From NCBI GenBank assembly GCA_938006335.1, contig CALLMF010000019.1, positions 1 through 64,000 on the forward strand: a DNA stretch of 64,000 nucleotides, in the 5' to 3' direction. Position 1 is the stretch's first letter. The number at the start of each line of letters is the position of its first letter. Shown here piece by piece: positions 1 to 64,000 of the stretch. This DNA comes from an uncultured Granulosicoccaceae bacterium. GTDB lineage: Bacteria; Pseudomonadota; Gammaproteobacteria; Granulosicoccales; Granulosicoccaceae. The position numbers and the translations under genes are program-made. A model generated the notes under the pieces. It was not told the DNA's origin. It saw only the letters and a list, made by a program, of their open reading frames with translations, and made no database searches.

Positions 1-303
1 TCTGCGAAGTCCCGGTGAGCTGTGATGGTGTACTCAAGGACTACGACACGGCGCAGTCACTGCATACGCTGTCCAGGATGTGATGATCTTGACCGTTACG
101 CCTTGTTCCACGCCAAGGCATCCGCGTTCATTACTCTCGAGCACCGGCTAGCTCTATTAACAAACGGCACACTTGCCCCGCGTGCGGATGGCGACGTCGC
201 TGCCACGGACTGAACACTGCGACACCGTGGCACCCTTGGCAGGGGCGAGAGCCTGAAGGGCGACTACCCTGCTGTGCCGGATGATGGTCGGGGAGTAATG
301 TCC
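1..303. other. Left-edge stretch with no supportable gene
   Basis: Only short reading frames with arginine- and histidine-rich, low-complexity translations occur here on either strand. None shows a family motif, signal peptide or convincing ribosome binding site. The stretch lies downstream of the minus-strand lipoprotein gene that ends at 304. No clear terminator hairpin or repeat was seen. Confidence 0.5.
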
Positions 304-645
304 CTACACCCAATCGTGCCAGGGCAGCACGAACCATCTGGCCTCAGGCCCGGGCACGCGCAGCAGCCACATCCCTCCCTGACCGAGGTCCTCGTGTTCG
401 CGATCGTCGATGCGAACATCGCTGAGGGTCACCTGCTTCGAACAGTCGGCATGAAAAAATCCGGTCAACGTCATGTAGCGCGCACCGGCGCGTGAGTCGC
501 AAACGATGATCGCCGTACCTGTGCGTATGGCGCTGCCAACCCGCGGCGGGTTGCTGTAAGTCAATGACGTGCTGTGACCCGTTGCGCATCCGACGATGGC
601 AAGCAAGCCCGCAACGGCCGCTGTCCAGATGAGTGCTCCCTTCAC
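304..645 (-). CDS. Small lipoprotein of unknown function
   Basis: A 113-residue protein starting at a GTG codon with an AGGA-like ribosome binding site a few bases upstream. The N terminus is a lipoprotein signal: Lys at position 3, a hydrophobic core, then the lipobox LAIVGC with the acylated cysteine at about residue 20. The rest is soluble, includes Cys residues near 49 and 68, and ends in an aromatic tail (PWHDWV). No domain is recognised. It is probably anchored in the outer membrane or periplasm. The gene stands alone, divergent from the iron permease gene. Reading-frame reality is likely because of the lipobox; function is unknown. Confidence 0.6.
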   Translation of the reverse strand: MKGALIWTAAVAGLLAIVGCATGHSTSLTYSNPPRVGSAIRTGTAIIVCDSRAGARYMTLTGFFHADCSKQVTLSDVRIDDREHEDLGQGGMWLLRVPGPEARWFVLPWHDWV

Positions 646-804
646 ACCGCTGATCCTGTCGTTGATTGTCCGCGGCGCTCACGCCTGCCTGCTATGACTG
701 CGCGACGCCTGCGACAGTTCCAAAAAACCTTGCTCATAATACGGTTATCAACATGCCCGTCGCCGTCCTTTAGCAAGCCATAATAGAGGGTCCTGTACAC
801 CTCA

Positions 805-2475
805 TTGCCCGTTCCGTTGAACCGATCTCTAACAGACCTGCTGCTCAAGGGAGGCGCGATTACCGCCGCTGCCTTGTGTCTGTTACCGATGGTCGCGGTA
901 GCCCTCGCCGCCTTCCTCGGCACCACCGACACCCTGCGACACCTTGCAGACACGGTGCTGCTGCGCTACTCACTGACCACACTGATTCTGACCGTGATCG
1001 TGGTGATCGGTACGGCAGTCATCGGCACCGGGGCCGCCTGGCTCGTGACCATGACGCGCTTCAAGGGGCGCGCCGCGCTGGAAATCATGCTCGCGCTGCC
1101 GTTTGCATTTCCTGCCTACGTGATGGGGTATGTGTACACCGACTTCCTTGATCACCCGGGTGCCGTGCAATCGCTGTTGCGCTCCGTCACGGGCTGGGGG
1201 CCTCGCGATTACTGGTTTCCCGAGATTCGCAGCATTGGTGGTGCTGGCCTGATGTTTGTGCTTGTGCTTTACCCGTATGTGTACCTGCTTGCACGCACGG
1301 CGTTTCTCAGGGAGTCCGCGTCTGCGAACCTTGCCGCCCGCAGTCTTGGACGTAGCCCCGTCAGCGCTTTCTGGAGCGTATCGCTCCCCATGGCGCGTCC
1401 GGCCATCGCCGGGGGGGTGTTGCTTGCGCTCATGGAGACCATTGCCGACTTTGGCACCGTCAGCTACTTCGGCATACAAACATTCGCCACCGGCATCTAC
1501 ACCAGCTGGTTTTCGTTTGGAGACCGAGCAGGCGCCGCTCAGCTGGCCTTCTGCCTGCTGATCTTCGCGCTCTTTCTCGCCATCCTCGAGCAGATGCAAC
1601 GCGGAGCCACACGCAACCACGGCGCCGGCAAAAAGGAGACGCGTCCGCGCCAGGCGATACTCAAGGGCTGGCGTGCGATCGGAGCTTTCATGTTCTGCGC
1701 TGTGCCAGTGTTCTTTGGCTTCCTGCTTCCGGTTGCGTTGTTGCTGGAGATGAGCCTGGGCTCGGAACAGAACCTCCTCAGCGCGCGCTATCTGCACTTC
1801 ATCAAGAACTCATTGATCCTTGCGTCAATCGCATCGGTCATTACGGTTCTTTTTGCGGTACTCCTGGCAAGCTTCAAGCGTTTCCGCCCTGGCAGGACCG
1901 CGCGCCTTGCGGCCAACATCGCGCGTATCGGCTACGCGGTACCCGGGGGCGTGATCGCGGTGGGTCTGCTCGTGCCGTTTGCTGCACTCGACAACCGCAT
2001 CGATGCGTTCGCCGAAAATTACTTCGGCGTCTCTACCGGCTTGATCTTTACCGGCACCATCAGTGTTCTTGTACTGGCATACATGGTGCGCTTCATGGCA
2101 GCAGCCGTGAACACCTACGACAGCGGGCTGGCCACACTCAACAGCAGTATCGATGCCGCATCGCGGACGCTGGGTTCGAGCTCTGCCGGCATTCTCTATC
2201 GCGTGCACTGGCCAATCCTCAAGACCAGCGTGTTCACGGCCATGTTGATCGTATTCGTCGATGTCATGAAGGAGCTGCCAGCCACGCTGATCATGCGTCC
2301 GTTCAACTTCGACACACTGGCAGTGCAAGCACACCGCCTGGCATCTGACGAGCGACTGGCGGGCGCCGCAGTGCCGTCGCTGGTCATCGTGATGATCGGA
2401 CTCCTGCCGGTCATCGTCTTGTGCCGAAGACTTGCTGCTCCAGGTGGTCCGTCCACTAGTGTTCCGTCACCTTGA
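805..2475 (+). CDS. fbpB: Ferric iron ABC transporter, fused permease FbpB
   Basis: A 556-residue inner-membrane permease of the FbpB/SfuB/HitB type. It carries two homologous permease halves, each with about six membrane helices. Each half has an EAA-type loop that contacts the ATPase (around residues 177-200, SLGRSPVSAFWSVSLP, and 452-475, TLGSSSAGILYRVHWP). The start is a TTG at 805; an in-frame TTG at 817 is an alternative. It imports Fe3+ delivered by the periplasmic protein FbpA. The gene faces fbpC-fbpA, which lie on the other strand, so the three subunits are not in one operon. The last five codons and the TGA stop lie inside an inverted-repeat element remnant (2456-2497), so the native C terminus may have been altered. 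Confidence 0.88.
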   Translation: MPVPLNRSLTDLLLKGGAITAAALCLLPMVAVALAAFLGTTDTLRHLADTVLLRYSLTTLILTVIVVIGTAVIGTGAAWLVTMTRFKGRAALEIMLALPFAFPAYVMGYVYTDFLDHPGAVQSLLRSVTGWGPRDYWFPEIRSIGGAGLMFVLVLYPYVYLLARTAFLRESASANLAARSLGRSPVSAFWSVSLPMARPAIAGGVLLALMETIADFGTVSYFGIQTFATGIYTSWFSFGDRAGAAQLAFCLLIFALFLAILEQMQRGATRNHGAGKKETRPRQAILKGWRAIGAFMFCAVPVFFGFLLPVALLLEMSLGSEQNLLSARYLHFIKNSLILASIASVITVLFAVLLASFKRFRPGRTARLAANIARIGYAVPGGVIAVGLLVPFAALDNRIDAFAENYFGVSTGLIFTGTISVLVLAYMVRFMAAAVNTYDSGLATLNSSIDAASRTLGSSSAGILYRVHWPILKTSVFTAMLIVFVDVMKELPATLIMRPFNFDTLAVQAHRLASDERLAGAAVPSLVIVMIGLLPVIVLCRRLAAPGGPSTSVPSP

Positions 2476-2497
2476 TACTGTCGGCCTCAGAGCCTGC
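2456..2497. repeat. Single terminus of the CTAG inverted-repeat element
   Basis: This 42-base stretch matches, with about four mismatches, the left end of the 270-base element at 30982-31251 and the complement of the right end of the copy at 17664-17725. It begins CTAGTG and contains the shared core TTGATACTGTCGGC. Only one end is present, so it looks like a solo end or deletion remnant. It overlaps the 3' end of fbpB and provides its stop codon. Confidence 0.7.
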
Positions 2498-2500
2498 ATG

Positions 2501-2530
2501 AAAAAGGCCGGGATAGACCCGGGCCTTTCT
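2501..2530 (-). terminator. Intrinsic terminator of fbpA, possibly bidirectional
   Basis: A stem of AAGGCC and GGG pairing with CCC and GGCCTT, with one bulged base and a loop of about five bases. On the minus strand it is followed by TTTTTC, which fits termination of fbpA (stop at 2552). On the plus strand a weaker T tract (TTTCT) follows, so it may also end fbpB transcripts. Confidence 0.7.
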
Positions 2531-2551
2531 CACTACCAAACTTCCGGGCGT

Positions 2552-3580
2552 CTACTTCCAGCCCGATGCGTTCAGGAGCTTCTGTGCTGCGGCCACATTG
2601 TCCGCGATTGTTGCCGCATCAAGATCATCCGGCTTGAAAAAGCCGAGAGATGCAACCGATGGGCTCAGACCAACACCAGGCACCGCCGGGTACTCATCAT
2701 TACCCGCAGAAAAATACTTCTGCGCGGACTCGGACGCGAGGTACTCGAGGAATGCGATGGCGTTGTCCTTGTTGGGTGAGTGTGCTGCCACACCGCCGCC
2801 AGAGAGGTTCATGTGGGCACCGATGTCATTCTGGTTCGGGAACACCCAGCCGATCATGTCAATGTCATCCGATAGTCCATCAACCGGACGACGAACAGCG
2901 CGGCCAAAGTAGTAGGTATTGGACATGGCGATGTCGCACTCGCCCGACACCAGTCCGCGCAGCTGGTCCGTATCACCGCCCTGCGGGTTACGTGCAAAGT
3001 TGTCCACCACGGCCGCTGCCCACTCGCTGACTGCCGCCTCGCCAAGGTGGGCGATCAACGCTGCCGTCAAGGTCTGGGTGTAGACGTTGGTCGATGAACG
3101 AATGCACACCATTTCCTTGTACTTGGGGTCCGCAAGATCCTGATAGGTCATCGGAGGGTCTTGCACATCGTTCTTGTCGTAGAACAGGATACGGGCACGC
3201 TGCGAGAAGCCGTACCACTGGTTGTCATCGTCCTGCAGATAGGCAGGCACACGTCTTTCAAGGACATCGGACTCGATCGACTGAAGCACACCCGCTGCCT
3301 TGGCGCGTTCGAGGCGCGAGGTGTCGACCGTCAAGAGGATGTCCGCCGGGCTGTTGGCCCCTTCGGACTCCATGCGCGTGATCAGCTCGTCGGCGTTGCC
3401 TTCGATTCGGTTGACCGTGATACCGGTCTGTTCCTCGAAGTCCGAGTACAGGCGCTCATCTGTGTCGTAGTGCCGAGAGGAATAGAGATTGACTTCGCCT
3501 TCTGCACTTGCCCAACTGGCCCAGCTGGCCGAACACGCGAGAATGACAGCGACCAGTAACGCATTGGGTTTACCGCACAT
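2552..3580 (-). CDS. fbpA: Ferric iron-binding periplasmic protein FbpA
   Basis: A 342-residue extracytoplasmic solute-binding protein of the ferric-iron (FbpA/FutA/SfuA) family. The chosen ATG at 3580 gives a standard signal peptide with an A-rich end before GEVNLYSSRHYDTD, the usual mature start (VNVYSSRHY type). A YY pair at about residue 222 (SNTYYFGRAV) matches the tyrosines that bind Fe3+ in this family. An in-frame GTG at 3598 is an alternative start; a longer frame to 3688 adds residues unlike a signal peptide. It sits 43 bases downstream of fbpC in the same direction and is followed by an intrinsic terminator. It captures Fe3+ in the periplasm and hands it to FbpB. Confidence 0.9.
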   Translation of the reverse strand: MCGKPNALLVAVILACSASWASWASAEGEVNLYSSRHYDTDERLYSDFEEQTGITVNRIEGNADELITRMESEGANSPADILLTVDTSRLERAKAAGVLQSIESDVLERRVPAYLQDDDNQWYGFSQRARILFYDKNDVQDPPMTYQDLADPKYKEMVCIRSSTNVYTQTLTAALIAHLGEAAVSEWAAAVVDNFARNPQGGDTDQLRGLVSGECDIAMSNTYYFGRAVRRPVDGLSDDIDMIGWVFPNQNDIGAHMNLSGGGVAAHSPNKDNAIAFLEYLASESAQKYFSAGNDEYPAVPGVGLSPSVASLGFFKPDDLDAATIADNVAAAQKLLNASGWK

Positions 3581-3623
3581 GTGGGGTTGATTACTCACAA
3601 AAGGGTTTTGAAAACAGGGCGAG

Positions 3624-4676
3624 CTACGTAAGCTCTCGAGGAAATACCACCAGGTGATCGAGCTGCACACGCACGCCGATGTGCTCACCGATATCGTGGT
3701 TGTGGTGCGACGGCGCGAGACAATGCAGCCGTGTGTTGCCCGGCATCAGCAAGGTGTACAGATGATTGGCACCGCGAAAGTTCTTGGAGATGACGGTCGC
3801 CTTGATCGGACTATCGTCATCGTGGATGACATCATCGGGGCGCACCAGCATCTCGACGAGCTGACCAAGCTCGAATGCCCCAACCGAGTCACCCTCAACC
3901 ACGCCCAACTCGGTCTGTACGTGGTTCGCGTCGATCTTGTTGCCACACAGGAACACGCCTTCGCCGATGAAGTCCGCAACGAATCGATCAGCGGGCTCGT
4001 GATACAGCTTGTAGGCGGTATCCCACTGCCGCAGACGTCCCTCGGCGATCACTCCGATATGGTCCGCAATCGCAAACGCTTCGTGCTGATCGTGAGTCAC
4101 CATGATCGCTGTGATGCCATCATGATTGAGCAGCTCCCGAACCTCGTGGGCGAGCTGCACACGCAATTCCGCGTCCTGGCTGCTGAAGGGTTCGTCCAGA
4201 AGCAGCACCGGAGGGCGTGGTGCCATGGCACGAATCAAGGCCACGCGCTGCTGTTGCCCTCCAGACAACTGATGCGGATAACTGTCCGCCTGCTTTTGCA
4301 TGGACACCAGGCGCAGAAGTTCATCCACGCGCTGTCGCGTTTCAGCACGGCTCTTGCCCTTCAGACCGTAGGCAATGTTCTGTCGAACCGTCAGATGAGG
4401 GAACAGGGCAAGGTCCTGAAACACCATTCCTACACGCCGAGCCTCCGGGGCGATCTGCCGCGATGAGTCCGCGCACTCTGCACCCTGAAGAAATATCCGA
4501 CCGCTGACCGGGCACTCGAATCCCGCAATCGCGTTGAGGATGGTGGTCTTGCCACAGCCACTCGGACCGAGCAGGCAACCAATCTCACCTTGCTCGAGGC
4601 TGAAACTCACATCCGACACGATGCGATGGCCTTCGATATCGACGCTGACATCCAGTATCTGCAGTTGAGCGCTCAT
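3624..4676 (-). CDS. fbpC: Ferric iron ABC transporter ATP-binding protein FbpC
   Basis: A 350-residue cytoplasmic ATPase. It has Walker A GPSGCGKTT near residue 40, Q-loop, signature LSGGQQQRV, Walker B VLLLDEPF and the switch histidine (MVTHD). A C-terminal region of about 110 residues (LVRPDDVIHDDD onwards) looks like the TOBE-type domain of the FbpC/PotA class. The ATG at 4676 (MSAQLQILDV) was chosen because upstream residues do not fit the family. It is the first gene of the fbpC-fbpA unit and lies next to a candidate Fur box, so iron-repressed expression is likely. Confidence 0.9.
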   Translation of the reverse strand: MSAQLQILDVSVDIEGHRIVSDVSFSLEQGEIGCLLGPSGCGKTTILNAIAGFECPVSGRIFLQGAECADSSRQIAPEARRVGMVFQDLALFPHLTVRQNIAYGLKGKSRAETRQRVDELLRLVSMQKQADSYPHQLSGGQQQRVALIRAMAPRPPVLLLDEPFSSQDAELRVQLAHEVRELLNHDGITAIMVTHDQHEAFAIADHIGVIAEGRLRQWDTAYKLYHEPADRFVADFIGEGVFLCGNKIDANHVQTELGVVEGDSVGAFELGQLVEMLVRPDDVIHDDDSPIKATVISKNFRGANHLYTLLMPGNTRLHCLAPSHHNHDIGEHIGVRVQLDHLVVFPRELT

Positions 4677-4762
4677 CGTCCTACTGGCAAAACTCCAGAA
4701 AAGGCCGCCCGCGGGCAGCATTGTTGGGAGCGTCGTATCGCTCCACTCGTCATTACGTTAAT

Positions 4763-4782
4763 TCAAATGCGAATGATTTGCA
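4763..4782. promoter_or_regulatory. Candidate Fur box upstream of fbpC
   Basis: An imperfect palindrome with CAAAT and ATTTG arms around GCGAATG, similar to gammaproteobacterial Fur sites of the form GCAAATNATTCGCATT. On the minus strand it lies between a possible -35 (TTGCTA) and -10 (TTGAAT) spaced by 17 bases, about 90 bases before the fbpC start. Its place upstream of an iron uptake operon supports the call; no matrix score was computed. Confidence 0.5.
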
Positions 4783-4790
4783 ATAGCAAT

Positions 4791-4844
4791 AACCCCTGCA
4801 ACACAAGGGTTATATGAAACTAAAACCCTTGTTTTTGCAGGGTT
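4791..4844. promoter_or_regulatory. Nested palindrome, candidate operator upstream of the aldo/keto reductase
   Basis: Two inverted pairs are nested. The outer pair is AACCCCTGCAA (4791-4801) with TTGCAGGGTT (4835-4844); the inner pair is CAAGGGTT (4804-4811) with AACCCTTG (4824-4831). It lies 46 bases before the reductase start and has no T tract, so it reads better as a repressor site than a terminator. It probably controls the carbohydrate genes to its right. The regulator is not encoded in the window. Confidence 0.45.
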
Positions 4845-4889
4845 TTCACAAAAAAGTGCGGTATGGTCGAGACTCCAAAAGGAGACCAC

Positions 4890-5918
4890 ATGGCACTGAA
4901 GACACGTCACTGGGAGCGGCTGGGCAACGGCGGGCTGAACTTCACCGAACTGGGATTCGGAACCGCGCCCCTCGGTAATCTCTACCGCGCCATCACCGAC
5001 AACGACGCGCGCGCCACCCTCGATGCGGCGTGGGATAGCGGGGTTCGCTACTTCGATACAGCGCCGTTCTACGGCCTGGGCCTGGCAGAGACCCGGCTCA
5101 ACTCGTTTCTGCGCGACAAGCCGCGCGACGAGTACGTGCTCTCCAGCAAGGTCGGCCGCCTGGTACAGCCCTGTGCGCCGGAATATCGAACGGGCGTTGG
5201 TAAATGGTTCGACGTGCCCTGTCGTCGTGAACACTTCGACTACAGCTACGACGGAGTCATGCGCTCCCTGGATCACTCCTTCTCGAGGCTGGGCGTCGAT
5301 CGCATCGACATTCTCTATGTCCACGACCTCTGCGCCTTCTCGCATGGTTCCAAGGAAATGTCGGACATGCGTATCGAGGAGTTTTTCCAGAGCCGCGGCT
5401 ATGACGCAATGCGTCAGCTACGCGACCAGGGCGTGATCAAGGCCATTGGCGGCGGCGTCAACGAGTGGGAGGTCTGCCAGACCCTCGCCGAACGCGGCGA
5501 CTTCGATCTGTTCCTGCTTGCCGGTCGATACACGCTGCTCGAACAAACCGCGCTCGACAGTTTTCTGCCCCTGTGCGAAGAGCGCGGCATCGGCATCGTG
5601 ACCGGCGGCCCCTATAACTCGGGCATCCTTGCCACGGGAGCCAAGCCCGGAGCCTTCTACAACTACGACCCCGCCCCGGAACACATCATGGAGCGCGTGC
5701 GCAAGATCGAAGCGGTATGCAAGGCACATGATGTTCGACTGGTTGATGCTGCCTTTCAGTTTCCATTGAAACACCCCGCACACGTCAGCGTGATTCCCGG
5801 CGGCCAGGGGGTTGCTGAAGCAACAGCCAACGCGGCAGCTGCCAACGCCGAAATCCCGGACAGTCTGTGGTCGGACCTCAAGAACGAGGGCCTGCTGCGC
5901 GAGGACGCCCCGGCCTGA
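4890..5918 (+). CDS. Aldo/keto reductase, sugar 1-dehydrogenase type
   Basis: A 342-residue TIM-barrel NAD(P)-dependent oxidoreductase of the aldo/keto reductase superfamily, closest in style to D-threo-aldose, L-fucose or L-galactose 1-dehydrogenases. Visible catalytic tetrad elements are Asp/Tyr in FDTAPFYG, Lys in SSKVG and His in YVHD; the coenzyme-binding end includes the SVIPGGQG segment. The ATG at 4890 follows a clear AAAGGAG site; an upstream in-frame start at 4863 lacks one. It is followed after 32 bases by an FGGY kinase and is near a sugar ABC transporter, so it probably oxidises or reduces the imported sugar. The exact substrate is unknown. Confidence 0.8.
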   Translation: MALKTRHWERLGNGGLNFTELGFGTAPLGNLYRAITDNDARATLDAAWDSGVRYFDTAPFYGLGLAETRLNSFLRDKPRDEYVLSSKVGRLVQPCAPEYRTGVGKWFDVPCRREHFDYSYDGVMRSLDHSFSRLGVDRIDILYVHDLCAFSHGSKEMSDMRIEEFFQSRGYDAMRQLRDQGVIKAIGGGVNEWEVCQTLAERGDFDLFLLAGRYTLLEQTALDSFLPLCEERGIGIVTGGPYNSGILATGAKPGAFYNYDPAPEHIMERVRKIEAVCKAHDVRLVDAAFQFPLKHPAHVSVIPGGQGVAEATANAAAANAEIPDSLWSDLKNEGLLREDAPA

Positions 5919-5950
5919 CCGTCACGTAAACGACAGCAGAAGCGGTAGCC

Positions 5951-7456
5951 ATGGCTTACACACTCGGTGTCGATATCGGCACCTACGAGACCAAGGGTGT
6001 ACTGGTCGACGAATCCGGAGTGGTCTGCGCACAGGCCGCGCGCGGCCACAAGATGCTGGTACCCGAACCCGGTTGGGCAGAACATCGACCGGAAGAGGAC
6101 TGGTGGGGGGACTTTGTCTTTGTCACCCAATCGATACTGAGCGATAGCGGCGTCGATCCTGGCGAGATCAAGGCGGTGGCTTGCAGTGCCATCGGTCCCT
6201 GCATGTTACCGGTAGACACCGATGGCAAGCCCTTGATGAACGGGGTTCTCTACGGCGTGGACGGGCGTGCCGAACAAGAGGTACGGGAGCTGACCGAACG
6301 CATTGGCGAGACCACCATCATCGAGCGATGCGGCAATGCCCTGACCTCACAATCGGTAGGCCCGAAGATCCTCTGGCTCAAGCGTCATCGACCCGACCTC
6401 TATGACCGCACGGCGTACATTCTGACCTCGACCAGTTTTCTGGTGCAACGACTTACCGGCGAAGTGGTGATCGATCACTTCACGGCACCCAACCTTGCCC
6501 CGCTGTACGACGTGTCCACGCACGACTGGGTGGATGATCTGGCTGACGACATCCTGCCGCTGGACAAGCTACCGAGGTTGCTCTGGTCGAACGAGATCGC
6601 AGGCGTTGTGACGGCACGCGCCGCTGAAATTACAGGCCTGGCTCCAGGCACTCCCGTGACTGCCGGGACGATTGACGCAGCAGCCGAGGCCTTCTCTGTT
6701 GGCGTGGATCAGCCGGGTGACATGATGATGATGTATGGCTCGACCATCTTCATCGTGTTGCGCACTGACACCCGTGTCGCCGATGCCCGGCTGTGGTACG
6801 CGCCGTGGTTGTTCGAAGGGGAGCACACGTCCATGGCCGGACTTGCCACCTCCGGTACCCTGACGCACTGGTTTCGTGATCAGATGGCCAGAGACCTGGA
6901 CCCCGCCCAGGCATTTGCCATGCTCGCCACCGAGGCAGCTACCGCCCCCCCCGGTGCCAACGGGCTGTTGATGCTGCCCTACTTCTCTGGCGAACGCACA
7001 CCGCTTTACGATGTGCACGCCAAGGGCGCGCTGTTCGGACTGGATCTCACGCACACGCGTGGCGACATCTACCGAGCGCTGATCGAAGGCATCGCACACG
7101 GCACCCGACACGTGACCGATACCTTCAAGGAGGTTGGCCGCCCCCCGACACGACTGCTTGCCGTGGGCGGCGGCACGAAGAACGCGCTGTGGTTGCAAGC
7201 GACCTCTGACGTGACCGGTATCGACCAGAGCGTATGCGAGAAAATCCTGGGCGCGAGCTACGGCGATGCATTCATGGCGGCACTCGCGGTGGGTCTTGTC
7301 GAACGCTCGGACATCGCGCAGTGGAATCCGGTACAGGACACCATCGTGTCAACACCAAACACCGTGTACGACATCAGCCATGCCTTGTTTCGTCGCTTGT
7401 ACGAACAGACGAAGGATATCGCTCGCGAGCTGAGTGGTCAGGCGACCGACGATTGA
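5951..7456 (+). CDS. FGGY-family carbohydrate kinase
   Basis: A 501-residue ATP-dependent sugar kinase of the xylulokinase/ribulokinase superfamily. The N-terminal phosphate-binding loop GVDIGTYETKGVL is present; the second actin-like domain contains the AVGGGTKNALWLQ segment typical of FGGY kinases. Length is normal. The motif GTIDAAAEAFSVGV corresponds to the catalytic Asp region. It lies 32 bases after the aldo/keto reductase on the same strand, so the two are probably co-transcribed. Together with the adjacent ABC transporter it suggests import and phosphorylation of a pentose, ketose or polyol. Substrate is not predictable from sequence. Confidence 0.85.
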   Translation: MAYTLGVDIGTYETKGVLVDESGVVCAQAARGHKMLVPEPGWAEHRPEEDWWGDFVFVTQSILSDSGVDPGEIKAVACSAIGPCMLPVDTDGKPLMNGVLYGVDGRAEQEVRELTERIGETTIIERCGNALTSQSVGPKILWLKRHRPDLYDRTAYILTSTSFLVQRLTGEVVIDHFTAPNLAPLYDVSTHDWVDDLADDILPLDKLPRLLWSNEIAGVVTARAAEITGLAPGTPVTAGTIDAAAEAFSVGVDQPGDMMMMYGSTIFIVLRTDTRVADARLWYAPWLFEGEHTSMAGLATSGTLTHWFRDQMARDLDPAQAFAMLATEAATAPPGANGLLMLPYFSGERTPLYDVHAKGALFGLDLTHTRGDIYRALIEGIAHGTRHVTDTFKEVGRPPTRLLAVGGGTKNALWLQATSDVTGIDQSVCEKILGASYGDAFMAALAVGLVERSDIAQWNPVQDTIVSTPNTVYDISHALFRRLYEQTKDIARELSGQATDD

Positions 7457-7484
7457 CAAACCTCGGGACAGCTTGCTGGCAATG

Positions 7485-8399
7485 TCATTTGACAGCGCCA
7501 GCCGCCATCCCCTTGATGATGTACTTCTCGAGAAAGATGGCGACTATTACCAGCGGCAGGATAGCTGCCGAAGAGAGCGCGGCCATCGCCCACCAGTTGA
7601 TGCCCTGAGAGCCTGTCTGTGACGCCACCATCACAGGCAGGGTCGTCGCGTTGGTCGCGGTAAGGAGCGCAGCAAAGAAGTACTCGTTCCAGCACAACAC
7701 CAACGACAGTATGAAGGCGGCGACCATACCCGGGAGGGCTATGGGCAAGACGATCCGCATGAACGCACCCCAGATTCCCAAACCGTCAACCAGTGCGGCT
7801 TCCTCGAGTTCTACCGGGATGCTCTGGAACTGGTCGCGCATGATCCAGATGACAATCGGCAGCACCATCAAGGTGTACAACAGGATGAGTCCAACCAATG
7901 TGTCCAGCAGTGCCAAGGATTTGTACAACACCAGAAAGGGCAGCGCGAGCACCACCGGCGGCAGAATCATCTGACTGAGAAAGAAGAAGGAGATATCGGA
8001 GTTCTTCATGAAACCGAAGCGGTAACTGAAGCGCGACAGCCCGTAGGCCGCGAGCGAGCCCAGGACCACTGCCAGTAGCGATGAAGTGATCGACACGATG
8101 GTCGAGTTCCAGAAACGCTTGAGAAATTCTTCCCGGACCGTGGATACCTCACCGATCAGCCGTGGTGAGAACCCGATGGACTCCCAGCCCTTCCAGCGCG
8201 GCGTGAAATCCCACCATGGGACCAGATTGCCGCGCATCACATCAGGCGCAAGCTTGAAGGAGGTGGTGAGCGTCCAGTAGATCGGAAACAGACAAATGAA
8301 TGCCCATAGACCGAGCGCCGCATATATCGCTACGCGACTGGTCCACCACTTGCCCCTGGCCGCCCGATCGGCATCATGGTCCTTGAAGATCGCGCTCAT
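7485..8399 (-). CDS. Sugar ABC transporter permease, MalG type
   Basis: A 304-residue inner-membrane permease of the carbohydrate uptake CUT1 (MalG/UgpE) type. It shows an N-terminal helix (VAIYAALGLWAFICLFPIYWTL), about five further helices and the EAA loop EEAALVDGLGIWGAFMRIVLP. Its start overlaps the stop of the upstream permease gene by four bases (ATGA), so translation is coupled. It ends 28 bases from the FGGY kinase gene, which converges on it. It forms the heterodimeric channel with the MalF-type subunit. Confidence 0.87.
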   Translation of the reverse strand: MSAIFKDHDADRAARGKWWTSRVAIYAALGLWAFICLFPIYWTLTTSFKLAPDVMRGNLVPWWDFTPRWKGWESIGFSPRLIGEVSTVREEFLKRFWNSTIVSITSSLLAVVLGSLAAYGLSRFSYRFGFMKNSDISFFFLSQMILPPVVLALPFLVLYKSLALLDTLVGLILLYTLMVLPIVIWIMRDQFQSIPVELEEAALVDGLGIWGAFMRIVLPIALPGMVAAFILSLVLCWNEYFFAALLTATNATTLPVMVASQTGSQGINWWAMAALSSAAILPLVIVAIFLEKYIIKGMAAGAVK

Positions 8400-9496
8400 G
8401 CTGGCCGCTCCATCCAGCGGCTGACAAGCTTCAGGAGCAGCGTGACGAAGATGATGATCAGCACCAGGTACACGATGGCGAGCAAGGTGCCGTAACCGAC
8501 GTTGGACCTGTCGCGGTACTCCCGAAAGATGAAGCTGGTGACACTATCTGTCGCCCCTCCTGGCCCGCCCGAGGTGACGTTGATGATGACGTCGGCAAGC
8601 TTCAGTTTGAAAATGATGCGAATCACGACCGCTGTGACCGACACCGGCAGCATCAGTGGAAAAATCACTTCCTTGAAACTCTGCCAGCCCGTGGCGCCAT
8701 CCACGCGCGAGGCCTCGATGATCTCGCCCGGCAGTGCCTGCAGCCCCGCGAGCAACATGATCATCATGAACGGAATGAAGGTCCAGGCGTCCATCGCCAT
8801 GATCATGAATCGAGCAACTTCCGGCGATCCGTAAAAGCTCGGCTCGAACCCGATATCGCGCAGCAATCGCGACACCGGGCCAAACCGGACCTCCAGCATC
8901 GACTTGCCGATCATCCATGACACGGCAACGGGGCTCAGCATCAGTGGTAACAGAAACACCACCCTGAAAAACTTGCGCGCTCGAATCTGTGCGTTGAGCA
9001 ACAGCGCCAGACCAAACGCGATGACGTACTCGACGCTGATGGCCAGTACGTAGTACACCATGTTCTTGAGCGCGTTCCAGTAGAACGCGTCGGCCCACAT
9101 CTGCCTGACGTTATCGAGACCATTGAAGCGCGGGCCTCGTGGAGAGGCGAGGTTCCAGTCCGAAAATGAAATGTAGAGGGCAAACAGTAACGGGAAGACG
9201 ACAAGGCTGATCACGAACAGCGCAGCAGGCAATACAAACAGCGTGCGCTTGCCCTTCTCGCCATTGACCAGTACCTGCGACACACAAAGCGCTGTCGCCC
9301 ACAGCAGATAGGCATAGAGCACAGGACGCCAGCTATCGAAACCCGCAGACACCCTGCCCGTCTCGTAAGCAAACTGCCACACCGCCAGTGCGATACCGAG
9401 GAGCGCGGTACCACGTACCAGCATCTTTCCGAGACGCTTTCTGCCTTCCGGGATATGGTCGGCCGTGACCGTATGTAGTAGATCGCCCTGATTCAT
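8396..9496 (-). CDS. Sugar ABC transporter permease, MalF type
   Basis: A 366-residue inner-membrane permease of the CUT1 MalF/UgpA type, longer than average because of two additional N-terminal helices (residues about 28-62). The EAA loop reads EASRVDGATGWQSFKEVIFP. It lies between the binding protein gene (separated by 137 bases with a strong stem-loop) and the MalG-type gene (four-base overlap). The pair should import the ligand of the binding protein encoded upstream. Confidence 0.87.
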   Translation of the reverse strand: MNQGDLLHTVTADHIPEGRKRLGKMLVRGTALLGIALAVWQFAYETGRVSAGFDSWRPVLYAYLLWATALCVSQVLVNGEKGKRTLFVLPAALFVISLVVFPLLFALYISFSDWNLASPRGPRFNGLDNVRQMWADAFYWNALKNMVYYVLAISVEYVIAFGLALLLNAQIRARKFFRVVFLLPLMLSPVAVSWMIGKSMLEVRFGPVSRLLRDIGFEPSFYGSPEVARFMIMAMDAWTFIPFMMIMLLAGLQALPGEIIEASRVDGATGWQSFKEVIFPLMLPVSVTAVVIRIIFKLKLADVIINVTSGGPGGATDSVTSFIFREYRDRSNVGYGTLLAIVYLVLIIIFVTLLLKLVSRWMERPA

Positions 9497-9582
9497 CGTT
9501 CGGCTACAGCATATCGGTACGAAAACACTCGTTCAGGTGGCAGCAGCAGACACGTGGCAGCGGCATGTAGCTTCGAAGCTGT

Positions 9583-9616
9583 CGTGCGTGTGTGATCACT
9601 CGACCACACACGCACG
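9583..9616. repeat. 12-bp perfect stem-loop between binding protein and permease genes
   Basis: CGTGCGTGTGTG (9583-9594) pairs perfectly with CACACACGCACG (9605-9616) across a 10-base loop. No T tract follows on the minus strand. The position immediately after the binding-protein gene suggests an mRNA 3' stabiliser or partial attenuator, giving more binding protein than permease. Confidence 0.65.
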
Positions 9617-9633
9617 CGTACTTGCAGAATTGC

Positions 9634-11259
9634 CTACAGGCCCAGTGAGGCCTTGTAGATGGCGATCTGCTCTTCACGACCGATCTGGTCGGTGATCTTG
9701 TCCCAGGCGGCGGCAATGGCATCGGCCGTTTCCTGTGCGGATTCGTACTGACCGGCATAACCCTTGGCCAACTCGTCTTCGGCTACGGAGTAGTACTGGA
9801 AGATGCCGGGGATTCGCGGCTCGATGGCTGCGTTCGGGTGGTTGTAGCTATCGGCGTTCGAACCGAGGTAGTCCTCAACGTATTCGCGGTCATAGCCCGC
9901 TTCCTCCCATTCCTCGAACTGGAAGTGAGAGTTCCGGTAGGGCTGGAAGCCGGACGGATAGGCAGAAGCCCACAGCGAGAGGTCCTTGCCACCGAGATGC
10001 GCAGCGGCAGACCAGGCGGCCTTCTTTTTCTTCTCGTCGCCTTCCACGGTCGCCATGACGTAAACGCCCCAACCGATGTAAGCCATGTTGGGCGCCTCGT
10101 TACGCGTGTCTTCCCACGCGCTCGCTTGTGCGTTGTACACACGATCTGAAGCGGGGTTGATACCAAAGCCTGCGACATCGCCAACCACTGACGAGTCCGA
10201 TGTGCGCGCAGACGAACCGACATCCCCCCACCACATCAGCATCGAGCCGGTGCCCGCGAGGAATTGCTGGAACGCGGTGGTGCCGGGATCAGCATTGATC
10301 TGATCGGCCGGATAGGCGCCAGCCTCGATCAGGTCCATCACATCCTGAATGGCCTGTACCCACGCCGGGTTGTTGACCATCGGCTTCATGGTATCCGGCT
10401 CGAACAGCCACGCCGGGCTATTCGGGTGTTTGGCATAGGCCGCTGCCCGGTTCTCGAGAAAATAGAAACCGAAACCACCCCAGCCCTTGAGCGGATCAAG
10501 ATAGCCATGAGCCGGAAGACCGGTGAGTGGGTCTTCCTTGCCGATGAGATCCAGAGAGACCTGATTGACTTCCTGCCAGGTCGTCGGCACGTCGCGGCCG
10601 GTAATCGAATCGGGGCCGAAGTAGTCCTTGCGATACGCGAAGGAATGACAGTCACCGTCGATGGACACGCGGTAGGTCTTGCCATCCCAGGTACCCACAG
10701 GTTCCTTCAGGTAGTCAACATAATCGTCCATGTCGATCTGCTCCTTTACCCAGTCGGGCATTTCCGACGCGAGGCCCTTGCCGAGCACATCGCCCTCGAA
10801 GGGCGCACCCATCTCGATGATGTCGAAGTCGACGGTACCGGTCGCGATGGACTGTTGCAGGCGTGCGTTGTAGTCCGCCTGAGCGAGATCGATCCAGTTG
10901 ATCTTGGCGCCGGTGTAGGCCTCCCAGGGCTTGAGAAATCCGCGGAACAGAAAGTTATGAAGGTTCTGGTTATTCAGTCCCATGAAGGTGAGCTCGACGC
11001 CTTCGAACTCACCTTCGGCCACATTCTGCTTTGTGGCACCGAGACACAACTCTCCGACCTTCTGCCAATCAGAATCAGTCGGTGAACCTGCTCCAACTCC
11101 CGGAATTTTCAGTATTTCAGCACGCAGATTACCGTGGTCATCAGCAAGACCGATCTTGGGCAGCATCGCGGCGGTACCCGCAGCTGCCATGCCCTTTAGC
11201 ATCTGGCGACGATTCACTCTTTGCGCTGCGAGAATGTAGTTGTAAAGATCAACTTTCAT
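9634..11259 (-). CDS. Extracellular sugar-binding protein of the ABC transporter, Tat-type signal
   Basis: A 541-residue solute-binding protein, large for family 1. The N terminus has the twin-arginine-like motif NRRQMLKG followed by an Ala/Gly-rich hydrophobic stretch, so export by the Tat pathway is likely. Later segments fit CUT1 binding proteins (for example WWGDVGSSAR and the aromatic-rich C-terminal half). The ATG at 11259 has a strong GGAGGAG site. It is the first gene of the binding protein-permease-permease operon and is divergent from the ATPase gene. The ligand, perhaps a polyol or sugar acted on by the neighbouring reductase and kinase, is not determined. Confidence 0.85.
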   Translation of the reverse strand: MKVDLYNYILAAQRVNRRQMLKGMAAAGTAAMLPKIGLADDHGNLRAEILKIPGVGAGSPTDSDWQKVGELCLGATKQNVAEGEFEGVELTFMGLNNQNLHNFLFRGFLKPWEAYTGAKINWIDLAQADYNARLQQSIATGTVDFDIIEMGAPFEGDVLGKGLASEMPDWVKEQIDMDDYVDYLKEPVGTWDGKTYRVSIDGDCHSFAYRKDYFGPDSITGRDVPTTWQEVNQVSLDLIGKEDPLTGLPAHGYLDPLKGWGGFGFYFLENRAAAYAKHPNSPAWLFEPDTMKPMVNNPAWVQAIQDVMDLIEAGAYPADQINADPGTTAFQQFLAGTGSMLMWWGDVGSSARTSDSSVVGDVAGFGINPASDRVYNAQASAWEDTRNEAPNMAYIGWGVYVMATVEGDEKKKKAAWSAAAHLGGKDLSLWASAYPSGFQPYRNSHFQFEEWEEAGYDREYVEDYLGSNADSYNHPNAAIEPRIPGIFQYYSVAEDELAKGYAGQYESAQETADAIAAAWDKITDQIGREEQIAIYKASLGL

Positions 11260-11494
11260 TATTTCTCCTCCGGTGGGCTCAGACCACCGAATGCGGAATG
11301 AGCGGCAAAACCCTGCACACAGTGCCTGAAGCGCGGACTACAACGAGTTTCTATTCTTTGCTGAAGACACGAATATTCGTCTGCGCTTCATTATGAAGAT
11401 GACTCGACCGCTGTCAACTTCCAGATCAATGCCTCGTGTCGCAACAAGCTGGCGCAGCAGGTATGCTCTACCCAACAGCGAGGAGCAGGATGTT
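11260..11494. promoter_or_regulatory. Divergent promoter region of the sugar ABC transporter
   Basis: A 235-base interval between the binding-protein gene (minus) and the ATPase gene (plus). It contains AAAACCCTGCA at 11307-11317, which repeats the core of the outer arm of the palindrome upstream of the aldo/keto reductase (4835-4846, complement). This may be a shared operator half-site. No full palindrome or confident -35/-10 pair was identified. Confidence 0.35.
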
Positions 11495-12529
11495 TTGGGA
11501 AGCGTAAACATAAGCGAACTGAGCAAATCCTACGGCTCGGTCGAGATCATGCGCGGCTTGAATCTGGACATCGCCGACTCGGAATTCGTGGCTCTGGTCG
11601 GACCATCGGGGTGCGGCAAATCCACATTGTTGCGGATGATCGCCGGGCTCGAGCCCATCAACAGCGGCACTATTTCCATCGGTGATCGTGTAGTCAACGC
11701 CTTGCCGCCATCGCAGCGTGACATCGCCATGGTCTTCCAGACCTATGCGCTCTATCCGCATAAAACTGTCGCCGAGAACATGGGGTTTGCATTGAAGGTT
11801 TCTCGTGTCAACAAGAGCGAAATAGCGGAGCGTGTTCGCGAGGCTGCAGAAATTCTCAGCCTGACTGAGTATCTCGATCGAAAGCCCCGACACCTTTCTG
11901 GAGGACAGCGCCAGCGCGTTGCGATGGGACGCGCCATTGTGCGTGACCCCGAGGTGTTTCTTTTTGACGAACCACTGTCGAACCTGGATGCAAAGCTGCG
12001 TATCCAGATGCGTACCGAGATCAAGCAACTTCACCAACGCCTGAAGACAACCACGGTGTTCGTCACACACGACCAGATCGAGGCCATGACCCTCGCCGAC
12101 CGGGTCGTGGTCATGCAAGCAGGTCTTATTGAACAGATCGGAACACCGTTGGAACTCTATGACTATCCGTGCAACATATTTGTAGCGACATTCATCGGAG
12201 CGCCATCGATGAACTTGTTGCAAGCGGAGCTCGCCAACGGAAGTGTCTCAGTCGGGGGCAGACACTTCCCCGGACCGTCGGGAGCAGGAAGCGTCAAGCT
12301 GGGTGTACGTCCGGAACACCTGCAACTCGCCGAAGACGGCCTGCCCATGACCGTCAAGGTCGTCGAACCGACTGGCTCCGAGACCATGGTATTTCTCGAC
12401 TTTCAGAATCAGGATGTTGTAGCGGTATTTCGTGAGCGGCATGAGTTCAGTATTGGACAAACCATCCAACTCCAACCGGATCCCGAAAAGCTGCACGTGT
12501 TTGACGCCGATAGTCACAAGCGCCTGTAA
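11495..12529 (+). CDS. Sugar ABC transporter ATP-binding protein, MalK/UgpC type
   Basis: A 344-residue ATPase if started at the TTG at 11495, which has an AGGAG site nine bases upstream. An open frame with ATG reaches back to 11393 but adds 34 residues without family resemblance. Motifs: Walker A GPSGCGKST, Q-loop FQTYALYPHKT, signature LSGGQRQRV, Walker B VFLFDEPLSNLD, switch VTHDQIEAMTL. The C-terminal half is the OB/TOBE regulatory domain (VKLGVRPEHLQL). It should energise the two permeases on the other strand. It is divergently transcribed from the binding-protein gene. Confidence 0.87.
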   Translation: MGSVNISELSKSYGSVEIMRGLNLDIADSEFVALVGPSGCGKSTLLRMIAGLEPINSGTISIGDRVVNALPPSQRDIAMVFQTYALYPHKTVAENMGFALKVSRVNKSEIAERVREAAEILSLTEYLDRKPRHLSGGQRQRVAMGRAIVRDPEVFLFDEPLSNLDAKLRIQMRTEIKQLHQRLKTTTVFVTHDQIEAMTLADRVVVMQAGLIEQIGTPLELYDYPCNIFVATFIGAPSMNLLQAELANGSVSVGGRHFPGPSGAGSVKLGVRPEHLQLAEDGLPMTVKVVEPTGSETMVFLDFQNQDVVAVFRERHEFSIGQTIQLQPDPEKLHVFDADSHKRL

Positions 12530-12552
12530 CGAGGACTTTCGCTAAAGGGCCA

Positions 12553-13836
12553 TCAACGACCTAACAATGCCGGCAAGCCCAACGATACAGCCGGCACATA
12601 AGTCACAAGCATCAGCGCCGCAAACATGGCGATATAGAACGGCCAGATGGTCCGGACCGCTGACTCGATAGGCACACGACCTACCGCACAACCAACAAAC
12701 AACACGGTGCCAACAGGCGGCGTACACAAGCCCAGGCCAAGGTTCATCAGCAGCATGATGCCAAACTGGATGGGATCCATGCCGGTACTCACTGCAATCG
12801 GCATGAAGATGGGCGTGCAGATCAGAATGAGCGCCGCCATGTCCATGATCATGCCGAGCAGCAACAGCATGACGTTGATCATCAACAGGATCATGATCGG
12901 GTTGTCGGACAAGGTGGTGAGTGCATTACCCAGCAAGGTGGGCACCTGATAAAGCGCGAGCAGGTAGCCGAAGGCACCCGCACAACCGATAAGAATCATG
13001 ACCATCGAGGTCGTGCGCACCGATTGCACGACCGCCGCCTTGAAATCCTCGAAGTTCAACGAGCGATAGACGATGGCGGTGAGCACCAGCGCATAGATGG
13101 CGCCGAACGCACCGGACTCGGTGACAGTGAATACGCCCGATAGCACACCACCCACGATGATGACCGCGGTGATGAACCCGGGGATGGCCGCTAGTGCCGA
13201 ACGCCCGACCTCTGACCAACCTGGGAAGGCCTCGGCCGGATAGTTGTGCTTGATCGCGATCAGCCAGGCAACAACCGCGAGGCACACACACATCAGGATT
13301 CCAGGCACCACCCCTGCGAGGAAGAGCTTGGAGACCGACAGGCCACCACCTGCCGCTACACTGAAGATGATCATGTTGTGACTCGGCGGGATGACAACAC
13401 CCGCTATGGACGATGTCACAGTGACATTGACTGCGTAGTCGCCCCGGTAGCCCTTCTCCTTCATTGCCGGTATCAACAGCGAACCCAGCGCCGACACATC
13501 GGCGACCGCTGAGCCCGAAATACCGCCGAACAACATGCTTGAGAAGATGTTGACCGAGGCGAGCCCACCGCGTACATGCCCGACCAGACTGGAGGCGAAG
13601 CGCACCAGACGCAGTGCTATGCCACCGCGCAACATCAACTCTCCAGCAAAGATGAAAAACGGTATCGCCATCAGCGAAAACACCGAAACGTTGCTGATGA
13701 TTCGTTGAAACGGGGTCAGTAGCGGAAAACCTTCGTAGGCGAAGGCCGCGAGGGCCGCAACGCCCATCGCAAAAGCGACCGGAATTCCGGAAATGATTCC
13801 GACGCCGAAGATGCCGAGAAGAATCCACACACCCAT
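12553..13836 (-). CDS. dctM: TRAP transporter large membrane subunit DctM
   Basis: A 427-residue, 12-helix membrane protein of the TRAP-T large-subunit family. Typical segments are FAGELMLRGGIALRL, GGISGSAVADVSALG and VIPPSHNMIIFSVAAG. It drives Na+-coupled uptake of a carboxylate or other acidic ligand from DctP. Its start lies three bases after the DctQ stop. It converges on the sugar ABC ATPase gene with only 23 bases between the two stop codons. Confidence 0.92.
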   Translation of the reverse strand: MGVWILLGIFGVGIISGIPVAFAMGVAALAAFAYEGFPLLTPFQRIISNVSVFSLMAIPFFIFAGELMLRGGIALRLVRFASSLVGHVRGGLASVNIFSSMLFGGISGSAVADVSALGSLLIPAMKEKGYRGDYAVNVTVTSSIAGVVIPPSHNMIIFSVAAGGGLSVSKLFLAGVVPGILMCVCLAVVAWLIAIKHNYPAEAFPGWSEVGRSALAAIPGFITAVIIVGGVLSGVFTVTESGAFGAIYALVLTAIVYRSLNFEDFKAAVVQSVRTTSMVMILIGCAGAFGYLLALYQVPTLLGNALTTLSDNPIMILLMINVMLLLLGMIMDMAALILICTPIFMPIAVSTGMDPIQFGIMLLMNLGLGLCTPPVGTVLFVGCAVGRVPIESAVRTIWPFYIAMFAALMLVTYVPAVSLGLPALLGR

Positions 13837-13839
13837 GGG

Positions 13840-14430
13840 TCAGTCTCTCTTGTCTGACGGGCCGGAGATGAGCTCCAGCACGATGGCAACCGCTCGGCTC
13901 CCGGCAAACAGCGCGATCAGGCCACCACAGATCGTGGCCGGAAGACTGCGCAGGCCTTCCGGAAGGCCAAGCATCGGCAACTTGTTACCCCAACTGAAAG
14001 CAACGAGTTGACTGCAGTAGATCGCCATGAAGATACCGAAGACGACCAGCACGAGGTCCCCGATCAGGCGAAGACTCAAACGCCAGCGTCGCGGCAAGGC
14101 ATCACGCAGGAAGGTGACGCCGAGGTGTCTGTCCTCGTGCATCAGGGTGGCACTGCCGAGAAAGGTGATCGCGATGACAAGCAGCAGGGACAGCTGCTCG
14201 ACCCAGGTCGGCGTGTCGTTCAGAACGTATCGTCCGAAAACGAGCCAACCAAAAATCACCAGAAGAACGACCAGACAAACGCTGGCTGCGAGCAGGCAAA
14301 GCCCGGAGAGTCCGTCGAGCAGGCGTCCGATTATCCCCTCGAGGCGCGGTGCAGGTATCGAGAGGATTTCCTCTTCATCGATCTGATCGATATCGGGCGC
14401 TACGCGTGTCGTCATACCTGCTTTGACCAA
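13840..14430 (-). CDS. dctQ: TRAP transporter small membrane subunit DctQ
   Basis: A 196-residue protein with four membrane helices, the normal layout for DctQ. A hydrophilic N-terminal extension of about 35 residues precedes the first helix (LSGLCLLAASVCLVVLLVIF). The family segment LGSATLMHEDRHLGVTFL is present. It lies between dctP (79 bases, with an intrinsic terminator) and dctM (three bases). It holds the large subunit and receives ligand-loaded DctP. Confidence 0.88.
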   Translation of the reverse strand: MVKAGMTTRVAPDIDQIDEEEILSIPAPRLEGIIGRLLDGLSGLCLLAASVCLVVLLVIFGWLVFGRYVLNDTPTWVEQLSLLLVIAITFLGSATLMHEDRHLGVTFLRDALPRRWRLSLRLIGDLVLVVFGIFMAIYCSQLVAFSWGNKLPMLGLPEGLRSLPATICGGLIALFAGSRAVAIVLELISGPSDKRD

Positions 14431-14453
14431 TCAGTCAGAACGCAGAAGCGTTC

Positions 14454-14494
14454 AAAAAAAAAGGCCCGCCGCCCCCTCGCGGAGACAACGGGCC
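14454..14494 (-). terminator. Intrinsic terminator or attenuator between dctP and dctQ
   Basis: On the minus strand a GGCCCG arm (14489-14494) pairs with CGGGCC (14463-14468) and is followed by nine T residues (14454-14462). It sits between the dctP stop at 14509 and the dctQ start at 14430. Partial termination here would yield more periplasmic DctP than membrane subunits. Confidence 0.75.
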
Positions 14495-14508
14495 CAGGTA
14501 TCCGAGAA

Positions 14509-15507
14509 TTACTCGGCTGCCTGCATCTTCTCAACCAGCTCGACCATATCAGGGTTGGCTGCAAGGAACTGCTCGTACACCGGTGCCATGGCCGCCTGGA
14601 AGGGAGCCTTGTCTTCAACGGTATTGACCTCGACGCCCGCAGCCTTGACCTTGGCCATGCTCTCTTCCTGACGCGCTGACCACAGCTCACGCTGAGACTC
14701 GGCACTGTTGCGTGCGGCAGTCTTCACGATGTCCTGTTGCTCGGCGGACAGCGCATCCCAGGAGCGCTTGCTCATGCACACGCACTCGGGAATGATCAGG
14801 TGCTCTGACAGCGAGTAGTACTTGGCCGCTTCATAGTGGCTGGTGGACTCGTAGGACGGCGGGTTGTTCTCGGCACCATCGACGACACCGGTTTGCAGCG
14901 ACTGCAGAACTTCCGCAAACGCCATCGGCGTGGCGTTGCCGCCCATGGCCTCGATCATGCCGACGAACAGATCGTTGTTCATGACACGGATCTTCAGGCC
15001 CTCGACATCGGCGGGCGTGTTGATCGGACGCTCGGAGTTGTAGAAAGAACGCGCACCCGAGTCGTACCAGGCCAGCGCGACGATGCCCTTCTCGGCCATG
15101 CCTTCACCGATGAGGTCGCCGATCTCTCCATCCATGGCGCGATACATCTGCGGGATGCTCTTGAAGATGAACGGCAGGGATACCGCGTTGGTGGCCGGCA
15201 CCGATGTACCCATCGGCCCGAGGTTGAACTGACCTACGTCCAGCGCGCCGAGGCGCACCTGCTCGATGGCATCGGGCTGTGAGCCGAGCACACCGCCGTT
15301 GAACAGCTGAACGGTGATTTCGCCATCGGTCTTCTCAGCGACCTCCTCGGCGAACATTTCGAGAGCTACCGTGTTGGGATAGCCTTCCGGGTGGATATTC
15401 CAGGCGCGCAGCTCAGCGGCGTCGACGGCGACGCTCATGGTTGCGGCAAAACCGGCAGCGAGCGCCAGGGGCAGGCGTCGTGCGATGCGTGATACCGGGT
15501 GGTTCAT
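14509..15507 (-). CDS. dctP: TRAP transporter solute-binding protein DctP
   Basis: A 332-residue periplasmic binding protein with a signal peptide ending about AVDA-AELRAWN. The family core LKIRVMNNDLFVGMIEAMGG and the following VVDGAENNPPSY carry the Arg and Asn normally used to bind the ligand carboxylate. Typical DctP features such as SLPFIFKSIPQMYRAMDGE are also present. It is first in the dctPQM operon and followed by an intrinsic terminator. The ligand is unknown; C4-dicarboxylates and sugar acids are both possible. Confidence 0.9.
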   Translation of the reverse strand: MNHPVSRIARRLPLALAAGFAATMSVAVDAAELRAWNIHPEGYPNTVALEMFAEEVAEKTDGEITVQLFNGGVLGSQPDAIEQVRLGALDVGQFNLGPMGTSVPATNAVSLPFIFKSIPQMYRAMDGEIGDLIGEGMAEKGIVALAWYDSGARSFYNSERPINTPADVEGLKIRVMNNDLFVGMIEAMGGNATPMAFAEVLQSLQTGVVDGAENNPPSYESTSHYEAAKYYSLSEHLIIPECVCMSKRSWDALSAEQQDIVKTAARNSAESQRELWSARQEESMAKVKAAGVEVNTVEDKAPFQAAMAPVYEQFLAANPDMVELVEKMQAAE

Positions 15508-15540
15508 GATTATTCGGCTCCAGTGGATTGTGGCAGTACC

Positions 15541-15550
15541 ATACTAGTAT
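15541..15550. promoter_or_regulatory. Palindrome ATACTAGTAT upstream of dctP, candidate operator
   Basis: A perfect 10-base palindrome 34 bases before the dctP start. On the minus strand it overlaps a -10-like TATACT, so a bound regulator would block transcription. Many TRAP operons are controlled by GntR-type repressors with short AT-rich palindromes. No regulator gene is adjacent, so this is tentative. Confidence 0.3.
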
Positions 15551-15694
15551 AGCGCCTTTGGGTTCAAGACGTCTGTGCCCTCACAGCTTGAATCGCTCGC
15601 CTTCATGGCGCAAGTGCCTGTTCACGGATCTGGCCTGGCGCCCTGATTCACGTCACCGGGGCCGCCACGTCACGGCTGCATCACGCTGAATCGC

Positions 15695-15700
15695 TATACT
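15695..15700 (+). promoter_or_regulatory. Possible -10 element of typA
   Basis: TATACT followed by a CCGCGC discriminator, 135 bases before the typA start. No convincing -35 is seen at the usual spacing, so the call rests on the -10 match alone. Confidence 0.3.
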
Positions 15701-15834
15701 CCGCGCACGGTTTCGGCACGCGTCTCGCGTACCCAACCTTCCCGGAAGCTCACTTTCAGGCCATCCGCACTCTCGGGTGCGGCTGGCCTGTGCTCATTTG
15801 CGAACTCGCAAGGCCTACCCACGAGACCCCCGCC

Positions 15835-17667
15835 GTGATCCAGAAACTCAGAAACATCGCGATCATCGCGCATGTTGACCATGGCAAGACCACGCTGGTT
15901 GACAAGCTCCTGCAGCAGTCCGGCACGCTGGACATGCGCAAGGACGTGACCGAGCGCCTGATGGACTCCAACGCCATCGAGAAGGAACGTGGCATCACCA
16001 TCCTCTCCAAGAACACCGCGATCCGCTGGAACGACTACCGTATCAACATCGTCGACACCCCCGGCCACGCCGACTTCGGCGGTGAGGTGGAGCGAGTGCT
16101 CTCGATGGTCGACTCGGTCCTGTTGCTGGTTGATGCCGCGGAAGGCCCGATGCCGCAAACGCGCTTCGTGACCCAGAAAGCCTTTGCGATGGGTTTTCGC
16201 CCCATCGTGGTCATCAACAAGATCGACCGCGAAGGCGCGCGCCCGGACTGGGCGCTGGACCAGACCTTCGAGCTCTTCGACAACCTCGGCGCCACCGACG
16301 AACAGCTCGATTTCCCGGTCATCTACGCGTCCGCTGTCAACGGTTATGCAGGCCTGGAACCCGATGTCACCGAAGGCGACATGACGCCCTTGTTCGAAGC
16401 TATCCTCGATGAGGTGCCTGCTCCCGACGTCGATGTGCACGGCCCGCTACAGATGCAGATCTCCTCTCTCGACTACTCAAGCTACGTGGGCGTTATCGGC
16501 ATTGCCCGAATCAAGCGGGGCGAGCTGCGCCCGAACCAGGCTGTCAAGGTCATCGACGACGAGGGCTCGCAACGCTCGGGCCGCGTGCTGCAAGTGCTGG
16601 GCTTTCATGGCCTCGAGCGCGTAGAGACCGAACTGGCGCAAGCCGGCGATATCGTAGCCATCACCGGCCTCGACAAACTGCACATCTCGGACACCTTGTG
16701 CGATCCGAACACGGTCGAGGCCCTGCCGCCTCTCACTGTCGACGAGCCGACCATCAGCATGATGTTCCAGCCGAACAGTTCGCCGTTCGCCGGCAAGGAA
16801 GGCAAGTACGTCACCAGCCGCAACATCTGGGATCGATTGCAGACCGAGCTGCTGCACAACGTGGCCCTGCGCGTTGAACGCGCCGAGCAAGGTGAGACGT
16901 TCAAGGTCTCCGGCCGAGGCGAGTTGCACCTGTCGGTATTGATCGAGAACATGCGCCGCGAAGGCTACGAGATGAGCGTGGGTCGACCCGTGGTCATCAC
17001 GCGTGTCAACCAAGAGACCGGCAAGGTCGAGGAGCCCTTCGAGCAGATCACCATAGACGTCGAGGAGCAGCACCAGGGCGCCATCATGGAAAAGATGGGC
17101 GTGCGCAAGGCCGAGCTCAAGGACATGTCTCCGGACGGCAAGGGCCGGGTGCGGCTCGACTACATTGCGCCCGCGCGCGGCATGATCGGCTTTCGAACGG
17201 AATTTCTGACTGCGACCTCCGGAACCGGCCTGATCTACTCGGTATTCGATCACTACGGGCCGCAAATCCAGATTGCCGGAATCGGCCAGCGACGCAACGG
17301 CGTGCTGATCAGCAACGGCACCGGCAAGGCGCTGGGGTTTGCACTCTGGAACCTCCAGGAGCGCGGCAAGTTGATCATTGGCGCCAATGTCCAGGTGTAC
17401 GAAGGCATGGTTGTCGGGATACATTCCCGGGACAACGACCTGACCGTAAACGTGCTGAAGGGCAAGCAGCTCACCAATGTGCGCGCCTCGGGCACCGATG
17501 AGAACATCCAGCTCACCCCGCACATCGATTTCAGTCTCGAACAAGCTCTGGAATTCATCGATGATGACGAGCTTGTGGAAGTTACCCCAGAGTCGATCAG
17601 GGTGCGCAAGAAGACCTTGACCGAAGGCATGCGCAAGCGCGAATCACGTGAAGCCAAGGCGAGCTAG
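15835..17667 (+). CDS. typA: Ribosome-associated GTPase TypA/BipA
   Basis: A 610-residue translational GTPase. The GTG at 15835 gives the classic start [20 protein letters not shown] (read as Met). G motifs: AHVDHGKTT (G1), the switch region [16 protein letters not shown] (G3) and [12 protein letters not shown] (G4). Domains III and V and the BipA-specific C terminus are full length. It acts on the 50S subunit, aiding ribosome assembly and stress or low-temperature growth. The gene is single. Its TAG stop lies in the first bases of an inverted-repeat element (17664-17725). Confidence 0.95.
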
Positions 17668-17725
17668 TGGTCTGTCAGACCTCACTCTCGCTGAGGCCGA
17701 CACTATCAAGCTGACAGACCACTAG
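17664..17725. repeat. 62-bp CTAG inverted-repeat element (short copy)
   Basis: Perfect 16-base inverted ends (GCTAGTGGTCTGTCAG at 17663-17678 and its complement at 17711-17726) enclose a short interior. The right end continues with the complement of GGCCTCAGCGAG, matching the other copies. It forms a strong hairpin and may also act as transcription end for typA. The left TAG is the typA stop codon. Confidence 0.8.
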
Positions 17726-17922
17726 CGCCTTTCCGACCTGTACTTTTCCGGTTGGCCGAATTATGCGCGGTCGCTGTTAGTCTACTGACAGTAAAGAATA
17801 ACTGACCCACGGACGGCGGTTGTTCTTCGACTGCTCCGCGCACCAAGCCGAATCGCTTCCGGTCACTCACCATTGGAGGCGCTCGATCGTGTGCACCCGC
17901 TAATCGGTAGAGACACCGCTCC

Positions 17923-19587
17923 ATGAAGCACGCGACAGCTGGTCGTTCGAACATGTCTGCGGCACTCGCAATGGTTGCAACTGCAGTTGCGGTTTTCAGC
18001 TTCAGCGCTCCGGCGCTCGCCCAACAAGCCGATATCGACCTGACCATTACAGCGCGTGCAGACGCGATCCATCTTGAATGGACCGGAGGCGGCAACTCCG
18101 GCTTCGGCGTAGACAGGCGGCATTACAGCGACAACTGCCCGAATGGCGTGTGCTACGAGCACATGGCGTGGGTCAACGGCGCCCCTGTATTTGTCGATGA
18201 ATCAGCACAACCCGGGGTTGGGTATTCATACGCGGTCTGGAACGTGGCGGGCGCGAAGGTCGGGTACACCGACCCGATCACTCTGGACAGCTCGGCCGCC
18301 GCACGGGCCAACAGGGCGCCGACCGGCACCATTGGCTCCAGCGGCAACCTCACCGATACCTTTTTGCGCAACGAGGCCACGCACGAATGGCTCGATGGTG
18401 CGTGGTCACTGGAATTCGGTGACGACTTCGCAGGCACCGGTCTCGACGAAACCCGCTGGAACTATTTTGAATCGGAAACGCATCGACAGTCTTACTCGTG
18501 TTCCGATAACGGACTTGGTCATTGCCGCGGGGACAACTTCACTCCGCACACCTCCCGCCTCGACAGAAATCACGCGACTGTTGGCAACGACGCATTGATG
18601 ATGAACGTCACCGCATCAGTTGACGAAAACAAGGTCCAGATGAGTTTTCTGCAGACCTGGGACGACAAGTCGGGCGGTTGGGAGACACGACTACAGCCGT
18701 ACGCTCCGCGCAGCGAGGCAGGCTTCGCCAACCACTTCTTCGGCGTTGAAGAAGGCCCCCTGTACATTGAAGCCAGCGTCAACTTCAGCCAGGCCCACCC
18801 CGCCGTCGGTGCCTGGTGGGCTCTGTGGCTCTATTCACCTGACACATGGATGACACCGGTAGACCGCTGGTGTGAGGGGCAGATACCGGCAAGCAGCTGC
18901 TCGGCCAATCAGCATCCGGGCATATTCAACCGACCCGCTGACCTCGATGAGGGTTTTTGCGCACGCCCGTCCGGCTACGGCGAAGGCTGTACGTTTTTTG
19001 CCAACGCTAACGCAGGCCTCTATCGCAACTACGAGCAGAACTTCTCCCCGACCGACAACAACGCCAACACGGGCATGGAAGTCGACATCTTCGAATACGC
19101 CCCTGATGTCACTGCCGATGGTTTCAACATCGCCTTGTACAAGACGCACCGCTTCGACCTGGAGGTAGGCGGCAGCAACCCGAAAGTGAAAGGTTTGCGC
19201 CCACACGGCGACGACTTCAGTGCTTACAACACACACCAGTACCTGCTCGCCAATGCTGGCCAGCAGTACTTCGACAGCAACACCGTTATTGATCTCACAG
19301 AGGATCGCTATCACCGCCTTGGCATGTACTGGGACGCCAACCGATACTCGTTCTATCTCGATGGCCACCACATGTGGAGTGTCACCGATCCGGCCTGGAT
19401 CACCCAGCAGGCACGCAACGGCCTGAGATTGAGCTGGGAGCATTCACACGATCTTTGGTCAGCCCCTCGTCCCGGCTTCATCGCAGACAACGATGGCGAT
19501 GGCATACCGCAAGCGCGGACCTTCCTGAATGCCGGAGACGAACCCAAAGTATTCGTTGACTACGTCAAAGTGCTTAGAAAGCAGTAA
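17923..19587 (+). CDS. Secreted glycoside hydrolase family 16 enzyme with N-terminal FnIII-like domain
   Basis: A 554-residue protein. A signal peptide ends about ALA-QQADID (residue 34); M11 is an alternative start. Residues 36-125 look like a fibronectin type III-like module (LTITARADAIHLEWTGGG). Residues about 140-554 form a GH16 beta-jelly-roll catalytic domain. The active-site motif EVDIFE at 386-391 matches ExDxxE, with E386 as nucleophile, D388 as helper and E391 as acid/base. Paired Cys and the C-terminal PKVFVDYVKVLRK strand fit the family. It probably cuts a beta-linked algal or similar polysaccharide outside the cell; specificity (laminarin, agar, porphyran) is not assignable. A close paralogue follows directly. 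Confidence 0.82.
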   Translation: MKHATAGRSNMSAALAMVATAVAVFSFSAPALAQQADIDLTITARADAIHLEWTGGGNSGFGVDRRHYSDNCPNGVCYEHMAWVNGAPVFVDESAQPGVGYSYAVWNVAGAKVGYTDPITLDSSAAARANRAPTGTIGSSGNLTDTFLRNEATHEWLDGAWSLEFGDDFAGTGLDETRWNYFESETHRQSYSCSDNGLGHCRGDNFTPHTSRLDRNHATVGNDALMMNVTASVDENKVQMSFLQTWDDKSGGWETRLQPYAPRSEAGFANHFFGVEEGPLYIEASVNFSQAHPAVGAWWALWLYSPDTWMTPVDRWCEGQIPASSCSANQHPGIFNRPADLDEGFCARPSGYGEGCTFFANANAGLYRNYEQNFSPTDNNANTGMEVDIFEYAPDVTADGFNIALYKTHRFDLEVGGSNPKVKGLRPHGDDFSAYNTHQYLLANAGQQYFDSNTVIDLTEDRYHRLGMYWDANRYSFYLDGHHMWSVTDPAWITQQARNGLRLSWEHSHDLWSAPRPGFIADNDGDGIPQARTFLNAGDEPKVFVDYVKVLRKQ

Positions 19588-19646
19588 AGTGCGGGTGCCT
19601 CGGTTGCGCATACGCCAAGACATCTCTCACTTGACACCAATCTGCA

Positions 19647-21491
19647 ATGTCTGACACGCACCGAATCGGTCGATGTATCCACCTTCGTTGGTGCATTGTC
19701 AGCATGGCACTCTCACTTGCCGCGTGTGCCGATAGCTCTGGAAACCGCAGCCGGGACGACAACGAACAGGGCGCATCAGTCGTCGTGGAACCCGCCGAGG
19801 TGCCGGATCCTGATGTTGCTGGAGAGACTCCGACGGATGCACAGCCATCCGAAGCTGCGGGGGCGGAATCGACCCCAGCGGATGAGCCCGCGCAAGCCGC
19901 GCCCTCCGGTGAGACGCCAGCCGCAGAGCCCGAACCCGCTCCGGCCGAGGAGGTCCCAGCCGCCGAGCCCGAACCCACTCCCACCGAGGAGCCCCCAGCG
20001 GCCCAGCCCGAGCCCGCTCCAACCGAAGCGACACCTGCGCCGGCCGAAAACACGCCAGCAACAGACCTTGAACCCGCTCCTGCCGAGCAGACACCGGTCA
20101 CAGAGCCAGTCCCTGATCCTCAGCCCGAGGCAGCTGCCGCGCCGGATCTGCCGGCCGATGATGCCCCCCAGCTCGAATCCTCGGTACCTGACATTGCGCC
20201 GCCGAACGTGACGCCCGTGAACTCGCCAGGACCACTAGGCACAGGCGGCAGCTTCGAGAATCTCAACGACGGCTTTGTCAGCAACGAACCGTCACACAAT
20301 TGGTTGCAGGGAAACTGGGAACTCGAGTTCGGTGACGACTTCTCCGGCAACAGTCTGGATGAAAGCCTCTGGAACTATTTTGAAGAGGAAACTCACCGCG
20401 TATCGTATTCCTGCTCGGACAACAATGAGGGTTATTGCAGCGGCGACAACTTCGTTCGTCATAGCTCGCGCCTGGACCGGAATCACACCGAGGTCTCCAA
20501 TGGCGCGCTGATGATGGACGTCACGGCCGCGCCGGACGAGAACAAGGTGCAGATGAGTTTTCTGCAAACCTGGGACACCAAATCCCCAGGCTGGGAAACA
20601 CGCCTGAAGGAAGAAGACACTGGAGAGGGGTTTCGCAATACTTTCTTTGGCGTTGAGGAAGGGCCGCTGTATATCGAGGCAAGTGTCAATTTCAGCAAGG
20701 CTTATCCTGCCGTTGGTGCATGGTGGGCATTCTGGCTGTATTCACCAGATACCTGGATGACACCGGTGGATCGTTGGTGCGAAGGCCAGATCCCGGCGCG
20801 TAGTTGTACTGCGGATCGGCACCCTAGTATCTTCAACCAACCAGGCGATCTTGACACGGGTTTTTGCAGACAGCCCTCAGGCTACGGAGTCGGCTGCACG
20901 TTCTTCGCCAATGCCAACGATGGCCTGTATCTTTCATACGAGGAAAATTTCGACCCGACGGACAACTATGCCAACACCGGTATGGAGGTCGACATCTTCG
21001 AGTACGCGCCGGACGTGTCTATAGACGGATTCAATATCGCGTTGTACAAGACACATCGCTACGACACCGAAAGCCCCGACAGCTTTCGTCAGAAAGGCCT
21101 GCGCCCCAACGGCGATCACTTCACGGCACCCAAGACCCACGACTACCTGCTATCCAGTTCGAGAGAGCAGTATCAGAACGACCAACGCATCATCAATCTC
21201 TCCGAGGACCGCTATCATCGGCTTGGCATGTACTGGGACAGCGAACGCTACAGTTTCTACCTCGATGGCTATCACATGTGGACAGTCACTGACACCGCGT
21301 GGATCACCCAGCAACGCAGAAACGGACTACGCCTGAGCTGGGAGCACTCACACGACCTGTGGACTCGACCGAACCCAGGCTCGATTCCGGACACCGATGG
21401 TGACGGCATACCTCAAGCGCGAACCTTCCTGAATGCAGGAGAAAACCCGAAGGTATACATCGACTACGTCAAGGTGCTGCGCAAGCAGTAG
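19647..21491 (+). CDS. GH16 lipoprotein with Pro/Glu/Ala-rich linker, paralogue of the preceding enzyme
   Basis: A 614-residue protein. A lipoprotein signal ends at LSLAAC (Cys about 27), so the enzyme is lipid-anchored. Residues about 50-175 are a low-complexity Ala/Pro/Glu linker with repeated PEPAPTE-like units. Residues about 200-614 are a GH16 domain nearly matching the upstream protein through long identical stretches. The catalytic motif EVDIFE is at 447-452. It starts 59 bases after the first GH16 stop. The pair looks like a tandem duplication that diverged in N-terminal architecture: one secreted with an FnIII-like module, one tethered on a long stalk. They probably act in sequence on the same polysaccharide at the cell surface. 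Confidence 0.83.
   Translation: MSDTHRIGRCIHLRWCIVSMALSLAACADSSGNRSRDDNEQGASVVVEPAEVPDPDVAGETPTDAQPSEAAGAESTPADEPAQAAPSGETPAAEPEPAPAEEVPAAEPEPTPTEEPPAAQPEPAPTEATPAPAENTPATDLEPAPAEQTPVTEPVPDPQPEAAAAPDLPADDAPQLESSVPDIAPPNVTPVNSPGPLGTGGSFENLNDGFVSNEPSHNWLQGNWELEFGDDFSGNSLDESLWNYFEEETHRVSYSCSDNNEGYCSGDNFVRHSSRLDRNHTEVSNGALMMDVTAAPDENKVQMSFLQTWDTKSPGWETRLKEEDTGEGFRNTFFGVEEGPLYIEASVNFSKAYPAVGAWWAFWLYSPDTWMTPVDRWCEGQIPARSCTADRHPSIFNQPGDLDTGFCRQPSGYGVGCTFFANANDGLYLSYEENFDPTDNYANTGMEVDIFEYAPDVSIDGFNIALYKTHRYDTESPDSFRQKGLRPNGDHFTAPKTHDYLLSSSREQYQNDQRIINLSEDRYHRLGMYWDSERYSFYLDGYHMWTVTDTAWITQQRRNGLRLSWEHSHDLWTRPNPGSIPDTDGDGIPQARTFLNAGENPKVYIDYVKVLRKQ
19900..20130 (+). repeat. Degenerate coding repeat of the Pro/Glu/Ala linker
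   Basis: A run of imperfect CCCGAACCCGCTCC-like units encoding PEPAP(A/T)E blocks in the GH16 lipoprotein. The period is roughly 36-48 bases and the units have drifted. Such tracts often vary in copy number between strains. Confidence 0.6.
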
Positions 21492-21506
21492 TCAGGCGCG
21501 ACCCGA

Positions 21507-22652
21507 TCAGGGATCACTGTTGTCCTGAAGGCCTTCGCCACGGCGCCCTGCACTGAGCGCAGCACGATCGAGCCACTCGGCGCTGCGCATTTCGTAAAGA
21601 CGACTCGCCGCTCTTTCGAACTCGAAGGCAAGCCGGTTCCCGGTATACAGGATGCTCGGCTCAGCGGCGGCGGTCGCTGCGATACGAACTCCACGATCGT
21701 AGAATTCGTCCACAAGGTTGACGAAACGTCGCGCCGCATCGTCGGTATAGCGATCCAGCCGAGGAATATCTGCAACCAATACCGTATGAAAGTTTTCGGC
21801 CAGCGAAATGTAGTCACTAGTGGCTCTCGGGGCCACACATAGTGCGTCGAAGCTCACCATCATGACCCCGCTCCCGTGTGCAAGTACCGGCAGCATGTGA
21901 CCGCCAACCTCGATCGAATCATTGGATGAGAATCCAAGCCCGGCGAGACGCTCGAACAAGCTCTGCAACGCTTGGCGGGCCGCCTGGGGAGAATTCTCGA
22001 CCATCCACGTAGGCTCGGACTTGAGAACGGTGAGACGGTAGTCCTCACCATCGGCGATTTCCATGACATGGCAGTGTCGAGTGATTTGCGCGATGGCAGG
22101 CAGGAAGCGCGCACGCTGCAGGCCGTCCTTGTAAAGACCATCCGGGGGCACATTGGAGGTGGTTACCAGTGTCACCCCCCGACGAAACAACGCACTCAGT
22201 AGCCCACCGAGCAACATCGCATCGGTGATGTCATTGACATGTATCTCGTCGAGCAACAGCACACGCGCGTTGGGCGCCCAATGGTCAGCAATGCGATCCA
22301 GGGGATTTTCCACGTCGCCCAGTTCACGAATACCTTGATGAATCGCCTGCATGAAACTGTGAAAGTGCAGGCGCAGCCGGTCATCAAACTCGAGACTGTC
22401 AAAGAAGAGATCTGCAAGATGAGTCTTGCCACGCCCCACGCCACCCCAGAGATACAAGCCTTGTACTCCGGTCACCCTCATGGCCTCCGGCGCACGCCAT
22501 CGAGCAAAGATTGAGCGCTGTGGGGGCTTCCAGCGTTTGCGGCGATTCAAGTCGTCCTTGATCGTGGTCAGTCGCTCGACCACCTCGGCCTGGGCGGGAT
22601 CCGGTCGCAGCTGACCGGAGGTGAGAGCTTCGTGATAGCGCTTGAGGACCAC
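21507..22652 (-). CDS. zapE: Cell division ATPase ZapE (AFG1-like)
   Basis: A 381-residue P-loop ATPase of the AFG1/ZapE family. Walker A is GGVGRGKTHL (near residue 67), Walker B is VLLLDEIHVND, and the family segment LVTTSNVPPDGLYKDGLQRARFLP is intact. In Escherichia coli ZapE associates with FtsZ during late division. The GTG start overlaps the stop of the upstream PilZ gene (TAGTG), which indicates translational coupling. The two genes converge on the GH16 pair. Confidence 0.92.
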   Translation of the reverse strand: MVLKRYHEALTSGQLRPDPAQAEVVERLTTIKDDLNRRKRWKPPQRSIFARWRAPEAMRVTGVQGLYLWGGVGRGKTHLADLFFDSLEFDDRLRLHFHSFMQAIHQGIRELGDVENPLDRIADHWAPNARVLLLDEIHVNDITDAMLLGGLLSALFRRGVTLVTTSNVPPDGLYKDGLQRARFLPAIAQITRHCHVMEIADGEDYRLTVLKSEPTWMVENSPQAARQALQSLFERLAGLGFSSNDSIEVGGHMLPVLAHGSGVMMVSFDALCVAPRATSDYISLAENFHTVLVADIPRLDRYTDDAARRFVNLVDEFYDRGVRIAATAAAEPSILYTGNRLAFEFERAASRLYEMRSAEWLDRAALSAGRRGEGLQDNSDP

Positions 22653-23029
22653 TAATCCGCGAAGGTTCCGTGCGAGCCACGCAACGATCGAATCGCCTCT
22701 TTCTGACGCACCAGTACATAGTGGTGCAGGGCATCGAGCTCTTCAGGCGCCAGGTTTACGAAGCGGCAGTGAAGAAGCTCACGGTCAGCGACTCGCAGCA
22801 CGTCGACGTAACCGGTCACCGGCTTCTTGGCGCTCGGCAGGTCCATGCTGAAGGGGTAACGCCTACCGGCATCAACAACATCAGGCGGTGCAGAGAAACC
22901 GGTGGCACTGATATCAAGCACGCGCGACAGGCGACCATCGATTTGCAGGATGATCGGATCGTCCGGGTCTGGCACCACGCGGTACGCGGTACGACCCGTC
23001 GATACAGCTTCGACGGTGATATCAGTCAC
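22652..23029 (-). CDS. PilZ-like c-di-GMP-binding protein
   Basis: A 125-residue soluble protein with a beta-rich PilZ-like fold. The segment RLSRVLDISATGFSAPPD resembles the D/NxSxxG part of the PilZ cyclic-di-GMP site; the N-terminal RxxxR half is not clearly recognisable. The part PFSMDLPSAKKPVTGYVDVLRV is also PilZ-like. It lies 16 bases after the MotA-like gene and overlaps zapE, so the three are in one transcript. PilZ proteins such as YcgR act as brakes on MotA stators, which makes the arrangement suggestive. Loss of part of the nucleotide motif means ligand binding is uncertain. Confidence 0.65.
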   Translation of the reverse strand: MTDITVEAVSTGRTAYRVVPDPDDPIILQIDGRLSRVLDISATGFSAPPDVVDAGRRYPFSMDLPSAKKPVTGYVDVLRVADRELLHCRFVNLAPEELDALHHYVLVRQKEAIRSLRGSHGTFAD

Positions 23030-23045
23030 GGCAAGTTCAACAGGG

Positions 23046-23837
23046 TCAAGCTCGTAGTCCTGGGGGTACCAATCCGGACAAGCGGGCGCGCAGTCTTTGC
23101 ACGTTGTTGTCTTCCAGGATTATCGAGGCACCACGGTAGGCAATTTCGCAAGCCACCAGAGCGCGCGCGTGAGCAGCACGCAGACGACCGAGCAGTATGC
23201 CCATCAAGATCGCCAGGCTGACACCGCAGACAAACGGTAGCAATGCAGCACCGAGGTGCACAGCGTTGCCGTCACCAGCCGTGGCCGTGGGTGCGGCAAA
23301 GTGAACAAGCGAACCGAGCAGCCCGATAAGGATTGCGTAGGCCGCGGTAAAAAGGAACGTGTCGGCGCTCATCTGGTTGTACAAGCGCTCAGCGGCCTGA
23401 CGTCGCTCGAGGTTGAAGCGGATCACCGTGTCTTCGGCGGCATCGCCGATGAGATGACAGGCTTCCTCCACTTCCCAGGAATTGGACCGCACGTCAGCGA
23501 CACCGAGCAGACCATCACGGCGGCTGATATCGCAGATCTTCATCATCGCGCGGATGACTTCCTCGGGAGAACTGCCGCCATGTATGCCTCGCGACAGCGC
23601 AGTCTGCAGCGCCTGCGCAAGCTGCGAAAGCGGGAACGTCACGAGCAGTGCGACGACCGTTCCGCCGAATACGACGATCACGGGACGCACGATATCCACA
23701 AGGTTCTCGGTACCGCCGAGAAACATCGACAGGCCGATAGTCAGCATCACGGCCGCAGCGATCAGCGGGATGACCTGCCAGAAGTCGACGCGGTTGTGTT
23801 TGCGCGTTGGCATGTCGTCCGATAAAGGTGTCAACAC
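23046..23837 (-). CDS. MotA/TolQ-type stator protein without MotB partner
   Basis: A 263-residue membrane protein (255 if started at Met 9, MPTRKHN). Four helices are seen: about 26-45, 55-75, 165-185 and 200-218. The segment VIVVFGGTVVALLVTFPLSQL is characteristic of MotA helix 2, and the large cytoplasmic loop and paired C-terminal helices fit the proton-channel family. No motB, exbD or other flagellar genes are in the window. It is followed by a PilZ gene after 16 bases. It may serve a flagellar stator whose partner is elsewhere, or another ion-driven machine. Confidence 0.75.
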   Translation of the reverse strand: MLTPLSDDMPTRKHNRVDFWQVIPLIAAAVMLTIGLSMFLGGTENLVDIVRPVIVVFGGTVVALLVTFPLSQLAQALQTALSRGIHGGSSPEEVIRAMMKICDISRRDGLLGVADVRSNSWEVEEACHLIGDAAEDTVIRFNLERRQAAERLYNQMSADTFLFTAAYAILIGLLGSLVHFAAPTATAGDGNAVHLGAALLPFVCGVSLAILMGILLGRLRAAHARALVACEIAYRGASIILEDNNVQRLRARLSGLVPPGLRA

Positions 23838-23987
23838 GTGAGTGAGGGATTCCCGGGCGTGATTCGTTGCCCCGAAAACCAGAGAGGTCGCTCAGGACTT
23901 GCAAGCAGCGCAAACATGTGGTTGCCCCCGCTGCGCAAATGAGAATAGCAGACTGCTGGGAGGACGAAGGCTTGCGCCAATCGGTCG

Positions 23988-24776
23988 TCACTTTGCGAGC
24001 TCAAGCCAGGGAGGCACACGCTGCCCGGCAGCTGAGAGTTCCTTGTCAAGTTGACGGGAATTGGGACACATCTGCTCGAGCAAGGTCCAGAAGCCACTGG
24101 AATGATCGAGGTGTCTGGTGTGCGCGAGCTCGTGCAGCACCACATAGTCGACGAGCGCCGGCTTCAGGAACATCAGCTTGTAGTTCAGACTGAGTGTGCC
24201 ACTCGAACTGTAGCTTCCCCACACCGATCGCTGTCCACGAACGGTCAGACGCTCAAAGCTCATCCGGTGCCGAGCTGCGAGCGTGACAGCACGCGCCGAA
24301 AGATGGGCCCTGGCAGCCGGACGCAAGTAGCGGCCAACGGCCGTCGCCACAGCCACCCTGTCCTCCGGGTTGCAGCTGAGACGCAACACATGCTCGTAAT
24401 CCAGGGAAGCGCTGAGGGCCAGGTCGCCGGCACCTGGTCTTGTATCGAACACGACCCATACACGGCTACCGGTCGCCTGGAGCTCCAGTTGTCTGGGCGG
24501 CCATTCAAGGCATACTCCTGGTGTCTTGGCGTCGAGCTCCTCAAGTGCTTGCAGTGCCCACTCGCGATGCGATTCGACAACCTCGGCAACATCGCGCCTG
24601 GGATAGCGCTGCGGGATGGTCACGACCAGACCGCGTCCGTGAACAACGCGCAGGGTGACTCGCCGCGCTCGCCGCGAAACACGAAGCTCGTACGCGAGGG
24701 GTTCTGTTGTAGCCACCGGAGCCGTAGGGGTCTCCGTGCCATCATCCTCGAAGTCGAAGCTGGCTTGTTGCGCCAC
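23988..24776 (-). CDS. YgjP-like zinc metallopeptidase (DUF45)
   Basis: A 262-residue protein. The C-terminal third has the metal motif HELAHTRHLDHSSGFW (about residues 213-228), matching HExxH plus a third His as in the YgjP/WLM group. The preceding WGSYSSSGTLSLNYKLMFL also fits. The N-terminal half contains SRRARRVTLRVVHGRGLVVTIP, the usual beta-rich start. It is cytoplasmic with no signal peptide. The gene is 150 bases upstream of the MotA-like gene on the same strand and divergent from the antiporter. Its biological substrate is unknown. Confidence 0.83.
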   Translation of the reverse strand: MAQQASFDFEDDGTETPTAPVATTEPLAYELRVSRRARRVTLRVVHGRGLVVTIPQRYPRRDVAEVVESHREWALQALEELDAKTPGVCLEWPPRQLELQATGSRVWVVFDTRPGAGDLALSASLDYEHVLRLSCNPEDRVAVATAVGRYLRPAARAHLSARAVTLAARHRMSFERLTVRGQRSVWGSYSSSGTLSLNYKLMFLKPALVDYVVLHELAHTRHLDHSSGFWTLLEQMCPNSRQLDKELSAAGQRVPPWLELAK

Positions 24777-24884
24777 GGCGCGAGTCGTGTCCGTAGAGGG
24801 GACCGGAAGTATAAGCGCTACGCTGGTCGTCCGCGCAGGCTAGGATGTGCGCCGGACAGCTCCAGCAATAACCCAAGGCATGCC

Positions 24885-26141
24885 ATGAATCTGCTGACGA
24901 TAACCAGCTTGTTAATTACTGTTTCAGCCGTTTTTGCCTGGCTCAATGCACGCACGCTGAAGCTACCGAACACCATCGGAATCATGGTGATTTCCCTGCT
25001 CTTCAGCCTGTTTCTGGTGATATTCGCCAAGCTTGGCTACACCGATGCCGTGATTTACGCGCAAGAGATTGTCGCGCAGGTGCAATTCGACAAGACACTG
25101 CTCAACGGCATGCTTGGCTTTCTGTTGTTTGCCGGCGCAATGCATATCAATCTCGATGATCTGCTACAACGGAAATGGGTCATCGGCCTGCTCGCCAGTG
25201 TGGGTGTTGTCAGCTGCATGTTCCTTGTTGCCGGTGGCAGCTGGATGTTGTTTGGCTTGCTCGGGCACGAGATACCTTTTATCTACTGCCTGTTGTTCGG
25301 CTCGCTGATCTCACCCACCGATCCGATTGCGGTGATGGGCATTCTCAAGACAGCAGGCGCAAGTCGCTCGTTGGAAACCAAGATCGCCGGAGAGTCACTG
25401 TTCAATGACGGTGTAGCGATCGTTCTCTTCCTGGTGATCTTCGGCATGGCCGTCAATGGCGACCCCTTTGATGCCGGTCGCATCGCAGTACTGTTTGCTC
25501 AGGAAGCCTTCGGCGGTGCAGCTTTCGGTATCGCCTGTGGCTGGGTGGTACTGCAGATGCTCAAGCGTGTGGACAACTACCAGGTAGAGATTCTGCTGAC
25601 ACTGGCATTGGTCGCAGGCGGAGCAACCGCCGCCGCAGGCCTGCACCTTTCTGCACCTATCGCTGTAGTCATGGCTGGTCTGATGATCGGCAATCACGGA
25701 CGCCGGGATGCCATGAGCAATACCACCACACAGCACCTCGATACATTCTGGGAACTGATCGACGAGATACTCAATGCAGTGCTGTTCCTGCTGATCGGAC
25801 TTGAAGTGATGGTGCTGACCTTCGATGCCAACATCTGGATCACGGGCGTCGCTGCGGCTCTGCTGGTACTGGTCGCACGCTTGATCGCTGTCGGTGTGCC
25901 CGTGACCCTGTTACGGCAAATGAAGCACGACTTCCATCCACACGCCGTAAAGATCCTGACCTGGGGCGGCTTGCGTGGCGGAATTTCTGTTGCTCTGGCC
26001 CTGTCGATTCCGGCAGGCCCGGAACGAGACCTGATTGTCTCGGTGACCTACGTGATCGTGCTGCTATCGATATTGGTACAAGGTCTGACCATTGGTTCGT
26101 TGGTGCGTGCTACCAGCAAGACCGACACCTCGATGGGCTAG
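24885..26141 (+). CDS. CPA1-family cation/proton antiporter (NhaP-like)
   Basis: A 418-residue membrane protein with about 12 helices. The ATG at 24885 starts the first hydrophobic helix and has AAGG upstream; the open frame extends far upstream, antisense to the peptidase gene, but that part is not real. The ion-binding segment SLISPTDPIAVMGILK and GESLFNDGVAIVLFLVI are CPA1 hallmarks (Asp of FND is the key site). GGLRGGISVALALSIP is also typical. It should exchange Na+ or K+ for H+ and regulate internal pH. It stands alone, converging on a histidine kinase gene. Confidence 0.9.
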   Translation: MNLLTITSLLITVSAVFAWLNARTLKLPNTIGIMVISLLFSLFLVIFAKLGYTDAVIYAQEIVAQVQFDKTLLNGMLGFLLFAGAMHINLDDLLQRKWVIGLLASVGVVSCMFLVAGGSWMLFGLLGHEIPFIYCLLFGSLISPTDPIAVMGILKTAGASRSLETKIAGESLFNDGVAIVLFLVIFGMAVNGDPFDAGRIAVLFAQEAFGGAAFGIACGWVVLQMLKRVDNYQVEILLTLALVAGGATAAAGLHLSAPIAVVMAGLMIGNHGRRDAMSNTTTQHLDTFWELIDEILNAVLFLLIGLEVMVLTFDANIWITGVAAALLVLVARLIAVGVPVTLLRQMKHDFHPHAVKILTWGGLRGGISVALALSIPAGPERDLIVSVTYVIVLLSILVQGLTIGSLVRATSKTDTSMG

Positions 26142-26153
26142 CCGACACATCAC

Positions 26154-27908
26154 TCAGGCAGCAAGGATTCTGGACTTGGGAAGTAACTTTCCAACGAGAT
26201 CCAGCAGGTCGGCAGTGTCGACCGGTTTGTGCAGCACAGGTATTCCGCTTGCGTCGATCTCCTTCAAGCGCGACGGTGAGGTGTCGCCCGTGATGATCAC
26301 TGCCGGCACCTCCTTGTCTATCGATTCGCGCACGACTGAAATCGCATCCAGGCCGCTTTCCTCATTCCTGAGGCGATAGTCCGACAAGACGAGATCCGGC
26401 ACCTGATCGGCGACCGACATGGACTTCAGGGCATCGCGTGCCGACTCGGCCAGCAGCACCACGCAGCCGCAGTCCTCGAGAGTTGTGCGCATGCTCTGCA
26501 AGACCGCTTTCTCATCGTCGATGACCAGCACGACCGAGCCGCTGCGCTGAGGGGGTTCGTCCCTGGCCAACGATTCGATAGTGCCATTGACCTTTTCGGG
26601 GTCACCGGCAGGCACCGTCAGACGGAAACTGGTGCCGACACCTACAGTGGATTCCATGATCAGCGGCACGTCCATCAGTTCACACAGACGACGGACAATC
26701 GCGAGCCCGAGTCCAAGCCCCTTGCTGCGATCACGCTCCGGGTTGTTGAGCTGGTGGTACTCGGAAAACACATCATCGCGCTCACTCAAGGGGATACCGG
26801 AGCCCGTGTCACTCAGTGTGATTACCGGGTTGCCGTCGGTGTCCGTCATGCACACCAGGCTGATACGCCCGGAATCGGTGTATTGCACCGCGTTGGACAC
26901 AAGGTTGCGAAGAATCCGCTCAAGCAGAATCGTGTCCGTGTAAACCACGCTGGAAGACGCATTGACCTCCAGCTCAAGGCCTTTCGACTCTGCCTGCTGG
27001 ATGAAGGTGGAACGCACGCGATCGAACAAATCGACGAGAGCATGATGCTCCGGATTGAAGTCGATGATCTCGGCGTCAAGACGCGAGACATCCAGTAGGC
27101 TATTGAACAATCCGTTCAGCGCATCGGCGGACTGTGACATCTCGTTGATGATGGACAACTGTTCTGGGTTGCTCTCCCTGCGCCGCAGCGCAGAAAGAAA
27201 CAAACCGATGGCATGCAGCGGCTGACGCAGGTCGTGACTGGCCGCTGCCAGGAATCGACTCTTGGCCACCACCGCGCGCTCGGCGATCGCCTTTTCTTCC
27301 TCAAGGCTTTCCATCAGCTCGCGATTGCGCAGCTGGGCGCGCAGCAAGGCTTCATTCTGACGGTTGCCACGCGTGGCAAGGAAGTAGTTGACCGCGAGGA
27401 ACATCATCAGCAAACCGCCGGTCAGCACCAGCGTGTCTGTCTTCGACATCAGATGAGCGATGGCGAGGGGCACGATCAATGGCACGGAAAACGACAGAAA
27501 CGCCGGCAAGTAAATGCCACCCGACGCCGCACTCACCGCCACCATGCCCGCGAAGATCGTCGAGATCAGCAGCAGGAATTCGGTGTTGTACAGGCTGTAG
27601 AACATCAAGGGCCACATGCCCCAGATGACACCAGCCACCAATGTGCCCAACCAGAAGAGCTGCCCCCAGGCTGGGTCCTGGCGCGCCGCATCGTCAGACC
27701 GCCGGTAGGCGCGGATGATCAGGTAGCGCAGGATGCTGGTCAGGCTGATTGCGCCGAACCACAGCAGCAGACCGGACTTGGGCAGGCTACCCCACAAGAA
27801 CGACGCGACCATCAACGCGCAAAAGGTCGATCCGAACACCAGCACCGGTCCCTGGTGGTAAATCAGGCGGATCTTCTCCGCCCTGATTTTCTGTTCGAAA
27901 TCGTCCAT
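26154..27908 (-). CDS. Hybrid sensor histidine kinase/response regulator
   Basis: A 584-residue protein. About six N-terminal membrane helices (residues 20-185) form the sensor with no periplasmic domain. A short coiled segment leads to the HisKA domain (AAASHDLRQPLHAIGLFL, phospho-His near 221). The HATPase domain follows (N box LRNLVSNAVQYTD; G boxes DTGSGI and KGLGLGLAIVRRL). A C-terminal receiver domain has VLVIDDEKAV, the phospho-Asp in VLSDYRLRNEESG, and the Lys in VLHKPVD. No output-domain regulator is adjacent, so its phosphorelay partner is elsewhere. Stimulus unknown. Confidence 0.9.
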   Translation of the reverse strand: MDDFEQKIRAEKIRLIYHQGPVLVFGSTFCALMVASFLWGSLPKSGLLLWFGAISLTSILRYLIIRAYRRSDDAARQDPAWGQLFWLGTLVAGVIWGMWPLMFYSLYNTEFLLLISTIFAGMVAVSAASGGIYLPAFLSFSVPLIVPLAIAHLMSKTDTLVLTGGLLMMFLAVNYFLATRGNRQNEALLRAQLRNRELMESLEEEKAIAERAVVAKSRFLAAASHDLRQPLHAIGLFLSALRRRESNPEQLSIINEMSQSADALNGLFNSLLDVSRLDAEIIDFNPEHHALVDLFDRVRSTFIQQAESKGLELEVNASSSVVYTDTILLERILRNLVSNAVQYTDSGRISLVCMTDTDGNPVITLSDTGSGIPLSERDDVFSEYHQLNNPERDRSKGLGLGLAIVRRLCELMDVPLIMESTVGVGTSFRLTVPAGDPEKVNGTIESLARDEPPQRSGSVVLVIDDEKAVLQSMRTTLEDCGCVVLLAESARDALKSMSVADQVPDLVLSDYRLRNEESGLDAISVVRESIDKEVPAVIITGDTSPSRLKEIDASGIPVLHKPVDTADLLDLVGKLLPKSRILAA

Positions 27909-28092
27909 CGCTGGTCCGCCCTTTCGGTCCGGCCTCCCCGGAGGTCATGATTACACGCCTCGCGAGTATGCCTGCCCGGCCCGCACCTGGTCAGCAGGCC
28001 TCCGGCGAGTGTGACGCGGCGCACCCCTGCAGACGCGCAGATGTGCAGAATTGCTACCATCGCCGCTCTTTCTTCGATCAGGTCACCCGTGC

Positions 28093-28422
28093 ATGTCTCA
28101 GGAAATCGTCCTTAACTACCGCTTGAGCGACGGCACCGTCCGCACCGTGGATGCACGCGTCGGCGACACCGTCATGGACACCGCCATCGAAAACGATATT
28201 GACGATGTCGTTGCCGAATGCGGTGGCAACCTCATTTGCGCCACCTGCCACGTCTACCTGGACGACGCCACCGCCGCATTGTTCGAGGAGCCCGACGACG
28301 CAGAGCTGGACATGCTCGAAGGCGTGGCCGCCGAAAGACGCAAGCACTCTCGGCTCAGCTGTCAGTTGGTCGTGAAAGCAGAGCTTGCCGACCACACCAT
28401 AGAAACGCCGGAGCGCCAGTGA
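28093..28422 (+). CDS. [2Fe-2S] ferredoxin, adrenodoxin type
   Basis: A 109-residue ferredoxin. Cluster ligands are C43, C49, C52 and C90, the C-x5-C-x2-C...C spacing of adrenodoxin/putidaredoxin-type proteins. The ATG at 28093 (MSQEIVLNYR) fits the family start. Such proteins carry single electrons to cytochrome P450, Rieske oxygenases or iron-sulfur assembly; no such partner is nearby. Its stop overlaps the start of the following aminotransferase (GTGA), so the two are translationally coupled. Confidence 0.88.
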   Translation: MSQEIVLNYRLSDGTVRTVDARVGDTVMDTAIENDIDDVVAECGGNLICATCHVYLDDATAALFEEPDDAELDMLEGVAAERRKHSRLSCQLVVKAELADHTIETPERQ

Positions 28423-29627
28423 CCGACACCCCCGCCCACACCATGAATGCACCGCGACTGGTTGAAGGCTTCTCCCGCATCGGCGAGGAGAACGCCTTTG
28501 CCGTGCTCGCACGCGCGGGGGCGCTGGCGGCCAGCGGTCGCGACATCATCAATCTGGGTATCGGGCAACCCGATTTTCCGACCCCCGACAGTATCGTCGA
28601 AGCCGCCGTGCGCGCCTTGAGAGACGGTGCGCATGGTTACACGCCCGCGGTCGGTATTCCGGAGCTGCGGGAAGCGGTCGCCGCAGACCTGCAGTCGCGC
28701 CACGGCGCTGATGTGAACTCGGATTGCGTGATCGTGGTACCCGGGGGCAAGGTCACCATGTTTGCCGCGATCATGATGTTCGGCGAGCCGGGTGCAGACA
28801 TCCTCTACCCTGACCCCGGCTTTCCCATCTATCGCTCGATGATCGAGTTCACCGGCGCACGGCCTGTGCCAGTACCGATACGTGAGTCCAACGGCTTTGC
28901 CTTCAGCGCCGAGGAAACACTGGCGCTCATCACCCCACAAACCCGACTGCTGATCCTCAATTCGCCAGCCAATCCGACCGGTGGTGTGACCCCCCGTAGC
29001 GAATTCGACCGCCTGGTGGAGGGTCTCGAGGCCCACCCTCAGGTCGCCATCATGGCCGATGAGATATACGACCGCATGACCTACGACGGTGCGGAACACG
29101 CCAGCCTCCTGAACTACCCCAGCCTGCGTGATCGCCTGATACTGCTCAATGGCTGGTCAAAGACCTACGCCATGACCGGCTGGAGGCTCGGCTACTCGGT
29201 GTGGCCGGAACGCTGGTTCGATGCGGTCAGAAAGCTTGCGGTCAACTGCTGGAGTTGCGTGAACGCACCGGCCCAGTTTGCTGCGCTGGAGGCGCTGACT
29301 GGTCCCCAGGACTCTGTCGATGAAATGATGGCGGCCTTCGACGAACGTCGTCGCTATGTGGTCGGCGCACTCAATGACATTGAAGGCTTCAGTTGCGTGA
29401 CGCCGCGTGGTGCCTTCTACGCGTTTCCCAACATCAAGGACACAGGCTGGAAAGCCAAACCACTGGCCAGCGCCCTGCTGGAACAGGCCGGCATTGCTGC
29501 GATCGGCGGCCCGGACTTTGGCGTCCACGGTGAAGGGTATATCAGGATCTCGTACGCCAACTCACTGGAGAACATCCAACGCGCGATGGAGCGTATTCAG
29601 GATTTCCTCGCCAGCAACCCGGCCTGA
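28419..29627 (+). CDS. Class I/II pyridoxal-phosphate aminotransferase
   Basis: A 402-residue aspartate-aminotransferase-fold enzyme. The GTG at 28419 has GGAG five bases upstream and overlaps the ferredoxin stop; ATG 28443 is the alternative. Motifs: NLGIGQPDFPTP, LNSPANPTGG, MADEIYDRMTY, the PLP lysine in NGWSKTYAMTGWRLGY, and the substrate-carboxylate Arg in YIRISYAN. It lacks the extra domains of regulatory MocR proteins. It transfers amino groups between an amino acid and a keto acid in the cytoplasm; substrate cannot be named. pncB follows after three bases. Confidence 0.87.
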   Translation: MTDTPAHTMNAPRLVEGFSRIGEENAFAVLARAGALAASGRDIINLGIGQPDFPTPDSIVEAAVRALRDGAHGYTPAVGIPELREAVAADLQSRHGADVNSDCVIVVPGGKVTMFAAIMMFGEPGADILYPDPGFPIYRSMIEFTGARPVPVPIRESNGFAFSAEETLALITPQTRLLILNSPANPTGGVTPRSEFDRLVEGLEAHPQVAIMADEIYDRMTYDGAEHASLLNYPSLRDRLILLNGWSKTYAMTGWRLGYSVWPERWFDAVRKLAVNCWSCVNAPAQFAALEALTGPQDSVDEMMAAFDERRRYVVGALNDIEGFSCVTPRGAFYAFPNIKDTGWKAKPLASALLEQAGIAAIGGPDFGVHGEGYIRISYANSLENIQRAMERIQDFLASNPA

Positions 29628-29630
29628 ATC

Positions 29631-30950
29631 ATGGACATGCTGCAAAGCCCGATGCCGGACATAGCATCGCGAGTCTATAACCACAACTTCAAGCTTGACC
29701 CCATTGTACGCAGCTTGCTGGATACCGATATCTACAAGCTGCTGATGCTGCAGACCATCTGGAAGGAACGCCGCGATGTTCCGGTGACCTTCTCACTGAT
29801 CAACCGCACGCGTTCCGTGCGTCTGGCCGACGAGATCAGCGAACACGACCTGAGGGAACAACTGGACCATGCCCGCAGCATTCGACTCGCCAAGCGCGAA
29901 CTGATCTGGCTCACAGGTAATACCTTCTACGGCAAGGAACGCCTGTTCCAGAAGGATTTTCTGGACTGGCTACAAGCCTATTCCCTGCCGCCCTATCAGC
30001 TGCGTGTGGAAGACGGCCAGTACCTGATCGACTTCGAAGGTACCTGGGCGGAAGTGTCACTGTGGGAGATTCCGGTGCTGTCGATCATCAGCGAGTTGCG
30101 CTCGCGCGCGGCACTGGTGTCGACCGGACGCTTCGAGCTGGACGTTCTGTACGCGCGTGCCAAGGCCAAGCTCTGGGAAAAAGTACTACGCCTCGATGCG
30201 CTGCCAGAGCTGCTCATTGCCGACTTTGGCACTCGGCGCCGACACAGCTTTCTGTGGCAGCGCTGGTGTATCGCCGCCATGGCCGAAGGTCTCGGCAAGA
30301 AGTTCATCGGTACCAGCAATGTGCTGATGGCTATGAATCTCGACTTTCAGGCCATAGGCACCAACGCTCATGAACTACCGATGGTGGAAGCGGCCCTTGC
30401 AAGCAACGACACGGAACTGCTACAGAGCCCCTACCGTGTCATGGACGCCTGGAGCCGCACCTATGATGGCAACCTGTTGATCGTGTTGCCGGATACCTAT
30501 GGCACTACCACCTTCCTCAAGAACGCTCCCGAATGGGTCGCCGACTGGTCAGGTTTTCGCATCGACTCCAAGGAACCACTCGCCGGTGGCGAGGAGCTGA
30601 TTCGCTTTTGGGAGTCTCGTGGCAAGGACCCGCGCGACAAGCTGCTGATCTTCAGTGATGGCCTTACCGTCGACACCATCGAAGAGGTCTATCACCGTTT
30701 TCACGGGCGGGTACGGCTATCGTTCGGCTGGGGAACCCACCTGACCAACGATTTCCACGACTGCGCAACCAAACCGAATGAGGCCTTGCGTGCAATATCA
30801 CTCGTGTGCAAGGTAACCCATGCCAACGGAAAGCCAACCGTGAAGCTGTCGGACAACTACGACAAGGCCACAGGCCCCGCCAAGGAAATCGAGCGCTACC
30901 GAACGTTGTTTGGCACCGAGGACATGCAGCAACAGGGCGTCAGCGTGTAG
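29631..30950 (+). CDS. pncB: Nicotinate phosphoribosyltransferase PncB
   Basis: A 439-residue enzyme, slightly longer than the Escherichia coli protein (about 400). It converts nicotinate and PRPP to nicotinate mononucleotide in NAD salvage. Seen: [16 protein letters not shown] (substrate-binding start), [31 protein letters not shown] and [12 protein letters not shown], all family signatures. Several in-frame ATGs (29631, 29637, 29652) could be the start. It follows the aminotransferase by three bases. The 270-base repeat element begins 31 bases after its stop. Confidence 0.9.
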
Positions 30951-30981
30951 ACACATCCGGCAGATCGGCCTGGCCCAACCG

Positions 30982-31251
30982 CTAGTGGTCTGTCACTTTG
31001 ATATTGTCGGCATCAGAGCCTGCGTGTGCCTTTCCGGCAAGGCGCATCGACGAAGTTGCACTGGAGTGCATCAAGGAGATGCAACGCAGACCGGAGAGGC
31101 ACACGTAGGCTCCCGAAGGGCGTGGCTGGGAGCCGCGCCGGACTGCGTTGGCCCCGCTCGACGTAGGCCCACGACGACTTCGCGAACCCGCCTTGCCGCC
31201 ACGGCTCCCAGCCTCGCTGATGCCGACAGTATCAAAGTGACAGACCGCTAG
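30982..31251. mobile_element. 270-bp inverted-repeat element (MITE-like) with CTAG ends
   Basis: Terminal inverted repeats of about 36 bases (CTAGTGGTCTGTCACTTTGA at left, its near-complement at right, two mismatches) enclose an interior with nested inverted repeats. These include GTGTGCCTTTCCGG with CCGGAGAGGCACAC and GGCTGGGAGCCG with CGGCTCCCAGCC. No reading frame of significance. The CTAG ends are consistent with a TA target duplication, as made by IS630/Tc1-mariner-type transposases. The right TAG (complement) is the stop codon of the minus-strand membrane protein gene. Related copies are at 2456-2497 and 17664-17725. Confidence 0.78.
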
Positions 31252-32177
31252 AACCTCGAGATCCGTTTCAACACACCCCAGGCGACGAACAGGAACACCA
31301 GCGGAAACACCACCGTCTGCATCAGGAAAACCACGATCAATCGGATCGTGTTTTCACTGATCGCCTCTGCGGCAACGCGGTACTCGTCGATCCTCTGATC
31401 GATGGACAAGCGAGCCATTGTCCGATCAAGCAGGCCGCGCGCCCGCTCGACAAATCCTGCATCCGCATCGCTCTCGCCGGAGTGGGTAAGCTGCTCGTTG
31501 ATTGATCCTATCGTGTCCGTCGCCACCTGTAGCTGACTACTGGCACTCGCATAGTCATCGACGAGAAAGGTCTGATAGACCTGCTCGTTGAGCATCGCAA
31601 TAGCCGGCATCATGAAGCGAAGCACCGCGAGAAACAGGAACAGGCGACCCGCGATACGGGTGGCCTCGGTCAGTGGAACCTCGCCTGATGATCCGCCAAG
31701 ATGCTGTCGGCGATGCCCCCAGAAGCTCAGAGCCGACCAGGCGAGTCCCGATACACCCAGCACAATCACCAGCACCCACCATCCACTCATCGTCAGCAGT
31801 ATTCGCTGCACACCGAGCGAGCTGGATGCAAGCATCATGATCCAGCTGAAGCGTTCAACGAGATCATTGACCGGGTCGAGAATCTCGCCCGGCGCGAAGT
31901 TCAACCCGACTCCTGCTGGCTGCACGGCCACCTCGGTACCCTGAGCTACCGAGATGACGCCATTCAGGCCTCGCGCAACGGCGTAGGTCACCAGCGCACG
32001 CCGAAAAGCGGTATCGACCTCGGAGACACCCCAGGCGCTCTCGCCCGGTTCGCTCTCACCCGACTCGGTGGGAGTGGGTCCCGCGCTGGCATTGATCGGG
32101 CTTGCCGTATAAGCCGCGAGGCTCACGACGATCAACACCACAGCGAGCACGCAATACTGGCGAAAACCGCTGGGCAT
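31248..32177 (-). CDS. Membrane protein of unknown function
   Basis: A 309-residue protein starting at the ATG at 32177 with GAGG eight bases upstream. The longer open frame, to 32561, runs antisense inside the aminotransferase gene and is low-complexity. One hydrophobic segment at about 8-26 is a signal or anchor. Others lie near 114-130, 138-158 and 185-205, with a last one at about 283-302. A hydrophilic stretch with heptad-like pattern lies between (SSQLQVATDTIGSINEQLTH). No family recognised. The stop codon comes from the border of the inverted-repeat element. It follows the class V aminotransferase gene by 34 bases on the same strand. Confidence 0.68.
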   Translation of the reverse strand: MPSGFRQYCVLAVVLIVVSLAAYTASPINASAGPTPTESGESEPGESAWGVSEVDTAFRRALVTYAVARGLNGVISVAQGTEVAVQPAGVGLNFAPGEILDPVNDLVERFSWIMMLASSSLGVQRILLTMSGWWVLVIVLGVSGLAWSALSFWGHRRQHLGGSSGEVPLTEATRIAGRLFLFLAVLRFMMPAIAMLNEQVYQTFLVDDYASASSQLQVATDTIGSINEQLTHSGESDADAGFVERARGLLDRTMARLSIDQRIDEYRVAAEAISENTIRLIVVFLMQTVVFPLVFLFVAWGVLKRISRF

Positions 32178-32211
32178 CGACAGCCTCACATCGGATGCCG
32201 AACGTCCTGCA

Positions 32212-33366
32212 TCACGCTGACCGAGTAACCGCGGCCATTGGGCTGATCTCGTCCAGTACCGACACCAGCCTTTGCACCGCGGCATCGACGTCCTTGAGCT
32301 TGTCCACGCCAAAAAGCCCGATACGAAACGTCTTGTACGTGTCAGGCTCACCGATCTGCAAGGGCACCCCCGCCGCAATCTGTACACCACGCTCGGCGAA
32401 GGCGCGCCCGGTGTGCAGCGCGTCGTCCTCGGTGTGATAGACCGCCACTCCGCTCGCCTGCCAGCCCACGATCGCCACACTCTGGAAACCACGCGCATCA
32501 AACGCTGCACGAACGTGCTTGCCGAGTTCGGCCTGTCGCTGCTTGAGAGCGTCGAATCCAATGGCCTCCATCTCCTGGATGGTGTCCCGAAACACGATCA
32601 GTGAATCGGTGGGCATGGTTGCGTGGTAGGCGTGTTTGCCATCGAGGTAGGCCTGCATGATGCTGGACCACTTGGCCAGATCCATCGCGAAGCTGTCACT
32701 CTGCGTGGCGGAAAGTGCCTCCACCGCTCTGGCTGACAACATGGCAAGCCCCGCACAAGGCGACGCGCTCCAGCCTTTCTGCGGTGCACTGACCAGCACA
32801 TCGACACCCGTTTTTTTCATGTCCACCCAGGTAGTCCCAGCGGCGACGCAATCCAGTACCAGCAAGCCACCAACCTCGTGTACCGCCTCGGCGAGCGCGC
32901 TGATGTATTCATCGGACAGTTGCATTCCAGCCGACGTCTCGACATGTGGCGCAAACACGACCGAGGGCTTGTCACTGAGGATGCGCTCTCTGAGCGCGTC
33001 GATGGCTGGAGGGGCGTAGCTGGGTGTCCCGGAGCTATCTGCCGGCTGGGCCAGCATGACGTCGACCTTGGCCGCAATGCCGGACATGTCGAGGATCTGT
33101 GACCAGCGGAAACTGAACCAGCCATTGCGCACCACCAGACAGTGCTGGTCGCGAGCAAACTGCCTCGCCACCGCTTCCATGGCAAAACTGCCGCTACCAG
33201 GGACAACTACCGCATGCTCGGCCTGGTATACCGAACACAACGCCACATGAATATCGCGCATGGCGAGCTGAAAGCGGGCTGACATGTGGTTGACGGCGCG
33301 ATCCGTGTAGACCACCGAGTACTCGAGCAATCCGTCAGGGTCAACAGAGTCAAGCAATCCGGGCAT
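32212..33366 (-). CDS. Class V aminotransferase, alanine/serine-glyoxylate type
   Basis: A 384-residue PLP enzyme of the class V fold. VVPGSGSFAMEAVARQF binds the cofactor phosphate; VLDCVAAGTTWVDMK holds the ring Asp region; the Schiff-base lysine is in VSAPQKGWSASPCAGLAML. The C-terminal Arg in FRIGLFGVD fits the alanine-glyoxylate/serine-pyruvate branch. It lies downstream of soeABC on the same strand after a 113-base gap, so a link to sulfonate or C2 metabolism is possible but unproven. Confidence 0.85.
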   Translation of the reverse strand: MPGLLDSVDPDGLLEYSVVYTDRAVNHMSARFQLAMRDIHVALCSVYQAEHAVVVPGSGSFAMEAVARQFARDQHCLVVRNGWFSFRWSQILDMSGIAAKVDVMLAQPADSSGTPSYAPPAIDALRERILSDKPSVVFAPHVETSAGMQLSDEYISALAEAVHEVGGLLVLDCVAAGTTWVDMKKTGVDVLVSAPQKGWSASPCAGLAMLSARAVEALSATQSDSFAMDLAKWSSIMQAYLDGKHAYHATMPTDSLIVFRDTIQEMEAIGFDALKQRQAELGKHVRAAFDARGFQSVAIVGWQASGVAVYHTEDDALHTGRAFAERGVQIAAGVPLQIGEPDTYKTFRIGLFGVDKLKDVDAAVQRLVSVLDEISPMAAVTRSA

Positions 33367-33479
33367 GGGGCGCGTTTCCTGTTGGGGGCGCGAGGGACTG
33401 CTGCACCCTTTGTCGAGCCCCTAGCATGCCACGATTGAACGCGAACTGATGTCTCCGAACACACTCCCGAAGGTCTGGC

Positions 33480-34418
33480 TCAGGTCTGTTGAGCTCCGTG
33501 ATAGAGGTTGACCACATGACGCGCTTCAGCAAAGAACAACCACCGCTCGACAAATACACCGGCGTAGGCACTGACGGCCGCAAGCACAACCCAGAAGAGA
33601 GTTGTAGAGCTACTGGTGAACACCAGCAACAGGACCAGCAACGGCAGCGCGCAGAGCAGCACGAAAAACAGGATACGTGCCCAGTACAAGCGCGCACGCG
33701 CAACCTGATGGCCGAACTCTCGGGTATGGAAGGTGCCACCGCTATGACCGACGTCCAGCAGGCGCACACTCGCCTGGGTGAAGTTCAGGGCCGAGTTGAT
33801 GGTGGGGCCGGCAGGCTTGCCAATGTTCACGAAATACATCGCCTTGAACACCGCGGCGAGGATCACGAGCACAAGCGTCACCATGCCAAGGCGCCCCAGA
33901 GGCAGATCGTTGATGGCCGCCATCGCCATGAGCAAGAGCGCGCCGACGACCAACGCAAGCAGCACGAACAATACCGGCACAAGACGGGAGTGCCATTGAC
34001 GAATGGTCTTGAGCGATGCATAGATCATCGCCGTACACACGAAAACGACCACCGCCAGTACCGCTGATAGCACGCCCAGCAGGCCGGACATGAAGGTGTT
34101 GCCCGTCGCCCATTCGGTGATCAACCACGCGAGCGACAAGGGGTAGAAGGCCACTGCAAACACCGCTTCGCGCGATAGCCACGACGTACGAAAACGTGTG
34201 AAGGAGCGCCAGGCGTTTTTCGGATTGGCCAGATGCAGCGTCGATGACAGCAAGCCGGCGGTCACCAGCACAAGGCCAAAGATCCCGGTAAACACGATCT
34301 GGTCAGGACTGATCTTCGGTAGCAGACCGAGGGGTCGGGCCAAGGCCAGCAGAATCAGCAGGCCGTAGCCTGAGCCGGCCGTCACGGTGAAGAAGATAAC
34401 GGAGAGCGCCGGGTGCAT
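33480..34418 (-). CDS. soeC: Sulfite dehydrogenase membrane anchor SoeC (DmsC family)
   Basis: A 312-residue protein with eight predicted helices, of the DMSO reductase anchor (DmsC) family. The opening MHPALSVIFFTVTAGSGYGLL and the SRLVPVLFVLLALVVGALLL segment are typical. Its ATG overlaps the SoeB stop by one base (TGATG). It should anchor the cytoplasmic SoeAB pair and pass electrons to the quinone pool. The name rests on gene order and on SoeA having no Tat signal. Confidence 0.78.
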   Translation of the reverse strand: MHPALSVIFFTVTAGSGYGLLILLALARPLGLLPKISPDQIVFTGIFGLVLVTAGLLSSTLHLANPKNAWRSFTRFRTSWLSREAVFAVAFYPLSLAWLITEWATGNTFMSGLLGVLSAVLAVVVFVCTAMIYASLKTIRQWHSRLVPVLFVLLALVVGALLLMAMAAINDLPLGRLGMVTLVLVILAAVFKAMYFVNIGKPAGPTINSALNFTQASVRLLDVGHSGGTFHTREFGHQVARARLYWARILFFVLLCALPLLVLLLVFTSSSTTLFWVVLAAVSAYAGVFVERWLFFAEARHVVNLYHGAQQT

Positions 34419-35164
34419 CAGGCATCTCCTCCGTCACGGCTGCCCAGACGATCGAAGGCATCTCGCTGGCGCTTCATCCACTTGCCGATAAGCCCGGCCG
34501 CGCCACCCGTTGACTGCGCCTCGGCTCGAGTGTCGTCAGAGACCTCGACCTGCGGTTTGTCTCGCGGAGGAAGATAGCGATTGACCGGCGCATAACCGAG
34601 TTCCGGCATCTGTGCGACACCACCGCGCTCTGCCACGGCGCGGCTGACCTCGGAGTCCGGATCGTCGAAGTCACCGAACAAGCGCGCGCTGGTCGGACAG
34701 GTCAGGACACACGCCGGCTGGCGCTGTGATTCCGGAAGGCTCTGATCGTCGATACGGTCGACACAGAGCGTGCACTTTTTCATCACCCCGGACTCTTCAT
34801 CGAGTTCCCTGGCACCGTAAGGGCAGGCCCATGCGCAGAGGTTGCAGCCCATGCATTTGGACTGATCAACCAGCACGATGCCGTCCTCACGCTTCCATGA
34901 AGCGCCGGTCGGACAGACGGTGACACAAGCGGCTTCTTCGCAGTGCATGCAGGACATCGGCACGTTGACCGTCTTGCTATCGGGGTGCGTGTCCACCTCG
35001 TAGTTGCGGATGCGGTTGAACCACACGCCACTCGGTTCTGCCCCGTAGGGGTCCGTATCGGACAAGGGCCCAGTGGTGCCGGAGGCGTTCCATTGCTTGC
35101 AGGCGACAGCGCAAGCATGACACCCGACACAGGTATCAAGGTCGATGACCAGCCCAAGCTTCAT
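34418..35164 (-). CDS. soeB: Iron-sulfur subunit SoeB, four-cluster ferredoxin-type
   Basis: A 248-residue electron-transfer subunit of the DmsB/PsrB type. Four Cys groups are visible: CVGCHACAVACKQWN, CMHCEEAACVTVCPTGA, CMGCNLCAWACPYGA and CTLCVDRIDDQ...CVLTCPTSA. They would hold four [4Fe-4S] clusters linking SoeA to SoeC. It lacks a signal peptide, so it is cytoplasmic. It overlaps soeA by four bases and soeC by one, so the three genes form one tightly coupled operon. Confidence 0.85.
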   Translation of the reverse strand: MKLGLVIDLDTCVGCHACAVACKQWNASGTTGPLSDTDPYGAEPSGVWFNRIRNYEVDTHPDSKTVNVPMSCMHCEEAACVTVCPTGASWKREDGIVLVDQSKCMGCNLCAWACPYGARELDEESGVMKKCTLCVDRIDDQSLPESQRQPACVLTCPTSARLFGDFDDPDSEVSRAVAERGGVAQMPELGYAPVNRYLPPRDKPQVEVSDDTRAEAQSTGGAAGLIGKWMKRQRDAFDRLGSRDGGDA

Positions 35165-38082
35165 CGTTGGTTTCTCCGGGAGTTGAGCGAACCTTCTGTC
35201 AGCGCATCCTTGAAGGGGCGTTCGATATTGACCGCCACGTGGGTGTGATAGCGCAACACATCAGGCGAGGTTGGCTGACCGGGCGGAGGCTGCACCTCTT
35301 CGAACACTGGCCAGACACCGGTTTCTCCGGGGGCGGCCAGGGTAATCGCTACCTTCAGGTCATACCATGCAGCCTGACCGGTCACCGGATCAGAGTTGGT
35401 GATCGACTTGCCCTGGTCTGCTGGCAACAGTTCCGATATCAGGTGGTTCATCAGGAATCCTTCATTGGATTCCGGTGCATCCTTGGACAAGCCCCAGGTG
35501 CCTTTCTGCTTGCCAATGGCGTTCCATGTCCAGACGGTGTCAGGGTTGCAACCTTCCATCAGCTTGATCTGGCAGCGGATCTTGCCATGATGGCTTTCGA
35601 CCCACACCCACGACAGGTCCGGGATACCCATGGACACGCCGCGAGCACGGTTCATGTACAGGTAGTTCTTTGTCATGATCTGTCGCAGCCAGGCATTCTG
35701 GCTGTCCCAGGAGTGATACATGAACATCGGCCGCTGATTGACCGCGTGAAACCGGTAGGTCGAGTTGTCTACCTGCTGCTCCTCGAGCGGCACGTACCAG
35801 TCCGGCAAGGGATCAAAGTGATCGATCAGGCGCTGCCTGTCCTCCGGATCTGTCGGGCAGGGTCCATCATAGATGCCCTGCCCTGCCAGACGAAACTTCT
35901 GCAGCGTTTCAGAGTAGATTTCCATGACTATCGGGCCGTCCTCGGCATTGAAGCCGACCGACTTGGCCCACGCCAGGTAGTCGCGATTAGCAAAACGGTA
36001 GTAGCGCTGTTCGGGGGGGAGCTTGTGCTCGAAGAAGCAACCGTTATCGATGTAGCGCTGCCATTGATCGGTATTCGGAGCACCACGCATGTGCGACTCT
36101 CCATCCTCGCCGCGCCATCCGGCAAGAAATCCGATTCCCGGCGCCTTTTCCCAGCGCGTGATGAAGTCCTGGTAGCCGGTGAACTTGGCGCTGCCATCTT
36201 CCTTGACCAATGCCGGGAAGCCCAGACGCGTACCAATATCGATGAGCACTTCCTGCCAGGAGCGCACGTCGCGATCGATGTCCACGATGGGCTGGCGAAT
36301 CGCATCACAAGCCGCATGCGGCTCCGAGATCGGGCGATCCAGCATGGAGATCGTATCGAAGCGCTCGAGGTAGGTCGTGTCGGGCAAGACGAGGTCCGAG
36401 AAGTTGACCATCTCCGAGTGGAATGCATCGCTGGTGACGATGAACGGGATTCGATAGTCACCGTGTTCGTCCTTCATGCGAAGCATTTCCTGCACTTCGC
36501 CGGTATTCATGCTCGAGTTCCAGCCCATGTTGGCCATGAACAGGATCAGTGTGTCGATCTCGTAGGGATCGGCGTTCACGGCATTCGTGATCACCATGTG
36601 CATCAGTCCGTGCGCAGCTATGGGCGCCTCCCAGGAATAGGCCTTGTCGATACGCAGTGGCTTGCCATCGGCGTCGATGGCGAGATCCTCGGGGCCCATC
36701 GGAAAACCCAGCGGGGGCGACTTTAGCGGCGTGTTCGGCGCCATCTCTCGCGCGGGCTTGATGGGCGGCGCAATGTGTTTGGGGTACGGCGGCTTTGCCA
36801 GATGCGAGCCTGGAGCGTCCACCGCGCCCAACAGCATCTGCACCAGATGGATGGCCCGGCAGGACTGGAATCCGTTGGAGTGAGCGGACACACCGCGCAT
36901 GGCGTGCATGGCGACAGGTCGACCGATGAAACGCTCATGGCGCCGTCCGGTCCAGTCTGTCCACGGGGTCTCGATGGTGATGCTCTCCTTGAACGCCACC
37001 TCCGCCATCTCGAGAGCAAGCCGCTCGATGGTCACTGCCTCCACGCCACACCGCTCTGCGACAGCCGCAGGTGCATAGTCATCCGAGAGGTACTTCTCTG
37101 CGACGAGGGTCATTACCGTCTTGACGCGTACACCGTCGGCCGATTCGAACTCACCGAACAGGGACGGGCGCGCTGTATCACTGCGGGTCGCGGCATCCCA
37201 GGCGACAAGCGCGTCGCTCTCCATATCGTGAGTGAGAATCTCGCCCGCCTCGTCACGAAGCATCAAACCGTGCGAGGAGGTACCCGGTGCATCGATCACC
37301 AGCTGACTCGAATTGGTGTAGCGGATCAGGTAGTCCCAATCGAAATTCTCGGTTTTCAGCAGTACGTGCACGAAGGCCAGTGCCAACAGCCCGTCTGTGC
37401 CCGGACGGATGCCCACCCACTCATCAGCGATGGCCTGATAGCCGGTGCGCACCGGGTTGATCGCAACGAACTTCGCACCCCGGGACTTGAGTTTCTCGAG
37501 CCCGATCTTGATCGGGTTTGACGCATGGTCCTCGGCCACGCCCCACATCATGAAGTACTTGGCGTGGTCCCAATCGGGGTCGCCAAACTCCCAGAAGCTC
37601 TGGCCGGTGGTGTACAGGCCACCCGCGGCCATGTTGACCGAACAGAAACCGCCATGCGCTGCCCAGTTGATGGTGCCGAACTGTGTGGCCCAAAGTCCGG
37701 TGAGCGCCTGCATCTGGTCACGCCCGGTGAAAAACGCGAGGCGCTTGGGGTCGGTCGCGCGGATCTTGCGCAGCCGCCCGGTGAGCAGCTCCAGCGCATC
37801 CTCCCAGCTGATGGGCTCGAACTCACCAGCGCCGCGCTCGGTGCCCGCCTTGCGAATCATGGGCTGGCGAAGCTTTGCCGGGCTCTTCTGCTTCATGATG
37901 CCGGCGTTACCCTTGGCGCAGAGCACCCCCTTGTTGACCGGGTGGTCGGGGTTACCCTGGATGAAGCGGATTTCACCGCCCTCCAGGGTGACATCGATCC
38001 CGCAGCGGCAGGCACACATGTAACAAGTGGTGGATTTCACCTCCTGTTGGTCATGGTTCTCGAATTGGGGGCGCGCGGCCAT
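35161..38082 (-). CDS. soeA: Molybdopterin sulfite dehydrogenase catalytic subunit SoeA
   Basis: A 973-residue molybdenum enzyme of the DMSO reductase superfamily. The ATG at 38082 (MAARPQFENHDQ) was chosen; the frame stays open to 38574 but upstream residues are unlike the family. The N terminus holds a [4Fe-4S] site, CYMCACRCGIDV...KGVLCAKG. There is no twin-arginine signal, which sets it apart from DmsA or PhsA and fits cytoplasmic SoeA, whose length (about 970) it matches. It should oxidise sulfite to sulfate and feed electrons through SoeB and SoeC to quinone. A thiosulfate or polysulfide reductase is the main alternative. Confidence 0.8.
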   Translation of the reverse strand: MAARPQFENHDQQEVKSTTCYMCACRCGIDVTLEGGEIRFIQGNPDHPVNKGVLCAKGNAGIMKQKSPAKLRQPMIRKAGTERGAGEFEPISWEDALELLTGRLRKIRATDPKRLAFFTGRDQMQALTGLWATQFGTINWAAHGGFCSVNMAAGGLYTTGQSFWEFGDPDWDHAKYFMMWGVAEDHASNPIKIGLEKLKSRGAKFVAINPVRTGYQAIADEWVGIRPGTDGLLALAFVHVLLKTENFDWDYLIRYTNSSQLVIDAPGTSSHGLMLRDEAGEILTHDMESDALVAWDAATRSDTARPSLFGEFESADGVRVKTVMTLVAEKYLSDDYAPAAVAERCGVEAVTIERLALEMAEVAFKESITIETPWTDWTGRRHERFIGRPVAMHAMRGVSAHSNGFQSCRAIHLVQMLLGAVDAPGSHLAKPPYPKHIAPPIKPAREMAPNTPLKSPPLGFPMGPEDLAIDADGKPLRIDKAYSWEAPIAAHGLMHMVITNAVNADPYEIDTLILFMANMGWNSSMNTGEVQEMLRMKDEHGDYRIPFIVTSDAFHSEMVNFSDLVLPDTTYLERFDTISMLDRPISEPHAACDAIRQPIVDIDRDVRSWQEVLIDIGTRLGFPALVKEDGSAKFTGYQDFITRWEKAPGIGFLAGWRGEDGESHMRGAPNTDQWQRYIDNGCFFEHKLPPEQRYYRFANRDYLAWAKSVGFNAEDGPIVMEIYSETLQKFRLAGQGIYDGPCPTDPEDRQRLIDHFDPLPDWYVPLEEQQVDNSTYRFHAVNQRPMFMYHSWDSQNAWLRQIMTKNYLYMNRARGVSMGIPDLSWVWVESHHGKIRCQIKLMEGCNPDTVWTWNAIGKQKGTWGLSKDAPESNEGFLMNHLISELLPADQGKSITNSDPVTGQAAWYDLKVAITLAAPGETGVWPVFEEVQPPPGQPTSPDVLRYHTHVAVNIERPFKDALTEGSLNSRRNQR

Positions 38083-38229
38083 GGCATTCTGGAAGGGTTG
38101 TCTGACCGCACAGCATCGGGGTCTCGCGACATAACCGCCAACGGTTTTTTCTTTTCGGCCGATAAGCACGGTATCGTGCGTTGCGCCAGCCTCGATGGTG
38201 CGCCAATTTCCTGACTTGATCCGCCCGAT

Positions 38230-39180
38230 ATGCCCCACAACTGCATCACACTGATCGGCGGTACCGGCTTCGTTGGTACCGAACTCGTTGTTCGTCTTGC
38301 CGAACGCTACGCCGAGGTACGCGTGCTGACCCGCCGCGCCCGTCGCAGAGCCGACTTCCGTATCCTGCCCAACGTGCGTCAGATCGAGTGTGATGCGCAC
38401 GAGCCGACGGCTCTGGCCAATGCCATCGCCGGCTCGGACGCCGTCATCAATCTGGTCGGCATCCTCAACGAATCGGGCTCCGGCAGCAACACAAGCTTTG
38501 GCGGGGCGCACGAAACACTGACCGAAAAGGTCGTGACCGCCTGCCAGAGCACGGGCGTGTCTCGCTATCTGCACATGTCATCGCTCAACGCAGACGCCGA
38601 AAACGGCGGAAGCGAGTACCTCAAGAGCAAGGGCCGCGCGGAGTCACATGTCCGCGCATCCGGTGCTGGCCTGTCCTGGACGATATTCCAGCCGTCCATC
38701 ATCTTCGGGAAGAAGGATGCCTTCTTCAACCGCTTTGCAGGCCTTCTGCGTTCGGTCCCCTGGGTGTTCCCCCTCGCCGTGCCGGATGCTCGCATGGCGC
38801 CCGTGTGGGTCGGGGATGTGTGCCGGGTGATGATCGACTCCATCGATGATCCGGGCGCCAAAGGCAGTACCTACTGCCTCTGCGGTCCGCAGGATTTCAG
38901 CCTGCGGGAGCTTGTGGAATACACCGCCAACACCGCTGGGCTCAGACGTCACGTCATCGGTCTGCCCGACTGGGCAGCGCGCATGCAGGCGGCCGTGCTT
39001 GGCCGCGTACCTGGCAAGCCCTTCAGCCACGACAACTACCTGTCACTGCAGACCGACAGCATTTGCAGGGAAGACTGTCCGCGACAACCCACCTCGCTCG
39101 ATGCCATCGTGCCGCGCTACCTTGGTGGTGAGGACTGGACCGGACAACTTCAGGACCGTCGCACCCTGGCGCGACGCTGA
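38230..39180 (+). CDS. NAD(P)-binding protein, complex I NDUFA9-like
   Basis: A 316-residue atypical short-chain dehydrogenase. The Rossmann start LIGGTGFVGTELVVRL binds the nucleotide; SDAVINLVGIL and YLHMSSLNA follow the NDUFA9/YbjT pattern. The usual catalytic YxxxK is represented by YLKSKGRAE. These proteins are often annotated as complex I NDUFA9 subunit family, but in bacteria the role is undefined. The gene diverges from soeA with a 147-base gap and converges on the lipoprotein peptidase gene. Confidence 0.82.
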   Translation: MPHNCITLIGGTGFVGTELVVRLAERYAEVRVLTRRARRRADFRILPNVRQIECDAHEPTALANAIAGSDAVINLVGILNESGSGSNTSFGGAHETLTEKVVTACQSTGVSRYLHMSSLNADAENGGSEYLKSKGRAESHVRASGAGLSWTIFQPSIIFGKKDAFFNRFAGLLRSVPWVFPLAVPDARMAPVWVGDVCRVMIDSIDDPGAKGSTYCLCGPQDFSLRELVEYTANTAGLRRHVIGLPDWAARMQAAVLGRVPGKPFSHDNYLSLQTDSICREDCPRQPTSLDAIVPRYLGGEDWTGQLQDRRTLARR

Positions 39181-39210
39181 TACCGCCAGCGACTCAGCGT
39201 CCGGTACTGG

Positions 39211-40281
39211 TCAGCTTTCCTGAGCCCGCACCACCAAGGCGTCCATCTGTTCCCGTCGCGCCGCGTGCTCAAGCGCACCGATCTCCGCGGCTTTCGCATG
39301 GAAGGCCGCGATGTCCTGCCCGACCTCGTCGAACAGCGCGGCAAAAGCCGGGATGTAGCGCCGATAGGTAGAGACCGATACCAGACGCGCGTTGTTCAGT
39401 TCACGACGAAACCATCCGTCGTAGCCCGAGTAGCCATTCCATTTGATCTTCAGCTCCTCGTAGTTCGCGCGCATCTGTTCGAAAGCCGCCTTCTTGCCAG
39501 CGCGTTTGGCCGCGTCGTCGAGATCAGAGGCGTACACCTCTTCCAGTGAGCGACGGGTCACAGCGAGTAACGCCACGAAGTCTTCCCCACGCTCGAGGGA
39601 CGCCCGATAGCCGGCAATCCTTGATGCCTCATCGCGAGACTGCAGCCACAGGCGCACGCCCTCTTGTTCGACAAAGCTTGCATACGCCTCGTTGAAATCA
39701 CTGTCGTTTTCGACGTACAGGAGTTGATGTGCCATTTCATGGAACAGTGTGCCGACATAGCGGATGTCCGAGCCACGCAGCATGGTGTCCAGAATCGGAT
39801 CATCGAACCAGCCAAGCGTCGAATACGCTGATGCACCACCGATGGTCACGTCGTAACCATCACGCCGAAAGTCGTCCGCGTACTCCAGCGCATCGGCCTC
39901 GGCAAAATAACCGCGGTAGTTCACGCAGCCGGCAATCGGAAAGCACCAGGTGTAGGGACGTAGCGAGAACTCCTCTGCCGCCACGACGTTCCAGGTAATG
40001 GCCTGGCGCCCGGTTTCAACGTAGGTGCTGTAGCTATCGGTATCGGGAAGCTGCAACACCTCGACGGCAAACCCGCGAGCTTGCCCGAGGGTTTCAAGCT
40101 GTGTGCGCAACACCGGATCGAGCGACTCGTCTGCCAGCAGCTCCGCGACGGGTTGCCGTGCGCGCATCAGCTTCAGATGCCCGCCCGCAGCCTGGGCGTA
40201 ATAGCCGATATTGGCGCACCCGCTCACGGTAGCAACAACGGTACCGAGCAGCACGACAGCCACTACCGAAATTGCTCTCAT
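39211..40281 (-). CDS. Putative aminopeptidase lipoprotein (PF10023-like)
   Basis: A 356-residue protein. Starting at the ATG at 40281 gives a lipoprotein signal with VSGC as lipobox (Cys about residue 22). The metal motif HEMAHQ followed by NEAYASFVEQEG resembles a zinc peptidase HExxH plus downstream Glu. The sequence matches the predicted-aminopeptidase family (COG4324) in general layout: GYFAEADA, STLGWFDDPIL and the WNGYSGYDGWF segment. It is probably periplasmic and membrane-bound. It is divergent from cca by 49 bases. Peptidase activity is inferred, not shown. Confidence 0.8.
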   Translation of the reverse strand: MRAISVVAVVLLGTVVATVSGCANIGYYAQAAGGHLKLMRARQPVAELLADESLDPVLRTQLETLGQARGFAVEVLQLPDTDSYSTYVETGRQAITWNVVAAEEFSLRPYTWCFPIAGCVNYRGYFAEADALEYADDFRRDGYDVTIGGASAYSTLGWFDDPILDTMLRGSDIRYVGTLFHEMAHQLLYVENDSDFNEAYASFVEQEGVRLWLQSRDEASRIAGYRASLERGEDFVALLAVTRRSLEEVYASDLDDAAKRAGKKAAFEQMRANYEELKIKWNGYSGYDGWFRRELNNARLVSVSTYRRYIPAFAALFDEVGQDIAAFHAKAAEIGALEHAARREQMDALVVRAQES

Positions 40282-40330
40282 CAGTGCATCAGACTCAGGC
40301 TTTCTGGCAGATGGAGTGTAGCATCGCCCC

Positions 40331-41548
40331 ATGCAAACCTATCTCGTAGGCGGCGCCGTACGCGACGCCCTGCTCGGACTCGATGTCGCCGACCGCGACT
40401 GGGTAGTGGTGGGCGCAACCCCTGAAATCATGACGTCCAGCGGCTTCCGCGCAGTAGGCAAGGACTTCCCTGTATTCCTGCATCCCGATACACACGAGGA
40501 ATACGCGCTAGCAAGGACAGAACGCAAGTCTGGCACCGGATACACGGGCTTCAGCTTCAACACCTCTGCCGACGTCACTCTGGAGCAGGATCTGTCGCGA
40601 CGCGACATCACCATCAACGCGATCGCTCAGGACAAGAAGGGCGACCTGATAGACCCTTACGGCGGCAGGGAGGACCTCGAGGCGCGAGTACTACGCCACG
40701 TGTCACCGGCCTTTGTCGAAGACCCGGTACGGGTTCTGCGAGTGGCACGCTTCATGGCGCGCTTCGCCCCACTGGGCTTTGCCGTCGCCCCCGAAACCAT
40801 GGGGCTGATGCGCGCCGTGGTGACCTCTGGCGAGGTAGACCACCTGGTCGCAGAGCGGGTCTGGCAGGAGCTCGAAGGGGCACTTGCCGCGCAATCGCCA
40901 CGTCACTTCGTGACGACGCTACGCGAGTGCGGTGCACTGGCACGCGTGCTGCCGGAAATCGATGCCGTGTTCGGCGTCCCACAACCCGAGCAGCACCACC
41001 CGGAGATCGACACCGGCGAACACTCGCTGCAGGTTCTCGAGCAAGCGTGCCGGATGAGCACTGGCCCGGACACACGATTCGCGGCGCTGTGTCATGACCT
41101 TGGCAAGGGCACCACGCCTGCAGATGAGTGGCCGTCTCACCACGGGCACGAGCAACGCGGCGCTGACCTGCTGGACACGATGACCCAGCGTCTTCGGGTA
41201 CCAAAGCGCACACGAGATCTCGCCATCCTGAGCGCACGCTGGCACACGCATGTGCATCGGGTCGAGGAGTTGCGCACGGCGACCTTGGCAAAGCTACTGC
41301 AAGCACTCGACCCGGCACGACGGCCCGAACGCTTCGAGGCCTTTCTGACAGTGTGCGAGGCCGACGCAAGGGGGCGCTCTGGTCTGCAAGACAGTGCGTA
41401 CCCGCAAGCGGACCTGATGCGCAAGGCAGCGGCTGCCTGGCAGGGAGTCGACGCCGCCGCTATCGTTGCCAGCGTCAGCGACAAGATGAAAATTCCGGAC
41501 GCTGTTCGTGAGGCTCGATTCAGCGCACTACGTAAGGCACGTGGATAA
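40331..41548 (+). CDS. cca: CCA-adding enzyme (tRNA nucleotidyltransferase)
   Basis: A 405-residue class II nucleotidyltransferase. MQTYLVGGAVRDALLGL starts the head; the catalytic carboxylates are in DVADRDWVVVG (DxD); RRDITINAIAQD and DPVRVLRVARFMARF form the nucleotide-selecting region. A C-terminal HD domain (CHDLGKGTTP) is present, as in the gammaproteobacterial enzyme with phosphatase or phosphodiesterase activity. It adds or repairs the 3' CCA of tRNA in the cytoplasm. It is monocistronic. Confidence 0.95.
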   Translation: MQTYLVGGAVRDALLGLDVADRDWVVVGATPEIMTSSGFRAVGKDFPVFLHPDTHEEYALARTERKSGTGYTGFSFNTSADVTLEQDLSRRDITINAIAQDKKGDLIDPYGGREDLEARVLRHVSPAFVEDPVRVLRVARFMARFAPLGFAVAPETMGLMRAVVTSGEVDHLVAERVWQELEGALAAQSPRHFVTTLRECGALARVLPEIDAVFGVPQPEQHHPEIDTGEHSLQVLEQACRMSTGPDTRFAALCHDLGKGTTPADEWPSHHGHEQRGADLLDTMTQRLRVPKRTRDLAILSARWHTHVHRVEELRTATLAKLLQALDPARRPERFEAFLTVCEADARGRSGLQDSAYPQADLMRKAAAAWQGVDAAAIVASVSDKMKIPDAVREARFSALRKARG

Positions 41549-41720
41549 CTGAGGTCAGCTCGCCCATCTCAACGGCAGGGCTGACCGCTCGTCGTTCTCA
41601 TGAGCTGAATCACGAGCTTCGTCTTTGACTGCCAGCTTGCACGCGTACATTGTTGACATCTGCAACGCGCACCCCTTGAGAAGTGCGTGCCCGCTTAAAA
41701 TACTACAACTCAGACACCCT

Positions 41721-42494
41721 ATGAAAAAGCTCGATGGCAAGGTCGCTCTGATCACCGGGGCGGCACGCGGAATAGGACGCGCATTCGCCGACGCCTACGT
41801 CACAGAAGGCGCACGTGTTGCAATTGCTGACATCAACCTCGACGGTGCAGAACAGGCAGCTAGCGCGATTGGCCGCGGCGCGTTTGCCATCGAGATGGAC
41901 GTCACCGACCAGGCGAGTATCGAGCAGGGCTTTGACACAGTAGCCCGCGAGGCGGGCCAGCTCGATATCGTCATCAACAATGCGGCACTGTTTGATGCCG
42001 CGCCGATCGTGGACATCACCCGTGAGTCCTTCGACCGCCTGTTCAACGTGAATGTCGCCGGCACTCTGTTCACGTTGCAGGCGGCAGCGAAACACATGAT
42101 CGCGCAAGGTACGGGCGGTAAAATCATCAACATGGCGAGCCAGGCGGGCCGTCGCGGCGAGCCCTTGGTGGCTGTCTACTGCGCCACCAAGGCTGCCGTC
42201 ATCAGCCTCACACAGTCCGCCGGCCTGGATCTGATCAAGCACGGTATCAACGTCAACGCGATCTCCCCTGGTGTCGTGGACGGCGAACACTGGGATCACG
42301 TGGATTCGCTGTTTGCCCACTACGAAAAGTTGCAGCCTGGGCAGAAAAAGGCGCAGGTCGGCGCTGGCGTGCCTTTCGGGCGAATGGGTCAGGCCGAAGA
42401 CCTGACCGGCATGGCGGTGTTTCTGGCCAGCTCGGATGCTGACTATGTAGTCGCCCAGACCTACAACGTCGATGGCGGCCAGTGGATGAGCTAA
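41721..42494 (+). CDS. smoS: Sorbitol dehydrogenase-like short-chain dehydrogenase (SmoS type)
   Basis: A 257-residue classical SDR. TGAARGIG is the NAD-binding loop, NNAALF the structural motif, and S-Y-K are in INMASQAG and YCATKAAV. The ATG at 41721 gives the expected start MKKLDGKVALITG. The sequence follows the rhodobacterial sorbitol/galactitol dehydrogenase SmoS closely, including VVDGEHWDHVDS and the end YNVDGGQWMS. It would oxidise a hexitol to the ketose. The sugar ABC system and FGGY kinase about 30 kb away are possible partners; the next gene, a DAO-GcvT fusion, is not obviously related. Confidence 0.82.
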   Translation: MKKLDGKVALITGAARGIGRAFADAYVTEGARVAIADINLDGAEQAASAIGRGAFAIEMDVTDQASIEQGFDTVAREAGQLDIVINNAALFDAAPIVDITRESFDRLFNVNVAGTLFTLQAAAKHMIAQGTGGKIINMASQAGRRGEPLVAVYCATKAAVISLTQSAGLDLIKHGINVNAISPGVVDGEHWDHVDSLFAHYEKLQPGQKKAQVGAGVPFGRMGQAEDLTGMAVFLASSDADYVVAQTYNVDGGQWMS

Positions 42495-42617
42495 GCCGAT
42501 ATCTCGCGTCGTAAGAAGGAATGAAGACGCCGCGCCTGCACCTGTTCGTGAGGCACACGGCACAACCGCTCCGATAGAGTGAGCTTCCTTATCTCTGGAC
42601 AACAGGTCTGATCGTCC

Positions 42618-45185
42618 ATGGCAGTTTTTCCCTCCTCAGCGCGGGTCGTGATCATCGGTCAGGGCGGCATTGTCGGCGCGTCGGTGGCGCATCACCTGAT
42701 CGAGCGTGGCTGGGACGATATCGTCGGCATCGACATGTCGGCCATCCCCACCGATGTCGGCTCTACCGCGCATGCGTCGGATTTCTGCTATGCCACCGCG
42801 CACGACCAGATGACCTGCGACACCACCCGCTACAGCATCGATTTTTTCGAGAAACGCGGACGTTATGCCAAGGTAGGCGGACTGGAGGTCGCGCGTGTCG
42901 GTGATGACGAACGCATGGGCGAACTGCAACGCAAGGTAGCCTCGGGCAAGGCCTTTGGCACCCGCGCTTGCATGATCAGCGCCGAGGAAGCCGCCGAGAA
43001 GATGCCGCTTCTGGAACAGGACGCGATCCAGGGCGCGCTGTGGGACCCGGACGCAGGTCTCGTAATACCGCGCTCGCAAGTCGTTACCGGCGAGATGGTC
43101 GAGGAAGCCGAGAAAACCGGCAAGCTGGTCACCTTCGCCAATACACCGGCAACCGGGTTGAAGATCGAGAACGGTCGCATCGTCGGCGTCGACACGCCGC
43201 GCGGACACATCGCGGCTGAACACGTCGTGGTCTGCGCCGGCCTCTGGGGCCGACTCATCGCCGAGATGGCGGGCGAAGATCTGCCGGTCATGCCGGTCGA
43301 TCACCCCTTGCTGTGGTTTGGCCCCTACAAGGAGTTTGCCGGCACCGGCAAGGACATTGGCTATCCCTTGCTGCGGGACCAGGGCAATTCGGCGTACCTG
43401 CGTGATACGGGTGACCCGACAACCTCGGAAGGCGGCATGATCGAATGGGGCTACTACGAAGAGTCCGAGCCGCGCATGTGTCATCCACGGGATCTGCAGA
43501 ACAAGGAAGAGGCCCGCTTGTCCCCGTCGCAGCGCGATCTCGAGATGGAGCAGATCATGGAGCCGCTGGAGCGCGCCATGGAGCTCACACCCATCCTCGG
43601 AGAGCTCGGTTACGACGAGAAGCGCTCGTTCAATGGACTACTGCAAGTCACGGCCGATGGCGGCCCCTCGGTCGGCGAATCAGCGAACGTGCGCGGACTG
43701 TGGTACGCCGTTTCCGTATGGGTAAAGGACGGGCCCGGTACCGGCAAGTTGATTGCGGACTGGATGACCGACGGACGCACGCGCCTGGATCATCATGGCG
43801 TGGACGTCACGCGCTATTACCCCTTCCAGCAGCAGGAGCAATACATTCATGATCGCTGCTATGAGACCGCCTTCAAGATCTACAACCCCGCAGTCCATTC
43901 ACGCGAGCCGTACAGCAAGGGACGTGGTTTGCGCCGCAGCCCCTTCTACGAGAGAGAAAAAACCCTCGGCGCCTACTTCATGGAAGCGGCCGGCTGGGAG
44001 CGTGCTCACGGCTACGCCAGCAACGAGCATCTGCTCGAGAAGTTCGGCGACCGTGTGCCGGTACGCGAAGCCGAATGGGACAATCGCCACTTCTGGCGTG
44101 TGTCCAATGCAGAGCACCTGCAACTCTCCGAAGACATCGGCATGGTCAATCTGTCGCACTTCGCGATCTATGACGTCAAGGGCCCGGACGCAGAAACCCT
44201 GATGGAATACGCCTGTGTGGCCAAGGTGGGTGGCGACACGGCCATTGGCCGAGGTGTGTACACACACTTCCTGGATCACGCCGCCGGAGTGCGTGCCGAT
44301 CTGACCGTCATCCGTCTCGCTGAAGACCACTTCCGCATCATCGACGGCGGCGCGTCGGGCAATCGTGATTTCATCTGGCTCAAGCGCATGAGTGAAGACC
44401 GCGGTTGGACCCGACTGACCATCAGCGATCGCACCACCGACTTTGCCTGCATCGGTGTCTGGGGTCCGAACGCTCGCACCACCTTGCAGCGTGTCGTCAG
44501 CGACGCCGATGCCTTGACTCAGGAGAATTTCCCCTTTGCAGCGGTTCGCACGATCGAGATTGCCGGCGTAAAGGTCAGCGCGTTTCGCATCTCCTACGTC
44601 GGCGAACAAGGCTGGGAACTGCACTTTGACTACAACGACGGACTTGCGGTGTGGGACGCCCTCGCCGCTGAAGGCGTTACTCCCATCGGCATCGAGACCT
44701 ACGCCAACAGCCGGCGTCTGGAAAAGAGCCTGCGGCTACAAAACGCGGATCTGCTGACCGAGTACAACCTGGTCGAGGCAGACCTTGCGCGCAAGAAGGT
44801 CAAGGCGGCGGATTTTCATGGCAAGGAGGCCTACCTTGCCGTTCGTGATCGAGAGCATCAAAGCGCGTATCTCTGCACCTTGACGATGACGGACAACATC
44901 GACTCGAACGGTGTAGCGCGCTATCCGGTAGACACCAGCCCGATCATCGATCCGGCAACGGGCAAGACCCTGATCGATGATCAAGGTCGACGCTCGTACA
45001 CCACCAGCATCGTGTACGGCCCGAGCGTGGGTCACAACATTGCACTGGCCTATCTGCCGCGAGAGTACTGCGAGCTTGGACGCGAGCTCCAGATCGAATA
45101 CTTTGGCGATACCTATCCGGTACGTGTTGACGGTGTGGGTTATGCGCCGCTGTACGATCCGGACAATGTGAAGCCGCGTTCCTGA
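42618..45185 (+). CDS. FAD-dependent oxidoreductase fused to GcvT domain (dimethylglycine dehydrogenase-like)
   Basis: An 855-residue two-part enzyme. Residues about 8-400 form a DAO-type flavoprotein with VVIIGQGGIVGASVAHHL as the FAD loop. A linker of FAO_M type precedes a tetrahydrofolate-dependent GcvT domain (about 455-740) and a GCV_T C-terminal barrel (about 760-850). The order matches sarcosine and dimethylglycine dehydrogenases and related demethylases, which pass formaldehyde to tetrahydrofolate. The substrate may be an N-methylated compound from betaine or other osmolyte breakdown. The gene is 123 bases after the SmoS-like gene; no glycine riboswitch was seen upstream. Confidence 0.83.
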   Translation: MAVFPSSARVVIIGQGGIVGASVAHHLIERGWDDIVGIDMSAIPTDVGSTAHASDFCYATAHDQMTCDTTRYSIDFFEKRGRYAKVGGLEVARVGDDERMGELQRKVASGKAFGTRACMISAEEAAEKMPLLEQDAIQGALWDPDAGLVIPRSQVVTGEMVEEAEKTGKLVTFANTPATGLKIENGRIVGVDTPRGHIAAEHVVVCAGLWGRLIAEMAGEDLPVMPVDHPLLWFGPYKEFAGTGKDIGYPLLRDQGNSAYLRDTGDPTTSEGGMIEWGYYEESEPRMCHPRDLQNKEEARLSPSQRDLEMEQIMEPLERAMELTPILGELGYDEKRSFNGLLQVTADGGPSVGESANVRGLWYAVSVWVKDGPGTGKLIADWMTDGRTRLDHHGVDVTRYYPFQQQEQYIHDRCYETAFKIYNPAVHSREPYSKGRGLRRSPFYEREKTLGAYFMEAAGWERAHGYASNEHLLEKFGDRVPVREAEWDNRHFWRVSNAEHLQLSEDIGMVNLSHFAIYDVKGPDAETLMEYACVAKVGGDTAIGRGVYTHFLDHAAGVRADLTVIRLAEDHFRIIDGGASGNRDFIWLKRMSEDRGWTRLTISDRTTDFACIGVWGPNARTTLQRVVSDADALTQENFPFAAVRTIEIAGVKVSAFRISYVGEQGWELHFDYNDGLAVWDALAAEGVTPIGIETYANSRRLEKSLRLQNADLLTEYNLVEADLARKKVKAADFHGKEAYLAVRDREHQSAYLCTLTMTDNIDSNGVARYPVDTSPIIDPATGKTLIDDQGRRSYTTSIVYGPSVGHNIALAYLPREYCELGRELQIEYFGDTYPVRVDGVGYAPLYDPDNVKPRS

Positions 45186-45222
45186 TTGCAGCAGGAACGA
45201 GGGAGGCCTGAGCCAGGCTGCG

Positions 45223-45657
45223 TCAGCTGGCTCTCGCGCGCTGCGTCAACAGCCGCTCGACGCCCGGCAGTACCTGACCGATGCGCGTGTAGGCGAGCGC
45301 CCAGGCAAGCACCACGCCGGACGTGTTGGCCACCATGTCGAGCACCTCGAACTGGCGCGACGGCACCATGCCCTGCAAGAACTCGATGCCGATACCCAGC
45401 GCTACGAAACCGCTGACCAGCACCAGACGCGTCAGGTCGTGACGAAAGATCTGGGCGAACCACCCCATCATGCCCGCATAGGCGATCAGGTGAGTGACCT
45501 TGTCATGCAGCATGATCTGTTCGACCGGCTGTGGCAGATCCAGTACCGATAGCGCGATGACCGCGATCACCATCAGGCACCCGGTAGTCAGCCAGACGCG
45601 CGGAAAGATCAGATGATCGGTAGCAAACCAATCGCGGGATGTGAAATCGAAGATCAC
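45223..45657 (-). CDS. VanZ-family membrane protein
   Basis: A 144-residue protein with about four helices. The stretch HDKVTHLIAYAGMMGWFAQIF and GIGIEFLQGMVPSRQFEVLDMVANTSGVVLAW match the VanZ-like domain. The function of most VanZ-like proteins is unknown; in one case VanZ gives low teicoplanin resistance. Its ATG overlaps the stop of the upstream histidine kinase by four bases, so they are co-translated. Confidence 0.82.
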   Translation of the reverse strand: MIFDFTSRDWFATDHLIFPRVWLTTGCLMVIAVIALSVLDLPQPVEQIMLHDKVTHLIAYAGMMGWFAQIFRHDLTRLVLVSGFVALGIGIEFLQGMVPSRQFEVLDMVANTSGVVLAWALAYTRIGQVLPGVERLLTQRARAS

Positions 45658-47213
45658 GCGCCTTTATCGGACGATGCGACGTTCCCCGAACGAGATGACA
45701 TCACGCCATCGGTTGAATGTGACGCAATCGACGCTTGATGCCCGTCCTGGATAGCCTCTCCGGATTCGAGCGCATCCGTGCTGGCGACAGGTGATGCCTT
45801 GAAGGTCATGCGCACCAGCAGGCCGGGTTCCGCATCCTCGAGGCTGATCTCACCATCGTGGACGTCGATCACCGCCTTGACCAGGGACAAACCAAGGCCA
45901 TGGCCTCCCTGCCCGCGTGTGGAGGCTTCATACCGATACAGTCTTTGCAGTACGCGTGGGCGCTCTTCTGCCGGCAATCCGGGGCCATCGTCCTTCACGA
46001 TCAACTGGGGCGCATCCAGATCCCTGACCAGACATATCCGGATGTATGCGTTTTCCCGTGAATAGCGGGTCGCGTTCTCGATCAGGTTGACCGCGGCCTG
46101 ACGCAGCAGGTCAGCGTCTCCATGAACAACCGAAGCACCGTGCCCGGTGATCTCCAGTTCGAGTGTACGGTCGGCGTCTTCGCACACCGGCTGATAGATC
46201 TCGTACAGGCCCTCGGCCAGTTCAAACAGATCCACATCGGTGAATTTGGAGCGGCGACGGCCGGACTCGATCTGCGTAATCCGGAGCAAGGCATCGAATA
46301 TCGAGCGAGCATCGGCAAGACCAAGCTTGACCTCTTCGAGCGGCTCGACCGCTGGCTGCCCGATCTGATTGGCCCGTATGGCCTCGTCCAGTGGTACAGC
46401 GACGCGACTCAACGGCGCGCGCAGGTCGTGTGCCATGACCGAGGTGAGCTGCTGCAAGGTACCTACCGACTCCTGCAAACGATCCAGGGAGCGATTGGTC
46501 GATAGCGCCAGACGGTCGATGTCGTCATCGCCTGCGATGGGCATGCGCACATCGAGCTCCCCGCTGGACACCTGCTTCACCACGGTTCCGAGCCGCCGCA
46601 GGCGACTCCGCAGCTTGAACGATTGGTACAGCCCGATGAATACCGCCGGCAACAGGCACACGGGTATCAACCAGCCGAGAAGACCGAGTACGCCGCTACG
46701 CAGCTTGTCCACCTCGTGGAGACTGCTGCCGAACACCAGACAATTCTCACCCCGCTGACGCGCAAGGAACATGAATCGATCTGCTTTCGATCGGTCGACC
46801 GAATCCTCGGGAATCAGCGTAACAGGTTGTTCGACTGCTGATTGCGAGACGTCGAGCCACCCTTTGTAGAAGTCCTTCCGACAGTCCAGACCATCCACAT
46901 TGCCAGAGAGGGTGTTGCCACTGGAATCGACCCAGGCAAAGGCACCTTCATCCCTGATCGGCAAGGAACGGCGGAACCGGCGAATGAGCTCGCGATCCTC
47001 GTCCGACAGTACATTCGTGTTCCTGGCAGCGACTTCATGTCGAGCAAGCAGTGACTCCGCCACACGCTCCTCGAGTCCGTCGATCAGGACATTCCAGAAC
47101 ACGGCCGAAAGCAGCATCAGCGCAACCAGCGTTGTCGTCGCTGAGATGAGACCGCTGCGCAGGGCGATATCGCGCCGCACCCTCTCCATCACGGTTTGAA
47201 ACGTTATAGCCAT
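45654..47213 (-). CDS. Sensor histidine kinase, orphan
   Basis: A 519-residue kinase. Two membrane helices (about 19-42 and 175-197) flank a periplasmic domain of about 130 residues. A HAMP linker (RRLGTVVKQVSSGELDVRMP) precedes HisKA (VMAHDLRAPLSRVAVPLD; phospho-His about 262). HATPase has NLIENATRYS, DDGPGLP and GGHGLGLSLVKAVIDVHDG. A short disordered tail ends it. No response regulator is adjacent. The layout closely mirrors the kinase at 62497-63981, so the two are probably paralogues. The downstream VanZ-like gene overlaps it. Confidence 0.88.
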   Translation of the reverse strand: MAITFQTVMERVRRDIALRSGLISATTTLVALMLLSAVFWNVLIDGLEERVAESLLARHEVAARNTNVLSDEDRELIRRFRRSLPIRDEGAFAWVDSSGNTLSGNVDGLDCRKDFYKGWLDVSQSAVEQPVTLIPEDSVDRSKADRFMFLARQRGENCLVFGSSLHEVDKLRSGVLGLLGWLIPVCLLPAVFIGLYQSFKLRSRLRRLGTVVKQVSSGELDVRMPIAGDDDIDRLALSTNRSLDRLQESVGTLQQLTSVMAHDLRAPLSRVAVPLDEAIRANQIGQPAVEPLEEVKLGLADARSIFDALLRITQIESGRRRSKFTDVDLFELAEGLYEIYQPVCEDADRTLELEITGHGASVVHGDADLLRQAAVNLIENATRYSRENAYIRICLVRDLDAPQLIVKDDGPGLPAEERPRVLQRLYRYEASTRGQGGHGLGLSLVKAVIDVHDGEISLEDAEPGLLVRMTFKASPVASTDALESGEAIQDGHQASIASHSTDGVMSSRSGNVASSDKGA

Positions 47214-47283
47214 GCGCCCCCGTCAATGTCCATTGACTCGTGTGTCGACGCACGCCGTGCATACGCAACCCACAGCGACTCGT

Positions 47284-47655
47284 TCACAGCCGTGTTGTCA
47301 CGAAGATCGAGGCGATGAGCAACACGGTAAGCAACACGTGCCCCACACTGGACACCACCAGGGGATGCCAGCGCGCACCACCCTTGTATCGCACCCAAAG
47401 AACGACAAGCGCGCTGTAGCCAAGAATCGACACCCCGACCCAGATCGCCACTTTCTCCGCCTCGAGCGACCAGTTCAAACGGTCTCGCCCTTCAAGGATC
47501 CACCCGGTGAGCGCGTAGACCAGGAAAAAACCACTCATCACCAGCGGCACGATCAACAGCGAGAACTGCAGCACAGGTCCGATCGGTCCGCGCGCCGCCC
47601 CTACCCGATCATGATCGAGCGAATCGGTTGAATCCTGGGTAGTTGGGGAACTCAT
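47284..47655 (-). CDS. Small membrane protein of unknown function
   Basis: A 123-residue protein with three predicted helices: about 30-52, 70-90 and 98-118. The ATG at 47655 (MSSPTTQDS) is used; an upstream Met at 47673 is possible. A hydrophilic, Asp-rich N terminus precedes the first helix. No family recognised. It is 70 bases upstream of the sensor kinase on the same strand and diverges from the exported protein at 47718. A role with the kinase is possible. Confidence 0.6.
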   Translation of the reverse strand: MSSPTTQDSTDSLDHDRVGAARGPIGPVLQFSLLIVPLVMSGFFLVYALTGWILEGRDRLNWSLEAEKVAIWVGVSILGYSALVVLWVRYKGGARWHPLVVSSVGHVLLTVLLIASIFVTTRL

Positions 47656-47717
47656 GCAACGTGGGCACTCCAATCGAGAGATTATGGTACGAACTCACCC
47701 CGCAGAAAAGGTCGACC

Positions 47718-48107
47718 GTGGACACATCGAATCTCAATCGCTTGCTTACCGCAATCGCCATCTCACTTCCGCTACTGGGCGGCACCAACGCGAGCCTGGC
47801 AGGAAATGCCGACGTGGTCGATGTCTCTGTGACAGCGCTGGGCGGGTCGCGGTTCCGTATCGACACCACGGTGGCTCACGCTGACACCGGCTGGGACCAC
47901 TACGCCAATCGCTGGGACGTGTTTACCGAAGACGGCATGGTACTCGGCACGCGCGAACTACTGCATCCACACGTGGACGAACAGCCCTTTACCCGCTCCT
48001 TGACGCTGGAAATCCCCGCTGACATCACACGTATCGTGGTGCGCGCGGGTGATTCGGTCCACGGCGACGAAGGCGGCGCAAGCCTTACCGTGGACGTCCC
48101 GCATTGA
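47718..48107 (+). CDS. Conserved exported protein of unknown function
   Basis: A 129-residue protein. The GTG at 47718 has AAAGG upstream and starts a signal peptide (LLTAIAISLPLLGGTNASLAG) with cleavage after about residue 28. The mature part carries DTGWDHYANRWDVFTEDG and GTRELLHPHVDEQPFTRSL, a pattern I recall in small exported proteins of other marine proteobacteria. It looks all-beta, perhaps a single sandwich domain. No enzymatic motif. Stop is 12 bases from the uppP stop on the other strand. Confidence 0.68.
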   Translation: MDTSNLNRLLTAIAISLPLLGGTNASLAGNADVVDVSVTALGGSRFRIDTTVAHADTGWDHYANRWDVFTEDGMVLGTRELLHPHVDEQPFTRSLTLEIPADITRIVVRAGDSVHGDEGGASLTVDVPH

Positions 48108-48119
48108 CGCACGCCTGCG

Positions 48120-48944
48120 CTACAGGAAAACCACCAGCAACAGGACACCCAGCGCCAGTCGGTAGATCACGAAAGGCGTCATGCCGAGGCGATTGATGTA
48201 GGCAAGAAACAGGTGGATGCATGCAAACGCGGACACGGCGGCAATGACGGTCCCGAGGCCCAGTGCCGTCCAGTCCACCGCCGCGGTGGATTCGATCAGA
48301 TCCTTGGTCACCCCGAGCCCCGACAGCACGATGATCGGAATCGACAACAGGAACGAGTAGCGCGAGGCCGCCTCGCGTGTCAGTCCCAGCAACAGCCCGG
48401 CAGTGATGGTGATGCCCGAGCGCGAGGTACCGGGAACAAGCGCCATCGCCTGAGCGGCACCGATGATCAGGAAGTCCTTCCACCCGAGCGTGAACTCATC
48501 GCGCTCCAGACGGCTGCGCTTGTCGGCGTACCACAGCACCAGGCCAAAGATGATCGTGGTTGCCGCAATGACCAGCGGGGAGCGCAAATGGACCTCGATC
48601 ACGTCCTTGAACGCAAGTCCGACAAGACCGGCCGGTAGGGTGCCGAGGATGACACCCCAGGCCAGTCGGGAGTCCGCCGTATGCGCACCCGCCTTGCCGC
48701 CGCCCACGCCAACCAGGGCACCGGCGGATCGGCACCAGGCAAAAAACAGGGTAACGATGTCGCGGCGAAAGTAGGCCACCACGGCGATCAACGTTCCGAG
48801 GTGCACGGCCACGTCGAAGGCCAGGCCCTGATCCGGCCAGCCGAGCAGATTGGGCACGAGAATCAGGTGAGCCGAACTGGAGATCGGCAGGAACTCGGTC
48901 AAGCCCTGAACAAGGGCGAGGCAGATGATGTGAAAAGTATCCAT
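48120..48944 (-). CDS. uppP: Undecaprenyl-diphosphatase UppP (BacA)
   Basis: A 274-residue inner-membrane phosphatase. The two signature loops are visible: [20 protein letters not shown] with the catalytic Glu and Ser, and [20 protein letters not shown] with the key Arg. It recycles undecaprenyl pyrophosphate for peptidoglycan and O-antigen synthesis and confers bacitracin tolerance. The gene is single; the MidA-like gene lies 53 bases upstream on the same strand. Confidence 0.95.
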
Positions 48945-48997
48945 CGGTGGTCCGTGGCGGCTTGCAGTGGCTGCAAGCGTGATTTCAGCAGTGCGCT

Positions 48998-50221
48998 CTA
49001 CAGGCGGTAGGCGAGATCTTGCAGCGAAAAGCCGCGCAGCGCGGGAGCATAGCCCTTGCCCAGGCCGATCACTTGAAACCGCTCACCCATTTCGCCGGGA
49101 AGTGTCAGCGTCTTCACAGCCCGGGTCAGCGCGATGCGATCGATCTCTCGCTCGAGCGCGGCCGATGCCGCCTCTGCAAGCGCCAGCAGATCATTGGCGA
49201 GAAGAAAACCCGCCTGTGAGGTGTAACCGAGAAACTCGAGCCCGACCGGCGCGGCCGATTCGGCCAGCGCCGTGAAATCGATGTGGGCGGTGATGTCCTG
49301 TAGTCCTGGCCACCGGTAGGCATCGTCGTGAGCGTGATGGCGGTAGTAGCAGGCGAGCGTGCCGCGCCCCCGCTCCTGGCTGAAACGCTCGCGGCGCGGG
49401 TAGCCATAATCTGCAATCAGGACCACTCCTTCGCAAAGCGAATTGGCAACCGTCGCCAGCCACGGCCTCGCGTGCAGGCAGATCTCCGATGAATAACCTC
49501 CAGGTAGCGGTGCATCGAGGTCAACCTCTACCGCGGCTACCGCAGCGCAAAGCGCCTCGGGTGCCGGCTGTGCTTCATCTGCAAACCCGACCGATTCATC
49601 AGCCCCCGCATCCGACATGACACCGACACGCCAGAGATCACCGGGGCTCGCCGAGCGTTTGACAAACCTCTCTACGGGCAAGGCGTCCACCACTTCATTG
49701 GCGATCACCACCCCGCGCGACCCCTCCGGCAAGCTCGCCAGCCACTCGACGCGGGACAGCCCGTTCTCACCGAGGGCGGCGAGCAGCGTGTCGCGCTGAC
49801 GCCGCTGCAGCTCCGGACTGAGCTCCACGATGCGGTATCTCAGCGTCGGCAGGTCAGCCAGCGCCGTCAGTATCGCGGCGGCCATTGCGCCGCTGCCCGC
49901 ACCGAACTCGATGATGCCTGCAGGCTCGACCGATTCATCAGATCCCGTATCGGCCAGCGTGTCGAGCACTTCGCGGCATTGCACAGCCAGTGCTTGTCCA
50001 AAGAGGGGACTGACTTCCGGGGCAGTAATGAAGTCTCCACCCGCACCGAACTTGCGCGAACCGGCCATGTAGTAACCAAGGCCCGGCGCATAGAGCGCGA
50101 GCTGCATGTAGTCAGCAAACGACATCGGGCCCGCTGCCAGGCGCTCGCGGATCACCGCACTCAATCGCAGCGAATGCTCCCGTTCGATGGCACTCGGTTC
50201 TGGCAGCGCGGACTCGGCCAT
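48998..50221 (-). CDS. MidA-like SAM-dependent methyltransferase (DUF185)
   Basis: A 407-residue enzyme of the NDUFAF7/MidA family. The ATG at 50221 is preferred because the longer frame to 50260 overlaps folB. Seen: [45 protein letters not shown] (SAM loop), [15 protein letters not shown] and [15 protein letters not shown]. In mitochondria the homologue methylates a complex I subunit; the bacterial target is unknown. folB is directly upstream (16 bases), a common arrangement in gammaproteobacteria. Confidence 0.88.
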
Positions 50222-50237
50222 GGCACAGACTCCGCTA

Positions 50238-50642
50238 TCAGGTCTGGTCGGCGCGGCCACGCTCGATCACCAGGCCGACATCGGTGCTGCCCGGTAGCGC
50301 GTGGGGCTTTCTCAGCTCCAGACGCAGCCAGGGCACCGCGAACTCGTCGATGATCAGGGCGGCGACACGCTCGGCCAGGGTCTCGATCAAATGGAATTCA
50401 CTCGCCTCGACGTAGTGCCTCAGCCGCTGCGACAAGGCGTCGTAGTTCAGCGCGTCGTCGATGTGGTCGCTGGCCGCAGCGCGTTTCACATCGGATTGCA
50501 GGTCCAGATGCAGCACCAGCGGCTGCCGCCGAAGCCGTTCGTGGGGCTCGATGCCGATAACAGCATCGATCTGGAAGTCGCGAATCAGAATCAGATCCGG
50601 CGCTGGTCCGGTCGTTGCACAATGAGCGTGAGTCGGGGTCAT
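50238..50642 (-). CDS. folB: Dihydroneopterin aldolase FolB
   Basis: A 134-residue enzyme of folate synthesis. The ATG at 50642 is used. [20 protein letters not shown] is the start, with the Glu that anchors the pterin; [30 protein letters not shown] and the final [19 protein letters not shown] are diagnostic. It converts 7,8-dihydroneopterin to 6-hydroxymethyl-dihydropterin. It is followed by the MidA-like gene and is divergent from rpmB. Confidence 0.9.
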
Positions 50643-50708
50643 GGGGCGCAGAAAAGCCAGCAGGAACGGGGGATTGGGCACCATCTTCGATTATGACAGC
50701 CGAAGAGC

Positions 50709-50737
50709 TTGCACAGAGTGCCTGCTTTCGCTAGTAT
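50709..50737 (+). promoter_or_regulatory. Sigma-70 promoter of rpmB-rpmG
   Basis: -35 TTGCAC (50709-50714) and -10 TAGTAT (50732-50737) are separated by exactly 17 bases. They lie 66 bases before the rpmB start codon. Each matches the consensus in four or more positions. Confidence 0.6.
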
Positions 50738-50803
50738 TTGCGGGCTCGGCGCTGCCGAATTCAACCCGTCACTTCACGCAGCATTGCTCCGGGAATAGTA
50801 CTG

Positions 50804-51040
50804 ATGTCCAGAATCTGTCAGGTCACCGGCAAAGGTCCGATGAGCGGCAACAACGTGTCGCACGCCAAGAATCGCCGCAAGCGCCGGTTTCTGCCGAACC
50901 TCCACACTCACCGCTTCTGGGTTGCCGCCGAGAACCGGTTCGTGAGTCTGCGAGTGTCCTCCAAGGGCATGCGCATCATCGACAAGCGCGGTATCGACAC
51001 GGTGCTCGCCGACATGCGCGCCCGTGGCGAGCGTGTCTGA
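50804..51040 (+). CDS. rpmB: 50S ribosomal protein L28
   Basis: A 78-residue ribosomal protein. [20 protein letters not shown] is the family start, and [13 protein letters not shown] follows. The ATG at 50804 is in place of longer upstream frames. It belongs to the rpmB-rpmG operon and has a good sigma-70 promoter upstream. Confidence 0.97.
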
Positions 51041-51066
51041 CCCCCTCCTCCAGCGAGATTGAAGCG

Positions 51067-51222
51067 ATGAGAGACAAGATCAAGATGGTGTCGTCGGCCG
51101 GTACCGGTCACTTCTACACGACCACCAAGAACAAGCGCACCATGACGGGCAAGCTCGAAATGATGAAGTTTGACCCGAAGGCGCGCAAGCACGTCATGTA
51201 CAAGGAAGCAAAGATCAAGTAA
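51067..51222 (+). CDS. rpmG: 50S ribosomal protein L33
   Basis: A 51-residue ribosomal protein: [20 protein letters not shown] and the basic end KYDP-like [17 protein letters not shown]. It lacks zinc-binding Cys pairs, so it is the Cys-minus form. It is 26 bases after rpmB and is followed by a strong terminator. Confidence 0.97.
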
Positions 51223-51243
51223 GCGATCACCGCCACCGGTACG

Positions 51244-51272
51244 AAAAAAGCCCGCTCGATGCGGGCTTTTTT
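51244..51272. terminator. Bidirectional intrinsic terminator after rpmG
   Basis: A symmetric hairpin: AAAAAAGCCCGC, loop TCGAT, then GCGGGCTTTTTT. It ends rpmB-rpmG transcripts and, read on the other strand, could end the desaturase transcript that stops at 51320. Confidence 0.92.
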
Positions 51273-51278
51273 GTGCCT

Positions 51279-51314
51279 GTCATTTCATCGCGTCATTTCA
51301 TCGCGTCATTTCAT
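51279..51314. repeat. 13-bp tandem repeat, 2.8 copies
   Basis: The unit GTCATTTCATCGC occurs at 51279 and 51292, with a partial third copy at 51305. It fills the gap between the terminator and the desaturase stop codon. Confidence 0.85.
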
Positions 51315-51319
51315 TCCGA

Positions 51320-52534
51320 TCAGCTGACCTTCAGCTCGTATCCTCGCAAGCGGGACGCAAACTCCTGCAGGCATTCGATGCCGGTTTCCTCAGCCTGGTG
51401 ACACCACTCCTGCAGTGCATGCAGCAACGCATCCTGACTGGCCCCTGCCTTCTGCCAGATGGCTTGCAGGCGGGCCTGGTGCTCGTGCACGATTCTGAGC
51501 GCCTCGCTGGCATCAAAGGCGGCCCTGAGCCGTTCGCGGGCTGCGGCATCCAGCTTGTCTTCACCCTTGATGATGTCCTTGCGTACCCGCCTCAGCCCAC
51601 GCCGCTCCAGCGTGGGCAAGGATGAGCGAAGCGCCTTGAACTCGAGCTTGTGCACCGGTAGGGTCACCCGCCGTGCGTAGCTCTCCATGACATGCAAGCG
51701 GCTGGAGATGATCGCCTTGACCGTGTCAATGTCCATGCCTTCCTTGTCGTCCCGAAAGGCCGGACGCGGTGCCACACGACGGATTCGCGCCAGACCCAGA
51801 AAGGAAAACACGCGCAGGTACATCCACCCGAGGTCGAATTCCCAGCGTCGAAGCGCAAATCGCGCTGATGAGGGATAGGCGTGGTGATTGTTGTGCAGCT
51901 CTTCGCCACAGATCAGCACTGCCAGCGGGGTGATGTTGGTCGCCGCATCGTCAGTCTCGAAATTCCGGTAACCCCAGAAGTGCCCGATGCCATTGATTAC
52001 CCCGGCAGCAAGCACGGGAATGCAGAGCATCTGGATCGCAAAGACTGCGATACCCGCCAGACCGAACAGCAGGAATTCGGTGACCGCGAGGATCGCGATC
52101 CCACCGAAGGTACACGCGCTGTATACGCGCCGCTCCATCCAGTCGTTCGGTGTGCCATGGCCGAACTTTTCGACGACTGCCGGATCTGCCGCAGCGTCTC
52201 GATAGAGTTCAGCGCCTTCGAGCAGCACCTTGCCAATGCCATGCACTTGCGGAGAGTGAGGGTCTTCAGGACCTTCGCAGCGCGCGTGGTGCTTGCGGTG
52301 TACCGACACCCACTCGCGCGTGTTCATGCCCGTGCTCATCCACAACCAGAAGCGGAAGACATGTGCCAGTGCCGGATGCAGATCGACCGACCGGTGCGCC
52401 TGACTGCGATGCAGGTACACCGTGACCGCCAGTAGAGTGAAGTGGCAGCTGACCAAGGTCCACACCACGAGGGCCCACAGTGGCAGGTTCCACAGCCCGG
52501 TTGCAAGCTGGTAAAGCGCATCAACAATGTTCAT
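51320..52534 (-). CDS. Acyl-CoA/fatty acid desaturase
   Basis: A 404-residue membrane di-iron desaturase of the delta-9 type. Three His boxes: HRSQAH (about 41-46), HRKHH (about 80-84) and HNNHH (about 216-220). Four helices flank them. A C-terminal extension of about 140 residues is rich in charged helices and has no recognised domain (LPTLERRGLRRVRKDIIKGED). It introduces a double bond into saturated acyl chains, adjusting membrane fluidity. It is transcribed alone, divergent from the Gld-like operon. Confidence 0.9.
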   Translation of the reverse strand: MNIVDALYQLATGLWNLPLWALVVWTLVSCHFTLLAVTVYLHRSQAHRSVDLHPALAHVFRFWLWMSTGMNTREWVSVHRKHHARCEGPEDPHSPQVHGIGKVLLEGAELYRDAAADPAVVEKFGHGTPNDWMERRVYSACTFGGIAILAVTEFLLFGLAGIAVFAIQMLCIPVLAAGVINGIGHFWGYRNFETDDAATNITPLAVLICGEELHNNHHAYPSSARFALRRWEFDLGWMYLRVFSFLGLARIRRVAPRPAFRDDKEGMDIDTVKAIISSRLHVMESYARRVTLPVHKLEFKALRSSLPTLERRGLRRVRKDIIKGEDKLDAAARERLRAAFDASEALRIVHEHQARLQAIWQKAGASQDALLHALQEWCHQAEETGIECLQEFASRLRGYELKVS

Positions 52535-52624
52535 TCAGTATTTATAGTTTGAAATTTCAGCCGTTCGGCTTACGACCGCATCGAGCAGCGCAGGTTTCCC
52601 GGCCGAGCACTATACTCGCGCTCT

Positions 52625-53410
52625 ATGACTCGCCACGGCTCCAGCCTGCTCGAGGCTCGCGAACTCACACGCTACCTGCCAGGGGCACGCCGTGACGCTG
52701 CCAGCCCCATCGTTGATGCGCTCTCCCTGAGCCTGCAGAGCGGTGATGTACTCGGCTTGCTCGGGCTCAACGGTGCGGGCAAGTCAACCACCCTGCGCAT
52801 GCTGGCGGGGTGCCTGACGCCCCACGCCGGCAGCGTCCATGTCGCGGGGCACTCGATGTCTGACGAACCGGCAGCGGCTCGCGCGGCACTCGGCTACCTT
52901 GCCGACCGTCCTCCCCTGTATGACGACATGCGTGTCGAGCCCTACCTCAGATTCACCGCTGCCTTGCGCAACATGCCGCGCCGCGACATCAACCACGCAG
53001 TTCAAGCCGTCATCGAAGAATGCCAACTGGCAGATATTGCGCGGCGCCGCAACGGCAGGCTCTCCAAGGGTCAGCGCCAACGAGTGGGCATTGCACAGGC
53101 CATCATTCATCGCCCATCGGTGGTGTTACTGGACGAACCTGGCAGCGGGCTTGATCCGCAACAACAGGACGAGCTACGACAGCTCATCCGACGCCTGGGT
53201 CACGATCGCACCGTCGTTTTCTCAACACATGTGCTCAGTGAAGTGCAGGCGTGTTGCACCCGAATCGCGGTCATTCACGGAGGGCGCCTCATGGCAGAAC
53301 ACGATCTGCTCGCGGAGCCTTCGGCAAGAGACGAACTCGCTGATCTCTTTCACCAGATTGTCAGCGAATCGGCCAGTTCGGCACCCGCTATCGACAAGAA
53401 CGCAGCCTGA
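52625..53410 (+). CDS. ABC transporter ATP-binding protein, GldA/NosF type
   Basis: A 261-residue ATPase. Walker A is GLNGAGKST, signature RLSKGQRQRV, Walker B VVLLDEPGSGLD and switch VFSTHVLSEV. It belongs to the family that pairs with an ABC-2 permease and a GldG-like protein. An in-frame TATACT ten bases before the ATG could be a -10, giving a near-leaderless mRNA. It opens a five-gene run through mutM. Confidence 0.88.
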   Translation: MTRHGSSLLEARELTRYLPGARRDAASPIVDALSLSLQSGDVLGLLGLNGAGKSTTLRMLAGCLTPHAGSVHVAGHSMSDEPAAARAALGYLADRPPLYDDMRVEPYLRFTAALRNMPRRDINHAVQAVIEECQLADIARRRNGRLSKGQRQRVGIAQAIIHRPSVVLLDEPGSGLDPQQQDELRQLIRRLGHDRTVVFSTHVLSEVQACCTRIAVIHGGRLMAEHDLLAEPSARDELADLFHQIVSESASSAPAIDKNAA

Positions 53411-53412
53411 AC

Positions 53413-54189
53413 ATGAGTGGTACCAGCGTTGTACGCATGACAGCAACGGTCGCCCGTCATGAATTTACACGCCTGCTGCGGTCCAGTGCCACATGGGTGG
53501 TAGCGGCATTGTTTGTGGCAGCAGCGGCCTGGCTGTTTCTGAGCCAGGTCGAGCATTGGCTGGATGCCCAGGCGAGCATTGGTCTTCAGGATCACCCGCC
53601 GGGCCTGGCAGGTTTTCTGGGGACAACCTATCTCGCACCCTTGTCCGTGGTGCTTGCCGTGCTGGCTCCGTTCTACGCCATGCGCAGCTTCAGCGAGGAG
53701 TACCGCGAGGCCACCTGGAGCTTGTGGCAATCATCACCCGTACCGGTGACCGCAGTTGTGCTTGGCAAGCTGATCGGCACACTGGCTGCACTTGCGATAC
53801 CGGTGGGTACTGCCATCGCAATGGTGCTGATAATGATGGTGTGGACGCAACTCGATCTTGGCGTCTTTGCCTCCAGCGCAGCCGGACTGCTGCTGTGCAC
53901 GATGGCCTCGACCGCTGCCGGCATGTACTGCTCGAGCCTCGTCAAGCAACCGATGCTGGGCGCCGTGCTCGCGATCGTATTGCTTGGCGTCCTGTGGCTG
54001 ATCGGTAGCACCACCGGTGTTGCCCCATCGTTGGATGCGCTCGCCGCACTGTCCCCCGGGCAACATCTTTCAGGATTCCTGCAGGGCTATCCGAACACAG
54101 GCGACGTCGCCTACTTCCTGCTGTTTACCGGTGTGTTCGTGGTGCTGACACTCATCCGACTGGATGCGCTGCGTCAGCTTGGCGATTGA
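53413..54189 (+). CDS. ABC-2 type permease, GldF-like
   Basis: A 258-residue membrane protein with six helices (about 25-45, 65-85, 105-130, 145-165, 175-195, 225-250). The motif MRSFSEEYREATWSLWQSSPV is typical of the GldF/NosY permease branch. Start is two bases after the ATPase stop. It forms an export complex with the preceding ATPase and following GldG-like protein. Confidence 0.82.
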   Translation: MSGTSVVRMTATVARHEFTRLLRSSATWVVAALFVAAAAWLFLSQVEHWLDAQASIGLQDHPPGLAGFLGTTYLAPLSVVLAVLAPFYAMRSFSEEYREATWSLWQSSPVPVTAVVLGKLIGTLAALAIPVGTAIAMVLIMMVWTQLDLGVFASSAAGLLLCTMASTAAGMYCSSLVKQPMLGAVLAIVLLGVLWLIGSTTGVAPSLDALAALSPGQHLSGFLQGYPNTGDVAYFLLFTGVFVVLTLIRLDALRQLGD

Positions 54190-54195
54190 TCAGAC

Positions 54196-55581
54196 ATGAC
54201 CACACGCATACATCTGGTTCTGTCGCTGTGCGCTCTGGTGATCGCGCTCACGCTCGGCTGGTTTGCAGAACGATTCTCGGTCGGGATGGACCTGACGTCC
54301 AACGCGCGGCACAGCCTGACCCAAGGTACCGTGGCTACGCTGGAGTCGCTCGATACCCCTGTAGACATTCTCGCCGTCCTTGGACCTGATCCAGCGGTAC
54401 GCACAGCAGTCAGCGACCTTGTCGATCGCTACCAGCAGCTCAAGCCGGACATCGACCTGCGCTTCCTGAATCCGGAAACCGACCCTGCACGCGCGCGAGA
54501 ACTCGACGTCGCCCCGGGTGGCGAGCTGATCATCACCGGTGCCGGTCGAGAGCATCGACTTACCAGCCTCGACGAGCGCAGCCTCACTGGTGCGCTCCGG
54601 CAGATCGGCCGCGAAGGCACGCGGCGGCTCGCCTACGTAACCGGACACGGCGAGCGTTCCCCCATCGCCCAGACCAATCACGACTGGTCACTCATCAGCA
54701 ATCGACTGGCAGCCATCGGTTTCGAATCCACAGAGCTGAGCTTTGTCACGTCCCCTGTAGTGCCTGACGATATTGATGTGCTTGTGGTTGCTGCACCGAT
54801 GCAAGCCTGGTTCCCTGGAGAGATCGCCAACCTGCTCGAATACGTACGCCGCGGCGGCAACCTGCTCTGGTTGACCGAAGCGCAGGCCACGGCCGCGACA
54901 CCCGCACAATCCTCGGACAATGGCCCGGTGCTGGCCAGTGCAATTGAAACCGGTGCGGATCTATCGGATCTTGCAGTGGAACTCGGCATCCAAACACTTC
55001 CGGGGCTTGTCATCGACACGGATAGCCAGGCGCTGGGTCTCGACGCCCCTGACTTCGTCGTCCTGAACGCCTTTCCGGCACATCCTGTGACCGCCAACCT
55101 GCGCAGTGCGCTGTTGTTGCCACAAGCCAGGGCGCTGGACGTGACACCCCTGGCAGGGCAAACCACACTGCCGCTTCTGACCACCGGCGAGTCGAGCTGG
55201 ACCGAAACAGGCCCACTGGAAGGCGCAGTGCGCTTTGACGAAGGTAGCGAAGAAGTTGCCGGGCCATTGGTCATGGGCGTGACTATCGAACGCCCACAAG
55301 CAAACGGTGGCAGCCAGCGCATCGCCGTGATCGGGGACGCAGACCTTGGCGCATCGACCTACCTTGGCAACGGCTCGAACGCCGCCTTTGTCGAAAGTCT
55401 GTTTGTGTGGCTGGGTGGTGACGACGCGGCCTTGTCGTTTGTCACGACACCTGCAAGCGATGCCGAGTTGGTCATGCCAGCTCGTAGCATCGCGGCACTT
55501 ACCCTGATCTGCCTGTTCGCCTTGCCGATCCTGCTGTTGCTGATTGGCCTCGGTGCACGTGTCGCCATGTCTCGTGGCTAA
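54196..55581 (+). CDS. GldG-like auxiliary protein of an ABC exporter
   Basis: A 461-residue protein with one N-terminal helix (about 5-22), a large periplasmic region and one C-terminal helix (about 434-456). RHSLTQGTVATLESLDTPVDI and LAYVTGHGE (a DUF4350/ABC_transp_aux feature) are visible; IAVIGDADLGAS follows. Such proteins are linked to gliding secretion in Bacteroidetes and to unknown roles in proteobacteria. It begins six bases after the permease gene and overlaps the DUF4340 gene. Confidence 0.83.
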   Translation: MTTRIHLVLSLCALVIALTLGWFAERFSVGMDLTSNARHSLTQGTVATLESLDTPVDILAVLGPDPAVRTAVSDLVDRYQQLKPDIDLRFLNPETDPARARELDVAPGGELIITGAGREHRLTSLDERSLTGALRQIGREGTRRLAYVTGHGERSPIAQTNHDWSLISNRLAAIGFESTELSFVTSPVVPDDIDVLVVAAPMQAWFPGEIANLLEYVRRGGNLLWLTEAQATAATPAQSSDNGPVLASAIETGADLSDLAVELGIQTLPGLVIDTDSQALGLDAPDFVVLNAFPAHPVTANLRSALLLPQARALDVTPLAGQTTLPLLTTGESSWTETGPLEGAVRFDEGSEEVAGPLVMGVTIERPQANGGSQRIAVIGDADLGASTYLGNGSNAAFVESLFVWLGGDDAALSFVTTPASDAELVMPARSIAALTLICLFALPILLLLIGLGARVAMSRG

Positions 55582-56377
55582 ACCTGCGTCGACCCATCGT
55601 GAGCAATCGGGCCATGCATACCGACGTCGCCGCCTCGCGTTAGCGTGCAGCGTGGTGGCAGCCATGCTACTCGGCAGCGCGAGCTGGGTCGCCTGGCGCG
55701 ACAAGCAACACGAAGCCGCCTCGCACGCATTCGTGCGCGAGCCCGATGCGATCACGATCATGCGTCCGGGCCACGCGGACATCTCGCTTGAACGACAGGA
55801 CCATGGCTGGCTCATCACGGCCCCTTGCTCGCTCGCGGTAAACGAACAACGCCTGTCGCCCCTGTTTGAAGCCTTGAATCAGCCGGGTACGCGCTACGCC
55901 ATCAGCGAAGTTGACACCGCAGCAGCGGGACTCGACACACCGCTCGCCACCCTCATGATCGATGACGAACGCATCGACATCGGTGCGCTCGATACCACAG
56001 GACAACGGCGCTACCTCAAGACCGAACAACAGGTGGAACTCGTACCCGAGTGGATATGGTCTCTGGTTGACGGTGGGCTCAGCGCTTTTGCGCGTGGCGA
56101 AATATTCAGCGATGACATCGTGGGACTGACCTACGACGATGTCGAACTGGACGTTGCACAGTGGAATGCGCTGGTGGCCTCACAAACGGTGCAGTGGCCA
56201 CTGTCTGACGCGCTGCCGGACACACACCGGCGCATGGATGCACAGGCGACTCTTGCCGATGGTCAGATCGTGAGTGTCGCCATCACCCGTACCGCCTCGT
56301 GGGATGCGATTGTGCTCAACGACGAAGGCTGTGCTCGACTGCTCCCACCTGATTCTCTCTACGGCCTCGACAGCTGA
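55574..56377 (+). CDS. DUF4340 domain protein of the Gld-like operon
   Basis: A 267-residue protein from a GTG at 55574 that overlaps the preceding stop. One hydrophobic segment (about 21-38) follows a basic cluster (RRRR). The rest is a periplasmic region with repeats of [18 protein letters not shown]-type strands, which are the DUF4340 pattern (residues about 70-250). The family almost always follows GldG-like genes. Function unknown. Upstream starts (TTG 55544, GTG 55553) are possible. Its stop overlaps mutM by one base. Confidence 0.72.
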
Positions 56378-57189
56378 TGCCGGAGTTGCCCGAGGTCGAA
56401 ACCACACGCAGGGGAATCGAGCCTTATCTGGTCGGGCAACGCATCGCATCGGTGAAGGTGCACAATTCACGCTTGCGCTGGCCGGTAGCTTCAGAAATAC
56501 ACAGCCTGAGAGGTGCCACCGTCCACTCGGTACGCCGTCGTGCCAAGTATCTGTTGCTGGACACCGCAACGGGCTCTGCCTTGGTGCACCTCGGCATGTC
56601 CGGTAGCCTGCGCATCGTTTCACCCGCAGACGAACGGCGCAAGCACGACCATGTCGAGCTGATTACCGACTCAGGGACAGGCCTGCGCTATCACGATCCA
56701 CGGCGGTTCGGCTGCTGGTTATGGCAGGGCAAGGACGAACCCACCCACCCACTGCTCGCAAGCCTCGGCCCCGAGCCCTTGTCCGACGAGTTCGATGCGA
56801 CTTTGTTGCATGCGGCATCGCGCAAACGCCTCGTGCCCATCAAGGTCCTGATCATGAACGCGTCGGTGGTCGTCGGTGTCGGTAACATCTACGCCAGTGA
56901 GTCCTTGTACATGGCTGGCATTCGACCCGGGCGAGCGGCTCGGCGAATGACACGCGCGGAGTCAGAACGTCTCGTGGAGGCGATAAAGACCATACTCGCG
57001 CGCTCGATCGAACAGGGTGGAACCACACTGCGTGACTTTGTCGGCAGCGATGGCAGCCCCGGATACTTCGCCCAGCAGTTACTGGTCTACGGGCGTGGCG
57101 GCGAGCCCTGCAAACAGTGCGGGCATCCGATCAGTCAGCGTGTGATAGCCCAGCGCTCCACCTTCTGGTGTTCGCGCTGCCAGGTCTGA
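56377..57189 (+). CDS. mutM: Formamidopyrimidine-DNA glycosylase MutM (Fpg)
   Basis: A 270-residue bifunctional glycosylase/AP lyase. After Met removal the catalytic Pro is N-terminal ([13 protein letters not shown]); the Lys in the helix-two region, [12 protein letters not shown], and the zinc finger CKQCGHPI...CSRCQ are present. It removes 8-oxoguanine and related lesions. It overlaps the DUF4340 gene by one base and is followed by the coaD-ferredoxin pair on the other strand, the usual gammaproteobacterial neighbourhood. Confidence 0.95.
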
Positions 57190-57198
57190 ACGTCGCCC

Positions 57199-57965
<767 letters not shown>

Positions 57966-58032
57966 GGGACTGTCGCTACACGGGTTCGATCAGAGTCTGC
58001 GTGAATCGACCTTGGCGCGCAATAAACCGTGC

Positions 58033-58626
58033 TCAAATCGTGAGCAGTGTCGCCTGCACGTCGCCAAAACGCTTGCACTTGAGCTCGGAGTAGACGGCGG
58101 GGATGTCGATGGTCTGGCGCACACCCTGCTCCAGGTGCACGCGCGCGCCCTCGGCCAACGGCCCGTTGGCCAACACTGCGAGCACTCGAGCGTGCAGATT
58201 CTCGGCGAATGGCGGGTCCACGAAAACGATGTCGGCCGGTGGTCGCCCGTCCTGCAGGACCTCAGCCCAGTCAGACTGCAGCACCGTGACCTGATCGTCC
58301 GGTTCAAGCAGAGGCGCAAGGTTCTCGCGCAGCCGCGAAGCCACAGCCGGATCCCGCTCGACCAGAGTGACCGATGCGGCGCCCCGCGACGCCGCCTCTG
58401 CACCCAGTGCACCGCTACCCGCGAACAGATCGAGCACGTGAGCGCCAGGCAATGTGGGCGCCAACCAGTTGAACAAGGTTTCACGCAGACGATCGGGTGA
58501 CGGGCGCAATCCCGGAGAGTCGATGATCGCGAGCTTGCGGCCGCGCCATCGACCACCAATCACGCGCACGTGCCCGGTCACAGCGTGGGCAGACCTGGGT
58601 GCACCCGACCGCGAGCGACGGTTCAT
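58033..58626 (-). CDS. rsmD: 16S rRNA (guanine966-N2)-methyltransferase RsmD
   Basis: A 197-residue methyltransferase. The ATG at 58626 is used. VRVIGGRWRGRKL is the family start; HVLDLFAGSGALGAEA binds SAM, and VFVDPPFAENLH is the DPPY-type catalytic motif. It is divergent from ftsY with 99 bases between starts, a standard gammaproteobacterial arrangement. Confidence 0.93.
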   Translation of the reverse strand: MNRRSRSGAPRSAHAVTGHVRVIGGRWRGRKLAIIDSPGLRPSPDRLRETLFNWLAPTLPGAHVLDLFAGSGALGAEAASRGAASVTLVERDPAVASRLRENLAPLLEPDDQVTVLQSDWAEVLQDGRPPADIVFVDPPFAENLHARVLAVLANGPLAEGARVHLEQGVRQTIDIPAVYSELKCKRFGDVQATLLTI

Positions 58627-58725
58627 CGCCGTTTGCCCACTGAATGTTGGCTGAGCATGGTGGGTTGGCCCCGGCAGGGTGATAGCATCGCGAGCGTTCT
58701 CCAACACATTCTAGCGCCGGCCCCC

Positions 58726-59718
58726 GTGGGTTTCTTCAGCTTTCTCAAACGACAGAAGGATCACAAGCAGGAGGATGTCAGTCGCGATGACACCGCTCTT
58801 GAAGGACAGCTCGGCAAGACGCGGTCCCGTTTTCGCGACAATCTGCTCGACTTCCTGCTCGGTGACAAACCGATCGACGACGACTTGCTCGAAGAGCTGG
58901 AGAGCCAGTTGATCATGGCCGACGTCGGGGTGGATGCCACGCGTCGCATCATGCAGGCTCTCAACACCCGCGTCGCCCGCTCGGAAGTCGGCAACAGCGA
59001 CGCGCTGCGGCTTGCATTGCGCCACGAGCTTCTCGACATACTCAAGCCCGTGCACGCGCCACTGGAAATCCCCGAACAGGACGGCCCGTTCGTGATCCTT
59101 GTCGTCGGCGTCAACGGATCCGGAAAAACCACAACCATCGGCAAACTGGCTCGCCAGATGACGGATGGGGGCTTGTCGGTGATGCTTGCTGCAGGAGATA
59201 CCTTTCGAGCAGCCGCCGTAGAACAGCTCGAAACCTGGGGTCAGCGTAACGAGGTGACGGTCGTGTCGCAAGGCTCGGGTGCCGATTCGGCATCGGTGAT
59301 TTTCGATGCGCTGCAGTCAGCTACGGCGCGCAACATCGATGTGCTGATTGCCGACACGGCCGGCCGCCTGCACACCCAGTCGAACCTGATGGACGAGCTT
59401 GCCAAGGTCAAGCGAGTGCTTGGCAAGCTCGACGCCAACGCCCCACACGAAACACTGATCGTGCTCGACGGCGGCACTGGACAGAACGCCCTCGCCCAGG
59501 CACAGCAGTTCAACCAGGCGATCGGACTGACCGGCATGGCAATCACCAAGCTCGACGGCACCGCCAAGGGTGGGGTAGTGTTTGCAATTGCCGAGGCGCT
59601 GGGCCTGCCGATACGTTTCATTGGCGTCGGTGAAGGCGTATTCGACCTGCAGGTGTTCGAGGCCGAGCGCTTTGTCGATGCGTTGGTGGACCCCGACGCA
59701 TCGGCGACCCAGTCTTGA
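58726..59718 (+). CDS. ftsY: Signal recognition particle receptor FtsY, short form
   Basis: A 330-residue NG-domain GTPase. The GTG at 58726 (MGFFSFLKRQKDHKQ) gives a short basic/amphipathic start; the acidic A domain found in the Escherichia coli protein (497 residues) is absent. G motifs: GVNGSGKTTTIGKLA, DTFRAAAVEQL, ADTAGRLHTQ and TKLDGTAKGG. The LDGGTGQNAL segment has Gly where most have Ala-Thr. It docks ribosome-SRP complexes at the membrane. ftsE overlaps its stop. Confidence 0.93.
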   Translation: MGFFSFLKRQKDHKQEDVSRDDTALEGQLGKTRSRFRDNLLDFLLGDKPIDDDLLEELESQLIMADVGVDATRRIMQALNTRVARSEVGNSDALRLALRHELLDILKPVHAPLEIPEQDGPFVILVVGVNGSGKTTTIGKLARQMTDGGLSVMLAAGDTFRAAAVEQLETWGQRNEVTVVSQGSGADSASVIFDALQSATARNIDVLIADTAGRLHTQSNLMDELAKVKRVLGKLDANAPHETLIVLDGGTGQNALAQAQQFNQAIGLTGMAITKLDGTAKGGVVFAIAEALGLPIRFIGVGEGVFDLQVFEAERFVDALVDPDASATQS

Positions 59719-60425
59719 TCCAGTTCGACGCAGTCAGTCTTCACTTCGGCGCTGGGCAAACGGCGCTGGACGATGTGTCTTTCGAGATCGAGGCAGGGAG
59801 TTTCACGTTTCTTGTCGGGCACTCGGGCGCAGGCAAGAGCTCGCTGTTGCAGCTGATCGCACGACTCGCTCGACCCAGCAGCGGCTCGATCACCGTAGGC
59901 GGAATCGACTACGCCACACTGCGCACACGCCATGAGCCGGCCTTGCGCCGACAGATGGGCGTGATTTTCCAGGACAATCAACTGCTTGGTGATCGCAACG
60001 TCTTCGACAACGTTGCACTGCCCCTGATCATTGGCGGATTTCGCTACAAGGACGTATTGACGCGCGTGGCAGCGGCGCTGGAGCGTGTGGACCTCGCGCC
60101 GTTCGCCAACGCGTATCCGGCCACACTGTCCGGCGGACAACAACAACGGGTGGGCATTGCCCGAGCGTTGGTGGCACGCCCCCGGCTGCTGTTGGCCGAT
60201 GAACCCACCGGCAACCTCGACGCTGGAATGAGCCAGGAGATCATGGAGCTGTTGCTGCAGTTCCACCGTTCCGGAGTCACCGTGTTGCTGGCCACCCATG
60301 ATGTCAGCCTGCTCCAGGCTTACGACTTGGCGAGACTGGAGCTGTCCGCTGGACGGTGCGTAAGCCCGGCGGTTGCACCGCAGCGCGCGCGTCACCCCTT
60401 GCGAGGTCGCCATGCCCATCAGTGA
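59715..60425 (+). CDS. ftsE: Cell division ATPase FtsE
   Basis: A 236-residue ATPase. The start is TTG at 59715, overlapping the ftsY stop (TTGA). Motifs: GHSGAGKSS, DNQLLGDRNVFDNVALPL, LSGGQQQRVGIARALV and LLLADEPTGNLD. It works with FtsX at the septum to control peptidoglycan hydrolases. It overlaps ftsX by 14 bases. Confidence 0.94.
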   Translation: MIQFDAVSLHFGAGQTALDDVSFEIEAGSFTFLVGHSGAGKSSLLQLIARLARPSSGSITVGGIDYATLRTRHEPALRRQMGVIFQDNQLLGDRNVFDNVALPLIIGGFRYKDVLTRVAAALERVDLAPFANAYPATLSGGQQQRVGIARALVARPRLLLADEPTGNLDAGMSQEIMELLLQFHRSGVTVLLATHDVSLLQAYDLARLELSAGRCVSPAVAPQRARHPLRGRHAHQ

Positions 60426-61368
60426 CTCGATAACGCGAGCCGCCGGTTCGCAGCGTGGGTACACCGCACGAGGCTATGCCTGGCGGCGCACCCGAACGCG
60501 ACTTGCAGCCCACCCGGTGGCCAGTAGTGTGTCGTTGCTGGTGCTTGGCATCGTGCTCGCGCTGCCGGTACTGTTGAGTTTTCTGGCAATGGCACTGGAC
60601 GACCATCGGGGTGACGGGGACCGAGCCGTCACCCTGACCGCCTACCTCGAGACAAGCGTCAACGACCTCGACGGCGCAGCGCTCGCCAGCCGCATTGCGG
60701 CCCGACCCGATGTACAGACCACACGCTACATATCGCGCGACGAGGCCCTCGCCACTTTCGAGGCAGAAAGCGACCTCGGCGATGCTCTGGACCTGCTCGA
60801 AGAAAATCCCTTGCCCGGTGCCATCGTCATCACGCCAGAACATGCGGTTGTCGCGAGGGACCGCATGCAGGCACTGTCAGATGAATTTCTCGGCTTGAGC
60901 GAGATCGTGGAGGTGCGCTACGACCTTCAATGGGTCGAGCGCCTACAGGCGGTGGTGTCGCTATTGCGCGTTGCCGCCGTGCTTGTCACCGGCTTCCTGA
61001 CCCTGACCGCCCTGCTCGTCATCGCCAACACCATTCGGCTCGAACTGCTCGCTCGACGTGCCGAGCGGGAAGTGTGCCACTTGCTCGGCGCGAGCCGCAG
61101 CTTTGTGAACCGACCGTTTCTGTACACAGGCGTGTTGTATGGCCTGGTCGGCGGCGTACTCGCGGCGGCGATGGCTGTGGTGGCCTTCGGCTTGCTCAAG
61201 GCGCCGGCGGACACCCTGGCTGGCCTGTACGGAGTGGACCAGGGCATCGCCTGGCCTGAACTGAGCCGGGTTGCGGCGGTGCCGCTACTGGGCGCAGCCC
61301 TGGGACTCGCGGCGGCCGTGACGACACTCTATTCAGCGGCCCCGGGCGCGAATGTTACCAACAGTTGA
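60412..61368 (+). CDS. ftsX: Cell division permease FtsX
   Basis: A 318-residue protein with four helices (one at about 44-65, three after 190) and a periplasmic domain in between. VTLTAYLETSVND and ARRAEREVCHLLGASRSFVNRPFLYTG are the standard FtsX features. The ATG at 60412 overlaps the end of ftsE. It is the last gene of the ftsYEX operon; rpoH follows with its own control region. Confidence 0.92.
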   Translation: MPISDSITRAAGSQRGYTARGYAWRRTRTRLAAHPVASSVSLLVLGIVLALPVLLSFLAMALDDHRGDGDRAVTLTAYLETSVNDLDGAALASRIAARPDVQTTRYISRDEALATFEAESDLGDALDLLEENPLPGAIVITPEHAVVARDRMQALSDEFLGLSEIVEVRYDLQWVERLQAVVSLLRVAAVLVTGFLTLTALLVIANTIRLELLARRAEREVCHLLGASRSFVNRPFLYTGVLYGLVGGVLAAAMAVVAFGLLKAPADTLAGLYGVDQGIAWPELSRVAAVPLLGAALGLAAAVTTLYSAAPGANVTNS

Positions 61369-61381
61369 GATCCAAGCTGTC

Positions 61382-61428
61382 GAAACTGCGTACAAGCTGC
61401 TGTTAAATAAAGAAATTTCGGCAGTTTC
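61382..61428. repeat. Inverted repeat downstream of ftsX
   Basis: GAAACTGC (61382-61389) pairs with GCAGTTTC (61421-61428) across a 31-base AT-rich loop. It has no T tract. It may stabilise the ftsX mRNA end or be part of the rpoH control region. Confidence 0.4.
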
Positions 61429-61484
61429 TGGACGTTCCGGCACAACGGTAGACGCTCAAGGAACCCGGGAACTTTGCCGCTGAT

Positions 61485-61511
61485 TTAGCACTCTCACCAG
61501 TAGAGTGCTAG
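61485..61511 (+). promoter_or_regulatory. CIRCE operator (HrcA site) upstream of rpoH
   Basis: TTAGCACTC (61485-61493), nine bases, then GAGTGCTAG (61503-61511). This matches the consensus TTAGCACTC-N9-GAGTGCTAA in 17 of 18 arm positions. It ends 35 bases before the rpoH ATG. It should bind HrcA, the heat-sensitive repressor of chaperone genes, and block rpoH transcription when HrcA is active. Confidence 0.93.
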
Positions 61512-61546
61512 CCTAGTTCAAGCACGTACTTCTGGAGGTATCAGTT

Positions 61547-62416
61547 ATGACCACAGCATTGACGCCCAAATCTCAGAGCCTTGCGCTTCCGTCAGTCAGC
61601 GATGACCTGAACGGCTATTTTGCGCGAATCGCCAACATCGAGCTGCTGTCCGTCGAGCAGGAACAAACCTTGGCTCGCCGCCTGCGCGACAGCGAGGATC
61701 TCGACGCTGCTCGCCAGCTGGTCATGTCCCAGTTGCGTTTTGTGGTGCATATCGCCCGCAGTTACAAGGGCTATGGTCTGCCCATGGCTGACCTGGTGCA
61801 GGAAGGCAATATTGGTCTGATGAAGGCGGTCAAGCGTTTCGATCCCGATGTCGGCGTGCGGCTGATCTCGTTTGCCGTGCACTGGATCCGCGCGGAAATC
61901 CACGAGTACGTCATTCGCAACTGGCGCATCGTCAAGGTCGCGACCACCAAGGCCCAGCGCAAACTCTTCTTCAAGCTCCGAAGCGAGAAGAAGGCACTCA
62001 ACTGGTTCAGCCAGGAAGAGGTCGAGCGGGTTGCCGAGGATCTGAACGTCGATCCGAAGGTGGTTGTCGAGATGGAATCGCGCATGCATGGCCACGACAG
62101 CGCGTTTGACGCTCCGGCGGGTGCTAGTGAAGATCGCGTGTCGCTTGCTCCGGCAGAACTACTGCATCAGGAAGCGGACGATCCTTCAGTTGTCGTGGAA
62201 CGCAACGACGGATACGAACGATCGATGGAAGGTCTGGCAGCGGGCTTCGAGACGCTGGACGATCGGAGCCGGACCATTCTGGAACGTCGTTGGCTGTCCG
62301 ATGAAAAGTCGACCCTGCACGAATTGGCCGCCGAGTACGGCGTGTCGGCGGAGCGTATCCGCCAGATCGAGAAGGCCGCGATGAAGAAGCTGAAGACTCA
62401 GCTTCTCGCAGCCTGA
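61547..62416 (+). CDS. rpoH: Heat-shock sigma factor RpoH (sigma-32)
   Basis: A 289-residue sigma factor. Region 2 includes YGLPMADLVQEGNIGLMKAV and RLISFAVHWIRAEIHEYVIRN; the RpoH box QRKLFFKLRS sets it apart from RpoD. Region 4 is present (LHELAAEYGVSAERIRQIEK). The ATG has TGGAGG upstream. A CIRCE site in front of the gene suggests HrcA control of sigma-32 in addition to the usual RNA and chaperone controls. It follows ftsX by 178 bases, as in enteric bacteria. Confidence 0.96.
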   Translation: MTTALTPKSQSLALPSVSDDLNGYFARIANIELLSVEQEQTLARRLRDSEDLDAARQLVMSQLRFVVHIARSYKGYGLPMADLVQEGNIGLMKAVKRFDPDVGVRLISFAVHWIRAEIHEYVIRNWRIVKVATTKAQRKLFFKLRSEKKALNWFSQEEVERVAEDLNVDPKVVVEMESRMHGHDSAFDAPAGASEDRVSLAPAELLHQEADDPSVVVERNDGYERSMEGLAAGFETLDDRSRTILERRWLSDEKSTLHELAAEYGVSAERIRQIEKAAMKKLKTQLLAA

Positions 62417-62435
62417 ACATCACATCACGTTGATG

Positions 62436-62463
62436 AAGCCGGTAGTGGCACGTCACTACCGGC
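62436..62463. terminator. Stem-loop after rpoH
   Basis: AGCCGGTAGTG pairs with CACTACCGGCT across a six-base loop. No T tract follows on either strand, so it may be a weak terminator or an RNA end stabiliser between rpoH and the convergent kinase gene. Confidence 0.5.
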
Positions 62464-62496
62464 TGTAGACCCATCGAGTGACTCGGCACGTGGCGC

Positions 62497-63981
62497 TCAC
62501 GCGGTTCTTCGGTTACTCGGCACGGGGTTGAAAGAAAACTCCACTTTCAAGCCTGGATCGTTGTCGTGCAGCGCGACCTCGGCCCCGTGAACGTTGGCAA
62601 TCGCCTTGACCATGCTCAGCCCAAGCCCTGAACCGGGTGTCGTACGACTGGTTTCCAGCCGATACAGACGCTGAAACACTTTCTCGCGCTTGTCTTCCGG
62701 GATACCCGGACCCGTATCAGAAATCGCTAGCCACACCTTGCCGTCGCGCAGACCGCCATCGATATTGATTGCCACGCCCTCCGGGCAGTGATTGATGGCG
62801 TTCTCAATGACATTGACTGTCATTTGCAACAGCAGCTGGGTATCTCCCGTTACCGGCAGATCAGCCGTAGTTGCGATGTGATTGCCAAGCACTTGTCCGG
62901 ACGCCTCGGCAACAGGCTCAAACACTTCGCACGCCGTTGCGACAATATCTGCGAGATTAACCGGCTTGAATTGCGCCTTGAGGGATCCCGCTTCGACTTG
63001 AGAAACGCGCAACAGAGCTTCGAACGTGGCATTGATGTGCTCCGCCTCTGACAGTGCCTGTTCGAGTGATTCGCGGGCCACTTCACCGGCGGAGCCTTCA
63101 AACGCGTCGACTTGACGACTGGCATCGTCCAGATAACTGTAGAGGCGATTCAGCGGTGTCTTCAGATCGTGCGCAATATCAGTGCTCACTTCGCGAATGC
63201 TATCGACATTGTCCTCCAGCCGATCGAGCGCAGCGTTGATTTGCAGAGACATGATGTCAACATCGTCGACGGCATAACTGACCGGAACGCGCTGGTTGAG
63301 TTCGCCATCGGCGACGCGGGCGAGCGTGCTGCTCAGACCACTCAGTCGACAATCAAACCAGCGGGAAATCCACACGGCGGCCAGAATCGACAACACCATG
63401 GAGACACCCAGAGCCCACATCAGGCAGTTGAGTGCCACTGCCCGCAAATCGCTCAGCGGCTCAAGGCTCCGCCCGATCGACAATTGATAGTCGCCAAGAT
63501 TCTTGTTCAGGAACCGGTAGGTGCTGTCGACATCTTCAACACCCAGCGTCTTGCCATTCCACTCGTGATAGCCCACGGTACCCGCGCTTGTGGTGATATT
63601 GCTCAACACTCGCTCACCATTCGGCGCAAACAAGGCGTAGCCCAGGGACTCGCGCATCGGGCCGGGTTTTTCCAGACGACGAAGCAAGTGTTCTTCGACA
63701 CCCTCGATACCTTGTTGCTCGTAGATACCGGCCACGATCTTGTGTCTCAAATCAAGTGTGCCGTCCAGATGATCGACGGTGCGCTGCTGCAGCGCCGAGT
63801 AGAACGAGTAGCCGGTGACTCCAACGGTGCTGCAGAACAACAACCAGAACACCATCCCTATGCGGAACGGCGAACTGCGCAGTAGCGCGAAACGCGCAAG
63901 CGCCGCCCTGACCAGGCGCTCACGAGCATTGACTGGTGCCGGAATGTCCGATCGGTCCAGAGTCAGCGGTGTCGCCGTCAT
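62497..63981 (-). CDS. Sensor histidine kinase
   Basis: A 494-residue kinase. Two helices (about 41-62 and 190-212) flank a periplasmic sensor of about 125 residues. HAMP follows (STLARVADGELNQRVP), then HisKA (DIAHDLKTPLNRLYSYLD; phospho-His about 272) and HATPase (NVIENAINHC, DTGPGIP, GSGLGLSMVKAIANVHGAEV). The ATG at 63981 is 19 bases from the window edge, so an adjacent response regulator may lie just outside. It resembles the kinase at 45654-47213 throughout. Confidence 0.88.
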   Translation of the reverse strand: MTATPLTLDRSDIPAPVNARERLVRAALARFALLRSSPFRIGMVFWLLFCSTVGVTGYSFYSALQQRTVDHLDGTLDLRHKIVAGIYEQQGIEGVEEHLLRRLEKPGPMRESLGYALFAPNGERVLSNITTSAGTVGYHEWNGKTLGVEDVDSTYRFLNKNLGDYQLSIGRSLEPLSDLRAVALNCLMWALGVSMVLSILAAVWISRWFDCRLSGLSSTLARVADGELNQRVPVSYAVDDVDIMSLQINAALDRLEDNVDSIREVSTDIAHDLKTPLNRLYSYLDDASRQVDAFEGSAGEVARESLEQALSEAEHINATFEALLRVSQVEAGSLKAQFKPVNLADIVATACEVFEPVAEASGQVLGNHIATTADLPVTGDTQLLLQMTVNVIENAINHCPEGVAINIDGGLRDGKVWLAISDTGPGIPEDKREKVFQRLYRLETSRTTPGSGLGLSMVKAIANVHGAEVALHDNDPGLKVEFSFNPVPSNRRTA

Positions 63982-64000
63982 CCTGGAGCAGCTAGCGCCG

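Follow-up and report, generated by a model that had tools for sequence, protein, structure and literature searches.

A predicted HrcA operator overlapping a putative sigma-E type promoter in front of rpoH in an uncultured Granulosicoccaceae bacterium and in related families

We observe that a CIRCE element, the predicted operator of HrcA, lies directly upstream of the sigma-32 gene rpoH in an uncultured Granulosicoccaceae bacterium and that it shares its bases with a sigma-E type promoter sequence (Table 1; the window is the whole stretch of 64,000 nucleotides that was analyzed). Three stress-control systems probably meet at this one spot before rpoH, in an arrangement found in many related families. 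Our preferred reading, to which we assign a probability of about 0.7 on the strength of sequence comparison, is that the element genuinely serves as an HrcA operator and is interleaved, in a constant register, with a sigma-E promoter driving rpoH, and that HrcA would block transcription by sigma-E, creating a gate that responds to both the cytoplasm and the envelope. The site is real, conserved and more interesting than first noted, and it is still a variant of known parts. The first-pass annotation of the window had pictured a CIRCE operator directly upstream of rpoH, which holds, but it missed the sigma-E type promoter beneath it.

The element reads TTAGCACTC-TCACCAGTA-GAGTGCTAG and departs from TTAGCACTC-N9-GAGTGCTAA at 1 of 18 positions, with 35 bases between its end and the ATG of rpoH, so that the near-perfect CIRCE claimed for this place is borne out. 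It is the sole match at up to three mismatches within the 64-kb window, for which shuffled sequence gives an expectation of 0.02. The gene order in the window is ftsE-ftsX-rpoH (the order in E. coli is ftsX-rpoH), and 178 bases lie between the stop of ftsX, whose start we placed at an in-frame ATG within a longest frame running from 60373, and the start of rpoH. A place in front of a chaperone operon, which is usual for CIRCE but not a necessary feature, is not what we find here, as the target is rpoH.

Table 1. Coordinates of the rpoH upstream region and neighboring genes in the window.
Feature	Position	Strand	Basis or remark
ftsE, upstream neighbor	59715..60425	+	best family match FtsE, 260.8 bits vs cut-off 264.85
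ftsX, upstream neighbor	60412..61368	+	255 bits, at cut-off 255
predicted sigma-E -35, GGAACTT	61468..61474	+	exact consensus match; 10 bases before CIRCE
CIRCE (predicted HrcA operator)	61485..61511	+	1 mismatch to consensus
predicted sigma-E -10, TCTCA	61492..61496	+	final two bases of the left CIRCE arm plus the three spacer bases that follow
ribosome-binding site, GGAGGTA	61534..61540	+	sequence, by eye
rpoH, sigma-32, 289 aa	61547..62416	+	NF005143 406 bits; TIGR02392 391 bits; both over cut-offs

With respect to the regulators, the surveyed genome (3.8 Mb, 93.75% complete) carries one hrcA gene (G000:C20:26304-26978, 209 bits), the presence of which the first-pass annotation had named as a check on its proposal. 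The encoded protein has both HrcA Pfam domains, PF01628 and PF03444, over cut-off, the DNA-binding one barely (21.9 vs 21), and the next frame was read by eye as grpE. Scanning the whole genome at up to one mismatch yields two CIRCE sites only, one at rpoH and one at groES (groES frame identified by eye), and none at this threshold before hrcA. A third CIRCE-like site (three mismatches) was taken as chance, because the reversed pattern, used as a control, yielded an equal number of matches (one). The genome also encodes RpoE (TIGR02939, 313 bits, over cut-off), followed downstream by a frame that we read by eye as rseA. Upstream of rpoE we find TGAACTA-N16-TCTCA, with a -10 identical to that at rpoH, although 67 of 1000 shuffles of the 600-base stretch also produce a hit, and this site is weak when taken alone.

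The palindrome is conserved in close relatives, which the first-pass annotation had likewise set as a check. In a set of 39 genomes that includes the window's own (24 from the same genus and 15 from other families; at most two mismatches, coordinates compared by hand), CIRCE precedes rpoH in every one of the 22 same-genus genomes that yielded rpoH, whole or partial; the remaining two gave no rpoH match above the level of RpoS and stand outside this count. Among the relatives from other families, 10 of 15 have the element upstream of rpoH. Four of these 15 genomes (G025, G026, G029 and G030) have neither an hrcA match nor any CIRCE at up to two mismatches, and one (G036) has hrcA and lacks CIRCE at rpoH at that threshold. 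A genome that is 62% complete (G028) has CIRCE and no hrcA match. In another of the genomes (G033), a tandem pair of CIRCE elements stands before rpoH, 5 bases apart.

A similar pattern is seen in a class-wide sample of one genome per family (104 genomes, of which 94 have rpoH, with 95 rpoH genes in total; the other 10, where no rpoH reached E 1e-75, are not counted). Here CIRCE, defined by at most three mismatches within about 350 bases before rpoH, is present at 63 of the 69 rpoH genes from genomes with hrcA vs 3 of the 26 from genomes without it (Fisher's test, P = 1.5e-13, not tree-corrected; Fisher tests here ignore ancestry), nine of the genomes being counted as hrcA-less from the overall tally. 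The exceptions run in both directions, with three hrcA-less cases of CIRCE and six rpoH genes without it in hrcA-bearing genomes. One genome (G055) has two rpoH genes, with CIRCE at one and not at the other. Another (G090) has no hrcA match, yet its rpoH is preceded by a CIRCE with three mismatches next to a sigma-E type -35, which may be what remains of a former control by HrcA. Furthermore, CIRCE at up to three mismatches is found at 41 of the best 80 named rpoH loci, an uneven sample consisting of the best tblastn matches to the window's RpoH among the matches listed, two of which have hardly any upstream sequence. With hrcA present, the palindrome conserved and the element tracking hrcA across families, the predicted placement of rpoH under HrcA control is well supported by the comparison of genomes.

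Sigma-E promoters can have a -10 of the TCTGA form, about 16 bases after the -35. The gap between the predicted -35 and -10 is 17 bases in the window and 16 when the -35 stands 9 bases before CIRCE, as it does in most relatives; the window is an exception in its own genus, where the distance is 9 bases in the other 21 sites vs 10 here. A -35 matching at least 5 of 7 positions of the consensus (GGAACTT/TCAAA, as given in excerpts of PMC4890791) is present at all 22 same-genus rpoH CIRCE sites. Over 69 CIRCE-bearing rpoH loci (41 named ones from among the matches listed and 28 others), the best such -35 lies 9 bases before the element in 41 and 10 bases before it in 8. In the class sample, a -35 of this quality stands 8 to 10 bases before CIRCE at 43 of 66 sites, and 9 to 10 bases before it at 41, whereas 2000 mononucleotide shuffles averaged 2.2 such sites and never exceeded 10 (all shuffles in this work are mononucleotide). 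A strict definition of the full promoter gives an overlap with 46 of the 66 CIRCE sites and leaves 20 sites without an overlapping promoter; in 40 of the 46 the -10 keeps a single register. The third spacer base, which is the last base of the -10, is A in 40 of 43 class-sample sites with the -35 vs 9 of 23 without it. Since the CIRCE consensus itself supplies the TC of the -10, only the -35 and this final A are informative.

The information content of 19 genus sequences is 1.56 bits per column in the -35, 2.0 and 1.95 in the two CIRCE arms, 1.07 in the stretch between -35 and CIRCE, and 0.16 to 0.53 in the outer blocks. In the window's intergenic region alone, an equally good promoter match under the strict definition is reached in 27 of 1000 shuffles. 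As single-genome matches of this kind are weak by themselves, both here and at rpoE, the case rests on conservation.

CIRCE sites at other genes served as controls for this association. A -35 at 8 to 10 bases is found at 2 of 30 groES CIRCE sites (0 of 20 in the same genus, 2 of 10 in the others), and at 9 to 10 bases at 1 of 30; it is found at none of 4 hrcA sites and at none of 6 unassigned sites. An A occupies the third spacer position at 2 of the groES sites (counted as 29 with a narrower motif and as 30 otherwise) and at 3 of the 4 hrcA sites. We also observe that CIRCE degeneracy is strand-asymmetric, with A3>G at 17 of 66 rpoH and 6 of 29 groES sites, and T25>C at 2 of 66 and 0 of 29, respectively.

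These observations suggest the following mechanism. In E. coli, sigma-E transcription starts about six bases after the -10, and by this rule the start in the window is predicted at about 61501 to 61505, at the left edge of the CIRCE right arm. In unstressed cells, active HrcA bound to CIRCE would cover both the -10 and the start and would therefore act by occlusion of the sigma-E RNA polymerase. If HrcA became inactive, as in heat shock, the promoter would be open, and free sigma-E, released under envelope stress, could then transcribe rpoH. Elsewhere, HrcA is held to become inactive in heat shock because misfolded protein ties up GroEL, and HrcA activity is GroEL-dependent in the bacteria studied, so that the site would read the chaperone state of the cytoplasm while sigma-E reports on the envelope. 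If HrcA does block sigma-E transcription in this manner, induction of rpoH would call for envelope stress at a time when HrcA activity is lost. Because transcription is predicted to begin within the operator, the left arm would be missing from the sigma-E transcript and the palindrome could not fold into a hairpin there, which would restrict an RNA-level role to transcripts with a start further upstream. The suggestion in the first-pass annotation that the element might also act in RNA is narrowed to the same extent: it may apply to such longer transcripts and does not fit the predicted sigma-E transcript.

Other readings of the same site differ in which part of it would be at work. HrcA might repress rpoH through CIRCE while the working promoter is one for sigma-70, the GGAACTT/TCNNA elements being minor or a relic; we consider this unlikely, although it is the alternative that we take most seriously. 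It draws on the 20 of 66 class-sample sites without an overlapping sigma-E promoter under the strict definition, as well as on a betaproteobacterial branch in which CIRCE often occurs without the -35. However, the -35 is retained at every one of the 22 genus sites and at 43 of the 66 class-sample sites, and a consensus scan of 61300-61560 yields no sigma-70 match (nor a terminator). That the palindrome is a chance occurrence or a non-functional relic seems to us scarcely credible: three of the 26 rpoH genes in hrcA-less genomes do have a CIRCE match, one of them at three mismatches (G090), but chance would supply 0.02 per window, and conservation speaks strongly against it, as the element is kept in all 22 genus members amid diverged flanks.

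It is also very improbable, in our view, that the palindrome is no DNA operator and instead works as a hairpin or thermometer in the leader of the rpoH mRNA. A hairpin could form in a longer transcript, and the left-arm change A3>G, a substitution that preserves pairing as G-U, is commoner at rpoH than its mirror T25>C (17 vs 2 of 66). The same asymmetry is nevertheless present at groES CIRCE (6 vs 0 of 29), the arms are close to the HrcA consensus, the element tracks hrcA, and the predicted start falls within it. A thermometer or leader role is likewise not favored by folding, with z-scores of only -0.91 for 61475-61560 and +1.33 for 61503-61600, which is near the predicted shorter leader, or by the search for Rfam families, which gave no match in 61300-62500 at E values up to 1.

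With respect to the evolution of this composite site, we placed its states on a tree of 79 RpoH proteins (the window and 78 named loci from among the matches listed, L045 and L079 having been left out for want of upstream sequence). The composite state occurs in 26 rows, distributed over several gammaproteobacterial lines and the betaproteobacteria among the matches listed. Ten Enterobacterales on one supported branch lack CIRCE but have a sigma-E type promoter, and CIRCE with no in-register -35 is the state of the Oxalobacteraceae and of most Burkholderiaceae rows (both among the matches listed); this latter state is seen at 16 loci of the named set, and a single branch composed mostly of betaproteobacteria accounts for 14 of these, again among the matches listed. 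The composite label requires 13 changes on the tree, in which many forks are poorly resolved, vs a shuffled mean of 22.2, which indicates that it is inherited but has been gained or lost several times.

It is possible, and we hold it tentatively at somewhat less than even odds, that the composite of sigma-E promoter and HrcA operator is ancestral for rpoH in Gamma- and Betaproteobacteria, where it would act as a joint gate licensing sigma-32, and that the bare sigma-E promoter of enterobacteria (rpoH P3) is a remnant after the loss of HrcA. Under the strict definition, a sigma-E promoter is found at 49 of 66 CIRCE-bearing rpoH genes of the class sample vs 4.3 expected from shuffles, and at 6 of 29 CIRCE-less ones (4 of 23 in hrcA-less genomes) vs 2.2 of 29 expected. 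The idea of a bare promoter left behind after HrcA loss is weakened by these numbers, since only 6 of the 29 CIRCE-less rpoH genes have the promoter.

Two side observations concern individual lineages. In Lysobacteraceae (loci L006, L012, L020 and L117, and genome G035), the rpoH palindrome resembles TTAGCAGTC-N9-GACTGCTAA and not TTAGCACTC-N9-GAGTGCTAA. A search for this variant at up to three mismatches, which sought a matching change at groES as might accompany an altered HrcA specificity, returned only the rpoH site in G035, G129 and G131, and one further, unassigned site in each of G130 and G132. Moreover, an rpoH locus titled Verrucomicrobia (L017) clusters with Nevskiaceae in the RpoH tree, and the label is therefore probably a binning error.

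Regulation by HrcA and regulation by sigma-32 tend to be described as alternatives, because the model organism E. coli is not known to have HrcA. Nor is a CIRCE known at its rpoH promoter P3, and an HrcA family search over control genomes gave no match in E. coli. Here the two modes of control would be stacked, the repressor site being placed over the very promoter by which sigma-E would act on sigma-32. If this is true, the textbook E. coli circuit would be a trimmed form of a more widespread one, and a fragment of some 120 bases would suffice to test directly whether the gate needs both signals or either.

Several parts of this arrangement have precedents. Permina and Gelfand are said to have described HrcA regulons in beta- and gammaproteobacteria in 2003 and may already list rpoH sites, and a plain CIRCE at rpoH in these classes may well be catalogued in earlier literature. 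Among the open-access matches listed, mostly judged by title and the opening of the abstract, we found none that describes rpoH as an HrcA target in Gamma- or Betaproteobacteria, and none that describes a combined sigma-E/HrcA site. In Geobacter sulfurreducens, a single deltaproteobacterium, a CIRCE likewise lies directly upstream of rpoH, at position -51, as predicted by genome comparison (Table 8 of PMC545781, 2004); excerpts of that report do not mention a sigma-E or composite site at rpoH. The CIRCE before rpoH noted in the first-pass annotation is real, and a CIRCE in this place already had a precedent in print, for Geobacter sulfurreducens (PMC545781, as excerpted). The P3 promoter of E. 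coli rpoH, described as being under sigma-E control in excerpts of PMC8103513, is likewise a sigma-E promoter placed before rpoH. With the HrcA/CIRCE systems of groESL and dnaK operons, the site shares the operator sequence and spacing and the presence of the regulator gene, the other site in this genome being at groES. Unlike in those systems, the target here is a heat shock sigma factor, and the operator overlies a sigma-E type promoter.
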